64,000 bases of DNA from Arsenophonus nasoniae DSM 15247 (GTDB lineage Bacteria > Pseudomonadota > Gammaproteobacteria > Enterobacterales > Enterobacteriaceae). Shown in pieces: positions 1-64,000 of the stretch. Every line of letters begins with the position of its first letter. The stretch's first letter is position 1. Position numbers and translations under genes: made by a program. The DNA lies in assembly GCF_000429565.1 (NCBI RefSeq), contig NZ_AUCC01000009.1, positions 1 to 64,000 on the forward strand. Reading direction: 5' to 3'. The notes under the pieces were generated by a model that made no database searches, was not told the DNA's origin, and was given only the letters and a program-made list of their open reading frames with translations.

Positions 1-115
1 AGTTTTACAATTATTATCGACGCCATTCAACGATTGGTTATTTAACGCCACATCAAAAATATCATGAACTAAAAAATGCCGCTTAGATCTTCTACAGAAT
101 TTGTTGACCATTACA
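1..115 (+). mobile_element. Right end of an IS3-family insertion sequence
   Basis: The window opens inside an insertion sequence that interrupts nhaB. The + strand encodes the last 27 residues of an IS3-family OrfB transposase (stop at 84-86), and about 29 bases separate that stop from the point where nhaB homology resumes. The outer end is either near 105 (terminus reading TGGTCAACAAATT on the minus strand) or at 115 (terminus starting TGTAATGGTCAAC). The second is preferred because IS3-family ends usually begin with TGT or TGA. The other end and any target duplication lie outside the window, so the boundary is approximate. Confidence 0.8.
3..86 (+). CDS. IS3-family transposase OrfB, C-terminal fragment (starts before the window)
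   Basis: Only the final 27 residues are present. They include the motif [13 protein letters not shown], typical of the C-terminus of IS3-family DDE transposases (the R-R-H-S-x-x-G-Y-x-[TS]-P pattern after the catalytic glutamate). The catalytic core is off the window, so it cannot be said whether the transposase is intact. Which IS3 subgroup it belongs to cannot be decided from this fragment. Confidence 0.8.
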
Positions 116-1418
116 ACCGCCAGATATTCAAATTGTTGGCGTGATATTAATCCTTCTTTTAACGCACTTATTGCTTCATTTATATAGACAGTACCCACAA
201 AGACATTGTCTGAAATAGCAGAAAGTAACCCATTAAATAAGTAAAATAAAAATAGTTGCGATGATTCAGAGGACTGTAATACAAATTGAATAAATGGCGT
301 AAAAAGATGTTGATCAATAATAACTGCAACAATCGAGAAAAATACGGTTAATAAGGCGGTAAAGGGTAAAGCTTCTTCAAATGCTTTGCAATAGTGTGTT
401 CATCAGTGATGCCACAAAATGAGGTGATTAATATGATAACCGATAAACCAATTAAGCCGACTTCAGCAAGATGAAAAGCTAGAGCAATAATTAACCAAAC
501 ACCGACTAATGCTTGAGTTATTAGTTGCAATTTTTCCCGTCGATCTCGTTTTCTGCTCGCATTTTTATCGTGCATTTGCAAAATATGGCGGACGCTTTCA
601 GGTAATTCTGCACCGTAGCCGAATAGTTTAAAATGTTCGACGCAATAACAGATAATTAAGCCACATAAAAATACCGGTAATGTTACTGGGATCATATGTA
701 AAAAAAAAGCACTAAAATTCCAGCCAACATATTTAGCAATAATTAAATTTTGTGGCTCACCAACCATTGTCATTACACCACCTAATGCAGTTCCAATGCC
801 AGCATGCATCATTAGACTACGTAAAAAAGCGCGAAATTGTTCAAGGATCTGGTTTTTTCCCCTGGTATCCATGTTATCTCCTGGCTGGAGAGGCTCTTTC
901 TGACTGGATACATAGTTATGATAAATAGAATAAAAACCAACGGCTACACTGATCACGACAGCAATTACCGTTAGCGCGTCTAAAAAGGCGGAAAGTAAAG
1001 CGCTTGCTAAACAGAAAGCCAGTGACAGGATTCGTTTAGAATGAATAGACAGTAGTAATTTTGTGAAAGCAAATAACAACAATTGTTTCATGAAATAAAT
1101 GCCTGCTACCATAAAAATCAATAGCAATATCACTTCAATGTTATTGGCGATTTCATGACTGACTTGTTTCGGTGAAGTCATACCAATTATTATTGCTTCA
1201 ATAGCAAGTAATCCGCCAGGCTGTAGCGGGTAGCATTTTAGTGCCATGCCAAGGGTAAAAATAAATTCGGCAATTAGTAACCAACCGGCAATAAAAGGGT
1301 TAACGAAAAAAAAGCACAGTGGATTGATTATCAAAAAGAAAATAATGGTCAATTTGTACCATTCAGGGGAATTACCCAGGAAATTTTTCAACATAATTTG
1401 TCTGGTATTTATATTCAT
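116..1418 (-). pseudogene. nhaB: Na+/H+ antiporter NhaB, disrupted
   Basis: NhaB is an inner-membrane Na+/H+ antiporter of about 513 residues. Residues 1 to about 345 are in frame and rich in membrane segments. Near 384 one base has been lost: the sequence reads AAAGCATTT where AAAGGCATTT would keep the frame. The first frame then stops at 348. In the shifted frame the match resumes with TALLTVFF, Ser-Asp-Asn-Val-Phe-Val-Gly and YLAV, to about residue 434. At 105-115 the IS3-family element replaces the rest of the gene. With two lesions it is very unlikely to make a working antiporter. It is divergent from fadR, as in E. coli. Confidence 0.93.
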
Positions 1419-1645
1419 TATTACATGCTTTCCTTCACTAGTATGTAAGTAAAATTGACTAACGTAGCATACTACGTTTTTTCTAGGCTAGAAATTAAAA
1501 GAACGAATGCCTAATTAACGGCAAATTGTATTAAGTCTTTATGATCAGATTAGTATTTCTTTATAACTCGGCTACCTCAAAGTTTTTCATTCTGATATTA
1601 TCTCGTTTTATAATGACAAAAAATTTGTTTTAGGTAGAGAAAAAT

Positions 1646-2368
1646 ATGATTATTAGAGCGCAAAGTCCCGCTAATTTTGCTGAAGAGTATATTGTTGAAA
1701 GTATTTGGAATAACCATTTTCCTCCGGGTTCAATTTTACCTGCAGAACGTGAGTTGTCTGAGTTGATCGGTGTAACGAGAACAACTTTACGAGAAGTTTT
1801 ACAGCGGCTTGCAAGGGATGGTTGGTTAACAATTCAGCATGGAAAACCGACTAAAGTAAACAATTTTTGGGAAACTTCAGGACTTAATATTTTAGAGACG
1901 CTGGCTCGGTTAGATCACAGTGGGGCACCAAAATTGATTGAGGATTTATTATCTGTTAGAACCAATATTTCCGCTATTTTTATTCGAACAGCTTTTCGTA
2001 AAAATAAACAAAAATCATTAGAGATATTATCAATAAGAGAGAATATAGAAGATTGTTCCGAAGCATTTAGTAGAGTTGATTATAATATTTTTCGTGGACT
2101 GGCATTTGTTTCTGGTAATCCTATTTATGGCTTAATCCTAAATGGGTTAAAAGGATTATATACCCGCGTTGGTCGTTACTTTTTTTCTGATCCTAAAGCG
2201 CGTCAACTTGCTTACGATTTTTACCATGATTTAGCTAAAATCTGTGAACAAGAAAAGTGTGAGCAGGTGTTAGAGCGGGTTCGTAGCTATGGTAAAGAGA
2301 GTGGCAATATTTGGCGTGAAATGAAAGATAAAGACAATATGATAAATAATTTGTCTGAATCACGTTAA
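1646..2368 (+). CDS. fadR: Fatty acid metabolism regulator FadR
   Basis: FadR is a GntR-family repressor of fatty acid degradation and activator of unsaturated fatty acid synthesis; long-chain acyl-CoA releases it from DNA. The 240 residues match the family length (239 in E. coli). The N-terminal winged helix-turn-helix is intact, including [20 protein letters not shown] at about residues 30-50, followed by the all-helical acyl-CoA-binding domain. The ATG at 1646 has an AGAGAAAAAT leader and gives the expected MIIRAQSP N-terminus. It is divergent from the broken nhaB, so any antiporter co-regulation is lost, while the gene itself looks functional. Confidence 0.97.
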
Positions 2369-2419
2369 CCCCGTGTTGCTGGAAAATGACTAGATGTGCT
2401 ATGAGACTATTTTTCTATT

Positions 2420-2438
2420 CCCTCATCAAAAGTGAGGG
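2420..2438. terminator. Possible bidirectional terminator between fadR and yeaD
   Basis: Six-base arms CCCTCA and TGAGGG flank a 7-base loop between the convergent genes fadR and yeaD. The 5' flank is TTTTCTATT and the 3' flank is TGTTGTTT, giving modest T/A tracts in both directions. The stem is short, so this is only a candidate. Confidence 0.45.
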
Positions 2439-2524
2439 TGTTGTTTAAGAGAACAGTTATTCGTGTAAGATGCGCGTAAACTTTATCAATCTTTATTATT
2501 ATTTTTAGCTTAAAAATCGCGAAG

Positions 2525-3421
2525 TTATCGCATTACGTCTTGCATTTTAATACTACGAACCCCTAAAATTAATGACATTCGGGCAGGATTTTCACCTGCT
2601 GGTTGCATAGGTTGGCTAATATGAGCGGTTTCCAGACATAGCATTTTTTTGTACCCATCGCGGGTCATATCTTTTATTGTACTGGATAATTCAGCGCCAG
2701 GATTCCAACAGACTATATCAGTATGATGGCAGTGATGTATTTCTAAAATACGTTGCCAATTTTTGTCGTATACTAAATTGCAATCATCGGATTCGGTATA
2801 AATACGATCAGTCCGTGCGGTTATATAAGTTTTTGTCTCTTTAGTGTAAACCTCTCGATCAGCGACTTTATCAAAATAATGTTTGCCTAATCCTTCAATG
2901 TATATCTTGTTTATGTCACTGACTTGCAAATAAGTATGTAATGCACCAGTGGCAGGCTCAGTACCAAAATATTCAAATTCAATTTCACAGGTAGCAGCGA
3001 GTTTTAAGCGCATTATTAAGGTAAATTCATGTGGCCATATCTTTTTTGTCTTTTCATTATCTGCAAGTGTTAACGTAAGGATCACACAATCCCTATGCTC
3101 ACTATGTGCTGTCAATTGCGATTCTTGTAAACGGGCAAAACCATGACTGGGTTGCGCGGCCAGACCAAACCATGGCCAACAAATAGGAATTCCACCGCGT
3201 ATAGCGGTATTTTTTTTAAATAGACTATTTTTACTTACCCACAAACAGTCTTTTTCCCCATCTGGCTGCCAGCTAAGTAGTTGTGCTCCCTGAAGGCTGA
3301 CTGCGGCATTCACATTAGGATGAGAAACAATAATGACGGGCAATTCATCGAGCTGGCAAAGCGTGATATAGGATGAAATTTTTTCTCTTACAGGTAAGTT
3401 AAACAGTGTCGTGTCATTCAT
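2525..3421 (-). CDS. yeaD: Glucose-6-phosphate 1-epimerase family protein YeaD
   Basis: YeaD belongs to the aldose-1-epimerase-like family and is a D-hexose-6-phosphate mutarotase that interconverts anomers of glucose 6-phosphate. The 298-residue protein (E. coli 294) keeps the family landmarks: GGIPICWPWFG (about 76-87), HGFAR with His93, LHTYL with His162 and CLETAH with Glu264, which correspond to the catalytic His/His/Glu set. It lies just downstream of gapA on the same strand, as in E. coli, but the gapA terminator separates them. E. coli has it at a different map position from fadR, so the fadR-yeaD boundary is a junction between two E. coli blocks. Confidence 0.93.
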   Translation of the reverse strand: MNDTTLFNLPVREKISSYITLCQLDELPVIIVSHPNVNAAVSLQGAQLLSWQPDGEKDCLWVSKNSLFKKNTAIRGGIPICWPWFGLAAQPSHGFARLQESQLTAHSEHRDCVILTLTLADNEKTKKIWPHEFTLIMRLKLAATCEIEFEYFGTEPATGALHTYLQVSDINKIYIEGLGKHYFDKVADREVYTKETKTYITARTDRIYTESDDCNLVYDKNWQRILEIHHCHHTDIVCWNPGAELSSTIKDMTRDGYKKMLCLETAHISQPMQPAGENPARMSLILGVRSIKMQDVMR

Positions 3422-3496
3422 AATTTCAACCTTTTTGTCTTTTTATGATTGCAAACTAGCCAGTTTAAAAATACCGTTGGATTATATGTCAGAATG

Positions 3497-3523
3497 AAAA
3501 AAGCCGCCATTAATGACGGCTTG
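3497..3523 (-). terminator. Rho-independent terminator of gapA
   Basis: On the minus strand, 20 nt past the gapA stop, a GC-rich stem (AAGCCGTCA pairing with TGGCGGCTT, one G-T wobble) is followed by a run of T residues. This is a standard strong terminator placed to stop gapA transcription before yeaD. Confidence 0.85.
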
Positions 3524-3542
3524 CAGTGGGAAATTACGCTAA

Positions 3543-4559
<1,017 letters not shown>

Positions 4560-4644
4560 TTAATTTAAAAGAATTCAATATTGTTTCTAACGTTACCAAA
4601 ACCTTGCCATCCGTCAAGCGGAATCGTGTCAATTACCATAAAAA

Positions 4645-4672
4645 TTGACATATAAAGCACCTTTTGTATGTT
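4645..4672 (+). promoter_or_regulatory. Possible sigma-70 promoter upstream of msrB
   Basis: A consensus -35 hexamer TTGACA (4645-4650) is followed after 16 bases by TATGTT (4667-4672) on the + strand, about 200 bp before msrB. The -35 is perfect but the -10 is weak and the distance is long. Confidence 0.35.
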
Positions 4673-4754
4673 TAGCAAACAAGCTTAAGGTGAATGTTTT
4701 GATTCACTATTATCGGTCTGGATAGGGAGATTTTAAGTGAATATTAATAATATA

Positions 4755-4770
4755 TGTGAATTATATCACA
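4755..4770. promoter_or_regulatory. CRP (cAMP receptor protein) binding site
   Basis: TGTGAATTATATCACA is an exact match to the CRP core consensus TGTGA-N6-TCACA. It lies between the divergent genes gapA and msrB, 217 bp upstream of the gapA start codon and 105 bp upstream of the msrB ATG. E. coli gapA is known to have a CRP-influenced promoter, so gapA is the likelier target, but the site is nearer msrB. Confidence 0.75.
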
Positions 4771-4874
4771 AATCACATCAGAAAGGGCCTTTTTGCTAGG
4801 ATAAAAGGTTTAAATTTACCTTTTCTCAACCGATAAATATAATTATGTTTACTAATGATAAGGAAAGCTTTCTT

Positions 4875-5288
4875 ATGACAGAAAAAGAACATAAACCCAT
4901 TAAGTCGAATAAACTTAATGAAATGCAACATCATGTCACTCAAGAAGCCGGAACCGAGCCGCCTTTTTCAGGTAAATTATTGCATAATCAACGAGAAGGT
5001 ATTTATTACTGTCTATGTTGCCAGGCGCCGCTTTTTTTATCGCAAACAAAATTTGATACGGGTTGTGGCTGGCCAAGCTTTTACCAACCGATAGATGATC
5101 AAGCCGTCACCTATATTGATGATTTTTCTCATGGTATGCAACGGATCGAAGTACGTTGCCGTCACTGTAATGCGCATTTAGGCCATGTTTTTGCCGATGG
5201 CCCACAACCGACTGGGCAACGTTATTGCATTAATTCAGTCGCATTAAGTTTTACTGATCAACAATCTGGTGAGGTAACTGAGGGTTAA
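4875..5288 (+). CDS. msrB: Peptide-methionine (R)-S-oxide reductase MsrB
   Basis: MsrB repairs oxidised proteins by reducing methionine R-sulfoxide. The start at 4875 is chosen over an in-frame ATG at 4845 because AAGGAAA lies 8 nt upstream of it and it gives 137 residues, the E. coli length. The structural zinc is held by Cys46, Cys49, Cys95 and Cys98. The catalytic cysteine is Cys118 in QRYCINS. The conserved GCGWPSF and HGMQRIE stretches are intact. yeaC follows after 57 bp on the same strand, the same pairing as in E. coli. Confidence 0.96.
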
Positions 5289-5345
5289 GTAAGACTCATT
5301 GGATGCAATTAACGATAAATCCAAAACAAAAATAAGGAATGAAAT

Positions 5346-5600
5346 ATGGAGCTTAATGAACTGGTTGATTTAATGACAGTTGAGATTTATCAACGATTGC
5401 TAAGCGCCGTTGAATTGGGTAAATGGCCAGATGGTGTTGCGTTAACCCCAGAGCAAAAAGAAAATAGTCTGCAGGCTGTTATGCTTTGGCAGGCAAGGCA
5501 TAATCATAATGCGCAGCATATGACAGTAGGTACGGATGGGAAAATTATTATGAAAACAAAAAATGAATTAAAGAAATTATTTGATAGTCAACAACACTAA
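5346..5600 (+). CDS. yeaC: DUF1315 family protein YeaC
   Basis: This is a small cytosolic protein of 84 residues (E. coli YeaC about 90) of unknown function. It keeps the family core: MTVEIYQRLLSAVELGKWPDG near the N-terminus and the WQARHN motif in the middle. It has no signal peptide or membrane segment. AAGGAATGAAAT precedes the ATG. It probably forms a two-gene unit with msrB. No biochemical role can be assigned. Confidence 0.9.
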   Translation: MELNELVDLMTVEIYQRLLSAVELGKWPDGVALTPEQKENSLQAVMLWQARHNHNAQHMTVGTDGKIIMKTKNELKKLFDSQQH

Positions 5601-5629
5601 CTAAAATTGACTAAATGTTAATAGATTAA

Positions 5630-6298
5630 TCACTTTTGGCGAAAATCATTAGCACGGTCAAAAAAATGAATGGGCAAATCAGAAGATGTTATTAGTTTGG
5701 CACCCGCTAATGCCATTTCTTGTAATGCGTTATGGCTGTCTTCTGGATCGAGGTTAACTCCCCGACAACCATCTTGAATAACCGTTACTTGATAACCTAA
5801 TTGCAATGCATCAAGGACGGTAAATTTTACGCAGTAATCTGTTGCTAAGCCCATAATATATAAATGTTTGATTTGATTTTGTGTGAGCCAATAATCTAAC
5901 TGGGTTGCATGCTGATGGTCATTGTCAAAAAAAGCACTATAACTATCAATTATGGCATTAACACCTTTTTGAAAAATAGCTTGGATTGCTGACTGATTGA
6001 GTGCTGGATGAAATTCCGCTCCTTTCTGATGTTGCACACAATGAACTGGCCACCAAATTTGGCGTAAACCATTAAGTTTACCCTCGGTGCCTACCTTAGT
6101 TGCTGAGTTGACGGCAAAGCTTAAATGATCAGCAGGATGCCAGTCTTGGCTGGCGATAATAGCAATATCGTGTTGCTGGCAATAGGTGATAACTTCATTG
6201 GCTGTATTAATAACACTTTCACTGTCTAATACTGCTAAGGCGCCCCCATTACAAAAGTCATTTTGCAGATCGACCAGTAATAATGCGCTATCACTCAT
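5630..6298 (-). CDS. pncA: Nicotinamidase PncA
   Basis: PncA hydrolyses nicotinamide to nicotinic acid in NAD salvage. The isochorismatase-like fold is complete: ALLLVDLQNDF with Asp10, the metal-site region SQDWHPADH, the lysine in FQKGVN and the nucleophilic cysteine in GLATDYCVKFT. Two adjacent ATGs (6301 and 6298) share an AAGGATAAC leader. The second gives an N-terminus collinear with E. coli PncA and is preferred. ansA lies 21 nt upstream on the same strand, so the two are probably co-transcribed. Confidence 0.96.
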   Translation of the reverse strand: MSDSALLLVDLQNDFCNGGALAVLDSESVINTANEVITYCQQHDIAIIASQDWHPADHLSFAVNSATKVGTEGKLNGLRQIWWPVHCVQHQKGAEFHPALNQSAIQAIFQKGVNAIIDSYSAFFDNDHQHATQLDYWLTQNQIKHLYIMGLATDYCVKFTVLDALQLGYQVTVIQDGCRGVNLDPEDSHNALQEMALAGAKLITSSDLPIHFFDRANDFRQK

Positions 6299-6319
6299 CA
6301 TGTTATCCTTAAAAATTGC

Positions 6320-7342
6320 TTAAAAATTGTCGTTATAACTTAATTCACCGCGCAAATTTTTTTGCATCAGTGTACGAATATCATCTACTGATAAAGATTG
6401 ACTGAGTAAATAATGAAGTTTGGTAAGTGTTGCCTCAAAAGTCATATCATAACCGCTAATAACACCCACTTTGGCTAATGCGTGCCCGGTTGCATACCCA
6501 TTCATGTTAACTCGCCCAGATAGGCATTGTGTTAGATTAACGACGATAATATCTTGTTGACAAGCTTTTTCAAGGCATTTTAACAACGCGGTTTGTGAAG
6601 GCGCATTACCAACCCCGTAAGAACGGAGAATAAGGGCTTTGGTTGGTTGCAATAAGATATTTTCAATACATTGTACTGAAATGCCAGGATAAATGGTAAC
6701 AACACCAATGGCTTGAGGGGTAATTTTATGGCTACTAAAATTACCATCGTTTTTTGGCAATGGACAGCTTTGTAAACAACGGATATGAATACCCGCATCA
6801 ATCAACGGTGGACAATTAGGTGAAGTAAAGGCATTAAAACCATCAGCATGTGATTTAACGGTACGGTTACCCCTAAATAATTTGTTATTAAAAAACAGCG
6901 TCACTTCATTGATAGGGTAATTTGCCGCCAAGTACAAGGAATTAAGAAGATTGGTTTGTCCATCGGATCTTAACGCTTCCAGAGGTATTTGTGACCCTGT
7001 CACGATAATGGGTTTGCTTAGGTTGTCAAACATAAATGAGAGTGCAGAGGCAGTAAATGCCATGGTATCAGTACCATGTAGAATAACAAAACCATCATAG
7101 TTCTCATAATTATCCCTAATATCATCAGCAATGCATTGCCAATCTAGTGGCGTCATATTAGCGGAATCTATTAAAGGATTATGTTCTCGGATAGTGAAAT
7201 GTGGCATTTCAGCCCGATGAAATTCTAGCATGTTAGTGAGTTGTTTTTGCAGGTGTCCAGAAGCTGGCACATATCCATGTAGGGAATACTTCATGCCAAT
7301 GGTGCCGCCTGTGTAAACAACATAGATGGATTTTTTTTCCAT
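6320..7342 (-). CDS. ansA: Cytoplasmic L-asparaginase I AnsA
   Basis: AnsA hydrolyses L-asparagine to aspartate and ammonia in the cytoplasm. The 340 residues match E. coli (338). The two asparaginase signatures are present: YTGGTIG, with threonines 11 and 14, and HGTDTM with Thr91-Asp92. There is no signal peptide, which separates it from periplasmic AnsB. It heads an ansA-pncA operon, as in E. coli. Confidence 0.96.
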   Translation of the reverse strand: MEKKSIYVVYTGGTIGMKYSLHGYVPASGHLQKQLTNMLEFHRAEMPHFTIREHNPLIDSANMTPLDWQCIADDIRDNYENYDGFVILHGTDTMAFTASALSFMFDNLSKPIIVTGSQIPLEALRSDGQTNLLNSLYLAANYPINEVTLFFNNKLFRGNRTVKSHADGFNAFTSPNCPPLIDAGIHIRCLQSCPLPKNDGNFSSHKITPQAIGVVTIYPGISVQCIENILLQPTKALILRSYGVGNAPSQTALLKCLEKACQQDIIVVNLTQCLSGRVNMNGYATGHALAKVGVISGYDMTFEATLTKLHYLLSQSLSVDDIRTLMQKNLRGELSYNDNF

Positions 7343-7445
7343 TCTTGCTACCTAAGGATATGAATAAGTGGTAATAAATAAATTTAAAGAATTATAAAGT
7401 AGTTAATTAATAAAATCTGTGGCATGTTAAATATTAATATAAAAA

Positions 7446-7469
7446 TAAAGCGCCCATATACGGGGCGCT
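7446..7469 (-). terminator. Rho-independent terminator of sppA
   Basis: On the minus strand AGCGCCC (7463-7469) pairs with GGGCGCT (7449-7455) around a 7-base loop, followed by TTATTTTTA. It lies about 30 nt past the sppA stop. Confidence 0.8.
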
Positions 7470-7497
7470 AGCGTTGTAACAATGTAATACCTTTTTA

Positions 7498-9378
7498 TTA
7501 ATAAATCTCACCACAATTCAAACAAAATGCGTAGCGATTTTGTGGATCATTCATATGGCGGTAAAATTGAATTTGTTGCTGAAGGTGATTAGCCGTTTTT
7601 TGCGGAAGTAACAATTGTAGCGTATCGGGCATCATTGCTTCAGCGTTTGAAGTTAATTCAAGTATTAATTGATCAATCAAAGAACGTTCAGGCTGCATCC
7701 AGTCAAGTGAAGGGGCGGTAATTTTAGCTAATTCAGCCGCTTTATTTACGGCATCGTCAAAATCACCCAGTTTATCAATCAGGCCATTTTGTAGCGCATC
7801 TGAACCTACCCATACTCTACCTTGAGCAATTTTGTCTATCTCTGCTGGTGTCTTATGGCGCGCCTGTGCAACATATTTTAGGAAGGTATGATAGCCATTT
7901 TCAATAATGATTTGCATCATGTCAGAAAATTGTTTATTAATCCCTTTAGTCGCTGAGATATCCGCTAATGGCGTGGTGGAGACACCATCAGTATAAACAC
8001 CAATTGTATCTAAGCTTTTTTCAAAGGTATTTATCACACCAAAAATACCAATTGAGCCAGTCAAGGTTGTTGGACTGGCAAAAATATAATTGGCTGGTGT
8101 CGAAATCCAATAGCCACCTGAGGCGGCCATTCCTCCCATCGAAACCACAATAGGTTTATTAGCGTCACGGGCAGCAACCAGTTCATTACGTATCGCTTCT
8201 GAAGCGGTAACACTGCCACCAGGACTATTCACACGTAAAACAATCGCTTTGATATCTGGATTAAGTCTTGCTTTACGTATTTGCGCCACGGTTGTTTCGC
8301 TGCCCACCATGCCCGGCTCTTGCGGTCCATCAATAATAGCGCCTTGGGCAATTATCACAGCAATATTGCTAGGTTGGTCATCAGATTGTTTTTGTTGCAT
8401 TAGTTGACTTTGCTGTGGTTGTTCATTGGCATAATCATAGATACTAATGTAATTAAAATGTTGCTCTTTATCATTCCAACCAAATTTTTTGCTTAATTCT
8501 TTCTCCATCACTGCGCCGGTAAAAATATGATCAATAAGTTTTTGTTTAATTGCATATTGCGCACTGTCACCATTGACGCTTTTCATTTCTTCGATCAATT
8601 TATCGGCACCTGGGAAAATATTTCCTGCTGTTGTTTGTCGGTTCTGCGCAATGGTTGATAGATAATGTTGCCATAGTGAACCGATCCAGACTTTATCTGC
8701 TTCACGTGCTTCAGCTGACATATTATCGCGAATAAATGGCTCTACCGCTGATTTATAGGTACCAATGCGGAAGATATGACTATTGACTTTTAGGTTATCT
8801 AGTAGCGTTTTGTAATAGAGTTTATTGGTTGAAAAACCGTAAATTCCGACATTACCTTGTTGTGACATATAGATATTATTGGCAAAACTGGCTAAATAAT
8901 ATTGCGATTGATTATAGCCATTACCCACCGCGTAAATGGGTTTTCCCGCCTGTTTAAACTCGGTCAATGCCTTACCAATATATTGTAAGGATGGCTGATC
9001 AGATCCAATCAGATTATCCAGTTGTAAAACGATACCGGTAATTTTGTCATCATAAGTTGCCCGGCGAATAATATTCACAATATCAAATAAGGAGTTTTCT
9101 TGCATGCGGTTGCTTGATGAGCCTAATAATTCGCGGCTCATTTTGCCAAGGGGGTTAGGGATAGAGACTTGATCTACAATCACTCCTTGTAGGTCAATAA
9201 GTAGCGCTCCATGATATTGGCTAGTCGATTTTTTTTCACTTTTATAGGCAAAATAGCTGCTTGCTGCAATAAAAATCAAAAAAAGACAGATAAAACTGGT
9301 AATAAATCGTCTGATAAAATTAAGTAATCGCCAACTAAATTTAAAAAAGGCTGCGATTAAATTCCATGGGTTTCGCAT
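7498..9378 (-). CDS. sppA: Signal peptide peptidase SppA (67K type)
   Basis: SppA degrades cleaved signal peptides in the inner membrane, facing the periplasm. The 626-residue protein is the long duplicated form (E. coli 618). A membrane anchor lies at about residues 27-45. The catalytic dyad is visible: Lys209 in GTYKSAVEP of the N-terminal half and Ser420 in MAASGGYW of the C-terminal half. GGAG precedes the ATG. It is transcribed alone, divergently from ydjA. Confidence 0.96.
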   Translation of the reverse strand: MRNPWNLIAAFFKFSWRLLNFIRRFITSFICLFLIFIAASSYFAYKSEKKSTSQYHGALLIDLQGVIVDQVSIPNPLGKMSRELLGSSSNRMQENSLFDIVNIIRRATYDDKITGIVLQLDNLIGSDQPSLQYIGKALTEFKQAGKPIYAVGNGYNQSQYYLASFANNIYMSQQGNVGIYGFSTNKLYYKTLLDNLKVNSHIFRIGTYKSAVEPFIRDNMSAEAREADKVWIGSLWQHYLSTIAQNRQTTAGNIFPGADKLIEEMKSVNGDSAQYAIKQKLIDHIFTGAVMEKELSKKFGWNDKEQHFNYISIYDYANEQPQQSQLMQQKQSDDQPSNIAVIIAQGAIIDGPQEPGMVGSETTVAQIRKARLNPDIKAIVLRVNSPGGSVTASEAIRNELVAARDANKPIVVSMGGMAASGGYWISTPANYIFASPTTLTGSIGIFGVINTFEKSLDTIGVYTDGVSTTPLADISATKGINKQFSDMMQIIIENGYHTFLKYVAQARHKTPAEIDKIAQGRVWVGSDALQNGLIDKLGDFDDAVNKAAELAKITAPSLDWMQPERSLIDQLILELTSNAEAMMPDTLQLLLPQKTANHLQQQIQFYRHMNDPQNRYAFCLNCGEIY

Positions 9379-9627
9379 GTGATCTCCAATTATATGATTA
9401 ACATATTTATCTTAAAAGTAGATAAGATAATTGTCAGCCATAACTCATAGAATAATTAAAATATTATTTTATTGCTATTCAAGCTGATTGAAAATGTTAC
9501 CTTACTATACTAATGCTGATGATAATATTCTATTTTTGAGAAACATACTTATAAAACCGTCATTTCTACGCTATTTGTAGCTATTTAATGAGTGGCAATG
9601 AAAGTTAATATCAACAAGGAGGAGTCT

Positions 9628-10179
9628 ATGGATGCTTTAACGCTATTATTAACCCGTCGTTCCATGAGCCATCTGACAACACCAGCACCTGAAGGTCAAT
9701 CACTGGATAATATTTTGGCGGCCGGAATGCGAGCACCTGATCATGGTGCGTTACGGCCTTGGCATTTTGTGGTTATCCAAAATGAAGGGCTGTATAAGTT
9801 TGGCCAGTTACTGGAAAAAGCGGCAATTAACGCTAATTTGGGAAAAGGAGTGGAAGAAAAAGCGAAAAAAGCACCTTTGCGCGCCCCTTTAATCATTGCT
9901 GTCATTGCCAAAATTGTCGTCGATGCAAAAATTCCCGCTTGGGAGCAGGTTGTTACTGCGGGTTGTTGTGTTCATGCTATGCAGATGGCCGCCGTTGCTC
10001 AAGGATTTGATGGTATCTGGCGTACCGGCTCTTGGACGACGGATCCGGTTGTCAGATCAGGTTTAGCATGTCAAGAACATGATAAAATTGTTGGCTTTCT
10101 CTATTTAGGAACGCCAAAATTCAACCTTCCTATAAAAGGAACTGCGCAAGATATAAAGGATTTTGTGACTTATTATTAA
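9628..10179 (+). CDS. ydjA: Nitroreductase-family protein YdjA
   Basis: YdjA is a small FMN-binding nitroreductase-fold protein whose natural substrate is unclear. The ATG at 9628 follows a strong AAGGAGGAG (9617-9625) and gives 183 residues, identical in length to E. coli YdjA. The conserved RRS near residue 10, MRAPDHGALRPWHF, and the GIWRTGSW region mark the flavin pocket. It leads a tight ydjA-selD-topB cluster (gaps of 9 and 3 nt), so the three are probably one transcript. Confidence 0.95.
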   Translation: MDALTLLLTRRSMSHLTTPAPEGQSLDNILAAGMRAPDHGALRPWHFVVIQNEGLYKFGQLLEKAAINANLGKGVEEKAKKAPLRAPLIIAVIAKIVVDAKIPAWEQVVTAGCCVHAMQMAAVAQGFDGIWRTGSWTTDPVVRSGLACQEHDKIVGFLYLGTPKFNLPIKGTAQDIKDFVTYY

Positions 10180-10188
10180 GGAAAAAAT

Positions 10189-11232
10189 ATGCCATCAGAA
10201 ATCAAATTAACCCAATTCAGTCATGGAGCCGGTTGTGGTTGTAAAATCGCTCCAAATATATTGGAGACCATTTTATATAGTGAACGTAAAAAATTTAATG
10301 ATCCCCATTTGCTGGTGGGCAATGAGACCAATGATGCTGCTGCTGTTTATGATCTTGGCAATGGCGTAGGGATTATCAGTACAACGGATTTTTTTATGCC
10401 AATAGTCGATAAGCCCATTGATTTTGGGCGTATTGCTGCTACTAATGCAATTAGTGATATTTACGCGATGGGTGGTAAACCCATTATGGCGATTGCGATA
10501 TTAGGTTGGCCGATTAATAAAATTCCCGCAGAGATCGCACAGCAAGTGATTGAAGGGGGGCGAATGATTTGTCAGGATGCCGGTATATCACTTGCTGGAG
10601 GTCATTCAATTGATGCGCCAGAGCCTATATTTGGCCTCGCTGTGACAGGTGTTATTAATACCGCTAAAGTAAAAAAAAATAGTACTGCTTTAGCAGGTAG
10701 TCAATTATTTTTAACTAAACCGTTAGGAATTGGGATTCATACAACAGCAGAAAAGAAAAAATTATTATTACCTGAACATCAAGGGTTAGCAACTGAGATT
10801 ATGTGTCAATTAAATAGATCAGGCGCAGAGTTGGCAAATATTGAGGGTGTTACTGCCATGACGGATGTAACAGGTTTTGGTCTGCTAGGTCATTTAATGG
10901 AAATTTGCCGGGCGGCTGATTTACAGGCGACGGTGGCTTTTTCACAAATCGCTAAGTTACCGCATATTGAAAGTTATATTGAACAAGGGTGTGTACCAGG
11001 TGGAACCCTACGTAATTTTGCTAGTTATGGCCATCATTTAGGCCAGATAACACCATTACAGCGCGATGTGTTATGTGATCCACAGACATCAGGAGGATTA
11101 TTAATGGCTGTTTTACCAACAGCAATTACTGAAGTTAAACAAATTGCTTGGCAAAATAATTTATCGTTTAGTGCGATTGGACAACTAGAAAAAGCTAAAT
11201 CGGGCAGAGCGATGATTGAGGTAGTTGAATAA
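10189..11232 (+). CDS. selD: Selenide, water dikinase SelD
   Basis: SelD makes selenophosphate from selenide and ATP, the selenium donor for selenocysteine and selenouridine. The protein has 347 residues. The active-site stretch HGAGCGCK carries Cys16 (a cysteine, not selenocysteine) and Lys19, followed by the PurM-like ATP-binding fold with [14 protein letters not shown] and DPQTSGGLL. Its intact state implies that the genome still makes selenocysteine or 2-selenouridine tRNA; the partner genes are not in this window. Confidence 0.97.
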
Positions 11233-11235
11233 GTT

Positions 11236-13182
11236 ATGCGCCGTCTATTTATTGCAGAAAAGCCCAGTTTGGCGCGTGCTATTGCTGATGTTTTGCCAAA
11301 GCCACATAAACGACAAGACGGCTTTATTGTGTGTGGGGATTCGCAATATGTGACTTGGTGCATTGGTCATCTATTAGAGCAAGCTGAACCTGAAGCTTAT
11401 GATCCCCGTTTCGCACGTTGGTCATTAACTGATTTGCCGATCATACCTGAAAAATGGCAATTAAAGCCTCGAGGCGCGGTTATAAAGCAACTTAATACGA
11501 TTAAAACACTATTGGCTCAGGCTGATGAGATTGTGCATGCGGGCGATCCTGATCGAGAGGGACAATTGCTGGTGGATGAAGTATTAGATTTTTTAGCTTT
11601 GCCTAATGATAAAAAACAGACTGTTCAGCGTTGTTTAATTAGCGATCTCAATCCGCAAGCGGTGCTTAAAGCCATCGGACGGTTAAGAAATAATCGTGAT
11701 TTTATTCCCCTTTGTGTATCTGCATTAGCTCGAGCCAGAGCAGATTGGTTGTATGGCATAAATATGACGCGGGCTTATACTTTGCTTGGGCAGCAAGGGG
11801 GTTATCAAGGGGTATTATCCGTAGGCCGAGTTCAAACGCCAGTATTAGGATTAGTCGTTAGGAGAGATGAAGATATTGAACATTTTGTTGCCAAAAATTT
11901 TTTTGAAGTAAAAGCACATATAATTACCCCAAATGAAGAACGTTTTACCGCTATCTGGCAACCGAGTGAGGCGTGTATTGATTATCAGGATGAAGAAGGA
12001 CGTCTTATTCATCGCCCTTTAGCCGAGCATGTAGCGACAAGGATTACTCATCAACCGGCTTTGGTTGTTGTATATCAAAATAAACAAGAAGCAGAAATTG
12101 CCCCCTTGCCTTATTCATTATCGGCGCTACAAATTGAAGCAGCCAAAAAATATGGCTTAAGTACCAAGGAAGTGCTTGATATTTGCCAACAATTATATGA
12201 AAAACATAAAGTGATTACTTATCCTCGTTCCGATTGTCGTTACTTACCACAAGAGCACTTTGCTGGTCGTCATGGGGTATTAAAGGCGATTGCTGTTCAT
12301 CAGCCCAGCCTGACAAAATTTGAGCTGACTGAATTAGATAAGCAAAATCGCTGCTGGGATGATAAAAAAGTTGATGCACATCATGCCATTATTCCAACCG
12401 CCCGCGCAACAGCAGTACAGCTTAACCAAAATGAAAGCAGAATTTATGCCTTGGTTGCTAGTCAATATATTATCCAATTTATGGCCATCGCAAAATTTCA
12501 TAAGCGAGTTATTGAACTGGAGATCGCAGGTGGAAAATTTATTGCTAAAGCTCGCTTTTTAGTCGAGCCTGGTTGGCGAGCAATTTTGAGTACCAAGGAA
12601 CGGGATGCTGATAATGATGGTATGCCACTACCAGAAGTAAAGGTAAAAGATGAACTATTTTGTGAACAGGGTGAGGTAATAGAAAAGCAAACCCAGCCAC
12701 CAAAACCTTTTACTGATGCCACTTTGTTGGCTGCTATGACAGGGATTGCCCGTTTTGTACAAGATAAAGCGCTGAAAAAGGTATTAAGAGCAACGGATGG
12801 TTTAGGTACAGAAGCAACTCGAGCGGGTATTATTGATCTATTATTTAAACGAAAATTTTTAGTTAAAAAAGGCCGTTATATCCATGCTGCGCCAGCAGGG
12901 ATAGCCTTATTTAAGGTTCTGCCAGCGGTGGCAGTATTACCTGATATGACTGCTCATTGGGAGTCTAAATTAACCCAAATAAGTGAAAAACAGTTTCGAT
13001 ATCAGGATTTTATGTCACCATTAGCTGAGACACTGAAAATGTTAATTCAACAAGCAAAACAACAAACCGATTTAACGATATTTCGTAACTTATCGGTTAT
13101 CGAAGATAAAACTGAGAAAAAATTATCAGAAAAAAAGAAGAGAAATCGTCAAAAAGTGAAATCAAATGATAACTTAAAATAG
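11236..13182 (+). CDS. topB: DNA topoisomerase III TopB
   Basis: TopB is a type IA topoisomerase that decatenates replication intermediates. The 648 residues compare with 653 in E. coli. The TOPRIM acidic motif HAGDPDRE holds Asp104, Asp106 and Glu108, and the active-site tyrosine is Tyr329 in YPRSDCRY. The C-terminus is short and basic (KKKRNRQK), as expected for DNA binding. It starts only 3 nt after the selD stop. The last codons form one arm of a perfect inverted repeat that probably acts as the terminator. Confidence 0.97.
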
Positions 13183-13195
13183 TGTTATCATTTGA
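13161..13195. terminator. Bidirectional terminator between topB and xthA, overlapping the topB 3' end
   Basis: ATCAAATGATAAC (13161-13173) and GTTATCATTTGAT (13183-13195) form a perfect 13-bp inverted repeat around a 9-base loop. topB and xthA converge here with only 20 bp between their stops. The left arm lies inside the last codons of topB. Flanking T tracts are weak, so termination is inferred from position and stem length. Confidence 0.65.
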
Positions 13196-13202
13196 TCTTA
13201 AC

Positions 13203-14012
13203 TTAATTTAACTCAAATTTTGCCCAAATGGGGGCATGATCTGAAGGTTTTTCCATACTTCGGATGTCATAGTCAATGCCTGTTTCACCACAGCAGGCAA
13301 ACAATGAACTTGATGCTAAAATCAAATCAATACGCAAACCGCGGTTATCAACAAAACCCTTTGAACGGTAATCAAACCAAGAAAATTGATCAGTAATTTC
13401 TGGATTTTGTTGACGATAAGTATCGATTAATCCCCAGGATTTTAATTTATCCATCCATTCGCGTTCTTCAGGTAAAAAAGAGCATTTGCCCGCACTTAAC
13501 CAACGTTTTCTATTAATTTCGCCAATGCCAATATCATGATCCGTTGGGCTAATATTCATATCTCCCATAATAATAATATGGGATTGGGGTGAAAGATTAC
13601 TTTGTAGATAAAGTTGCAAGTCTTGGTAAAATTTTGCTTTTGCTGCAAATTTTGTTGGATGATCACGGCATTCACCTTGTGGAAAATAACCGTTTATTAT
13701 GGTAATTATTCCTTGTTCTGTCTCAATATCGGCCATAATAATACGTCGCTGGGCATCAATATCGTCGCCAGGAAATCCTTTTTGAATAGTGATTGGTTTT
13801 TGTTTGCAAAATAGTGCGACACCATAATGTGCTTTTTGTCCATGATAGCAGATATGATAGCCTAATTGATTAAGTTGCTCTAAAGGGAATGCGTTATCAT
13901 CAACTTTGGTCTCCTGTAAGCCAATAACATCAGGTTGGTGTTTTTCGATGATAGCTTCAAGTTGGTGGATGCGCGCTCTTAGGCTATTAATGTTAAATGA
14001 GACAAATTTCAT
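13203..14012 (-). CDS. xthA: Exodeoxyribonuclease III XthA
   Basis: XthA is the main AP endonuclease and 3'-repair exonuclease in base excision repair. The 269 residues match E. coli (268). Catalytic landmarks are QETKVDD with Glu34, GDMNISPTD, the LRIDLILAS stretch and the C-terminal SDHAPIW with the general-base histidine. It is a single gene converging on topB, and its upstream flank is a long AT-rich stretch before the LysR-type gene. Confidence 0.97.
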
Positions 14013-14480
14013 TCTAATCGGTTACCTAATTTAAATATATTTATCTAAATATTTTATCAGATTGAATATATAAATGTAACCCATTATATAAAACATTTTC
14101 TTTTATTTATTAATGAGTTATTTTTTATATTTATATTATCTAGTGTAATTGACAATTAAAAAAATTAAAAAAAATATATATTTTTAAAAAAATAATTAAT
14201 TTTATTCAAATTAATAAACTATAATTAAAAATGCACTATATGAAAATTTGTTTTTTGTCCGGAAATAATAGTCAGATGTAATGATGTCGTTTGCTAAAAA
14301 TCAATTTATGAAATTAATTATCGAGGTTTAATTATTTTCTTTAAATTATTTGCCTAAGTGCTTTTATCTTAACGAGCTGTAAAAAGGTATTCTTTTGAAT
14401 TTCTGGGTCAGCGATAAATTATTAAATAGAATTTTAAATTATTTCTATTTGATATTTAAGATTGAAGTGGAGTAATCATT
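14013..14480. other. AT-rich intergenic region between xthA and the LysR-type gene
   Basis: These 468 bases are extremely A+T-rich with long A and T runs, notably 14151-14215. No supported reading frame, RNA gene or clear terminator was seen. They separate two divergent genes and presumably hold both promoters. The composition suggests H-NS binding or decaying DNA. Confidence 0.6.
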
Positions 14481-15344
14481 ATGTTTTTCTCAAGAAAATT
14501 AGAAGCTTTTATGGCGGTTGTAGAACAAGGTTCATTATGTAAAGCGGCAAGAATATTGAACCGCACGGCACCGCCTGTAGCAAAATCAATTAAAGACTTT
14601 GAAGCTGTATTAGGTAAGACATTGTTTAAAAGAAAAAAATCCGGCATGACTTTAACAAAAGAGGGGCAAGAGCTTTATAATGATTTAAAAAATTTATATT
14701 TGCAGGAAAAAGAAATTACTAAAAGATATGTTAGTAATGAGTTTCGTAATATAGTTAATATTTATTATGATTGGGGTAAAGATCATCACTTGATAAAACT
14801 TTATCAAACAGCGGGTATTAATAAAATACCCATAAATGTTTTAAAATTTGATTATGATAAAGTAAATGAAATATCAGATTATGATGGCAATATTTTAATT
14901 TTAAGTTCAGAAAAAATTGTAAGTGAACGTTTTATTTTGTTAAAAAAATCACAAAAAGAAGCCATTGGTATTTGTTGTCGTAAACAACTTTACGAACACG
15001 CCGAAAAAAATCTATTAAAGTTATTGAATCAATTTCCTTGGCTATGTGATCCTGTTTTATATAAGAGTCAATTTATTCGAGATATAGAATCAAAAGCGAC
15101 GCTAGGGACAAATAGAATCAATATTAGGTGGATGGAAAATAGTGGTTTTTGTGATGGATTAATACAAAATGGTGACTATATCGGTTTAACCGATAAATTG
15201 CCTGAAACCTGCCAACTAACACCTGACATTATTTTTTTACCGCTAGACGAGCTCAGCATGACAAATAGTTGTTATTTTTATAAATCTAAGGCCCACGGTA
15301 GTATTTTGAATCGGTTTATTGATGCGATTGAAAAAATAAATTAA
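14481..15344 (+). CDS. LysR-type transcriptional regulator, target unknown
   Basis: This 287-residue protein has a typical LysR N-terminal winged helix-turn-helix (about residues 4-62): LEAFMAVVEQGSLCKAARIL, a recognition region with PPVAKSIKDFE, then LGKTLFKR and LTKEGQEL. The rest (about 90-287) has the length of an effector domain but little of the usual sequence and is unusually rich in Lys, Ile and Asn. I do not recognise an orthologue. It stands alone between xthA and purU, genes far apart in E. coli, with no neighbour to hint at its target. GGAG lies 12 nt upstream of the ATG. AT-rich codons and flanks suggest acquisition or relaxed selection. Confidence 0.85.
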   Translation: MFFSRKLEAFMAVVEQGSLCKAARILNRTAPPVAKSIKDFEAVLGKTLFKRKKSGMTLTKEGQELYNDLKNLYLQEKEITKRYVSNEFRNIVNIYYDWGKDHHLIKLYQTAGINKIPINVLKFDYDKVNEISDYDGNILILSSEKIVSERFILLKKSQKEAIGICCRKQLYEHAEKNLLKLLNQFPWLCDPVLYKSQFIRDIESKATLGTNRINIRWMENSGFCDGLIQNGDYIGLTDKLPETCQLTPDIIFLPLDELSMTNSCYFYKSKAHGSILNRFIDAIEKIN

Positions 15345-15734
15345 TCAATAGGTGAAATATTTGCTTGGCTAAAATTTTTCTTGACCAAATGTTAGTAACA
15401 GCAAGGTTTGTAGCATGCAAGTTTATAACCATAAATAGATAGCGCATTGACTTTAACTATCTTGATAATCTAACTATTTGATATCTAAATTATTATTTAG
15501 ATGTTTTATCCTGACCATTTGTGCTTTAGGTAAATTTTGAATGCAATAAAGGTATCCATTTTTTAAATATAGTTAATAATAAATAATCATTTATCATAAA
15601 AAATAATTAAATAAATTATTTAATGGAATATGAAATTTAATAAAATAATTATGATGGTGTAAAGGTAATATTATGTGCTTTGTATAATAGTTACCTTTAA
15701 AAAATAAGTCAGTTTTTATTAAATAGAGGATAAA
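15345..15734. other. AT-rich intergenic region between the LysR-type gene and purU
   Basis: These 390 bases hold no supported gene. The only clear structure is an imperfect inverted repeat at 15661-15698 near the end of purU. The two flanking genes converge here. Confidence 0.55.
15661..15698. repeat. Long inverted repeat downstream of purU
   Basis: AAAGGTAATATTAT (15661-15674) pairs with ATAATA (15684-15689) and TTACCTTT (15691-15698), giving 14 base pairs with a single bulged G and a 9-base loop. It begins 36 nt past the purU stop, the right place for a terminator. There is no T tract on the purU strand, so the function is uncertain. Confidence 0.5.
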
Positions 15735-16580
15735 TTAAAGAATAATAGTGCGATTGCCATGAACAAAAACACGTTGTGCCAATACCCAATATAAAGCGTG
15801 ACTTAAGACATTTTTTTCAACGTCTCTACCTGCTCGCATCATATCCTCGGCAGTGTAACTATGATCAACGTTAATCACATTTTGGGTGATAATTGGGCCT
15901 TCATCGAGATCATTATTGACAAAATGAGCCGTTGCACCAATGATCTTGACCCCACGTTGATAAGCTTGATGATAAGGTTTTGCACCGATAAAAGCGGGTA
16001 AAAAAGAGTGATGGATATTGATAATTTTATTGGGATAATGTTGAACAAAATCAGGAGTAAGTACGCGCATATATTTCGCTAAAACCACATAATCAGGGTT
16101 ATAGTGATCAATTTGCTGTTTTAATAAATGATCATGTTGTTCACGCGTTAAATTTTCATGGCTAATGCAGTGAAAAGGGATATGAAATTGTTCAACGAGT
16201 GATCTTAGTGTCTCGTGGTTACCAATTACTGCGGCAATTTCAACATCAAGACCACCATAGACGCTTTTCATTAATAGATCACCTAAACAGTGTGCTTCTT
16301 TGGTTACCATAATAACTATATGTCTTTGATTTGAAATACTTAATTCCCGTTTAGACCCTGTTGGTAAAGCATCGTCGAGATCGGCTAATAATGTATTATC
16401 GTTAAAAATACCTTCAAGTTCAGTGCGCATAAAAAAACAGTTCGTATGGTGATCAACAAATTCATTATTTTGAATAATATTTAATTGATGTTTATAACAA
16501 ATATTTGTGATTTTAGCGATTAAGCCTTTTGCGTCAGGGCAGATAGTACGAAGAATTTTTTTTTGAGAGTTCTGGTGCAT
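15735..16580 (-). CDS. purU: Formyltetrahydrofolate deformylase PurU
   Basis: PurU hydrolyses 10-formyl-THF to formate and THF, supplying formate for PurT and balancing one-carbon pools. The start at 16580 (MHQNSQKK) is preferred over 16631 because AAGGAAA lies upstream and the product is 281 residues (E. coli 280). An N-terminal ACT domain (about 8-85) contains CPDAKGLIAKITN. The formyltransferase-like domain (about 88-281) carries INIHHSFLPAF and the GATAHFV region. The gene ends in GNRTIIL, exactly as in E. coli. No ychJ or rssA is seen between it and rssB. Confidence 0.96.
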   Translation of the reverse strand: MHQNSQKKILRTICPDAKGLIAKITNICYKHQLNIIQNNEFVDHHTNCFFMRTELEGIFNDNTLLADLDDALPTGSKRELSISNQRHIVIMVTKEAHCLGDLLMKSVYGGLDVEIAAVIGNHETLRSLVEQFHIPFHCISHENLTREQHDHLLKQQIDHYNPDYVVLAKYMRVLTPDFVQHYPNKIINIHHSFLPAFIGAKPYHQAYQRGVKIIGATAHFVNNDLDEGPIITQNVINVDHSYTAEDMMRAGRDVEKNVLSHALYWVLAQRVFVHGNRTIIL

Positions 16581-17286
16581 GAATAGTATTTTCCTTAAAA
16601 ATTTTTTGTTACAAATATCGCAAAATAGCAAACTTTAATCTTAATACGATAAAATGTGGTAATTTTGACGCTTTTGGACCAGTTATGGCAATGTTTTTTT
16701 CAAAATTTCATTAAATTTATTTAAAAAAAGGGTTTGTATTATCGTTACTCACATTTTTATCATTTCGGATATTGATTAATTAAGAGCAAACAGGCGCTAT
16801 AATAGATAATTATCAGTTATTTATGATTATTTAATCTGAAAACTTTAACAAAGATTCATTTTTATCTTTATATTCACTTTTAATTGAGTAAATAATGTTA
16901 CTTACCAGTGACTAAATTATCCTCAATGCTTTTGATAATTCATCTATTTTTTTTGCTGATATGAATTTCTGATATTGATAATAAAGTAATAAATAATTTT
17001 TTAGTTGCCAGAAACAGGATGAAAAAACATAAGATAATTTTGATTTACAATAGAGATTATTTTCATTAAAGAAAAAAGGAACAAAATTAAGAAAGTAATT
17101 TCTAATTATAATAACTGTATAAAAGTAACCAATTGATTCCAATAAGTGAAAAAATAATTATATATTTCAATACAAAAAAATATATAACTTTAAGTGTAAA
17201 TCCGTAAAATATTTGTTCTATCATAAGTACTATTTTCTAAAAAGATAATATCGTCAATGGCATTTTATGTAATGTAAGGCTGGCAT
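16581..17286. other. Intergenic region between purU and rssB
   Basis: About 700 bases separate the divergent genes purU and rssB. A TATAAT (16798-16803, + strand) resembles a -10 element, but no good -35 sits at the right distance. Only low-complexity, AT-driven open frames are present. E. coli has ychJ and rssA here; no trace of either was recognised. Confidence 0.5.
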
Positions 17287-18303
17287 ATGAAAGGGAAGAA
17301 AATATTAATTGTAGAAGATGAGGTGGTTTTTCGTTCCGTACTGAGAAATTACCTTAAATCATTTGATGTGATTACTTATACAGCCAGTAATGGGCAGGAG
17401 GCGTTAGATATTATTAATGCTGTTGAGCATCTTGATTTGATTTTATGTGATTTAAGTATGCCTGTGATGAGTGGTGAGACTTTAATGCAGAAACTGGTAG
17501 AAATGAAGTGTGAAATTCCAGTTATTGTTATTTCAGGAACAAATAGAATCAGTGATTTGGATAGAATGCTTCGACTCGGTGTAAAAGATGCGTTATTAAA
17601 ACCAATTGTTGATTTTGATGACGTTAAAGAAACGATCACTCGTAATTTGTATCCAGATATTGTAGAAACAACTACCCGTTTATCTGCTGAGCTTTCTCAT
17701 ATTCAGCAAATGATACAGCACGAAAAACATGATATTTTGCCAGTTTTACTTGAGCTGCAGCCAAAAGTAAATCAAACATTGGCAAATTATAAAATTAATT
17801 ATCGGCAACTAAAAGATATTAATAAAATTGGATTATTATTTGATTTAGCAGAACTTTCTGATAAACAGATAGGTTTTTATTGCCTTGATATTGAGTATTC
17901 TTCGGGCGATGGAGTTATGGCTGCATTATTACTTAGAGTTGCATTTAATGAATTATTGCAAACCTATCTTAATAGCCAAGCAAACAGATTATTTAATATT
18001 AGTGAAATGCTTGGGCAAATAAATACTTTATTAAAGGATTTAGGTATTAAAGGACAATTCCCACTTTTATTAGGTTATTTTCATACAGAAAGCAAAACAA
18101 TTGTGTTGGCTTCGGCAGGACTTAATGTAAAATTAAAAACAGAGAATAAAGAAGTTAAATTATCATCAAGTACATCATTAGGTAGTTTACAACCAATGAC
18201 TTATCAACAAATAATGGAAAAGGGCACAGATTGGCAATGTAAAATATGGAATCATAGACATCGAATGACCTTAATGTTTAACTCATTGGTAGAAATATTA
18301 TAA
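17287..18303 (+). CDS. rssB: Regulator of RpoS, response-regulator adaptor RssB
   Basis: RssB delivers sigma-S (RpoS) to ClpXP for degradation. It has an N-terminal receiver domain (about 1-120) with LIVEDE, the phospho-acceptor Asp55 in LCDLSMP, and the conserved lysine in LLKP. The C-terminal part is a degenerate PP2C-like domain with VNYRQL-like INYRQLK and GQFPLLLGYFH. The length of 338 matches E. coli (337). It lies just upstream of galU as in E. coli. Retention implies that the general stress response is still regulated. Confidence 0.94.
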   Translation: MKGKKILIVEDEVVFRSVLRNYLKSFDVITYTASNGQEALDIINAVEHLDLILCDLSMPVMSGETLMQKLVEMKCEIPVIVISGTNRISDLDRMLRLGVKDALLKPIVDFDDVKETITRNLYPDIVETTTRLSAELSHIQQMIQHEKHDILPVLLELQPKVNQTLANYKINYRQLKDINKIGLLFDLAELSDKQIGFYCLDIEYSSGDGVMAALLLRVAFNELLQTYLNSQANRLFNISEMLGQINTLLKDLGIKGQFPLLLGYFHTESKTIVLASAGLNVKLKTENKEVKLSSSTSLGSLQPMTYQQIMEKGTDWQCKIWNHRHRMTLMFNSLVEIL

Positions 18304-18458
18304 TTAGTTACTTTTCACTGGATTGTTAACCTAGGCCAATTTTCTCTAGTTAGCTATTTATTTGGTACATTTTACTGCTATACTCGCCACATAAGTTGTT
18401 GAAAATCTATTTGTCTCATTTCCATAGCATATTGTATATAGGTAACTTGGAAGAAAAA

Positions 18459-19367
18459 ATGCAACTAAAAAAAGCGGAAAAAAAAGTTAGCAAAGCAGTT
18501 ATTCCTGTTGCTGGATTAGGAACTCGTATGTTACCAGCAACGAAAGCAATCCCTAAAGAAATGTTGCCTTTGGCAGATAAACCACTTATTCAGTATGTCG
18601 TGAATGAGTGTATATCTGCCGGTATTAATGAAATTATTTTAGTCACTCATTCTTCAAAGAATTCAATAGAAAACCATTTTGATACTAGTTTTGAATTAGA
18701 AGCGATTTTGGAAAAGCGTGTTAAACGGCAATTATTAAATGATGTGCAATCCATATGCCCAAGTCATGTCACAATTATGCAAACGAGGCAAGGTATTGCT
18801 AAAGGGCTTGGGCATGCCATTTTATGTGCAAAACCATTGGTAGGAGAGGGGCCTTTTGCTGTAGTTTTACCTGACGTAATTATTGATCAATATTCCTCTG
18901 ATTTGAAACAGTATAATTTGACTGCAATGCTGAAACGTTATCATGAAACGTCAGCCAGCCAAATTCTAGTTGAGCCGGTACCAAAAGAATCTGTATCTAA
19001 TTATGGTGTTGTGGATTGTAATAGTTACGAATTAAAACCCGGTGAAAGCAAAATGATTAAAGGTGTTGTTGAAAAACCTAAAACTGAAGAGGCGCCATCC
19101 AATCTATCGATTGTTGGTCGTTATGTATTGTCAGAGAAAATTTGGGCTTTATTAGAAAAAACACCAGCAGGTGCAGGTGATGAAATCCAGTTAACTGATG
19201 CGATTGAAATGTTAATAGAAGGTGAACCGGTTGAGGCTTATCATTTACACGGTAAGAGTCATGATTGCGGTAATAAATTGGGTTATATAAAAGCATTTGT
19301 TGAATATAGTATGCGGCATGAATCCTTAGGCGCCGAATTTTCTGCATGGATAAAAAAAATATCTTAG
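18459..19367 (+). CDS. galU: UTP-glucose-1-phosphate uridylyltransferase GalU
   Basis: GalU makes UDP-glucose for LPS core, capsule and galactose metabolism. The ATG at 18459 is chosen over an upstream TTG because GGAAG lies 5 nt upstream and it yields 302 residues, the E. coli length. The nucleotide-binding signature [11 protein letters not shown] (about 19-29), the VLPDVI motif and the C-terminal [11 protein letters not shown] are intact. It follows rssB by 155 bp. Downstream is a very long gene-free stretch before hns. Confidence 0.97.
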
Positions 19368-19661
19368 ATTGCTAATCATCAATAAATTTGGATTAAATCA
19401 ATAAAAAGTCTATATGATTTTTTTATAAAATATTGCTTGTTTGTTATTTTAAGTTTATTTTAACAAGTTTTATTTATGCATGAAATTAAAATGAGATTTA
19501 TTGATTTTATAAGCAGGGTAGCATGTTGTATAAATCGAGATATTACATACTATTTCAAATAATAATAGTTTGATTTTGGCTGTTAATATATTGTTTTGGC
19601 AACTGGTTAAATTTTCTTACGTAAGTGAGCGCATTTTTATCATTAATATTTACACTAACAC

Positions 19662-19679
19662 TTATCATAATTATGATAA
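19662..19679. repeat. Perfect 18-bp palindrome in the galU-hns gap
   Basis: TTATCATAATTATGATAA reads identically on both strands. It is 294 bp past galU and far from the hns start, so no obvious promoter lies nearby. It could be an operator for an unseen transcript or chance in AT-rich DNA. Confidence 0.5.
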
Positions 19680-20180
19680 AAAAGTATAGTAATTATATTT
19701 AATTGATTTAGCATGCATCAGATTAGCTGTTTATTTTTTTGTTTATAAGGTAATCTGTTTATTATTTCTATAGTAAATTTTTTCATAATGAATAGAATGA
19801 AATTTAACAACCTAGCTAACAAAATAAATATAGAGTAGTCTAATAATGAACATTGAATGCATGAGTTTATGACAATAAAAATCAACGATACTATTTCTTG
19901 TAGGAATAATTTGGAATGTTTAGATGACAAAAATTTACATAACATGATGTATCGTTGATAACAAAATATTTATATTAATCGAAGTTTTACATTTTGATAT
20001 TGGTATCTTTATTAAGAGAAAATATAGGTAGCTATTTGTGAAAAGTGGCTTGTAGGTAAATGTATTTAAGTATTATTAATGTTATCTTATCGAGCAGGGA
20101 TTTTTACTCTTTGATATTTATTAGTGTTTATTAAAGACGCTTATTTATTGTATGAGAAATGTTAATAATATGTGTAATAA

Positions 20181-20206
20181 AAATACCCTTTATATAAAGG
20201 GTATTT
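20181..20206 (-). terminator. Terminator of hns
   Basis: A perfect 26-bp palindrome (arms AAATACCCTTTAT and ATAAAGGGTATTT) starts 20 nt past the hns stop. On the minus strand it ends in ATTTTTATTACAC, a T-rich tail. It could also stop rightward read-through from galU. Confidence 0.8.
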
Positions 20207-20226
20207 TTAAAGTAGAGAAAGAACAT

Positions 20227-20643
20227 TTAGATTAAAAAATCGTCTAATTTTTTACCTTTTTGTTCCATTGCTTTTTTAATGACTGCTGGTGTACGACCTT
20301 GACCGGTCCAAGTTTTAATTTCACCATTTTCATCTTTATATTGATATTTAGCTGGTCTTGCAGCACGTTTAGTACGGCTAGATGTTTTTGCCGGAGCCTT
20401 TGCAGTTACTAGATCATCTAGACTGAGTCCTTCTCCTTCAAGTAATTTAATATATTTTGCAATTTTTTGACTATGAACTTCTAATTGTGCTCTCTCTTGT
20501 TTTTCATATTCGATTCGTTCTTCAACAACTGTCTTGAATTTATCGAATATTTCTTGCAATATTTCTAACGACAATTCTCTTGCTATAGCACGTAAGGTAC
20601 GAATGTTATTTAATGATTTAAAATATTTCAATGAATCGCTCAT
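20227..20643 (-). CDS. hns: Nucleoid-associated silencer H-NS
   Basis: H-NS binds curved AT-rich DNA and silences acquired genes. The 138 residues fit the family (137). The N-terminal coiled-coil oligomerisation region (about 1-80) includes LNNIRTLRA. The C-terminal DNA-binding domain holds RPAKYQYKDENGE, TWTGQGRTP (the AT-hook-like loop) and VIKKAM. AGGATA precedes the ATG. The order galU-hns-tdk matches E. coli. In a genome this AT-rich, H-NS would be expected to coat many intergenic regions, including its own long flanks. Confidence 0.97.
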   Translation of the reverse strand: MSDSLKYFKSLNNIRTLRAIARELSLEILQEIFDKFKTVVEERIEYEKQERAQLEVHSQKIAKYIKLLEGEGLSLDDLVTAKAPAKTSSRTKRAARPAKYQYKDENGEIKTWTGQGRTPAVIKKAMEQKGKKLDDFLI

Positions 20644-21270
20644 TATCCTGGTCTCGAATTAAAATGAATGTTGGCTGATGTCTACTAATAATAGAATGCT
20701 ATTTTATTTTCTGCAATAGTGAAGTTACAAAATAAGGTTAAATTTATTGTTTTTTTAAACTTAAACTTCTTTGCAAAAGCAATATAAGCTTTTACTGGAA
20801 AATATTATATATCTTATATTAGATACCGAGCATACTTAAAAATCTATACGAAAATGATAGTAATGCTTTTATATTTGAATTTCATTCATATGTAAAGACG
20901 ATGTTTTTTATTTTTATTCAACTTTATGGTATGTAACATAAACTAAATTTTAACTTAATATGTGTAAAAGAGTTTGCTTATTAAGCTTTTGTTGAGTTAT
21001 TACTACTAGGTATCTAAGTTTTATGATGAATGTTAGCTATTAATAATCTTTTCTTATCACATACTTTGTTAAAATAAAGCTGTTGTTTGTAGAGAATGGC
21101 ATTTAAAATATACTGACTTTTTCATAACTATAAACATTACAAAAAAATCTGTTATGTTAGTTATCAATATTTATAATCAAATGAAATGAAGAATAATGTT
21201 TGATAATGTTTGATAATGTATGTGGTAAACTTTCAAAACGTTTGTCTAAATAGCTAAGAGGAAAGGGCTA
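20644..21270. other. Divergent intergenic region between hns and tdk
   Basis: These 627 AT-rich bases hold the hns and tdk promoters and no supported gene. A tandem 10-bp repeat, TGTTTGATAA twice (21198-21217), lies about 55 bp before tdk. Confidence 0.5.
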
Positions 21271-21900
21271 ATGGCTCAGCTTTATTTCTATTATTCAGCA
21301 ATGAATGCGGGTAAATCAACTTCACTACTTCAGTCTTCATACAATTATAATGAACGGGGGATGAATACGCTTATTTTCACCGCTGAGATTGATACCCGAT
21401 TTGTTCAAGGTAAAGTAACGTCCCGAATTGGTTTAGTTGCAGATGCAATATTATTTTCGCAACAGACAGATATGGGGAGATTAATAAAAGAAAAAAATAG
21501 TTCTCAAAAAATTCATTGTGTACTCGTTGATGAGTGTCAGTTTTTAACTAAAGAACAAGTTACTCAGCTTTGTGAAATTGTTGATTATACCAACATACCG
21601 GTTCTGTGTTATGGATTAAGAACAGATTTTTGTGGTGAGTTATTTATTGGTACTCACTATCTGTTAGCATGGGCAGATAAGCTTATTGAACTAAAAACTA
21701 TTTGTTATTGTGTGCGCAAAGCAAGTAGGGTTTTGCGATTAGATGATAATGGACTTGCTGTCTATCAAGGAGAGCAGATTGAAATTGGCGGCAATGAGAA
21801 ATATATTTCAGTTTGTCGTAGACATTATATGGATGCAATTAAGCACACTAAAAGTATTGAGGCGGGTGAAAAACCTTTTTCAGTTGTTCCATTTAAATAA
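21271..21900 (+). CDS. tdk: Thymidine kinase Tdk
   Basis: Tdk phosphorylates thymidine to dTMP for salvage. It is a type II kinase of 209 residues (E. coli 205). The P-loop SAMNAGKST spans residues 9-17, the DECQF motif contains the catalytic Glu88, and zinc-site residues Cys145, Cys147, Cys182 and His185 are present. A strong AGAGGAAAGG precedes the ATG. It is transcribed divergently from hns. Confidence 0.97.
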
Positions 21901-22012
21901 TTTTTAACTTCCTTTATTCGCTTATTACTCTTATATGAAAATTAATTACCTATAATAACTATTTTGGTTTTAAATTATTTTTAAATAAGGATTGATAAAA
22001 TATTTTGAGATT

Positions 22013-22041
22013 AAAAAAGCACCGAATATATTTTCAGTGCT
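22013..22041 (-). terminator. Rho-independent terminator of adhE
   Basis: On the minus strand AGCACTGAA pairs with TTCGGTGCT (one G-T wobble) around a 6-base loop, followed by TTTTTAA. It is about 36 nt past the adhE stop. Confidence 0.8.
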
Positions 22042-22076
22042 AATTATTAAATAAATGGTTACAAATAAAATGTCTA

Positions 22077-24743
22077 TTAAATAGATTCTTTTACTCGATG
22101 ACTTTTTTCCTCTGCCGGCAGAAATATATTTTTCTCTTCGGTAAAAATATTACCATAGTAAGAATCCAACATAATTTGTTTTAGTTCAGCGATCAAAGGA
22201 AAGCGAGGGTTCGCACCGGTACATTGATCATCAAAGGCATCTTCAGATAACTTATCAACTTTAGCTAAGAAATCCTTTTCTGCTACCCCAGCTTCACGAA
22301 TAGATTTAGGAATGCCGAGCACAGTTTTAAGTGTTGCTAACCAATTAAGGAGTTTTTCAATTTTATTGGCTGTACGATCACCCGGTGAGGTTAGCCCTAA
22401 ATGATCAGCAATTTCACCATAGCGACGACGAGCTTGAGGGCGATCATATTGGCTGAATGCTGTTTGTTTCGTTGGAATATCATTAGCGTTATAGCGAATG
22501 ATATTTTCAATTAGCAGCGCATTAGCTAAGCCATGGGGTAAATGGAATTCGGAGCCTAATTTATGAGCCATTGAGTGGCAAACCCCTAAAAAGGCATTAG
22601 CAAAGGCAATACCAGCGATGGTTGCTGCATTATGCACTCGTTCACGGGCAATCGGATCCTTTGACCCATTTAGATAACTTGCTGGCAAATATTCTTTTAA
22701 CAGCGTTAAAGCTTGCAAAGCTTGTCCATCAGAGTATTCACTTGCAAGAACTGAAACATAGGCTTCTAATGCATGGACAATCGCATCGAGTCCACCAAAT
22801 GCAGTAAGTGATTTAGGCATATGCATGACCAGATTTGCATCAACAATTGCCATATTTGGCGTAATTGCATAATCAGCTAAAGGATATTTTTGACCAGTAT
22901 CATCATCAGTAACAACAGCAAACGGTGTGACTTCAGAGCCCGTACCTGATGTAGTGGTGATAGCGACCATTTTGGCTTTAACACCCATTTTAGGGAACTT
23001 ATGAATCCGTTTGCGAATATCCATAAAGCGTAAAGCAAGCTCTTCAAAATGGGTTTCAGGATGTTCATACATTACCCACATGATTTTAGCTGCATCCATA
23101 GGAGACCCGCCACCTAATGCGATAATCACGTCTGGTTTAAAGGTATGCATTAAAGCGGCACCTTTACGAACAATGCTCAGCGTTGGATCAGCTTCAACTT
23201 CAAAAAAGACTTCAGTTTCTACATTATAAGCTTTTAATACTTTAACGACTTCATCAACATAACCATTATTGAATAAGTAACTGTCAGTAACAATAAAAGC
23301 TCGCTTAGCCCCGTCCGTAGCAATTTCTTCCAGCGCGATTGGTAGGCAACCACGACGAAAATAGATAGAATTAGGCAGTTTATGCCACAACATATTTTCT
23401 GCTCTTTTCGCTACCGTTTTAGTATTAATTAGGTGCTTAGGTCCCACGTTTTCAGAAATAGAATTTCCACCCCAGGAGCCGCATCCTAATGTTAATGAAG
23501 GAGCTAATTTAAAATTATAAAGATCACCAATCCCACCTTGAGATGCAGGAGTATTAATTAAGATGCGTGCGGTTTTCATTTTTTCGCCGAAATAATTAAC
23601 TCGTTCAGTTTGATTGTCCTGATCGGTATAAAGACAAGAAGTATGACCAATGCCTCCCATCTCAACCAATTTTTCTGCCTTTCCAACGGCATCAGCAAAA
23701 TCTTTACTATGGTACATGGCAAGTAATGGTGAGAGTTTTTCGTGGGCAAAAGGTTCACTCTCATCTGTGGCTTTTACTTCCCCGATTAAAATTTTAGTGT
23801 TTAGGGGCACTTTTATGCCGGCTAGTTCAGCAATTTTTACCGCAGGTTGACCAACAATAGCGGCATTTAAATTACCATTTTTTAAAATAATATTTTGTAC
23901 TGCTTTAAGCTCTTTACCTTTTAATAAGTAGCCACCATGAGTGACAAAACGTTCGCGTACTTGATTGTAAATTTCGTCCACAATGATAACAGATTGCTCT
24001 GAGGCGCAAATAACCCCATTATCAAAAGTTTTTGACATTAAAATTGAAGCAACTGCACGTTTAATGTCGGCAGAGCTGTCAATAACTACAGGTGTATTCC
24101 CCGCGCCTACACCGATGGCAGGTTTTCCTGAGCTATAGGCTGCTTTCACCATACCTGGACCACCGGTTGCTAAGATAAGATTAACATCGGGGTGATGCAT
24201 CAACGCATTTGAAAGTTCGACGGAAGGTTCATCAATCCAGCCAATGATATCTTTTGGTGCCCCTGCAGCAACAGCAGCTTGTAAAACAATTTTGGCGGCC
24301 TTGTTAGTGGCTTTTTTTGCACGAGGGTGGGGGGAAAAAATAATACCGTTACGCGTTTTTAGACTAATTAAAGATTTAAAAATGGCTGTTGAAGTAGGAT
24401 TAGTTGTTGGAACAATACCACAAATTAAACCAATAGGTTCAGCGATTGTTATAGTTCCAAAAGTAAGATCTTCTGACAGCACGCCACAAGTTTTCTCATC
24501 TTTATAGGCGTTGTAAATATATTCTGAGGCAAAATGATTTTTAATCACTTTATCCTCTATAATTCCCATGCCTGATTCTTCAACTGCTAATTTTGCTAAA
24601 GGGATGCGGGAATCAGCAGCTGCAAGAGCAGCGGCACGAAAAATTTTATCAACTTGAGCCTGGTTAAAATTGGCAAATTCTTGTTGCGCTTTTTTGACAC
24701 GCGCAACAAGTTCATTGAGTTCAGTAACATTAGTTACAGACAT
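22077..24743 (-). CDS. adhE: Bifunctional acetaldehyde-CoA / alcohol dehydrogenase AdhE
   Basis: AdhE converts acetyl-CoA to acetaldehyde and then ethanol, regenerating NAD+ in fermentation, and forms spirosome filaments. The 888 residues match E. coli (891). The N-terminal aldehyde dehydrogenase half (about 1-440) has catalytic Cys246 in NGVICASEQ. The C-terminal iron-dependent alcohol dehydrogenase half (about 450-870) has GGGSPMDAAK and the iron-site stretch CHSMAHKLG. AGGAG precedes the ATG. It is a single gene with its own terminator. The divergent upstream region carries a Cra-like operator and an FNR/CRP-like box. Confidence 0.98.
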   Translation of the reverse strand: MSVTNVTELNELVARVKKAQQEFANFNQAQVDKIFRAAALAAADSRIPLAKLAVEESGMGIIEDKVIKNHFASEYIYNAYKDEKTCGVLSEDLTFGTITIAEPIGLICGIVPTTNPTSTAIFKSLISLKTRNGIIFSPHPRAKKATNKAAKIVLQAAVAAGAPKDIIGWIDEPSVELSNALMHHPDVNLILATGGPGMVKAAYSSGKPAIGVGAGNTPVVIDSSADIKRAVASILMSKTFDNGVICASEQSVIIVDEIYNQVRERFVTHGGYLLKGKELKAVQNIILKNGNLNAAIVGQPAVKIAELAGIKVPLNTKILIGEVKATDESEPFAHEKLSPLLAMYHSKDFADAVGKAEKLVEMGGIGHTSCLYTDQDNQTERVNYFGEKMKTARILINTPASQGGIGDLYNFKLAPSLTLGCGSWGGNSISENVGPKHLINTKTVAKRAENMLWHKLPNSIYFRRGCLPIALEEIATDGAKRAFIVTDSYLFNNGYVDEVVKVLKAYNVETEVFFEVEADPTLSIVRKGAALMHTFKPDVIIALGGGSPMDAAKIMWVMYEHPETHFEELALRFMDIRKRIHKFPKMGVKAKMVAITTTSGTGSEVTPFAVVTDDDTGQKYPLADYAITPNMAIVDANLVMHMPKSLTAFGGLDAIVHALEAYVSVLASEYSDGQALQALTLLKEYLPASYLNGSKDPIARERVHNAATIAGIAFANAFLGVCHSMAHKLGSEFHLPHGLANALLIENIIRYNANDIPTKQTAFSQYDRPQARRRYGEIADHLGLTSPGDRTANKIEKLLNWLATLKTVLGIPKSIREAGVAEKDFLAKVDKLSEDAFDDQCTGANPRFPLIAELKQIMLDSYYGNIFTEEKNIFLPAEEKSHRVKESI

Positions 24744-24959
24744 AATGGTTACTCCTAATAAATGTTAAATTTTTTTAGTCAATTAGCCTAGATTAGGAGC
24801 AATATAATTAAATATGATGTGACATATTATATAAGTGCTGATTAGTTTTTTGTAAGCTAATTGACTTAAAAAATTCCATTATAAAAATAAATAAAAACGC
24901 TCATTATATTTATGAGTACTCAATAGATATATAGCTTACCATTTATAAATAGCGCTAAA

Positions 24960-24973
24960 GTGATCTTTATCAA
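24960..24973. promoter_or_regulatory. FNR- or CRP-like binding box upstream of adhE
   Basis: GTGATCTTTATCAA matches the FNR consensus TTGAT-N4-ATCAA at 9 of 10 defined positions. Read as CRP (TGTGA-N6-TCACA) it matches 8 of 10. It lies 217 bp upstream of the adhE start. Which factor binds cannot be decided from sequence alone. Confidence 0.4.
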
Positions 24974-24984
24974 AAAAAGTGCAT

Positions 24985-25000
24985 ACTGAATCAATTCAGT
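24985..25000. promoter_or_regulatory. Cra (FruR)-like operator upstream of adhE
   Basis: ACTGAATCAATTCAGT has 7-bp palindromic arms around a 2-base centre. It fits the Cra consensus RSTGAAWCSNTHHW at 13 of 14 positions on either strand. Cra is known to repress adhE in E. coli, which supports the assignment. Its distance (242 bp before the ATG) implies a long adhE leader or action on a distal promoter. Confidence 0.55.
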
Positions 25001-25241
25001 AATAAGTTATATAAGGATAATTTCAATTAGCAATATAAGTAAATAGCGAAAGTTAAGTTAGCAAAATTTCGTATAGCATCTAATTTAGAAACTTATTTTG
25101 TTATTGGATTTAGTTTTTAAATTTTAGCTAGATTAGTATGCTACGCTAAGATAAAGTGTTTTTCCTGCATAAGCTAAATATTATTTGTTATGAATAATTA
25201 ATTTTTAGCGAAGCATTAATATTTGAGTGAGGGATACAATT

Positions 25242-25861
25242 GTGGTTGGTACTTTACTGGATCTGCCTAATTATATTAAGTTTTTTTTGGGGCTTTTTGC
25301 GTTAGTTAATCCGATAGGAATTTTGCCTGTATTTATTAGTATGACTAATTATCAATCTGTGACAGAAAGAAATCGAACTAATTTAGTAGCTAATTTTTCT
25401 GTGGCAATTATTTTATGTATTTCGTTATTGGTGGGTGAGGTTTTTTTTAAATTATTTGGTATTTTTATCGATTCTTTTCGTATCGCTGGTGGAATAGTTA
25501 TTGCGGCCATTGCTATGTCTATGATTAGTGGTCGAATAGGTGAAGATAAGCAGAATAAACAAGAAAAATCAGAAAGTGTTATTCGTGATAGCATTGGTGT
25601 TGTTCCTTTAGCACTTCCATTAATGGCTGGGCCTGGAGCAATCAGTTCATGTATTGTCTGGTCTTCTCGCTGGTTGGGATGGCAAAATTTAGTTGGTCTA
25701 TCGTTAACTTGTATCTTTTTCGCTCAGCAACAATTCTAGTTAAGTATTTAGGACAAACGGGCATTAATGTTATTACTCGTATTATGGGGTTACTATTAAT
25801 GTCACTTGGAATTGAGTTCATCATCACAGGGACTAAATCAGTTTTTCCCGGATTACTTTAA
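25242..25861 (+). pseudogene. ychE: MarC-family membrane protein YchE, frameshifted
   Basis: YchE is a six-helix inner-membrane protein of the MarC family (215 residues in E. coli, function unclear). Starting at GTG 25242 behind GAGGGA, the frame matches E. coli through MAGPGAISS and VGLSLT. The match then continues in another frame with [22 protein letters not shown] and FPGLL, ending at 25861. The distance between the conserved Val-Trp and Gly-Gln-Thr-Gly is 25 nt shorter than in E. coli. A deletion of about 25 nt near 25700-25712 therefore removed part of a helix and shifted the frame; the first frame stops at 25739. Both products lack the complete C-terminal half. Confidence 0.88.
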
Positions 25862-26355
25862 ACCCACAATAACATGATAACACAGTGATATTTATGATTT
25901 ATTCACTAAATTCTGGGATATTGATTTGATATTGTTATAAAACCAAATATTAATAATTTTATTTCTCTAATGGTTGTAAATTTTATGGATTATTAATCCA
26001 CTATAAAACTAATTTCGATAGATTAAAAAAACACGCGTTTGCTAAGATAACCATATCAATTTTAATTTATGTCTAATTTGGTGATTAATGTTTTAAAATT
26101 AAAACATTTTTTTGTTAGTAATCAATTTGATTATAACTCTTGTAGATGTAAGTTATGCTGGCTATTTGCAAAATGAATTAATTAGCCAGTTAACTGTGTG
26201 CACCATAATTTATGAAAAATTAGCCTTATTTTTCTAACTAAGATGTATATATGAATATCATTACCGGATTATTATGAAAAATGCTATTGGTTGATTTATT
26301 GGTATTCGCTTTTTAACAGAAATAATTTTTTGTGTCTTATCATTTTATAATAAAA
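25862..26355. other. Gene-free region between ychE and cls
   Basis: These 494 AT-rich bases carry nothing recognisable. In E. coli the oppABCDF oligopeptide transporter and further genes lie between ychE and cls. No remnant of opp was seen, so that block was lost or is elsewhere. Confidence 0.5.
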
Positions 26356-27816
26356 TTACAATAACGGACTAAAAAAATAGCAAATACGTTCGATAACACG
26401 GTTCCATAACGGGCGTTTATTCCAATTCTTCTGTATCAAAGGCGTAGAGCGAGCAATGTAATCGTATTGAACTAATATTAAATCGTTACCAAAACTTTTA
26501 TCATCAATAACAACAGTAATTTCAAAATTAAGCCAAAGGCTTCTCATGTCTAAATTAACCGAACCGATTAGGCTTAACTCACCATCAATTGATAGGCTTT
26601 TAGTGTGTAAAAGCCCATCGTTAAATTGATAAATTTTAACACCGGCTTCTAATAATTCCGAATAGAATGCCCGGCTTGCCCACCGAACTAAAAAAGAATT
26701 ATTTCGATTAGGGATGACCATTAATACTTCTACACCCCGCATTGCTGCAGTGCAAATAGCATGAATTAGATCATCACTGGGAACAAAGTAAGGGGTGGTT
26801 AGGATCAACTGCTTACGTGCAGAAAAAATAGCGGTTATTAAAGATTGTTGAATTAATTCTTCCGGGAAACCGGGCCCTGAAGCAATGACTTGGGTCGTAT
26901 GACCACTTGCTTGTTCAAATGGCATAATATTGGTATCGGGAGGGGGAGGAAGAATGCGTTGACCTGTTTCAATTTCCCAATCAAACGCATATACAATGCC
27001 AAGTGTTGTTGAGACAGGTCCTTCCATCCGGACGACGATATCTACCCATTGCCCTACACCAGCATTTTGCTTAAAAAAGCGAGGATCAACCATATTCATA
27101 CTACCAACATAGGAAATATAATTATCAATAATGATTATTTTTCGATGTTGGCGCAGATCCATGCGACGAAGAAAAAAGCGAAATAAATTTACTTTTAATG
27201 ATTCTATTAATTCTATTCCAGCTTCTCGCATTTTTTTCGGTTGATGGCTATGAAAAAAAGACCAGCTACCGGCAGAATCAATCATAATTCGGCATTTTAC
27301 ACCACGCTTTGCCGCATTAATCAGGGCTTGCGTAACTTCATCAACTAATCCTCCGTCTTGCCAAATATAAAATACCATCTCGATATTGTAATGGGCTGCG
27401 TTAATATCACGTATGATAGTAGTCAAAGCGTCTTGATAATTGGTTAAAAGTTGAATTTTATTACCTTTAACGCCGCCAATTCCTTGTCTTTTTTCGCAGA
27501 GTTCAAATAAAGGTTCAGCCACTCGGCTGTTACTTTTACAAAAAATATGTTTTGATTGTTTGAGTTTTTCAAGCCAGGTTTCAACTGAAGGCCACATCCT
27601 CTTTGCTTTCATTACTCGTCGTTTGCCAAGGTGTAACTCACCAAAAGCCAGATATGCAATAACGCCAACTAGTGGAATAATATAAATAATCAATAGCCAG
27701 GTCAGGGCCGAAGTAACCGGACGTCGTTTTAATAAAATGCGTATAGTAACCGTGGCTATCATTAGCCAGTACAAAAAAAGTAAAGCCCAGTTCAATAATA
27801 TATAGACAGTTGCCAT
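26356..27816 (-). CDS. clsA: Cardiolipin synthase A
   Basis: ClsA condenses two phosphatidylglycerols into cardiolipin and glycerol in the inner membrane. The start at 27816 (MATVYILL) is preferred over 27837 because it gives 486 residues, the E. coli length, with AGGA upstream. Two N-terminal membrane helices (about 3-25 and 36-58) are followed by two phospholipase D motifs: HRKIIIID in the middle and HTKSLSID near the C-terminus. The protein ends YFFSPLL, as in E. coli. It is a single gene with no strong terminator. Confidence 0.96.
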
Positions 27817-28264
27817 AGGCAAAGATGTTCCTATCATAGAGTTAGTTAAATACTCTTAATTATCTGGTTATTCACTATAGCAAAATAAAATTTGTTATGA
27901 ATATTAAAAGTATCATTTTTAGCATACGTGAGAGTAATTTAATGTATTTTATGAATATTTTAATTATTTTTATATTTTTTTGGCTGCGTGCATGGACAAT
28001 AATTTGTCAAATCAACGAGTCAGTTAGTATTTTATACAACAAATGTTAAGTTCGGTTATTACTAAATGAACAAATACATTAATAATTGGTGAATTTTTAT
28101 GATTTTTTATGTTGATGTCGTTAATTAAAAATTCGATCACTGCCTAATTTTATCCACCGCTAGATACTTTTTTAATCTTAGCAGACTATCCTTATTGAAT
28201 ATGATTGCTATTTGCATTTAGAATGCAACTTATTTATTTGCTTAATTTAAGAAAGAATTTTCTC
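27817..28264. other. Divergent intergenic region between cls and tonB
   Basis: About 450 AT-rich bases hold the cls and tonB promoters. tonB is usually Fur-controlled, but no convincing Fur box was found. Confidence 0.45.
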
Positions 28265-28969
28265 ATGCGTTGGATCCGTTCGGCATCATTTATTGCTTTA
28301 TCATTATTTCTACATGCTTCGTTAGCAGTATCTTGGCTTTTATTGCAGCCTATGTTATCGGCTTCGACAGCTAAATCTATGTCAGTATCTATGGTTACCT
28401 TGGCTGCACCAGATGGTATTAGCCAGTCGGTAAAGATCGCTGATAATAAACCAGAAGGGGCTATAAAGCCTAAAATAGAGTCTGATGTTGAACCCAAATT
28501 GGCATTACCAGTGAAAAAGAAGGTCATGCAGAAAAAGTCGATTGTTAAACAAAATTCTAAATCTAAGCAGTTAGTAGAACGCCAAATTAAAAAAACCATT
28601 GTCGAACAGTCAAATCAACAACAAGCTAATATAAGCGATGATAATATTGGTGTTAATAACAATCAGCAGGCTAGCCAAATGGCTTCGCCACCATTTGCTA
28701 TAGAAGGACCTAAGGCATTGAGAATTCAACATCCCGATTATCCCGATCGCGCTCGTAAACTCGGTAAAGAAGGTTACGTAAATGTTCAATATGATATTGA
28801 TGAAAATGGCAGAGTCGTGAATTTAGAAGTGATTGATTCATCACCTAGAGGTATGTTCGAACGTGAAGTTAAACGCGCGATGAATCGTTGGTACTATGAA
28901 AAAATTCCGGCTAAGGGATTAAAAAAGACATTCCTTTTTAAAATTGATGGTTCAATTAATCTTTCTTAG
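28265..28969 (+). CDS. tonB: Energy-transducing protein TonB
   Basis: TonB couples the proton motive force of ExbB-ExbD to outer-membrane receptors for siderophores and vitamin B12. The ATG at 28265 starts a 234-residue protein with a short basic N-terminus and a membrane helix (about 8-28) that includes a His (LFLHASL), as in the functional TonB anchor. The C-terminal domain is conserved: HPDYPDRARKLGKEGYV, then FEREVKRAMNRWYYE. The periplasmic linker (about 55-150) is Lys/Gln/Asn-rich rather than the usual Pro-Glu/Pro-Lys stretch. An upstream TTG at 28205 would add 20 residues and is judged unlikely. Confidence 0.93.
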   Translation: MRWIRSASFIALSLFLHASLAVSWLLLQPMLSASTAKSMSVSMVTLAAPDGISQSVKIADNKPEGAIKPKIESDVEPKLALPVKKKVMQKKSIVKQNSKSKQLVERQIKKTIVEQSNQQQANISDDNIGVNNNQQASQMASPPFAIEGPKALRIQHPDYPDRARKLGKEGYVNVQYDIDENGRVVNLEVIDSSPRGMFEREVKRAMNRWYYEKIPAKGLKKTFLFKIDGSINLS

Positions 28970-29027
28970 AGTGGTTTAATTATAAAATTTGCTTGAAGGT
29001 CAAAATAAATTGGCCTGTTAAAACTGA

Positions 29028-29468
29028 TCAAGAGGAAGTTACGTTATCGGAGGTAGGTAATTGGTAATGACGTTTATCTTCAGGTAAGCAACGGGGAGAG
29101 TTATCCTCATTAACGGCGACATAAGTAAAAATGGCTTCTGTAGCTCGATAATGTTGGCCTACTGGTTCACTAGCAACTTTTTTGACCCAAACTTCAATAT
29201 TTATGGTGATAGAAGTGTTACCTGTTTTAATGCAATGAGCATAACAACATATCACATCGCCGACTGAGACTGGTTTTTGGAACGTAATCCCATTGACGGC
29301 CACCGTAACAACACGACCAAGTGCGATTTCTTTAGCTAGAATTGCGCCGCCAATATCCATTTGCGACATTAGCCACCCGCCAAATATATCACCGTTAGCA
29401 TTTGTATCGGCAGGCATTGCTAATGTACGGAGAACTAATTCCCCTTGTGGTAATTGTTGTTGTGTCAT
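29028..29468 (-). CDS. yciA: Acyl-CoA thioesterase YciA
   Basis: YciA is a hot-dog-fold thioesterase active on many acyl-CoAs. The ATG at 29468 is preferred over a GTG at 29495; it gives 146 residues (E. coli 132), the excess being a C-terminal extension after the SPRCLPED stretch. The active-site region ADTNANGDIFGGWLMSQMD and EVWVKKVASEP are near identical to E. coli. It is the last gene of a leftward yciC-yciB-yciA group and converges with tonB. Confidence 0.95.
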   Translation of the reverse strand: MTQQQLPQGELVLRTLAMPADTNANGDIFGGWLMSQMDIGGAILAKEIALGRVVTVAVNGITFQKPVSVGDVICCYAHCIKTGNTSITINIEVWVKKVASEPVGQHYRATEAIFTYVAVNEDNSPRCLPEDKRHYQLPTSDNVTSS

Positions 29469-29537
29469 GAAAAATTTACTTCTGTTATTTGCCACAATAT
29501 ACCTATTGGAAATAGGTATACTTTATTATCATATCGA

Positions 29538-30074
29538 TTACTTTTGTTCTTTAGGAAGATGTTTATAGATATACACCATACTAAGTATTGTAAATATTAG
29601 CGTGACTGCAGTCAAACCAAAAACTTTAAAATTAACCCAGATGTCCTGAGGTAGCCAAAAGGCAACATAAATATTAACCAGCGCACAGATGGCAAAAAAG
29701 ATGGCCCATGACAGATTTAATTTATACCAAATTTCATTAGCTAAATGGATCTCTTTACCCAGCATTCTTTGAATTAATGGTTTTTGGGTAAAATACTGGC
29801 TGACTAATAATGCTAATGAAAAAATAGCGTAAATAACCGTCACTTTCCATTTAATAAAAAGATCACTATGGAAAATCAACGTCAATCCGCCAAAAATTAT
29901 CACGATTACTAAAGTAATTAACGAACTTTTCTCAATTTTTTTATAGATAAGATAGATGGCCAGCATAGATAAAGCGGTTGCAACCATCAATGCGCCAGAT
30001 GCGTAAAAAATATCTACTTTTTTATATACAATAAAGAAAACAATGAGAGGAATAAAATCTAATAGTTGTCTCAT
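29538..30074 (-). CDS. yciB: Inner-membrane septation protein YciB
   Basis: YciB is a polytopic inner-membrane protein linked to septation and envelope synthesis; deletion mutants are sensitive to envelope stress. The 178 residues match E. coli (179). About five hydrophobic helices are visible. It starts with [14 protein letters not shown], the family hallmark, and has the conserved [15 protein letters not shown] stretch. The gap to yciA is 69 bp and to yciC 308 bp, so yciC may be a separate unit. Confidence 0.95.
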
Positions 30075-30382
30075 AAGGGCGCTTGTCCTGATCCTTTTCG
30101 AATAAATTATAAAATATCATATTGCCAATTTGTTTTATATTATATTACCTTATTTGATAAAATGTTACACGGTTAGTAGGCGTAAATTTTTATCGATAAA
30201 ATTATCTTCTGAGCAATGAAATTCACGAGTTAAGCTATTGAAGTAATTAGCTGGTTATTATGAATTAAATGAAATTTGAGCCAGAATATTAGTTCGACGA
30301 TAGATGATTATTTTTTTAAGTTGATAATAAAACCTTACCACGGTATCAAATGGCAAATAATAACCGTGGTATTTTTATCTGC
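30075..30382. other. Intergenic region between yciB and yciC, with a hairpin
   Basis: Besides the yciB promoter this 308-base gap holds the hairpin at 30336-30371 and no gene. Confidence 0.5.
30336..30371. terminator. Hairpin terminator downstream of yciC
   Basis: TACCACGGT (30336-30344) and ACCGTGGTA (30363-30371) form a perfect 9-bp stem with an 18-base loop. The + side is followed by TTTTTAT and the minus side by AGGTTTTA. It starts 12 nt past the yciC stop and would separate yciC from yciB. Confidence 0.65.
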
Positions 30383-31138
30383 TTAATTTGTTGTTTTTCC
30401 GATTAACATGTAGAGACGGAAAAAATAAATCAAAGTAAAAGAGGTAAGTAAATTATTTAATGTAAAAGAAATAATATTATTCACCATACCCGGCAAAAAA
30501 CGAAATTGTCCAAGTAGCATAGTAAGTAACATTTGTAATGCTAACCAAAGTAATAAAATTGATAGAATTAACCACCAATGACGAAAGGCTATTTTCCAAC
30601 TTTGACTAATAGCGCGTAGCGGCATGATGTTTTTACTGGTGATTAAAATAATGGGTGATAAGGAAAAACCGATAGCTAAAATGACACCCGGTAGTATGGA
30701 TAGCATAAAACCAAAATAAATGATAATAGTGCATATAACTAGCAAAATTAACATGCTAGGTAATATACGTAACGAAAGTATAAAAGCCTGCAATGCACTG
30801 ATGCTATTGCCAGTACTAAGTTCTGACAAATAAGTAACTACTGAAGAAATTAATAATATTAATCCGATAAAAACTGCAGTCAATGAGAGTAGTGAAACTC
30901 TCATCATTATCGCTTTTTCTTCATCGGATAGTTGGCTTACCCAGGTTAAAAGTGAAGTTGAGTCATTTTGACCACCTAGGGTTTTAACAATAGTTACCAT
31001 TTCATCGATAGGTACCAGAAAATAATAGAGTATTAGACTGATGGTAGCTGAAATGAATGACAGGATAAAAAGGCCGCTCAGCTGATTTTTAAAAAAATTA
31101 AAGCTATCGCTGATAAGTGAGTTGGCCGTAATGGACAT
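30383..31138 (-). CDS. yciC: UPF0259 membrane protein YciC
   Basis: This is an inner-membrane protein of 251 residues (E. coli 247) with about six helices and unknown biochemical function. It starts MSITANSLISDSFNFFKNQ, typical of the family, and has the conserved LPGVILAIGFSLSPII and RAISQSWKIAFRHWW stretches. A clear AGGAG precedes the ATG. E. coli has ompW beyond it; here a BON-domain lipoprotein gene lies upstream instead. Confidence 0.94.
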   Translation of the reverse strand: MSITANSLISDSFNFFKNQLSGLFILSFISATISLILYYFLVPIDEMVTIVKTLGGQNDSTSLLTWVSQLSDEEKAIMMRVSLLSLTAVFIGLILLISSVVTYLSELSTGNSISALQAFILSLRILPSMLILLVICTIIIYFGFMLSILPGVILAIGFSLSPIILITSKNIMPLRAISQSWKIAFRHWWLILSILLLWLALQMLLTMLLGQFRFLPGMVNNIISFTLNNLLTSFTLIYFFRLYMLIGKTTN

Positions 31139-31435
31139 GAAAACTGCTCCTATAACTGGTTTTTATCATCATATTCTCGTTGCATAGTGTAACTGACCGT
31201 GACGAGAGCGTATAGCTTTTCTATGGTAAAGCTATTGCGATATCAGTAAATTTTGTGGTTATTCTATAAGTAAGGATAAAATATTAAAAAAGAATTATAT
31301 TTATATTATAGTAATTTTGGATATAGCAATATAATTATTCAGTTAAATAATTGATATATTATAATCATTTGGTAATGAAAAGTGATTGTTTTATTATCTA
31401 ATTAGAGGGGGTAAGGATGGCAAATTATATTTATC
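31139..31435. other. Intergenic region between the BON lipoprotein gene and yciC
   Basis: These 297 AT-rich bases presumably hold the yciC promoter. No gene was recognised, including no ompW remnant. Confidence 0.45.
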
Positions 31436-31789
31436 TCAGCCCCAATAGGGGCTGAAGGCTAAAACAATCATCGTATTTTCATCGAATCGATAACTGACTG
31501 CACACCTGCTACACCTTGTGTTACTTGCACTGCACGTTGTGCGTCGTGCGTCGGCACGCGAACTAACAAAGCCACTCAATTGCACACGTCCTTTAAAAGT
31601 TTCAACATTGATTTGGGTTGATTTCAGGTTTTTTTCTGCCAATAATGCCGTCTTCACTTTAGTTGTAATAACGGTGTCATCGATATATCCACCAGTTCCT
31701 TCTGTTTTTGCTGTTGGAGCACAAGCAGAAAGGAATAATGCCATAAATAACACGGTACAAAGCGCTGTCATTGATTTAAGATATTTCAT
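31436..31789 (-). pseudogene. Single-BON-domain lipoprotein, frameshifted
   Basis: The protein starts with a lipoprotein signal (LFLSAC, lipobox Cys about residue 23) and a BON domain whose first half is well conserved: GGYIDDTVITTKVKTALL and INVETFKGRVQLSGFVSS. After SRADA the frame changes, because GTGCGTC is present twice in tandem on the + strand (31539-31545 and 31546-31552). Removing one copy restores AQRAVQVTQGVAGVQSVI and a stop at 31468-31470, the normal end for a protein of about 105 residues. The shifted frame reads to 31436, into the terminator. It is related to OsmY/DolP-type BON proteins, which act in the envelope. The truncated half-domain is probably inactive. Confidence 0.88.
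31437..31456 (-). terminator. Hairpin at the end of the BON lipoprotein gene
   Basis: TCAGCCCC and GGGGCTGA form an 8-bp GC-rich stem with a 4-base loop, 12 nt past the ancestral stop codon. The tail on the minus strand is AT-rich (GATAAATATAATTT) rather than a pure T run. The frameshifted reading frame now ends inside this stem. Confidence 0.65.
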
Positions 31790-32020
31790 TATTCAATTCT
31801 CCATCAATACGAGGGTTATTTTTATTTATCTTTTATGAATGCTAAATGAGTATTTTCATTGCAGTCAATATACTGATTATTGATGAAATAGGGATAAATT
31901 ACAAATGAATAGCTGGCACTCGTAGCGACACGTTAGTTACAATTGCTTATTAGAATCGAAAATTAGTAATTGTAAAAATAACTAGGCTATCCAGTCTTTG
32001 TTCAAATCGTTTTGAAATGT

Positions 32021-32827
32021 CTATTTGTGGGTAGCCATTTTCATCTGTGAAACAAACTGTTTTAATTTGGTCAATAATGCATCAGGTTGTTGATGATAAG
32101 TTTCAATTAATTTAACCACGGCTGAACCAGATATTGCACCAGCTACACCATTTTTGATTGCATCAGTGACTTGTTTCGCTTCAGCAATACCAAAACCCAA
32201 GAGGGGCGGGGCGGCATGATAGTCTTGTAATTTGGTGAGTAAATGGCTAACAGGAATATTGGCTTTTTTTTCTGTGCCCGTTACACCTGAACGCGAGAGT
32301 AAGTAAGTATAGCCACGACCATATAAAGCAATTTTGCGTAAAAGCTGCTCATCTGCATTAGGCGGACAAATAAATATCGGTGCAATATTGTGTCGCAGTG
32401 CCGAAATACGAAAGGGGTCGGACTCATTCATGGGCACATCAGCGATTAAAACGGAGTCGATGCCGCTATGCTGACATTTGGCATAAAAGTTATCAATGCC
32501 ATTACTAAAAACCAGATTAGCATAAACTAATAGGCCAATAGGAACCAAAGGGTGCTTTTCACGAATCTGTGATAATAGTTCAAAACAACGGGTTGGCGTA
32601 ATGTTGGCATTAAGGGCGCGTAAATTCGCCTTTTGAATAGTTGGACCATCAGCTAGAGGATCAGAAAAAGGAATACCAATCTCTAACGCATCGGCTTGTG
32701 CTTCAATTAATGTATCAATAATTTTTAGCGATAGTTCGGCATTAGGATCGCCTAAGGTGACAAATGGAACGAATGCTCCCTGATTTTTATCATGTAAGTG
32801 CTTAAATAATTGCTGATAACGCTCCAT
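32021..32827 (-). CDS. trpA: Tryptophan synthase alpha subunit TrpA
   Basis: TrpA cleaves indole-3-glycerol phosphate to indole, which is channelled to TrpB. The 268 residues equal E. coli. Catalytic Glu49 ([11 protein letters not shown]) and Asp60 (LADGPTIQ) are in place. Its ATG shares one base with the trpB stop (TAATG), so the two are translationally coupled. It is the last gene of the trp operon. Confidence 0.98.
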
Positions 32828-34017
32828 TAGATCTCTCCTTTGGCTTGCAAAATAGGATGTACAGTATAAATATCTTTGTCGCCACGGCCGGAGAGATTAA
32901 CAATTAGTAATTGTTCTTTTTCTGGGGCTGCCTTGATCATTTTCAAGGCATAAGCCAGGGCGTGTGACGATTCCAAGGCTGGAATAATACCCTCATGAGT
33001 GGATAATTTTTTAAATGCAGCTAATGCTTCATCATCGGTAATCGAGACATAATCAGCTCGGCCAATACTATTTAAATAAGCATGCTCAGGTCCTACAGAG
33101 GGAAAATCGAGTCCAGCTGAGATAGAATAAGACTCTTTAATTTGTCCTTCATCGGTTTGGATGATAGGCGATTTCATGCCAAAGAAGATGCCAAGCTGTC
33201 CATGCTTTAACGCTGCACCATGAGAGCCGGTGTCAATACCCAACCCGGCCGGCTCAACCCCAATTAAACGCACATTTTGCTCAGGTTTAAAAGCTGTGAA
33301 TAAGCCAATGGCATTAGAGCCACCACCGACACAAGCGATTACCGCATCGGGTAATCGTCCTTCTTTGGCTAAAATTTGTGCTTTAGCTTCATCACCAATC
33401 ATACGTTGAAACTCTCGTACCAGCGTAGGATAGGGATGAGGCCCGGCAGCGGTGCCAAGTAAATAGTGTGCTTGGTGATAGCTGCCTGACCAATCTCTCA
33501 ATGCTTCATTGCAAGCATCTTTTAAGCTAGCTGAACCATTATTTACCGCAATAACGGTTGCTCCCATCAATTTCATACGAAATACATTAGGTGATTGGCG
33601 TTGGATATCTTTTTCCCCCATATAAATACGACATTTTAGCCCTAATAATGCACAGGCTAGGGCTGTGGCCACGCCATGTTGTCCGGCTCCGGTTTCAGCA
33701 ATAATCTCAGTTTTGCCCATCCTTTTTGCCAATAAAGCTTGGCCTAATACTTGATTTGTCTTATGGGCACCACCATGCAATAGATCTTCTCGTTTTAGAT
33801 AAAGTTTAGTTTTAGTCCCCAGAGTTAAATTGCGACACAGCGTTAAGGCAGTGGGGCGGCCAGCGTAATTTTGTAATAGATCGTTAAACTGTTGTTGAAA
33901 GTTATTATCTTCCAGTGCTTCGATAAAAGCCTGTTCAAGTTCGTTAAGTGCAGGAATAAGAATCTCTGGCACATATTGGCCACCAAATTGGCCAAAGTAG
34001 GGATTGAATTTCTTCAT
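32827..34017 (-). CDS. trpB: Tryptophan synthase beta subunit TrpB
   Basis: TrpB is the PLP enzyme that joins indole and serine to give tryptophan. It has 396 residues (E. coli 397). The PLP lysine is Lys86 in HGGAHKTNQ. The phosphate-binding GGGSNAIG and the [10 protein letters not shown] stretch are intact. It follows trpC by 37 nt and overlaps trpA by one base. Confidence 0.98.
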
Positions 34018-34054
34018 TAATTTATTCCACTAATCTAAGCATTAATTGTTACGC

Positions 34055-35419
34055 TTATAAATAATTAAACAATTTTTCAAAAATAATCTGTAACTTATGG
34101 CAACTTTTTATGCCCGGCTGGTGTTCAGCACCAGAATTGAAATCAAGACCTCTACAGCCTAACGCCGCCGCTTGTTGGCAGTTGTTGGCATTCAGTCCAC
34201 CAGCTAACATAATTTGCTCAAGATGATCTAAGGGGAGTTTTGACCAATCAAAGGTTTTACCTGTGCCACCTTCACCGTGATCAAGTAGATAACGATCGAT
34301 ATTGTTTAAGTTGAAACTAATTGCTGTTTTGCTCATATTTACTGCTTGCCATATTTCACAATTTGCTGGTAATAAGGTACGCAGTTGTTGAAGATCAGCA
34401 GCAGTTTTATCACCATGTAGCTGGACGGCAAATAAGCTCAGTTTATGACTGATTTCAGCAATAAATGAGTTAGCTTGATGTTGAAAAACGCCAACATAGT
34501 TAAGAGGGGCTGCCTTTATAATGGTTTGGGCTTGCTGAAGGGTTACTTTTCGCGGTGATTTATCTGCAAAGATCAAACCACCATAAATCGCCCCGACTTG
34601 ATAAGCACATTGTGCATCTTGTGGGCGAGTGAGGCCACAGACTTTATTGTCACCAATAATTAGCCGCCGGATAGCTAACATTAAGTTTTCCTCACCCATT
34701 AATGCGCTGCCGATCAAAAAACCATCAACTTGTTTGCTCAATTGACGGATTTGTTGGTGGTTATGAATACCTGATTCACTAATAACTAATGTTTTGGCGG
34801 CTAATTGTGGCGCAAATTGTTTAGTGCGATTTAAATCCGTTGACAGATCGTGAAGATCACGATTATTGATACCGACAATGTTAGCTTTTAACCTAATCGC
34901 CCGCTTTAATTCTTGTTCGTTACTCACTTCAGTGAGAATGCCCATCTTTAACTTATCTGCCAGGGCGGCTAAAGATAAATAGGTCTGATTATCTAATATA
35001 GATAGCATTAATAAAATAGCGTCTGCCTGGTAAAAGCGAGCTAAATAGATTTGGTAGGGATCAATAATGAAGTCTTTGCACAAAATCGGTTGTGGCACAG
35101 TGTTACTCACCAAGCGTAAATAGTCAAAACTGCCGTGAAAATATTTTTCATCCGTCAATACTGATATTGCTGTCGCATAATTTTGGTAATCTTTAGCAAT
35201 TTGCACCGGATCAAAGTGATGACGAATAATGCCTTTCGATGGTGAAGCTTTTTTACATTCTAGAATAAATGCCAACTTGGTTTGTGCAAGAGCAGCAAAA
35301 AAATTGCGCTCACTGGATTTAACTTGCGCAATAAAGCTAGCTAATGGTTGCTTTAATTTTCTTGCTGCTAGATAGGTCACTTTATCAGCAACAATTTTTT
35401 GTAAAATAGTCGCTTGCAT
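34055..35419 (-). CDS. trpC: Bifunctional indole-3-glycerol phosphate synthase / phosphoribosylanthranilate isomerase TrpCF
   Basis: One protein of 454 residues (E. coli 452) carries two TIM barrels: IGPS (about 1-255, with FILECKKASPSKG and CKDFIIDPYQ) and PRAI (about 256-454, starting at CGLTRPQDA). It catalyses the isomerase and ring-closing steps of tryptophan synthesis. The ATG overlaps the trpD stop by one base, behind AGGAGG. The fusion is standard for enterobacteria. Confidence 0.97.
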   Translation of the reverse strand: MQATILQKIVADKVTYLAARKLKQPLASFIAQVKSSERNFFAALAQTKLAFILECKKASPSKGIIRHHFDPVQIAKDYQNYATAISVLTDEKYFHGSFDYLRLVSNTVPQPILCKDFIIDPYQIYLARFYQADAILLMLSILDNQTYLSLAALADKLKMGILTEVSNEQELKRAIRLKANIVGINNRDLHDLSTDLNRTKQFAPQLAAKTLVISESGIHNHQQIRQLSKQVDGFLIGSALMGEENLMLAIRRLIIGDNKVCGLTRPQDAQCAYQVGAIYGGLIFADKSPRKVTLQQAQTIIKAAPLNYVGVFQHQANSFIAEISHKLSLFAVQLHGDKTAADLQQLRTLLPANCEIWQAVNMSKTAISFNLNNIDRYLLDHGEGGTGKTFDWSKLPLDHLEQIMLAGGLNANNCQQAAALGCRGLDFNSGAEHQPGIKSCHKLQIIFEKLFNYL

Positions 35420-36426
35420 TAATGAAACTTCCTCCTATTTGCTAGCGCGGTTAGCCGTTGATAGGCTTTGCCGCTACGAATAACCTGTAGAGCAAAGTCG
35501 GTATTGGTTTTTAGATCTTCATGGTTATTAAGCTTCATCAGTAATGCAACATTGGCAGCCACAGTGCAGGTATGGGCGGCTTTTCCATGACCCTGTAACA
35601 ACGTGGTAATAAGTTGATGATTTTTATCAACGGAACCGCCAATCAATTCTGACAAACAATAGCTTGGTAAACCAAAATCTTGCGCAGTGAGTTGGTAAGT
35701 TAAAATTTCATTCTGATTTAATTCGGCGACTTGAATAGGCCCATGTAATGCGACTTCGTCTATTCCACCGCTGTGTACAACGGCTGCTCGTTTATATCCT
35801 ATTAATTGCAGAGTCTTAGCAATAGGTATAATAAGCCTAGGGTCATAAACACCAATAAGTGAAATTGGCGGTTTAGCCGGATTAATTAGCGGGCCAAGAA
35901 TATTAAAAAGAGTGCGAGTTTTTAATTGACTACGTATCGGGGCGGCATGGCTAAATCCCTGGTGATATTGTGGCGCGAATAAAAAACATATACCAATCTC
36001 ATCTAAAGCACGTCGTGCAGAGCTTGGTGTCATATCGAGCGGAATGCCAAAAGATGCCAGTAAATCAGATGACCCCGTACGACTTGATATACTACGATTG
36101 CCATGTTTAGCTACTTTTAAACCACACTCGGCGGCAACAAAAGCACTGGCAGTGGAAATATTGATACTATTACTGTGATCACCGCCAGTACCCACGATAT
36201 CGCAGAAATCGTAATTAGGTCGAGGAAAAGGTTGCGCGTTTTCTAAACAAGCTAACGCGGCACCAACAATTTCATTAGGCTCTTCTCCCCGCATTTTCAT
36301 GCTAATCAATGCACCCGCTAGTTGAGACTCCGTTAATTCACCTCGCATCATAATACTGAAAAGTAAATGACTTTCTTGTTGAGTAAGTACTTGTGCATTA
36401 AATAATTTATCCAAGATAAATTGCAT
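35419..36426 (-). CDS. trpD: Anthranilate phosphoribosyltransferase TrpD
   Basis: TrpD transfers phosphoribosyl from PRPP to anthranilate. The start at 36426 is chosen because AAGGAG lies 7 nt upstream; it gives 335 residues. The PRPP-binding motif IVGTGGD (about 77-83), [17 protein letters not shown] and the HSGGIDEV loop are present. Unlike E. coli, the glutamine amidotransferase is a separate gene (trpG), which ends 11 nt upstream. Confidence 0.97.
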
Positions 36427-36437
36427 TTTGCTGCTCC

Positions 36438-37016
36438 TTAATTTAATGCCCATAATAGGGTTTGGCTTAATAAAGGGGTTCCCTCTGGAGTTAAAATCGA
36501 TTCAGGATGGAATTGAAATCCGCAGGCTTTATGTTGGCTATGACGTATGGCCATTACTGCACCTTGGCAGTGAGCATTAATGATCAAATCAGTAGGAATT
36601 TTTTCACCAATCAGAGAATGGTACCGTGCAATTGGTAGTGGATTTGTTAGATGACGGAACATAAATTGGTTATCATGCGTGGCGAAAGATGATTTGCCAT
36701 GTATGATCTCTTTCGCAGATGAAACTTTTCCGCCATAAGCTTCAATAATGGCTTGATGGCCAAGGCAAATACCAATTACTGGAATTTTACCAAGTACTGA
36801 TGGCAGCAGTTTAGGCATACAGCCAGCATCAGCTGGTTTACCGGGGCCGGGTGAGAGTATCAGTACCGGCGAAGACATTCTTTTAAGCTGCTGTTCAATG
36901 ATGGATTTAGGCAGTGAATTGCGATAGATAGTGACTTTATGACCTAATACTCTTAATTGATCGACCAAGTTATAAGTAAAAGAATCAATATTATCAAGTA
37001 GTAAAATATTAGCCAT
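36438..37016 (-). CDS. trpG: Anthranilate synthase glutamine amidotransferase component TrpG
   Basis: TrpG supplies ammonia from glutamine to TrpE. The ATG at 37016 overlaps the trpE stop (TAATG) and follows GAGGT, giving 192 residues. The class I amidotransferase triad is complete: Cys84 in GICLGHQ, His170 and Glu172 in FHPES. In E. coli this domain is fused to TrpD; a free-standing trpG is typical of Serratia, Yersinia and Proteus-type enterobacteria. Confidence 0.97.
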
Positions 37017-38587
37017 TAGCATACCTCTAGAGTTTGATGAGATTGCATAATGGCGTTGATAACCGCCTGAGCTTTATTGCGCGTCTCGTCCGTTTCAGAT
37101 TGCGGATCCGAATCTAATACCACGCCAGCGCCGACTTGAACAGTGGCAATGCCATCTTCTATATAAGCGGCACGAATAACAATACAGGTATCAAAATCCC
37201 CATTGCCCTTGAAATAGCCAATTGAGCCACCATAGCTGCCCCGATTCTCTTTTTCATAGTCAGCAATAAGTGTCATTGCTTTGATTTTAGGCGCGCCGGT
37301 TAAAGTCCCCATATTCATACAGGCTTGATAAGCATGTAATACATCCAGATCAGTCCTTAGTTTGCCAACCACCCGAGAAACAAGGTGCATAACATGGGAA
37401 TAACGATCAACAGCAGTTAACTTGGCAACATATCGACTACCAGGCTGACAAATACGCGCTAAGTCATTACGAGCCAAATCAACTAACATAATATGTTCAG
37501 CGAGTTCTTTCTGATCGGTTCGCAGCGCAAGTTCAATTTTACTGTCTAGATCAGCATCTATTTCGCCTAACCCATTGCGTCCTCTTGGCCGAGTTCCGGC
37601 GATTGGATATAGTTCAATTTGCCGATTTTTGGCATCATACTTAAGTGCGCTTTCAGGCGATGCGCCAAATAGAGTAAATTCCTGATCTTGCATATAAAAC
37701 ATGTAAGGACTGGGATTTTGTATTGTAAGGCGTTGATAGGCACTTAATGGTGCGGTACATGGCAACATAAATTTACGTGAAGGTACTACTTGAAAAATAT
37801 CACCTTGATAGATGTATTTTTTTAATTTTTCAACCATCCCGCTATATTCGCTATCGTTTTTATTGACTATTAAAGATGTTGATACCTCAGCGCCAATAGG
37901 TAAGGAAAATAATGGTTGCTGAGTTGCGGTAATAATTGCTTGATGACGGTTAAAAAGCGTATTAGCAATAGATTGTTTTGCTGAAAATTGGCAGCTTATG
38001 AGTTTTGCAGATTGTTGTTGATGATCGATGACAAGATAATGTTCAGCTAAATAGAGACAGTAATCCGGACAACGATTTGATTTTGCTACAGGTGGTAAAT
38101 TTTCAAAATGAGCCACTAAATCGTAGGAGAATAAGCCTGCTAATAGAATTTTTTCTGCATCAATGGTGTTTTGTTTGGCTAAATGATGAATCAAACGTAA
38201 GGCATCAAAAGATGAAGTTGCTTTTAATCGGCTATCTTCGTCAAGATGGGGTTCAATTTGCGGATAATTAACGATTAATTGACCATCAGACACGATCTTT
38301 TCTAATTCACTCGGTAATGCGATGTCGATATAGCTTAATAGCGCATTTCCATTTGTGCTTAGAGAGGTAAAAGTAACTTGCTGTTGGTTGGAGGTAATTC
38401 GTAATGTACTATTAACAATCAAGATACTTTGTAGATTTTGCTTATTATTAACGGCAGCAGATTCTAATAATAAAGTGCCAGGGCGATTGTTGCATAAATG
38501 ATGAAACAACAGACAAGGTTCAGGCTGATAATTAATCCTATTCTCTAATATGCGAAAAGTTGTTTGATTGACCGCTATGTTTTCCAT
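37016..38587 (-). CDS. trpE: Anthranilate synthase component I TrpE
   Basis: TrpE converts chorismate and ammonia to anthranilate, the committed step. It has 523 residues (E. coli 520). The feedback tryptophan site LLLESA (Ser43) is intact, so allosteric inhibition is expected. The chorismate-binding core includes the [25 protein letters not shown] and [10 protein letters not shown] stretches. It is the first structural gene after the leader and attenuator. Confidence 0.98.
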
Positions 38588-38623
38588 ATTAATTGCCTTT
38601 CATATTTATATTCATTGGCTATA

Positions 38624-38648
38624 AAAAAACCCGCTTCATGGCGGGTTT
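38624..38648 (-). terminator. trp operon attenuator
   Basis: AACCCGC and GCGGGTT form a GC-rich stem with a 6-base loop followed by a run of six T residues, 24 nt after the trpL stop and 37 nt before trpE. This is the classic 3:4 terminator of trp attenuation: it ends transcription when the leader ribosome does not stall at Trp codons. Confidence 0.9.
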
Positions 38649-38671
38649 CGATCTGGTGTTGCGTTATTTAT

Positions 38672-38752
38672 TCACGCACAAGAAGAAACCACCCATTTAA
38701 GGGAATTGCGCCACCAACGAACTTTAGCGATGATAAAAAATACCAATGTCAT
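38672..38752 (-). CDS. trpL: trp operon leader peptide TrpL
   Basis: A 26-residue open frame starts MTLVFFIIAK behind GAGGAAGAACAAAA. It has three tryptophans: adjacent Trp13-Trp14 and Trp20. It ends just before the attenuator hairpin. Position, size and Trp density identify it as the leader peptide whose translation senses charged tRNA-Trp. E. coli TrpL is 14 residues with two Trp, so this one is longer. Confidence 0.9.
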   Translation of the reverse strand: MTLVFFIIAKVRWWRNSLKWVVSSCA

Positions 38753-38807
38753 TTTTGTTCTTCCTCGCAATGTGTCATGATAGATTAGCTATATTGCCAT
38801 CCACTGC

Positions 38808-38839
38808 ACTAGTAAACTAGATCATTAGGGTTGTGTCAA
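38808..38839 (-). promoter_or_regulatory. trp promoter and TrpR operator
   Basis: On the minus strand a perfect -35 TTGACA (38834-38839) and a -10 TTTACT (38811-38816) are 17 bp apart. The -10 lies inside CTAGTTTACTAG, a near-palindrome one base different from the core of the E. coli trp operator (CTAGTTAACTAG). The arrangement is the same as in E. coli: TrpR bound to tryptophan would block RNA polymerase. Confidence 0.88.
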
Positions 38840-38868
38840 GTGATTTATGCCACACAATGAATTTTTTC

Positions 38869-38874
38869 TATAAT
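38869..38874 (+). promoter_or_regulatory. Probable -10 element for rnm
   Basis: A perfect TATAAT lies about 28 bp before the rnm start codon. No good -35 hexamer is visible at 16-18 bp, so only the -10 is marked. It is divergent from the trp promoter, whose upstream region it overlaps. Confidence 0.45.
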
Positions 38875-38901
38875 TGTTAGCAGTAAAATGAGGGTAAAAC
38901 T

Positions 38902-39759
38902 TTGGTACAAAACAATGAGACGCTATCTGTTATTTATGATCTACATAGTCATACAAAAGCTTCTGATGGTGATCTTACACCCGTAGAGTTAGTTGATAGA
39001 GCAGTATTAATGGGGGTTGATGTATTAGCGATCACTGATCATGATACGGTAAATGGAATTTTGCCGGCATGGCAATATATTGATGAAAAAAATAAGCCGC
39101 TAACATTAATTACTGGTGTAGAAATTTCCACGCTTTGGCAAAAGATTGAAATTCATATTTTAGGTCTTAATATTAATCTGGATGCAAGCTGTCTTAAACA
39201 TTTACTTGCAATGCAAACGGCAAGACGTAATCAACGTGGGGAAAAAATTGGCGATAAATTAGAAAAATTCGGTATTCCTGATGCTTGGTTAAATGCTAAA
39301 GCCTATGCAGCAGGGGGGCAGGTAACACGTAGCCATTTTGCTCGTTACATCATGGATTATGCTAAACAAAAAAGTATCGGTCATGTTTTTAAAAAATATT
39401 TAACGCGCGGTAAACCTGGTTATGTTCCCGCTGATTGGTGTGAGCTTGATGAGGCAATAGAAGTTATTCATCAAGCGGGTGGCGTTGCCGTCTTAGCACA
39501 TCCTGGTCGTTACTCACTATCAGCAAAATGGCAAAAAAGGTTAGTTTTATATTTTAAACAGCAACAAGGTGATGCAATTGAAATTGCTCAATGCCAGCAG
39601 TCGCCTGATGAACGAAAAAATTTAACTGAATTAGCTAAACTACATGGTTTATATGCTTCGGTTGGTTCTGATTTTCATCGTCCTTGTGCTTGGACTGAGC
39701 TAGGTAGAAATCTTTGGCTACCAGCAGGTGTTGTTCCCGTTTGGCAAATGTGGCGATGA
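38902..39759 (+). CDS. rnm: PHP-domain 5'-3' exoribonuclease RNase AM (YciV)
   Basis: RNase AM trims the 5' ends of rRNAs and hydrolyses 3',5'-nucleotide bisphosphates. The 285-residue protein carries PHP metal motifs: DLHSHTKASDG near the N-terminus, ITDHDT, GVEIST, LAHPGRY and GSDFHRP near the C-terminus. The start is TTG at 38902, the only in-frame start with a Shine-Dalgarno (GAGGG, 7 nt upstream), and it gives a collinear N-terminus. It is divergent from the trp operon and leads rnm-yciO-rluB, as in E. coli. Confidence 0.93.
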   Translation: MVQNNETLSVIYDLHSHTKASDGDLTPVELVDRAVLMGVDVLAITDHDTVNGILPAWQYIDEKNKPLTLITGVEISTLWQKIEIHILGLNINLDASCLKHLLAMQTARRNQRGEKIGDKLEKFGIPDAWLNAKAYAAGGQVTRSHFARYIMDYAKQKSIGHVFKKYLTRGKPGYVPADWCELDEAIEVIHQAGGVAVLAHPGRYSLSAKWQKRLVLYFKQQQGDAIEIAQCQQSPDERKNLTELAKLHGLYASVGSDFHRPCAWTELGRNLWLPAGVVPVWQMWR

Positions 39760-39856
39760 AAATAGGCAATTATCATACTAGTTTAGATATTATATAGTAA
39801 GCGCTTTATTTATATTGATAACTTAATTTTCAAGTTTAATTATATAGAGATCATTC

Positions 39857-40477
39857 ATGGGACAATCTTTGCAAATTCACCCACAAAATCCGCAACCTCG
39901 CTTAATTAGCCAATGTGTAAATATATTAAACAAAGGCGGTATTATTGTTTATCCAACTGATTCTGGTTATGCAATTGGCTGTAAGTTAGATAATAAAAAC
40001 GCTCTTACGCAAATTTGTCGCTTACGTCAATTGGATTCTCGTCACAATTTTACCTTGATGTGTCGTAATTTATCCGAAATAGCTGAATATGCTTATCTTG
40101 ATAATCCTGTATTTCGAATGATTAAAAATAGTACACCCGGTCATTACACTTTTATCTTACGCGCAACAAAAGAAGTTCCACGTCGGATTATGAATAAAAA
40201 ACGTAAGACAATAGGGATACGTTTACCTAGTAATCCAATTGCAAAAGATCTGCTTAACGGAATAGGCGAACCTTTACTATCGACTAGCTTAATATTGCCA
40301 GGTGATGATTTTGCCCAATCTTCAGCCGAGGAGATCGAAAGTTTAATTGGTGAACAAGTTGATTTGATTATAAATGGCGGTTATTTAAGTGAAAAATCAA
40401 CCACGGTTGTTGATTTAACGGAGAGTACCCCAAATATTATTCGGGTTGGAATGGGCAGCCTAACGCCGTTTGAATAA
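39857..40477 (+). CDS. yciO: YrdC/Sua5-domain protein YciO
   Basis: YciO belongs to the Sua5/YrdC family, which makes threonylcarbamoyl-AMP for tRNA t6A. YciO itself is a paralogue whose role is unsettled. The length of 206 equals E. coli. Conserved stretches are GGIIVYPTDSGYAIGC, RKTIGIRLPSNPIA and the LSTSL loop. An AGAGATC leader precedes the ATG. It probably shares a transcript with rnm upstream (97-bp gap). Confidence 0.94.
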   Translation: MGQSLQIHPQNPQPRLISQCVNILNKGGIIVYPTDSGYAIGCKLDNKNALTQICRLRQLDSRHNFTLMCRNLSEIAEYAYLDNPVFRMIKNSTPGHYTFILRATKEVPRRIMNKKRKTIGIRLPSNPIAKDLLNGIGEPLLSTSLILPGDDFAQSSAEEIESLIGEQVDLIINGGYLSEKSTTVVDLTESTPNIIRVGMGSLTPFE

Positions 40478-40589
40478 AAAAAGTACGGGTGAGGATATTA
40501 GAAAAACTGTGTATAATAATCACAGTTTATTTTTTTAAGTTATTTTTATGATTATGACGCCTGTGAAGGTGACACAAGAGGTTTACGCT

Positions 40590-41516
40590 ATGAGCGTTAA
40601 AAAGCAGAAAAGTGAAAAGTTACAAAAAGTTCTTGCACGTTGTGGTTATGGTTCGCGCAGGGAAATAGAAAGTTTTATTCAATCTGGCAGGATCAGTGTT
40701 GATGGTCAATTAGCGACGTTGGGTGACCGAATAGAAGTTAAGGCTAACACCAAAATTCGCTTAGATGGTCATCTGTTGCGGATCAAGGAAGCAGAGAAAA
40801 GCATTTGTCGGATATTAGCTTATTATAAGCCAGAAGGTGAGCTATGTACTCATCATGATCCAGAAGGACGTCCAACCGTATTTGATCGCTTACCAAAATT
40901 AACAGGTTCGCGCTGGATTGCGATAGGGCGCTTAGATGTCAATACGTGTGGTTTATTATTATTTACCACAGATGGAGAACTGGCTAATCGTTTGATGCAT
41001 CCACGTCATGAGGTTGAACGTGAATATGCGGTTCGTGTTTTTGGTGAAATTAACGATGCTAAAATTCGTCAATTGACCAAAGGTGTTCAGCTGGAAGATG
41101 GTGAAGCTAGTTTTAAGACCTTAAAGTTTCGTGGCGGAGAAGGCATGAATCAATGGTTTAATGTTACTTTAACTGAAGGCCGTAATCGTGAAGTAAGGCG
41201 TTTATGGGAAGCCGTAGGTATTCAAGTCAGCCGTTTGATCCGTGTTCGTTATGGTGATATTTATTTACCAAAAGGATTACCCAGAGGAGGATGGACGGAA
41301 TTAGGTTTAGTACAGATTAATTATTTGCGTCAACTGGTTGGTCTTAGTGATGAAACAGCCAGTAAGATAGCAGTTGAGCAAGATAGACGTCGTATTAAAG
41401 CAAATCAGATCCGTCGTGCTGTAAAACGCCATACTCAAGTTTCTTCGATGCGGGTAGCAAATAAACGAGCTACTGGAGCGGCTAAGGGGCATAATAAGCC
41501 TGCGCGTAAAGTATAA
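40590..41516 (+). CDS. rluB: 23S rRNA pseudouridine(2605) synthase RluB
   Basis: RluB isomerises U2605 of 23S rRNA. The ATG at 40590 is chosen over 40548 and 40554 because AAGAGG precedes it and [15 protein letters not shown] aligns with the E. coli start. The S4 RNA-binding domain (about 10-70) precedes the RsuA-type catalytic core with Asp116 in [13 protein letters not shown]. The C-terminal tail is strongly basic. The 308 residues compare with 291 in E. coli. Confidence 0.95.
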
Positions 41517-41673
41517 TATAAAATTAAAGGTAATATTAGAGTCTAATTTAGCTACCTAATATTTGTTTAATAGATAAAAATAGTGCTATATAAATACTTT
41601 TAATTTAATTGAGAAGAACCTCAAAATAAGCTGCTTTCATTAGGTTAACTTGATTAGAGGGTTGAAATTTTAT

Positions 41674-42606
41674 ATGCCACGATTTTGGCAAATTATCGCT
41701 AACAGCTTATTTGTATTGCTGTTAGCAAGTTGTGATGAACGACAATTAACCAATTCAGCTGATGGGAAATTTTACATAAGTCATAATAACAAGGATGCAC
41801 TTTATTTTAAGATTGATAATCATCCTGTTAAACTTGTTCAAGGAGAGATTAAACAAGTTGATTTAGCATCGGGCAAGCATACGATTGAATATCCTATTGG
41901 CGAAAAAACTGAATTTATCATTTACCCTGGTAACCAGGGTGGAATTATTAATCCTACCCAACAATATTATTATGCTTACAGCTCGGTTTTCAAAGAAATC
42001 ATTTCTAACCAATTGCTTTCTTTAAAGTATAATCAAATTGTTGTTGAGGGAATAAAAGTAAAGGGTCCAATATTAAGTAGTAATGCCTTACTTATTGATA
42101 ATAATGTTTTTAAATGTGATTACCCTATAGGCGCATCCTTTCTGAATGTTTTAGCCTTAAATAAAAGCAAACAATCATATAGTCATGTGGAAACAAAATG
42201 TTTCACTAAAGAGGAGTTTATTGATTTTTTGTCAGTAGTCGGTTCAAAAGTTAATAATATTCAAATTGTTGATAAAGGCCTAAACGAACAAAATACGGTA
42301 ACTCATTCATTTGAATATGCACTTCCAATTGCACATTTTAATAATTATTCTTTACAATCTTATGCTAATAAAATTGTTGAAATTGTTGATAATTTTAAAA
42401 ACATCAGTAATGTAGAGTCTAAAGCGCAACTTTATGAAGAATATTATCAATATCTTTACAATATGGCGAAAGTGTATAGCACTTTTCATTTGGGGCAGAA
42501 TAAGCATGATCGTGATGAATATTCTGCTTTTATTAATCAAACAAATATGATTTTTAATGCAGGGATATTAAAGCGTCGCCCAGCAAATACCTACAAAGCT
42601 CACTAA
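41674..42606 (+). CDS. Putative lipoprotein of unknown function
   Basis: This 310-residue protein has a lipoprotein signal: a hydrophobic stretch (about 6-19) ending in the lipobox Leu-Ala-Ser-Cys with Cys20. Asp21 follows the cysteine; in E. coli Asp at +2 keeps lipoproteins in the inner membrane. The mature part starts with a small beta-rich domain (about 28-80: FYISHNNKDALYFKID) and continues with a GNQGGIINPTQQYYYAY segment and a helical C-terminus. I do not recognise the family. The ATG at 41674 is preferred to TTG at 41650, although the Shine-Dalgarno AGAGGG is somewhat far. It sits between rluB and yciK, adjacent in E. coli, so it looks like an insertion there. A strong terminator follows. 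Confidence 0.85.
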   Translation: MPRFWQIIANSLFVLLLASCDERQLTNSADGKFYISHNNKDALYFKIDNHPVKLVQGEIKQVDLASGKHTIEYPIGEKTEFIIYPGNQGGIINPTQQYYYAYSSVFKEIISNQLLSLKYNQIVVEGIKVKGPILSSNALLIDNNVFKCDYPIGASFLNVLALNKSKQSYSHVETKCFTKEEFIDFLSVVGSKVNNIQIVDKGLNEQNTVTHSFEYALPIAHFNNYSLQSYANKIVEIVDNFKNISNVESKAQLYEEYYQYLYNMAKVYSTFHLGQNKHDRDEYSAFINQTNMIFNAGILKRRPANTYKAH

Positions 42607-42623
42607 TTGAGTAATGACTTTGT

Positions 42624-42660
42624 TTGATAATTAGTGACATTACTCATTATCAATTTTTTT
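42624..42660 (+). terminator. Terminator of the unknown lipoprotein gene
   Basis: TTGATAAT (42624-42631) and ATTATCAA (42646-42653) pair, extended by AGT/ACT after one mismatch, and are followed by seven T residues (42654-42660). It lies 18 nt past the stop codon, and converging yciK starts its 3' end at 42672, so it may serve both genes. Confidence 0.8.
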
Positions 42661-42671
42661 GCTTTTCGCTT

Positions 42672-43457
42672 TTATACGCCAATATTATAATAGGCAACGC
42701 CTGGTTTACGATTTGGCTGTGCATCGAAACTTATGCCTGATTCCTTGATACTGTCTTCTCCCATAAGATAAAGATATAGCGGCATAATTTCTTGCGGGGT
42801 CTTTAGCTTCATAGGATCCTCTGAGGGAAACGCGTCTGCTCTCATTTGCGTTCTTGTTCCTCCGGGATTAATGCAATTAACCCGTAAGTTAGTCTCTTTA
42901 TATTCATCAGATAATACCTGCATTAGACCTTCCGTTGCGAATTTGGAAACCGAGTAGGCCCCCCAATTAGCTCGCCCTCGTCTGCCAACGCTTGATGTAG
43001 TAAATATTAAGGAACTATTTGGTGCTTGTAAAAGCAGTGGTAGCAGCGCTTGTGTTAGCATGAAAGTTGCATTAACGTTTACTTGCATAACGTCGTGCCA
43101 GAGTTTTATGGGTTGATCAATAATCGGTGCAATTTTTCCTAATATGCTTGCATTATGTAATACACCATCAAGATAGGTATAATTTTGATTAATATCGGTT
43201 GCTAATTCATGGCATTGTGATTCGGTTATTGTTAACAAATCAAGGGGATAAATAGAAACTGAAGGTATAAATTTGCTATTAGAAATAATTTCCTGTTTAA
43301 CGTGTTCTAGTTTTGCCAGTGTTCTACCGACTAAAATAAGATTGGCGCCATAAGATGAATAAGTTAATGCTGCTTCACGTCCAATGCCATCGCCTGCGCC
43401 TGTAATTAGAATGTTTTTTTGGTTAAGTAGATCAGCTTTAGCTTGGTAATGTAACAT
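42672..43457 (-). CDS. yciK: Short-chain dehydrogenase/reductase YciK
   Basis: YciK is an NAD(P)-dependent SDR-family oxidoreductase with no assigned substrate. The 261 residues (E. coli 252) keep the cofactor motif TGAGDGIG (19-26), the NAS motif in LHNAS, and the catalytic set Ser155/156 with Tyr168-x3-Lys172 (YSVSK). NPGGTRTQM follows. It is divergent from sohB and convergent with the lipoprotein gene. In E. coli btuR lies close by; it is not present here. Confidence 0.93.
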   Translation of the reverse strand: MLHYQAKADLLNQKNILITGAGDGIGREAALTYSSYGANLILVGRTLAKLEHVKQEIISNSKFIPSVSIYPLDLLTITESQCHELATDINQNYTYLDGVLHNASILGKIAPIIDQPIKLWHDVMQVNVNATFMLTQALLPLLLQAPNSSLIFTTSSVGRRGRANWGAYSVSKFATEGLMQVLSDEYKETNLRVNCINPGGTRTQMRADAFPSEDPMKLKTPQEIMPLYLYLMGEDSIKESGISFDAQPNRKPGVAYYNIGV

Positions 43458-43570
43458 GATATTTTCCTACTTTTGATTATTCAAATTTATTAATGAGAGT
43501 TATAAGCACTTTATCAAGTTTTTAGTTACAATACTCCCATTGTTTATATTCTGTAAATAAGGATAAAATT

Positions 43571-44617
43571 GTGGAATTTCTTTCATCGTATGGATTATTT
43601 GTTGCTAAAATAGTTACAGTTGTTATCGCTATTATATTGATTTCAATGGTTATTTTTAGTTTTGCGCTGCGTAAACAGAACAAAAAAGGTGATTTAAAAC
43701 TTATTGATTTAAGTGAAGCTTATCGCGAACGTCAGCGTGAAATGCAACAGGTTAAGATGAGTGATGCCGAATATAAAGTTTGGTTAAAAACCTATAAGAA
43801 ACAACGAAAAATTGAAGAAAAAAAGCAGAAAGCGGATGCGAAAGTTGGTCAAACAACGCTAAAAAAACCTTGTCTTTTTGTAATTGATTTTAAAGGCAGC
43901 ATGAATGCCCTGGAAGTCAATGCACTACGTGAGGAAATTACTGCAATTCTATCAATTGCTGATAACAAAGATGAGGTTTTATTGAGGCTTGAAAGTCCAG
44001 GTGGTGTTGTGCACGGCTATGGTTTAGCTGCCTCTCAACTAAACCGTTTACGAGAAAAAGGCCTGAAATTAATTGTTTCGGTGGATAAAGTAGCAGCAAG
44101 CGGTGGTTATATGATGGCTTGTGTTGCCGATCATATTGTGGCGGCTCCTTTTGCCATTATTGGCTCTATCGGTGTGGTTGCTCAAGTACCCAATTTTCAT
44201 CGATTACTGAAGAAAAAGGATATTGATGTAGAATTGCATACCGCTGGAGAATATAAACGCACACTAACGTTGTTAGGTGAAAATACCGAGCAGGGACGCA
44301 AGAAGTTTGTACAAGATTTAAATGAAGCACATCAATTATTTAAAGATTTTGTGCATCAAAAACGCCCAGCCCTTGATATCAATGCGGTGGCAACCGGTGA
44401 GCATTGGTATGGTGTCCAAGCGAAGGAAAAAGGCTTAATTGATGAGATAGGCGTTAGTGATGACATTATCATTAATCAAATTGAAGCCCGAGAAATTATT
44501 GCAGTGACTTATACGCCTGCAAAACGTTTTGTTGATCGCTTAATGGGCAGCATGATAGAAAATGCAGATAAGTTGTTAATACGCTGGTGGCAAAGAGGAC
44601 AGAAACCACTATTTTGA
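43571..44617 (+). CDS. sohB: Inner-membrane S49-family peptidase SohB
   Basis: SohB is a membrane-anchored serine protease related to SppA; it suppresses degP defects when overexpressed. The start is GTG at 43571 behind AAGGA. The 348 residues match E. coli (349). A membrane anchor (about 8-32), a charged coiled stretch (about 40-92) and the S49 domain follow, with the Ser-Lys dyad Ser177 in KVAASGGYM and Lys229 in GEYKRT. It is transcribed alone with a strong terminator. Confidence 0.95.
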   Translation: MEFLSSYGLFVAKIVTVVIAIILISMVIFSFALRKQNKKGDLKLIDLSEAYRERQREMQQVKMSDAEYKVWLKTYKKQRKIEEKKQKADAKVGQTTLKKPCLFVIDFKGSMNALEVNALREEITAILSIADNKDEVLLRLESPGGVVHGYGLAASQLNRLREKGLKLIVSVDKVAASGGYMMACVADHIVAAPFAIIGSIGVVAQVPNFHRLLKKKDIDVELHTAGEYKRTLTLLGENTEQGRKKFVQDLNEAHQLFKDFVHQKRPALDINAVATGEHWYGVQAKEKGLIDEIGVSDDIIINQIEAREIIAVTYTPAKRFVDRLMGSMIENADKLLIRWWQRGQKPLF

Positions 44618-44633
44618 ATTAAGAATAAGAAAT

Positions 44634-44664
44634 AAATACCGGCGTTTTCAGCCGGTATTTTTAT
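44634..44664 (+). terminator. Rho-independent terminator of sohB
   Basis: AAATACCGGC and GCCGGTATTT form a perfect 10-bp stem with a 7-base loop followed by TTAT, 16 nt past the sohB stop. Confidence 0.88.
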
Positions 44665-45183
44665 AACATGATGGTTAAAATTTAATTATTCTATTGCAAA
44701 TAAAATATTAATTAATTACTTAAAAACATAATAAATAATTTTATATACCATCATTAAGCTATTTTATTTGGAAATTAATTTCTTTCTAAAAATTTATTTA
44801 TTTATCTGTTTGAACTAGGTTTCTGATACTTTTTATATAATTTTATTGATTTTTTTTATAATGTATTCATAACTTATTGAAGTAATTTTTGGTGTTATAA
44901 GAATAGCAGTGAATAAAATAAGTGGTTGCGCATCATTTTTTATCAGGTAGAGTGTAGGCTTTTTATTACTTACTATGCTTTACTTTTGTCATGCTTTTAC
45001 TGACAAAATTGTATTATTGAATCTGATTACAGTATGAATTAACAAAGGTTTTTATCTTTATGGCAAAGTATTTAAGCAAAAAAAAGTTGATATATTGTAA
45101 ATCTGACGCAATATAAAAAGAGATTTCATTTCATCTGGCTGGAAAGCCAGTACGCTTAGACAATATTTTAGGTAAAGATAACT
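44665..45183. other. Upstream region of topA
   Basis: About 520 AT-rich bases hold no gene. In E. coli yciN lies between sohB and topA; it is absent here. An inverted repeat (TTTTGTCA, 44984-44991, and TGACAAAA, 45001-45008) with a 9-base loop lies about 175 bp before the topA ATG and may belong to its promoter region. Confidence 0.5.
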
Positions 45184-47784
45184 ATGGGTAAAGCTCTTGT
45201 TATTGTGGAGTCCCCGGCAAAAGCTAAGACGATTAATAAATATCTTGGTAGCAACTACGTTGTTAAAAGCAGCGTAGGGCATATACGTGATTTGCCAAAA
45301 AGTGGTGGTTCCAGCTCACAAAAGAATACAAACTCAGCCAATAAGGTTAAAAAAGTAAAAAAAGATGAACATGAGGCGCTTGTAAATCGAATGGGAGTTG
45401 ACCCATATCATGGGTGGAAAGCTAATTATCAAATTTTACCTGGCAAAGAAAAAGTCGTTGCTGAATTAAGATCGCTCGCTTCTGACGCTGAACATATCTA
45501 TCTAGCAACGGATCTCGATCGTGAGGGGGAAGCGATTGCCTGGCATTTGCGAGAAGTGATTGGCGGCGATAATCAACGCTTTAGTCGAGTAGTTTTTAAT
45601 GAAATTACTAAAAATGCGATTAAGCAGGCTTTTGATAAACCCGGTGAATTAAATATTGATCGTGTTAATGCTCAACAAGCTCGGCGTTTTTTAGATCGGG
45701 TTGTTGGTTACATGGTTTCACCTTTATTATGGAAAAAAATTGCTCGTGGTCTTTCTGCTGGTCGTGTTCAATCAGTCGCTGTGCGTCTGATTGTTGAACG
45801 AGAACGAGAAATTAAAGCATTTGTTCCACAAGAATATTGGCAGCTCCATGCCGAATTACTTACCGTTGATACGGCATTAATTCGACTGGAGGTCACGCAC
45901 GAAAAGGGTAAGCCGTTTAAACCCGTCACCAAAGCACAAATTGATGCTGCTGTTGCATTATTAAAAGATGCACACTACCAGGTAGTAGATCGCGAAGATC
46001 GACCCACAATTAGTAAACCTAGCGCTCCCTTTATTACCTCAACGTTGCAACAAGCAGCAAGCACACGTCTAGGCTTTGGTGTTAAGAAAACCATGATGTT
46101 GGCACAGCGGCTTTATGAAGCAGGCTATATTACCTATATGCGTACTGACTCGACTAACTTAAGTCAGGATGCGTTAACTATGGCTCGCGATTATATTGAG
46201 CATAAATTTGGCAAAAAATATCTACCTAAACAGGCAAATGTCTATACCAATCAAAAAAGTTCTCAAGAGGCACATGAAGCTATTCGTCCTTCTAATATTG
46301 ACATTGATATTGACGCGCTAAAAGAGATGGAGGCGGATGCTAAAAAATTATATCAGCTAATTTGGAACCAATTTGTTGCTTGTCAGATGACACCGGCAGA
46401 ATTTGATTCAACAACATTAACCGTTAAAGCTGGAGATTTTGAGTTGAAGGCTAAAGGGCGTATTTTACGTTTTGATGGCTGGACCAAAGTTATGCCTGCA
46501 TTACGCAAAGGTGATGAAGATAAAATATTATCAATGGTTAAAGTTGGTAATCAGCTTGAATTGGATAAATTGTCTCCCAGCCAACATTTTACTAAACCTC
46601 CTGCGCGTTTTAGCGAAGCTTCACTGGTTAGAGAACTAGAAAAGCGTGGAATTGGCCGGCCATCAACCTATCCGGTTATAATTTCAACTATCCAAGATCG
46701 TGGCTATGTAAAAGTTGAAAATCGCCGTTTTTATGCAGAAAAAATAGGTGAAATAGTTACTGATCGATTAGATGAAAATTTTAGTGAATTGATGGACTAT
46801 GATTTTACTGCTCGCATGGAAGATCAGCTTGACTTAATAGCAGAAGATCGTATTGAGTGGAAGCGTGTTTTAGATGAATTTTTTGCTGCTTTTACTAAGC
46901 AGCTTGAAAGCGCCAACAAGGCACCTGAAGAAGGCGGTATGCGACCCAATCCGATGGTATTAACATCGATTGAATGTCCCGACTGTCACCGAAAAATGGG
47001 AATTAGAACTGCTTCTACGGGTGTTTTTCTTGGATGTTCTGGTTATAGCTTACCAGCAAAAGAGTGTTGCAAAAAAACAATTAATTTAATTCCAGAAGAT
47101 GAATTATCAAATATTCTGGTAGGAGAAGAAGAGGATGTAGAAACACATGCTTTGCGAGCCCGCCGGAGATGTCCTAAATGCGGCACCGCAATGGATAGTT
47201 ACCTTATTGACAATAAACGTAAATTACATGTATGTGGTAATAATCCAGTATGTAATGGTTATGAAGTTGAAGAAGGTGAATTTCGTCTTAAAGGCTATGA
47301 TGGACCAGTTATTGAATGCGATAAATGTGGCTCAGAAATGCATCTGAAAATGGGACGCTTTGGCAAATATATGGGATGCACGAATGACGCTTGTAAAAAT
47401 ACTCGTAAGATTTTAAAGAGTGGTGAAGTGGCTCCGCCTAAAGAAGATCCTATTCCACTGCCAGAATTAGTTTGTGAAAAATCGGATGCTTACTTTGTAT
47501 TAAGAGACGGAGCGGCGGGAATATTTTTGGCTGCTAACACTTTTCCAAAATCAAGAGAGACTCGCGCACCATTGGTTGAAGAGTTGGTGCGTTTTAAAGA
47601 TCGTTTGCCCGTCAAATTTAGTTATTTAACCTTAGCGCCACTGGTAGATCCTGAGGGTAATAAAACAATTGTTAGATTTAGTCGTAAGACCAAACAACAA
47701 TATATTTCCTCAGAAAAAAATGGTAAAGCGACTGGCTGGAGTGCATTTTATATTGATGGTAAATGGATAGAAAAAAACAAATAA
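45184..47784 (+). CDS. topA: DNA topoisomerase I TopA
   Basis: TopA relaxes negative supercoils. The 866 residues match E. coli (865). TOPRIM residues Glu9, Asp110, Asp112 and Glu114 and the active-site Tyr318 (YITYMRTDS) are in place. Three C-terminal zinc-ribbon regions are visible (Cys pairs in [20 protein letters not shown] and [10 protein letters not shown]), followed by ribbon-like domains. It is an essential single gene with its own terminator. Confidence 0.98.
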
Positions 47785-47812
47785 AAAGTTATCTGCTTCC
47801 TATAATTAAACA

Positions 47813-47840
47813 AGGCTACTGATTTCAGTAGCCTAATTTT
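47813..47840 (+). terminator. Rho-independent terminator of topA
   Basis: AGGCTACTGA and TCAGTAGCCT form a 10-bp inverted repeat separated by TT, followed by AATTTTTAG. It begins 29 nt past the topA stop. Confidence 0.85.
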
Positions 47841-47888
47841 TAGTTTACTTATCCTCGGTATTTCAAATCATAACAAGGATTAATATCT

Positions 47889-48413
47889 ATGAAATTAAAA
47901 ATGTTACTGGTTGTGGGCGCTTTTTTTACTGCAACTTCGCTAGCCAATACAATTACAGTCCCAATGCAGATAGTTACTGCAAACAATAACGGTCAATCCG
48001 TGGGTAAAATTACCATCAAGGAAACGAAGTTTGGTTTATTGTTTACTCCGCAATTACAAGGATTAGTGCCAGGAATACATGGTTTTCATATTCATGAACA
48101 TCCTAATTGTAATGCTTTGCAAAAAGAGGGAAAGCTAATAGCAGCAGGAAAAGCGGGTGGCCATTTTGATCCCAATAAAACGGCTAAACATGAAGGTCCA
48201 TATAATAGTAGCGGGCATTTAGGTGATTTACCGGGTTTAGTCGTTAACACAAATGGTAGTGCTGATTATGCTATTTTAGCGCCGCGTTTAAAATTGATAA
48301 GTCAAATTAAGAATAGAGCATTAATGATCCATGGAGGTGGCGATAATTATTCAGATCATCCAGTAACATTAGGTGGTGGTGGTTTAAGGGTTGTTTGCGG
48401 TATTATTAAATAA
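47889..48413 (+). CDS. sodC: Periplasmic Cu,Zn superoxide dismutase SodC
   Basis: SodC removes periplasmic superoxide, often protecting against host phagocytes. The 174-residue precursor has a signal peptide (about 1-19, cut after SLA). Copper and zinc ligands are complete: His67, His69, bridging His92, His101, His110, Asp113 and His148. Cys74 and Cys170 form the structural disulfide, and Arg167 guides substrate. AAGGA precedes the ATG. In E. coli sodC maps elsewhere, so its place between topA and cysB is different. It looks functional. Confidence 0.96.
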   Translation: MKLKMLLVVGAFFTATSLANTITVPMQIVTANNNGQSVGKITIKETKFGLLFTPQLQGLVPGIHGFHIHEHPNCNALQKEGKLIAAGKAGGHFDPNKTAKHEGPYNSSGHLGDLPGLVVNTNGSADYAILAPRLKLISQIKNRALMIHGGGDNYSDHPVTLGGGGLRVVCGIIK

Positions 48414-49721
<1,308 letters not shown>

Positions 49722-49958
49722 TTTTAGTAAAAATTGGCATTTATTCCTATTAATCATTTTTTATTTTATATTTTTTCTTATGCATTAATTTTATATCAAG
49801 CTAGCGCTATTTATCGTTAATATTTTTTTGTTTATTTTGAACAAAATCATATTTAATGATCATTATGTGTTACTTAACCGAAAAATATTTCTAATATAAT
49901 ATCTTTATAAGATGCGTCACCTTTGCTAGTTAGATAAAAAATAAAAAAAGGAGGAGTT

Positions 49959-52631
49959 ATGTCGTTAAGTCTAAGAACGGACTGTGCATCCACACTCTCC
50001 GCTGGAAGTAAACACTATGAATATTTTAGCTTGTCTAAAGCAGCAAAACAGTTAGGTGATATTTCGAATCTACCAAAATCACTTAAAGTACTGTTTGAAA
50101 ATTTGCTGCGCCATCTTGATGGAAAATCTGTCGTATTAAAAGATTTACAGGCGATGGTTGATTGGCAGCATATCGGGCATGCTGAGCGTGAAATTGCCTA
50201 TCAACCGGCCCGAGTTTTGATGCAGGATTTTACCGGTGTGCCAGCAGTTGTTGATCTTGCTGCAATGCGTGAAGCTGTGCAACGATTAGGGGGTGAGGTT
50301 AATAAGGTAAATCCACTCACACCTGTCGATTTAATTATTGACCATTCGGTTATGGTTGATGAATTTGCTACCCCACAAGCCTTTACTGATAACGTAAAAT
50401 TTGAAATGCAACGCAATCATGAACGTTACCTATTTTTACGTTGGGGACAAAAAGCATTTAATCGTTTTAGGGTTGTGCCGCCTGGAACAGGTATTTGTCA
50501 TCAGGTAAATCTTGAGTATTTAGGTAAGGCAGTGTGGTATGAAGAACGAGACGGGAAATTGTTCGCTTATCCAGATACATTGGTTGGTACTGATTCTCAT
50601 ACCACGATGATCAATGGTTTGGGGGTCTTAGGTTGGGGGGTAGGCGGTATTGAAGCTGAAGCCGCGATGTTGGGCCAACCGATTTCGATGCTTATTCCTG
50701 ATGTAGTTGGTTTCAAATTAACAGGTAAACTCAAAGAAGGGATCACTGCTACCGACTTAGTTTTGACAGTGACGCAAATGCTGCGTAAACATGGTGTAGT
50801 GGGGAAATTTGTTGAATTTTATGGTGATGGTTTGGCCGATTTACCACTCGCGGATCGCGCTACTATTGCCAATATGTCACCTGAATATGGTGCTACATGT
50901 GTTTTTTTCCCCGTTGATGAAATCACGTTAAGTTATATGCGATTAACCGGACGTTCGGAAGATGAAATTGCTTTAGTTGAAAATTATACTAAAACACAAG
51001 GATTATGGCGCCATCCCGGCGAAGAGCCTATTTTTACCAGTACGTTAACTTTAGATTTAGCCTCGGTTGAAGCAAGTCTGGCTGGGCCAAAACGCCCGCA
51101 AGATCGGGTTGAATTGAGTCAGGTTCCGCATGCGTTTAAAAATTCCGTTGATCTTGAATTAAATAAATCAACCAAACAGCATGCGCCCTTGGTCAGTTAT
51201 GCGGGTAAAAATTTTCAATTGCAAGAAGGAGCGGTTGTTATTGCAGCAATCACTTCCTGTACTAATACTTCAAACCCAAGTGTTTTAATGGCAGCAGGAT
51301 TATTAGCCAAAAAAGCGGTTGAAAAAGGTTTAGAGCGTAAGCCTTGGGTAAAATCTTCGTTAGCGCCAGGCTCAAAAGTGGTTACTGATTATTTAGCTAA
51401 AGCCGGATTGACTGATTACTTAAATCAGTTAGGTTTCAACCTAGTCGGCTATGGCTGTACCACTTGTATTGGCAATTCAGGCCCACTACCGTCGCCAATA
51501 GAAGAGGCAATCAAGAAAAATGATCTTACTGTCGGTGCGGTGCTATCAGGTAATCGAAATTTTGAAGGTCGGATCCATCCATTAGTAAAAACTAACTGGT
51601 TAGCTTCACCACCTTTAGTGGTTGCTTATGCTTTGGCAGGTAATATGCAAATCAATCTTGCTGATGAGCCGTTAGGGCAAGATAAGAATGGTAACGATGT
51701 ATTGCTAAAAGATATTTGGCCAACGAGTCAGGAAATTGCTAATGCTGTACAATTGGTAAAATCTGACATGTTCCATAAGGAATATAATGCGGTTTTTGAT
51801 GGCGATGAAGCATGGCAGGCACTTGAGGTAAAAAGTTCAGCCACTTATTCATGGCAGCCTGATTCAACTTATATTCGTAATCCACCTTTCTTTGATGATA
51901 TGCAGCTAGTACCAGCGCCGATTACTGATATTCATGGTGCCCATATTTTGGCTATTTTAGGCGATTCTGTTACCACCGATCATATTTCACCCGCCGGCAA
52001 TATTAAAGCGGATAGTCCCGCTGGTCATTACTTACAATCACATGGCGTTCAAGCAAAAGATTTCAATTCGTATGGTTCAAGACGAGGTAATCATGAAGTT
52101 ATGATGCGAGGTACATTTGCCAATATACGTATTCGTAATGAAATGCTGCCTGGTGTTGAAGGAGGATTTACTCGCTATATCCCCACACAGACTCAGCTAG
52201 CTATCTATGACGCCGCTATGCAATATCAGCAAAATAAGATACCGTTAGCTATTATTGCTGGTAAAGAGTATGGCTCCGGCTCCAGTCGTGACTGGGCGGC
52301 TAAAGGAACACTACTACTAGGAATAAGGGTAGTTATTGCTGAATCTTATGAACGAATCCATCGCTCTAATTTGATTGGGATGGGGGTTTTACCATTAGAA
52401 TTTCCGGCTAATGTAAATCGTAAAACGTTAAAATTGACTGGTGATGAGATAATTGACATTGCCGGCTTGCAATCAATTACCCTAGGCGAGATGATTACAG
52501 TCACTATTACTGATAAAAATGGTCAGATAATGACAATGGCTATGCGTTGCCGAATTGATACGATGACTGAATTAGAATACTTTCGTCATGGCGGTATTCT
52601 TCATTATGTTATTCGTCAAATGGTAAAATAA
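49959..52631 (+). CDS. acnA: Aconitate hydratase A
   Basis: AcnA interconverts citrate and isocitrate; it is the stress-stable aconitase of the TCA cycle. The 890 residues match E. coli (891). The three [4Fe-4S] cysteines are in ITSCTNTSNPS and YGCTTCIGN (about 435-505). Substrate-binding stretches VGTDSHTTMINGLGVLGWGVGG and GKEYGSGSSRDWAAKG are intact. AAGGAGGAG lies right before the ATG. The gene follows cysB as in E. coli. Confidence 0.98.
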   Translation: MSLSLRTDCASTLSAGSKHYEYFSLSKAAKQLGDISNLPKSLKVLFENLLRHLDGKSVVLKDLQAMVDWQHIGHAEREIAYQPARVLMQDFTGVPAVVDLAAMREAVQRLGGEVNKVNPLTPVDLIIDHSVMVDEFATPQAFTDNVKFEMQRNHERYLFLRWGQKAFNRFRVVPPGTGICHQVNLEYLGKAVWYEERDGKLFAYPDTLVGTDSHTTMINGLGVLGWGVGGIEAEAAMLGQPISMLIPDVVGFKLTGKLKEGITATDLVLTVTQMLRKHGVVGKFVEFYGDGLADLPLADRATIANMSPEYGATCVFFPVDEITLSYMRLTGRSEDEIALVENYTKTQGLWRHPGEEPIFTSTLTLDLASVEASLAGPKRPQDRVELSQVPHAFKNSVDLELNKSTKQHAPLVSYAGKNFQLQEGAVVIAAITSCTNTSNPSVLMAAGLLAKKAVEKGLERKPWVKSSLAPGSKVVTDYLAKAGLTDYLNQLGFNLVGYGCTTCIGNSGPLPSPIEEAIKKNDLTVGAVLSGNRNFEGRIHPLVKTNWLASPPLVVAYALAGNMQINLADEPLGQDKNGNDVLLKDIWPTSQEIANAVQLVKSDMFHKEYNAVFDGDEAWQALEVKSSATYSWQPDSTYIRNPPFFDDMQLVPAPITDIHGAHILAILGDSVTTDHISPAGNIKADSPAGHYLQSHGVQAKDFNSYGSRRGNHEVMMRGTFANIRIRNEMLPGVEGGFTRYIPTQTQLAIYDAAMQYQQNKIPLAIIAGKEYGSGSSRDWAAKGTLLLGIRVVIAESYERIHRSNLIGMGVLPLEFPANVNRKTLKLTGDEIIDIAGLQSITLGEMITVTITDKNGQIMTMAMRCRIDTMTELEYFRHGGILHYVIRQMVK

Positions 52632-52644
52632 ATGTATTTAAACC

Positions 52645-52682
52645 ATCAAAAACTGCTCTGTAAAAAACAGACAGTTTTTGAT
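52645..52682. terminator. Bidirectional terminator between acnA and ribA
   Basis: ATCAAAAACTG (52645-52655) pairs with CAGTTTTTGAT (52672-52682). Inside, TCTGT pairs with ACAGA around an A5 loop with one bulged C, giving about 16 bp in all. acnA and ribA converge here. The A- and T-rich outer arms supply T tracts in both directions. Confidence 0.82.
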
Positions 52683-52695
52683 AATAATTGGTTGA

Positions 52696-53298
52696 TTATT
52701 TTTTGTCATCATCAGATAGAATATGGCCTAATTTGCTGGCTTTTACATTGAGATAGTCGCTATTTTTAGGATTACGGCCAACAATAAGCGGAACGCGTTC
52801 TACGACATTAATTCCGGCTTCTTTCATAATTTCTAGTTTTTTAGGATTATTCGTTAGTAATTTTACTTCATTAATGGCAAGTAATTTATACATGTCTGCA
52901 CAGATAGTAAAATCACGTTCATCGGGTTTAAAGCCGAGTTTTAAATTAGCTTCAACAGTATCCAGACCTTGATCTTGCAGCGAATAGGCGCGTATTTTAT
53001 TCAATAATCCGATATTACGCCCTTCTTGACGATGGTAAAGTAGTACTCCGCGTCCCTCTAGTGCAATTTGTTTAAGTGCTGCTTCTAGCTGAAACCCACA
53101 ATCACAACGTAAACTAAATAAGGCATCACCGGTTAGACATTCCGAGTGGATACGGGAAAGAACGGGTTTTCCATCAGTAATATCACCATAAATAAGTGCT
53201 ATATGATTATTACCATTAACAATTTCTTCAAAACCGACGAGGAGAAACTCACCAAAAGGAGTGGGTAGCTTGGCTTCAGCTATACGTTTTAGCTGCAT
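52696..53298 (-). CDS. ribA: GTP cyclohydrolase II RibA
   Basis: RibA opens GTP in the first step of riboflavin synthesis. The start [14 protein letters not shown] at 53298 aligns with E. coli and gives 200 residues. An in-frame ATG at 53310 has slightly better upstream sequence, so the start is not certain. Zinc ligands Cys54, Cys65 and Cys67 ([18 protein letters not shown]) and the catalytic [11 protein letters not shown] stretch are present. The free-standing form, not fused to RibB, is normal for this group. Confidence 0.95.
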
Positions 53299-53310
53299 AG
53301 TGTTATACAT

Positions 53311-53844
53311 AATGAATAAAACTCTGGATTTAAAATTAAGGAAAAATGCGTTAAAAAATAGTTAAATATAGTTATCAATTTATTTTTCACCTATATATTT
53401 TACTAGGCTAGTAGATATCATCAGCAGATAAGATTATGTTCATATTACTACAATATGATTATTAAAAAATTAACTATTTTAATTATAAGCACATTTTGCT
53501 TATCAATTTAGATTGAAGTTTTGTGATTGAAATGGGGTACTAATCTCAATCAATGATCTGAATGTTTATTCACTTATTGAAAAAAATAGCCAGCAACACT
53601 AGTATTTCGTTGAACGGGATAAATCCAAGCAGGGATTTTTCATTAAAATAATTTTGTACTATTAACATGATTTAGATAATTTTTTGTGATAACGCATTCT
53701 GTTATCTACCATTGAAATGTTTATTTAAATAAAAAGGTGAGTGTTGATATAATTCTCTTTCTTTATTGGGTTATCAAATGTTAAGTTAACAAAAGAAAAG
53801 TGATTTAACCACTTTTCTATCATTAAGCAATAATAGGAAAAAAT
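53311..53844. other. Gene-free region between ribA and lapA
   Basis: These 534 AT-rich bases lie between divergent genes. E. coli has pgpB here; no remnant was recognised. A 9-bp hairpin at 53794-53818 directly precedes lapA. Confidence 0.5.
53794..53818. repeat. Hairpin 26 bp upstream of lapA
   Basis: AGAAAAGTG and CACTTTTCT form a perfect 9-bp inverted repeat around a 7-base loop. It is followed by ATCATTAAGC, not a T run. It could be the relic of an upstream gene's terminator, an operator, or a 5' UTR structure affecting lapA. Confidence 0.55.
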
Positions 53845-54162
53845 GTGAAATATTTTTTAATTTTATTACTTGCTATAGCCATTTTTATTGTTTCCGTGAC
53901 ACTTGGCTCAAGCAATAATCAGATAATAACATTTAATTATTTGATTGCCAAAGGTGACTATCCAATATCAACATTACTAGCAATCCTTTTTGCGGTTGGA
54001 TTCGTATTGGGTTGGCTTATTTGCGGGGTATTTTACGCTAAGGCATTAATTTCATTATCGAATGCAAGACGTAAAATTAAACGACTAGAAAGTCAATTAG
54101 TTGAATCACCGCTAAGTGAACATGACACTAAAGTGGCGCTTGTTACAAATGAAAAAAGGTAA
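53845..54162 (+). CDS. lapA: Lipopolysaccharide assembly protein LapA (YciS)
   Basis: LapA is a small inner-membrane partner of LapB in LPS assembly. It starts at GTG 53845 behind AGGA (the overlapping ATG at 53843 is followed at once by a stop). The 105 residues match E. coli (102). Two membrane helices (about 2-21 and 40-62) are followed by a basic coiled segment with NARRKIKRLESQL. lapB begins 6 nt after its stop, so the two are co-translated. Confidence 0.95.
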   Translation: MKYFLILLLAIAIFIVSVTLGSSNNQIITFNYLIAKGDYPISTLLAILFAVGFVLGWLICGVFYAKALISLSNARRKIKRLESQLVESPLSEHDTKVALVTNEKR

Positions 54163-54168
54163 TTTTTT

Positions 54169-55338
54169 ATGTTAGAGCTGCTGTTTCTGCTACTGCCTAT
54201 TGCCGCTGCCTATGGTTGGTATATGGGACGCAGAAGTGCTCAACATGATAAACAGCAAAGTGCTGATCGTTTATCCCGTGAGTATGTGGCTGGGGTCAAT
54301 TTTTTACTATCTAATCAACAAGATAAAGCCGTTGATCTGTTTTTAGATATGCTTAAAGAAGATAGTTCGGCGTTTGAAGCTCATCTAACATTAGGCAACC
54401 TTTTTCGTTCAAGAGGTGAGATTGAGCGTGCGATTCGTATTCATCAATCATTATTTGAAAGTAACTCATTATCATTTGAGCAGAAACTACTAGCCACACA
54501 GCAGCTTGGACGTGATTATTTTGCAGCTGGGGTTTATGATCGCGCAAGAAATATTTTCTTACAGCTTGTTGATGAGCAAGATTTTCGCTTTAGTGCACTC
54601 CAATCTTTACTTGCCATTTATCAAGCAACGAGCGATTGGCATAAAGCAATCGATGTTGCTGAAAAATTAGTCAAAATGGGCAATCCTCAACTAAAAGAAG
54701 AAATTGCTCATTTTTATTGCGAACTTGCGCTCATGGAATTGAGTAGTGACAATTTAGATGGGGCATTTCTTTTACTCAATAAAGCTGCCCAAGCAAATAA
54801 AAATGGTGCGCGAGTTTCTATTATGAAAGGACGCATTCATATCGCTCGTGGTGAATATGAAAAAGCAATTTCAATACTTAAGCAAGTTTTTGACCAAGAT
54901 AGAGATTTAGTCAGTGACACTTTAGCCATGCTTTATGAATGTTATTATCATTTAGCGACTTGGAATGATTGGGAAGCTTATATCCAGCAATGTGTTGCCG
55001 GCGATTGTGGGGCAACTGCACAGCTTTATCTGGCGGAAATAATTGAAAAAAGAAAAGGGACGGAAAAAGCACAAATATTTATTAAACAGCAGCTAGAACG
55101 TCATCCAACGATGCGATTGTTTTATAAATTGATCGATTATCATTTAGCAGACGCAGAAGAAGGTAGAGCAAAAGAGAGTTTGGAATTATTGCGCAATATG
55201 GTTGGTGAGCAGATTCGTTCAAAACCTGATTACCGTTGTCGTAAATGTGGTTTTACTACCCATTCTTTATATTGGTATTGTCCTTCATGCCGCTCTTGGG
55301 ATACGATCAAACCAATAAAAGGCCTTGATGGTCAGTGA
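54169..55338 (+). CDS. lapB: Lipopolysaccharide assembly protein LapB (YciM)
   Basis: LapB promotes FtsH degradation of LpxC and so sets the rate of LPS synthesis; it is essential or nearly so in E. coli. The 389 residues equal E. coli. An N-terminal membrane anchor (about 1-20) leads into tandem TPR repeats (about 35-330). The C-terminal rubredoxin-like zinc domain holds Cys357, Cys360, Cys371 and Cys374 (CRKCGF and CPSCRSW). It is followed by pyrF on the same strand (44-bp gap). Confidence 0.97.
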   Translation: MLELLFLLLPIAAAYGWYMGRRSAQHDKQQSADRLSREYVAGVNFLLSNQQDKAVDLFLDMLKEDSSAFEAHLTLGNLFRSRGEIERAIRIHQSLFESNSLSFEQKLLATQQLGRDYFAAGVYDRARNIFLQLVDEQDFRFSALQSLLAIYQATSDWHKAIDVAEKLVKMGNPQLKEEIAHFYCELALMELSSDNLDGAFLLLNKAAQANKNGARVSIMKGRIHIARGEYEKAISILKQVFDQDRDLVSDTLAMLYECYYHLATWNDWEAYIQQCVAGDCGATAQLYLAEIIEKRKGTEKAQIFIKQQLERHPTMRLFYKLIDYHLADAEEGRAKESLELLRNMVGEQIRSKPDYRCRKCGFTTHSLYWYCPSCRSWDTIKPIKGLDGQ

Positions 55339-55382
55339 CAACGTAACTGATATTGCATTTATTAAATTTAAAAAGGTTAAAA

Positions 55383-56117
55383 ATGATCGCCCGTACGCAA
55401 AATAAACTTTCCGTCTCTACTAATTCCCCCGTTATTGTTGCATTAGATTATCATGATCTAACCAAGGCATTATCTTTTGTTGATAATATTAGCCCGCAGG
55501 ATTGCCGCCTAAAAGTGGGTATGCAGATGTTTACTTTATATGGACCACAATTTATTCAAACTCTACATAGCCGAGGGTTTCAAGTTTTTTTGGATTTGAA
55601 ATTTCATGATATTCCGAATACCGTTGCACAGGCCGTTAAAGCTGCTGCAGAAATAGGTGTTTGGATGGTTAATGTGCATGCTTGTGGTGGTGCTAGAATG
55701 ATGATGGCCGCTAAAGAAGCATTAATTGAATATGGTAAAGATGCACCTCTATTGATTGCGGTGACTGTATTAACCAGTATGGAACAAATGGATCTCCAAC
55801 AGATTGGTATTAAACAAACACCGGCTGATCGCGCTTTGCAGCTAGCAAAATTAGTCAACCAGTGTGGGGTAGATGGTGTTGTCTGTTCAGCTCACGAAGC
55901 TTTAACACTGAAATCCGCTTGCGGTAATGATTTTTTATTAGTTACACCGGGGATCCGTCCTACTGGTGCACAAGCGAGTGATCAGCGGCGAATAATGACA
56001 CCAGAGCAGGCTATTAATGTTGGTGTTGATTATATGGTTATTGGTCGTCCAATTACTCATAGCGCGGATCCAGCGTTAACTCTGAGCCAAATTAATCGTT
56101 CTATTGGATGGATAAAA
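55383..56117 (+). CDS. pyrF: Orotidine-5'-phosphate decarboxylase PyrF (coding end shares the ATGA with yciH)
   Basis: PyrF makes UMP from OMP, the last step of pyrimidine synthesis. The start at 55383 follows AAGG and gives 245 residues, as in E. coli. Active-site residues Asp22, Lys44, Asp71, Lys73 and Asp76 ([12 protein letters not shown]) are present, with GVWMVNVHA and TPGIRP. The last sense codon ends at 56117 and the TGA stop occupies 56118-56120, so it overlaps the yciH start as ATGA, a translational coupling arrangement. Confidence 0.96.
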
Positions 56118-56437
56118 TGAGTGACTCGCGTTTAGTTTATTCGACAGAAAGTGGCAGAATCGTCGAAACAGAAAAAAAATTATCACCGACAAAAGGCGAT
56201 GGTATTATTCGCATCAGACGTGAAAGCTCAGGGCGAAAGGGTAAAGGGGTTTGTGTTATTACCGGCTTGGGTTTGAATAAAGATGAATTAATCTTGCTTG
56301 CTGCTGAGTTAAAGAAAAAATGTGGTTCAGGTGGCTCAATTAAAGAGGGTAATATTGAGATTCAGGGTGACAAACGGGAGCTTATCAAGCAATTATTAGA
56401 AGCTAAGGAAATGAAAGTTAAGCTGGCCGGTGGTTAA
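56117..56437 (+). CDS. yciH: SUI1/eIF1-like translation factor YciH
   Basis: YciH is a small eIF1/SUI1-fold protein that influences start-site fidelity and translation under stress in E. coli. The start at 56117 ([13 protein letters not shown]) overlaps the pyrF stop. The 106 residues compare with 108 in E. coli. The core [21 protein letters not shown] and EIQGDKRE are intact. It is the last gene of lapA-lapB-pyrF-yciH and is followed by a strong terminator. Confidence 0.96.
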
Positions 56438-56448
56438 TCCTATTGATA

Positions 56449-56478
56449 AATAAAGCCAGATAATTAACTGGCTTTATT
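56449..56478. terminator. Terminator between yciH and osmB
   Basis: AATAAAGCCAG (56449-56459) and CTGGCTTTATT (56468-56478) form a perfect 11-bp stem with an 8-base loop. yciH and osmB converge, and the AT-rich outer arms give usable T tracts on both strands. Confidence 0.85.
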
Positions 56479-56499
56479 GTTGTTTGTTGAGCGCGACAA

Positions 56500-56718
56500 T
56501 TATTTACCGACTTGGTGACCAATTACACCACCAATAGCCGCACCACCTACCGTGCCTAATCCACTTCCTTCAGTCAGAATAGCCCCACCGACTGCACCAA
56601 TGCCTGCACCGATAGCGGTATTTTTATCGCGTGTTGACATATTAGAGCAGGCTGTAATAGTTATGAGGGAAAAGACCGATATTAATATTAGCAATACGTG
56701 TTTTTTTGAACGCTTCAT
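56500..56718 (-). CDS. osmB: Osmotically inducible lipoprotein OsmB
   Basis: OsmB is a small outer-membrane lipoprotein induced by osmotic and stationary-phase stress. The 72 residues equal E. coli. The signal peptide ends at a lipobox (ITAC, Cys24). The mature part is Gly/Ala-rich with glycine-zipper repeats (GAGIGAVGGAI, GGAAIGGVIGHQVG). It lies between yciH and rnb, as in E. coli. Confidence 0.95.
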   Translation of the reverse strand: MKRSKKHVLLILISVFSLITITACSNMSTRDKNTAIGAGIGAVGGAILTEGSGLGTVGGAAIGGVIGHQVGK

Positions 56719-56763
56719 TCTTCTGTCCTATTGATATGATATATTAAATTCAAATTAACCCAG

Positions 56764-56832
56764 ATAGCGACTTTTTTAATCAGAATTGTCGACAAACCAT
56801 TAATGGAATAGCTAAATTAATAAAGTCGCTAT
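56764..56832. repeat. Spaced inverted repeat between osmB and rnb
   Basis: ATAGCGACTTT (56764-56774) and AAAGTCGCTAT (56822-56832) are perfect 11-base inverted arms 47 bases apart. The pair spans the osmB upstream region and lies next to the rnb terminator candidate. Function unknown. Confidence 0.5.
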
Positions 56833-56838
56833 TCTGTA

Positions 56839-56867
56839 CAGATAGCTCGTTATCAACAAGCTATCTG
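56839..56867 (-). terminator. Candidate terminator of rnb
   Basis: CAGATAGCT and AGCTATCTG form a perfect 9-bp stem with an 11-base loop, 10 nt past the rnb stop. There is no T run after it on the minus strand, so it may act as an RNA 3' end or in Rho-dependent termination. Confidence 0.5.
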
Positions 56868-56877
56868 ACGAATGTCC

Positions 56878-58824
56878 TTAAGCCACAAGTCGTGCAATAA
56901 TATTGCGGGTTTCCATTCGAACTTCTTCAAGTTGAACGTTAATCACATCGTTAAGTTTATAAACAGCAATACCTTTAATAAGTATAGCGCCTGCTTCTTG
57001 ACTACACTGTATTTCTTCTCGCACGGGATGGATAAAAGGTGCCGGAATAAAGGCACTAGCGCCATTATCGGTTAAGCGAATGCGGATCCCACCTCGAGTA
57101 ATATCGGTTATTTCAGCAGCAAAAATGGTGTTAGTTTTAGCAAAAGGTTTTAGAAAACGCGCATACAACCAATCACCCACATCGCGTTCAGCTAAACGAT
57201 TAGCACGCTTACGTTCAGTAATTTTTGCCATCAAAGTTTCAGCAGGTTTTGTGACATTATGCTGCTCATTATTTATTATGGCTTTTAATAAACGATGGTT
57301 GATGATATCGGTATATTTACGGATTGGAGATGTCCAGGTGGCATAGGCATCAAATCCTAAACCATAATGGGCAGCCGGTGTGGTTTTAATTTCAGCAAAA
57401 GCTTGAAAACGGCGTATTCTACTATCTATAAATTTAGTGGGTTGGTCATCTAATAAACGTCGTAAACGGCAAAATCCGTCAAGGGTTAACAGTGTTTCTG
57501 CATTTTGTTCGATATCACTTTCTTGCAAAATGGCAACAACGTTATCAATTTGGCTGGGGTCAAAGCCATTATGAACATTAAAAATACCAATCCCTAATTT
57601 ATCTTTTAATACTTTTGTTGCACAAAGATTGGCGGCAATCATCGCTTCTTCGACAATACGATTAGCAATTCGGCGTTTCTCGATCAAGATGTTAATAACA
57701 TTACCATTTTCATCAAGTACAAAGCGATAATCAGGTCGATCTTTAAATACCAATGCATGGGATTGGCGCCATGCAGAACGTTTTTCACACATTTCATTGA
57801 GCAATAATATTTGCTGTTTGATTATTTCATTTTCGCCTTGCCATTTATCTTGCTGTTCTAACCAGTCAGAAACATCATCATATACCAACTTGTTTTTTGA
57901 TTCGATCCAGGCCAGGCAAAATTGAATATTTTCAGCTAATTGTCCATCTTGTTTGATATCAAATTGACAGACTAGCGCAGGGCGGCGCTCATTAGGGCGT
58001 AGAGAGCACAAATCATCCGATAATTCACGTGGTAACATCGGAATATTGAAGCCAGGTAAGTAATTGGTATATCCACGTTGTTGGGCTATGGTATCTAATT
58101 CACTATTTAGCCGGATATAAGTGGTTGGATCAGCGATAGCAACAAAAAGGCGTAATTGATTATCATCAATCCGCTCTATATAAAGCGCATCATCCATATC
58201 TTCAGTGCTGGCACTATCAATAGTAATAAAATTGAGATGAGTAAGATCTTGGCGCTCTGATGTCTGTTCTTCAATTGTGCAGCTTTGCATTTTTGGGGCT
58301 TCGCGCTCTAATTGGTGTCGACTCAGTGTTACCCACCAAGGAGCGAAGTGATCATCGCCATCAGTAATATATTGGGTAATTTCAGCTTGAAATCCGCCTT
58401 GATTTTTTAATGGATGACGGCGAATCTCCGCTATTACCCAATCATTGTGCGCAAAGTCATGACTAAGATGTTGTGCCGGACGACAAAAAATCTTTTCTTT
58501 TAAAATTGGATGATCGGGTTTGACATAAAGTCGGTTATCATTATTTCTTTTTTGAATTCGTCCTACAAATCGGGTGAGAAAGGGTTCAACTAATTGCTCT
58601 GGTTCAGCCATTTCCCGATCTTTATTGGTGTGAATAGTGGCGATGATCCGATCGCCATGCATTACTTTTTTCATTTGTGGTGGTGGAATGAAATAAGTTT
58701 TCGTTCCATCGACCTCAAGAAAACCAAAACCTTTTTCTGTACTTTTAACAATCCCTTCAACACGAGGTGTTTGGGCATGTAATTGCTGTTTTAGCTGCGC
58801 TAGCAGCGGGTTATCTTGAAACAT
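56878..58824 (-). CDS. rnb: Exoribonuclease II (RNase II)
   Basis: RNase II degrades single-stranded RNA 3' to 5'. The 648 residues match E. coli (644). Two N-terminal cold-shock domains, the RNB catalytic domain with [11 protein letters not shown] (Asp203, Asp209, Asp211, Asp212) and a C-terminal S1 domain follow in order. It lies next to osmB as in E. coli, but its other neighbour is nth, which is distant in E. coli. Confidence 0.97.
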
Positions 58825-58965
58825 ACTATCCGTATTTATGTCATTAAATTAAAATTTACCCACATTTTGCTCAAGTTGAGTGCTATGGGCAAGCAGAATA
58901 ATAATATTTGTCACTTTAATAATGGTGTGTTTAAAGTTTGTCTGGCAAATTCCATTTGTTAATTA

Positions 58966-59607
58966 TTAGGTTGTTGGGTGTTGTTTGTCGTTAAATTCAC
59001 ATAAATCTTCAATAATACATGCGCCACAGCGTGGCTTTCTGGCAATACATGTGTAACGGCCGTGTAGTATAAACCAGTGGTGACAATCCACTTTAAATTC
59101 AGTCGGTACTACTGTGAGCAACTTTTGTTCAACTTCAATAACATTCTTACCTGGTGCAAAATTTGTGCGATTACAAACGCGGAAAATATGGGTATCAACA
59201 GCAATTGTTGGCCAGCCGAAAGCGGTGTTTAATACCACATTGGCGGTTTTACGACCTACACCGGGTAATGATTCCAAGGCTTCGCGATTTTCGGGGACCT
59301 CGCCGTTATATTTATCAATTAATATCTGACAAGTTTTAATAATATTTTTAGCTTTGGTATTAAATAAACCGATTGTTTTGATGTAACGCTTTATTTCATC
59401 GAGACCAAGTTCCAGCATCTTTTCAGCTGTATTAGCGACGGGATAGAGTTTTGCTGTGGCTTTATTGACACTAATATCTGTTGCTTGGGCGGAAAGTAAG
59501 ACAGAAATAAGTAATTCAAAAGGCGAATTAAAAGTAAGCTCGGTTGTTGGTGTTGGATTGTTATCACGTAAGCGAGTCAAGATGGCTATCCGCTTTTGTT
59601 TATTCAT
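58966..59607 (-). CDS. nth: Endonuclease III Nth
   Basis: Nth is the DNA glycosylase/AP lyase that removes oxidised pyrimidines. The 213 residues match E. coli (211). The helix-hairpin-helix [11 protein letters not shown] holds catalytic Lys120, and Asp138 is in VDTH. The [4Fe-4S] cysteines are Cys187, Cys194, Cys197 and Cys203 (C-x6-C-x2-C-x5-C). Its start overlaps the end of rsxE by 8 nt, so it is coupled to the rsx operon. Confidence 0.97.
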
Positions 59608-60334
59608 ATTTTATTTGCTCTTGATCCTTGGCTAAATGATTTTTATTGGGGAAAGACGTTGATTTTACAACAGGGTGTTGTTGTTTTTGACTAATATATT
59701 TTATCATCCTTTCATCGATTAAATATTTGCCTGCTAGCATCAATCCTAATCCAATGAAAGCCCCAGGCGGCAATATGGCTAATAAAAAAGGCGAATTAAG
59801 ATGAATAACTTCAATACGTAATATTTTTGCCCATTCTCCTAATAGCAAATTTGCACCATCAAATAATGTGCCGTTACCTAAAATTTCTCGCATTGCACCT
59901 AAAAAAAATAGCGCCATTGTCGCACCCGCACCCATTGCCAAACCATCGATTGCTGAGTGATAGACATTATTTTTGGCAGCATAAGCTTCAGCCCGCCCAA
60001 TAACAATACAGTTAGTAACGATCAGTGGAATAAAAATACCTAAAGATTGATATAAACCAACGGCATAAGCGTTAATTAACATCTGCACAGCGGAAACAAC
60101 CGATGCAATAATCATGACATAGATGGGAATACGTATTTCGCTTGGGATCCAATGACGGAAGGTTGAAACTGTAATATTGGTAAAAAACAACACTAATGTT
60201 GTTGCCAGTCCTAATCCTAATGCGTTAGTGGCGGTTGAAGAAACCGCTAGCAACGGGCATAAACCTAATAATTGAACCAGTGCCGAATTGTTTTTCCATA
60301 ATCCTTGGATAAAAAGTTTTTTAGTTTCATTCAT
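59600..60334 (-). CDS. rsxE: Rsx electron transport complex subunit RsxE
   Basis: RsxE is a polytopic subunit of the Rsx (Rnf-like) complex that reduces the SoxR iron-sulfur cluster and turns off SoxS induction. The start at 60334 ([16 protein letters not shown]) gives 244 residues (E. coli 231), the extra being a polar C-terminal tail. About six helices are visible with the conserved [35 protein letters not shown] and [11 protein letters not shown]. It begins 5 nt after the rsxG stop and has no own Shine-Dalgarno, suggesting coupling. Confidence 0.95.
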
Positions 60335-60339
60335 GGTAA

Positions 60340-60966
60340 TTAATTTGAGCATGCTGGATAAGTTGATAATTTTTGAGGCACCGATTGTATAAACATGGCA
60401 GTACGCTCAGTGGCATTAATAACGGCTCTTGGCGTGATAGTGGCACCAGTAAATTGGTCAAAATCCCCGCCATCTTTTTTTACTGCCCAATGTGAGCTAT
60501 GTTCTGAGTCAATTTTTTTACCTGAGAAATGATTGATCCAATTTGAAATACGAATATCAATTTTATCACCTAACCCTGGGGTTTCATGATGTTCAGTTAC
60601 ACGGACACCGAGGACTTTACCATGGAAATCAGCTGCGACCAGTAATTTTATTGCGCCTGAATAGCCATCAGGTGCCGTACTTTCTATGATGGCCGCAATC
60701 GGTTTTCCTGCTTTTCTGGCAATGTAGAGATGATGAGGCCGTGAGCTACCTAATACTTCATTTTTACTGACTAAATAACACTCTTTGGTTAAATTATTGT
60801 CATATAAGTTAGGGGAAATAATTTGATCAAAAAGTTTTTGTTGTTGGATTAGGGCCTGGCCGTCGATAGTACTTTTGGTAATAGTATAAACTGTTGCTGC
60901 CAGTCCGGTGGTAGCCGCAGCAAAAACAGCCAATATTAAGCCATGATGTCTAATCGATTTTAACAT
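60340..60966 (-). CDS. rsxG: Rsx electron transport complex subunit RsxG
   Basis: RsxG is the periplasmic flavin-bearing subunit anchored by an N-terminal helix (about 8-27). The 208 residues match E. coli (206). The covalent FMN site is the threonine of FTGATITP near residue 175. It sits between rsxD and rsxE in the normal gene order. Confidence 0.95.
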
Positions 60967-60975
60967 AACCGTTCC

Positions 60976-62061
60976 TTATTTATGGCCATAAACACGAGGT
61001 TGGCTATAGTGATCAATCAGTGGTACCGCAATATTGGCCAGTAATACCGCAAAAGCAACTGCATCAGGATAACCACCATAAACGCGAATGATCCAGATTA
61101 GTAATCCTATCATGGCACCATAAATGATACGGCCACGCGGAGTGGTTGCCGCTGTAACGGGATCGGTAGCAATAAAAAAGGCGCCGAGCATGGTTGCCCC
61201 TGAAAATAGATGAAGCATAGGTGACGCGTATTGTGATGGCATAATCAACCAACTTAGTAATGAGCAGAATAGTAGCGTGGCTAAAAATGCTAGAGGAATT
61301 TGCCAGCCAATTATTCGGCGACTAAGGAGGATAATACCACCAAATAAATAGGCAATATTAACCCATTGCCAACCAATACCAGCTAATGAACCTTGTAAAA
61401 TAGGTTGTTGTAGTATTTGACTAATCGAGTGTGTTAATAAACCCGTTTTAAAACTATCTAGGGGGGTTGCTTGACTTATGCCATCAAAACCTAGTGTCAA
61501 TTGGTTTAATGTGGCTCCTGTCGCGGTATGGCCGGTAAAAATCACTTGCAGACTTGCTAACGCATTGGCATGAATAGATTGAAGTTCTATCGGGGGTAAC
61601 CAACTAGTCATTTGGACTGGAAATGAGATCAATAATACCACATAACCTACCATGGCTGGATTAAACGGATTTTGACCCAATCCGCCATAGATATGCTTAG
61701 CAATTAATATAGCAAAAGCCGTACCTAAAACGACTAGCCACCAGGGTGATAAAGGCGGGATACTAATGGCTAATAGTAAAGCCGTTACCAAGGCAGAATT
61801 ATCTTTTAAATGGGGCATAACAGGGAATTTTCGTAGCTGTAAAGCGCCAGCCTCAGTAATAAAAGCCGTTATGACAGCGAGTAAAATTTGGTAAATTGTC
61901 CCGCTACCAAAAAAGTAAATTTGGCAGGCAATACCGGGAATGGCAGCGATAACCACCCACAACATGAGTTTACTGGTAGTTTGTTTTTCATGTGTAAAGG
62001 GCGAACTGGCCATCTTTAACCGGTTCATCCGACGATCAGTAGGTATTGGTCTGAATTTCAT
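60976..62061 (-). CDS. rsxD: Rsx electron transport complex subunit RsxD
   Basis: RsxD is the large membrane subunit with covalently bound FMN. The 361 residues compare with 352 in E. coli; the N-terminus [11 protein letters not shown] is longer than in E. coli, and an alternative start MASSPFTH lies 17 codons in. Around ten helices are visible. The flavin threonine lies in [10 protein letters not shown], a variant of the SGAT-type motif. Conserved blocks include [29 protein letters not shown] and [16 protein letters not shown]. Confidence 0.94.
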
Positions 62062-62089
62062 TTTTCAGCTCATTTGTTGTTTAATTATA

Positions 62090-63850
62090 TTAGCGAGTTT
62101 TACCCTGCGCATCACGTTTTGCTTTAACACGAGCAATCGCTGCGGCAACAGCAGCTTTGCGTGCATCAGTTGATTGTGGTTCTGTCGTTGTTTCTATGGC
62201 TATGGTAGATTGACTTTCTGCCGCTTTTTGGGCTGCTTGAGTAACATGCAATTGAGCTGTTCTGGCATGGCGAGCTTCGATAGCAGCCTGGTTATTTAAT
62301 GACTCAATATTACTATTGCTAGTCTGTTTTTGCTGCGCATTAATTCGCAGCAATGCGGCGTTAATTACTGCTTTGTCTTTCGCTTCGATCTTAACGGCAG
62401 CTTGGTTATGGCGTTGTTGACGTAGAATTTTTTCTCGTTCAAGCCTAGCTTTTTTAGCTTCAAACCGTTTTTTGGCATCAGAGGCACGTTGTTTTTCTCG
62501 GGCAATGGCTTTAATTTCTGCTTTTTCTTGTCGATAGTATTGCACGAGAGGAATATTACTTGGGCAAACATAGGCACAGGCACCGCATTCTATACAGTCG
62601 GATAAATTATATTTTTCTGCTTTTTCATGCTCCTGGCCTCGACTAAACCAATAAAGTTGTTGCGGTAATAAATTAGCTGGGCAAGCTTGAGTGCAAAGAC
62701 CACAGCGAATACAAGCTTCCTCAATGGCAGGTTTACCTATTTCTGCCAAAGTTGGAACAAGAATACAGTTGCTAATTTTAACAATAGGTGTGGTTAAATC
62801 AGGCAACGTAAATCCCATTAATGGCCCTCCCATAATAACCATCTGTTCTGATTGTGGCACCATACCAACTTGTTGTAATAGGAAATTAACTGGGGTGCCC
62901 AAACGAACCCAATAATTGCCTGGATTTTGTATTGCAGCGCCCGTTAATGTTACCACCCGCTCAATTAACGGTTCACCATCGATAATCGCTCGTTTAATGG
63001 CAAACACTGTGCCAACATTTTGCATCAATATACCAATAAAAGAAGAGTGAACACCGTGGGGTATTTCCTTACCGGTTAATATCTTAGTTAATTGTTTAGC
63101 TCCGCCTGAAGGATACTTGGTTGGGATCACTCTTAATTTAATGATAGCTTGTTGGCCTAAAAGTGCTTCTTTTAAGGCTGCTATTGCCGCCGGCTTATTA
63201 TCTTCAATCCCAATTAAGACTTCTTTCGGTTTTAGTATATGTATTAATATCAGTATGCCTTCGATGATTTCATCAGCATGCTCCTGCATTAATCGATCAT
63301 CGGCGGTTATATAAGGTTCGCATTCTGCTGCGTTAATAATCAAGGTGTTAATTAATTTATTGCCATTTTTCAACTTTGTTGCAGTAGGAAAACCTGCGCC
63401 GCCTAATCCCGCTATGCCAGCTTGTTCGATATGTGACAATAAGACTTTAGTAGAATGTTGTAAGTAGTTGGTTAAAGGTTTACGCTCACACCATTGATCT
63501 TTACTATCTGGTTGTAGTCGGATAGAAAGTGTTTTTAGGCCGGAAGGATGTGCTGTTATATGTGGCTCTATGGCAGTGATAGTTCCTGAGGTAGTGGCAT
63601 GGACTGGGATCCTATGATCACAACCTTTAGTCAGCGCTTGTCCTTTTAATACATAGTCACCGCTTTTAACAATGATATCGCCGGCTGAGCCTATATGCTG
63701 TTGGACAGGAATAATCAATTCATTAGCTAAGGGCAGTGTAAGTAACGGAACTTGATTTGATTGTATTTTCATTTCAGGCGGATGTATACCACCTGAAAAA
63801 GACCAAATTTTTTCTTTATTTGCAGTAAGTTTTTGGAAAAAGTTAAACAT
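62090..63850 (-). CDS. rsxC: Rsx electron transport complex subunit RsxC
   Basis: RsxC is the NADH- and FMN-binding peripheral subunit. The start at 63850 follows AAGGAG and overlaps the end of rsxB by 8 nt; the product has 586 residues. Two ferredoxin-type motifs are complete: [12 protein letters not shown] and [12 protein letters not shown] (about 360-415). The C-terminal coiled, Ala/Lys/Arg-rich tail ends with one [18 protein letters not shown] unit. E. coli RsxC has about 740 residues because it carries several copies of that unit, so this tail is contracted. Confidence 0.95.
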
Positions 63851-64000
63851 TTGCTCGCTCCTTATTAGCAAATGCAACAGTTGGTCTTGAGCTTGATGAG
63901 GGGGTAATATTTTTTACTGGAATAGTGGTGAGATCCCATTTCCAGTTTTTGATCGTGGTTTTTATCGGTAACAGGCTAATACAGTCTGTTGGGCAGGGAG
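63843..64000 (-). CDS. rsxB: Rsx electron transport complex ferredoxin subunit RsxB (C-terminal part; gene continues past the window)
   Basis: Only the last 51 residues are in the window. They hold the end of the second [4Fe-4S] motif ([11 protein letters not shown]) and the family-typical [11 protein letters not shown] tail. The stop at 63843-63845 lies inside rsxC, giving the 8-nt overlap seen in related operons. Confidence 0.92.

Follow-up and report, generated by a model that had tools for sequence, protein, structure and literature searches.

A probable young nhaB pseudogene, frameshifted and interrupted by an IS3-family element, at a contig end in Arsenophonus nasoniae

How did the gene for the Na+/H+ antiporter NhaB at the start of this contig come to be broken, how long ago did that happen, and what allows the bacterium to do without it? 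The window, which is the whole stretch of 64,000 nucleotides that we analysed, covers positions 1-64000 of contig C9, one of the 296 contigs that make up a 3.67-Mb draft assembly, and its position 1 is the end of contig C9. Excerpted text of Frost et al. 2020 (PMC7157526) describes the short-read assembly of A. nasoniae as broken by repetitive mobile elements, and contig C9 likewise starts where a repeat halted assembly. The features at this end of the contig are as follows.

1..115, plus strand: right end of an IS3-family element of 1256 bp, cut off by the contig end
3-86, plus strand: transposase C-terminus, last 28 codons including the stop, part of the IS right end
91-115, plus strand: right inverted repeat of the IS, part of the IS right end
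116..389, minus strand: nhaB distal fragment, in a second frame, reaching the IS junction inside codon 435 (relatives' numbering)
389..390, minus strand: one-base nhaB frameshift, as seen against the intact nhaB of three Arsenophonus relatives
390..1418, minus strand: nhaB proximal fragment, in frame from ATG
1646..2368, plus strand: fadR, intact, the divergent neighbour of nhaB

The nhaB remnant

The NhaB profile PF06450 matches two minus-strand frames of the window, at 1418-360 (profile 1-356, 579.6 bits) and at 390-109 (profile 347-440, 146.3 bits), which together cover profile positions 1-440; a search of the whole genome at E 0.001 yielded no further match and hence no second nhaB. When positions 1418-116 were aligned over 1304 positions to the intact genes of three relatives, a single gap appeared, at window 389-390, with identities of 93.6% to G004, 89.7% to G002 and 90.1% to G007. 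Within 12 bases of this frameshift, runs of a single base reach a length of 3 at most. On the strength of the two-frame match and the single gap against all three relatives, we agree with the sequence-only reading, which had placed a one-nucleotide frameshift at 384, about five bases from where we find it.

The frameshift at about 389-390 would stop translation after 356 residues, before conserved aspartate 404. The proximal frame continues out of frame to 348 and retains aspartate 147; we take aspartates 147 and 404 to correspond to Asp146 and Asp404 in the NhaB of Klebsiella. Asp404 is named in an excerpt of PMC6817889 as one of two key aspartates in the Klebsiella protein, in which alanine mutants were strongly altered. 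The reading frame is destroyed at two sites, by the gap at 389-390 and by the junction with the IS at 115/116.

In relatives G004 and G002, fadR, nhaB and dsbB lie side by side. Here fadR adjoins the body of nhaB on C9 and dsbB adjoins its tail on a second contig, C117, from which we infer that C9 and C117 form one locus. Its family match (profile 1-440 plus the last codons) and its neighbours are those of the NhaB Na+/H+ antiporter (PF06450, TC 2.A.34) at the fadR-nhaB-dsbB locus, but the copy here is frameshifted, interrupted by the IS and without 194 bp, and judging from its sequence a functional NhaB product would not be expected from the C9 and C117 remnants. Plasmids yielded no nhaB: each of the 30 records that match within the window's first 1600 bases covers less than 80% of them, and among the 20 plasmid matches listed the match to these bases is the IS end alone.

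The IS3-family element and the second junction

Window positions 1-115 coincide exactly with the right end of the IS, and nhaB begins at 116. This right end has 18 other matches in the same genome, 16 of them at least 92 bases long, and all 18 stop at query position 115-118. By our own count the genome holds at least 38 matches to the element, split evenly into 19 right and 19 left ends, a lower bound since 40 of 72 candidates were scored. Seventeen of the 19 right ends run into a contig end. Two right-end remnants are located inside contigs (C42:25981-26225, L042, and C100:222-274, L049), so truncated copies exist as well. Over its first 116-122 bases the window matches plasmids at 98.4-100%, all of them from A. 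nasoniae among the 20 matches listed, and the 30 records that match the first bases comprise 29 from Arsenophonus and one from Providencia.

Full-length copies at three plasmid loci measure 1256 bp, are 99.6-99.8% identical and have the termini TGTAGTGGTC... and ...TTGACCATTACA. The terminal inverted repeats, read from these three copies, the window and C117, are 25 bp long and imperfect, with TG and CA ends. One copy (L050) carries two overlapping open reading frames in different frames, 1427-1741 and 1738-2586, of 104 and 282 amino acids. The second, ORFB, taken from a full-length copy on a plasmid of strain FIN, scores 285.7 bits against the IS3-family model NF033516 (cut-off 160), while ORFA alone scores 43.1 bits, under that cut-off. 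In length, termini and paired overlapping frames the element resembles other IS3-family insertion sequences (NF033516), and we saw nothing unusual in it. The exact right end and the transposase C-terminus at 3-86, on the strand opposite to nhaB, bear out the earlier proposal that an IS3-family element sits in this gene, with the junction at 115/116.

The far side of the insertion lies on C117, where IS sequence extends to base 335 and is followed by 14 nhaB codons and a stop (TEWFTSLGLINIAK-stop) and then by dsbB; the IS left end there is in matching orientation. The last 79 NhaB residues of a relative match C117 weakly (E 0.03), at the IS left end and over the last codons only. On C117 dsbB is intact (173 aa, 242.7 bits to a DsbB model). 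The IS left end is 261 bp upstream of the dsbB start (L075 336-596); between the two we found no forward promoter site for dsbB and three promoter-like sites on the other strand, where 1.9 would be expected by chance.

The coding sequence of G004 nhaB is matched to base 1304 on C9 and again from 1499 on C117. The 194 bp absent in between were not found in a search of the rest of the genome (best E 1.15), and the lesion is therefore more than a plain insertion. Leftward of the window, the sequence-only reading had anticipated the other IS end, a target duplication and the remainder of nhaB; the other IS end and the last 14 codons are indeed on C117, but the 194 bp are absent and there is no target duplication. 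Target duplications of 3 or 4 bp flank 3 of 10 full-length plasmid copies, so their absence at nhaB says little. As a proof of insertion we discarded this feature as uninformative, 7 of the 10 full-length plasmid copies having none.

Competing accounts of the lesion and its age

To place these lesions among the other broken genes of the draft, we compared 261 open reading frames of at least 150 aa, taken from 400 kb of G004, with the window, with C117 and with a further 400 kb from the A. nasoniae genome. Matches to these stretches were obtained for 106 frames, of which 16 were flagged; nhaB itself fell under the coverage rule in this comparison. By our reading of the flagged rows, six genes are broken mid-gene (YchE-type, nhaR, smdB, smdA, htpG and ybaK), and the other ten reflect gaps that are compensated, shifted ends or a different choice of start. 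Single-base frameshifts, by the same reading, occur in 4 of the 106 compared genes, nhaR included. The YchE-type transporter gene, at window 25341-25861, has 25 bases fewer than in G004 and a broken frame. The smdA, smdB, htpG and ybaK homologues, all on C2, carry a one- or two-base frameshift each relative to G004 (L204 5462-8913; L205 4603-6478 and 15943-16415), which is either real decay or sequence error. In the reverse comparison 108 of 315 frames matched and 12 were flagged, about four of which we read as broken in G004; G004 decays too, and the difference between the two genomes is thus small. The draft carries many young lesions, real or from sequencing.

We consider it very probable that nhaB is a young pseudogene that bears a frameshift, an IS and a loss of 194 bp, tolerated through overlap with NhaA and weak selection on the sodium response. 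The element interrupts the gene inside codon 435, and a single IS would have inserted; the 194 bp would have been lost either through a deletion next to it or when two copies on the same strand recombined. The segment may instead survive between two IS copies, given that the smallest contig of the draft is 1002 bp and anything shorter is missing from it. An arrangement of two same-orientation copies in nhaB, with the segment between them dropped from the assembly, would also fit the fact that each of the two nhaB pieces runs into IS sequence at the end of its contig, and one plasmid does hold two copies of the element some 0.8 kb from each other, albeit oppositely oriented. It requires, however, two same-orientation insertions within about 194 bp, and the lack of target duplications at 7 of 10 copies indicates that changes in the flanks of a single copy are usual; we regard it as unlikely. 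The 194 bp are either deleted or located between two IS copies, and one IS with a deletion is the simpler account, though unproved. The earlier two-lesion description of nhaB accordingly stands for the frameshift and the IS, and is incomplete in that either this segment is missing as well or two IS copies are present.

That the whole lesion is an assembly artefact, with a chimeric IS junction, a frameshift that is a sequence error and an intact gene behind both, seems to us very improbable. The IS part of the window amounts to 115 bases at a contig end, and with single-base frameshifts in 4 of 106 genes of the draft the nhaB and nhaR frameshifts could each reflect a sequence error. An error of that kind would not explain the IS lesion: it rests on two separate junctions, the second of which lies on a separate contig, in the same gene and in matching orientation, and the IS end is exact while the segment between the junctions is missing. 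A young pseudogene with one IS and a deletion remains our preferred account of the locus.

The coding remains also date the event. We counted a change as belonging to the A. nasoniae lineage when G002 and G007 agree and G004 is unchanged, codons at which G002 and G007 differ being left uncounted. Over 433 codons this gives 26 synonymous and 4 nonsynonymous changes and 0 stops, against 25, 0 and 0 in G004 over the same codons; the nonsynonymous excess over G004 is not significant (p 0.12). Had nhaB evolved neutrally over the whole branch, 62-86 nonsynonymous changes would be expected under four mutation models, which puts the pseudogene phase at about 5-7% of the branch, with an upper bound of 12-17%. 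Because what is left of the coding sequence differs from the relatives nearly only synonymously, the inactivation is recent, as had been proposed from the conservation of the code between the lesions.

Sodium genes in A. nasoniae and across the genus

Loss of NhaB would be tolerated in part because NhaA overlaps with it in function. The nhaA gene on C2 is open over 394 codons and scores up to 605.6 bits to NhaA models; over 395 codons, with G007 as outgroup, its lineage shows 21 synonymous and 4 nonsynonymous changes and 0 stops, compared with 27, 5 and 0 in G004. Being open and conserved, nhaA provides NhaB with a backup. Downstream of it, nhaR has a one-base frameshift at C2 ~2596, after codon 35 (L082, L201); past it the gene remains open, in a different frame, and its DNA is 97.0% identical to that of G004, with 11 synonymous and 2 nonsynonymous changes of its own. 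Selection on the whole sodium-stress response may also be weak, a second reason for tolerance suggested by the frameshift in this activator of nhaA. Three PF00999 proteins are open in the genome. PF01699, which we take to be the ChaA family, has no match in any of the nine Arsenophonus genomes compared, whereas the E. coli control matches.

In E. coli, according to an excerpt of PMC6307784, NhaR drives the Na+-induced promoter of nhaA, a second, sigma-S promoter is independent of NhaR, and NhaB is needed only in the absence of NhaA. Deletion of both antiporters halts growth at moderate Na+, as stated in an excerpt of PMC9408914.

Our genus set comprises nine Arsenophonus genomes, G000-G008, with G000 the genome studied here. 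The nhaB gene is intact in four (G002, G004, G007 and G008), broken in three (G000, G005 and G006) and unmatched in two; nhaA is intact in five (G000, G004, G005, G006 and G007), broken in G002 and unmatched in three. At least one of the two is intact in 7 of the 9, and two reduced genomes have neither. Of the six genomes in which we examined nhaR, G004 and G007 have it intact, G000, G005 and G006 have it broken and G002 has it disrupted. It is broken in all three genomes with a broken nhaB and intact in both with two intact antiporter genes, although these are tiny numbers, the G007 genome has a completeness of 72% and related species do not count as independent cases. The lesions differ. The nhaB lesions of G005 and G006 are unlike those in G000. 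The nhaR of G005 is split after roughly 12 codons by an insertion of about 1.06 kb, and its two pieces overlap by 9 bp, the kind of trace expected from a mobile element (C1, L222 4731-2756); in G006 the gene lies in three frames. The nhaR call is weakest for G002, where the frame changes near codon 281 and 9 positions are gapped.

Two genomes show the antiporter genes in other states. G002 has nhaA in three pieces with several stops (C6:222226-223233) and an intact nhaB, the reverse of the situation in A. nasoniae. G008, a strongly reduced genome of 0.8 Mb, has an intact nhaB (C1:81319-82845) and no nhaA match.

Across 39 genomes of the order, A. nasoniae included, both genes are intact in 21, only nhaA in 6, only nhaB in 5 and neither in 7, with an nhaA fragment in G035 (85% complete) counted as not intact and G025 being 89% complete; no direction of antiporter loss is evident. 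Our literature search found no paper pairing either nhaB or nhaR with Arsenophonus, and in the five papers found with Arsenophonus and antiporter neither of the two terms stands in a title or abstract.

Redundancy alone might account for the loss, NhaA doing the work and NhaB being dispensable whatever the host environment. The open, conserved nhaA, the E. coli requirement for NhaB only without NhaA (PMC6307784, excerpt) and the counts across the 39 genomes, 6 with only nhaA and 5 with only nhaB intact, all speak for this, and we treat it as a real possibility that is nonetheless somewhat doubtful. It does not explain why nhaR is broken too, in G000, G005 and G006, so that Na+ induction of nhaA is probably weakened as well, nor why both antiporter genes are absent from two reduced genomes of the genus. 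A wider reading, which we hold tentatively and doubt only a little more than we credit, is that the sodium-stress response of Arsenophonus collapses as a unit, repeatedly, leaving one Na+/H+ antiporter without its Na+-sensing activator NhaR. No ChaA was found in the genus, nhaR is broken wherever one antiporter broke (nhaB in A. nasoniae, G005 and G006; nhaA in G002), and which antiporter is kept differs by lineage. The earlier suggestion that the loss of nhaB fits an ionically stable host environment is possible on this evidence: the broken nhaR and the absence of PF01699 from all nine genomes agree with it, while the open nhaA and the antiporter kept in 7 of 9 genomes do not.

Pseudogenes created by IS elements and frameshifts are known in recently host-restricted insect symbionts such as Sodalis and Arsenophonus. 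With these the present case shares a multi-copy IS, recent decay and a related gene that is kept, and we see no categorical difference: nhaB here is a pseudogene of the ordinary symbiont kind, part of a sodium-response system in decay, and, taken as a single case, a textbook example of a gene hit by an IS in a bacterium restricted to its host. Across the nine genomes, nhaB, nhaA and nhaR decay through different lesions in different species. The genus thereby offers a small natural series on when symbionts stop needing a regulated sodium response, with a hint that Arsenophonus is losing its entire response to sodium stress.
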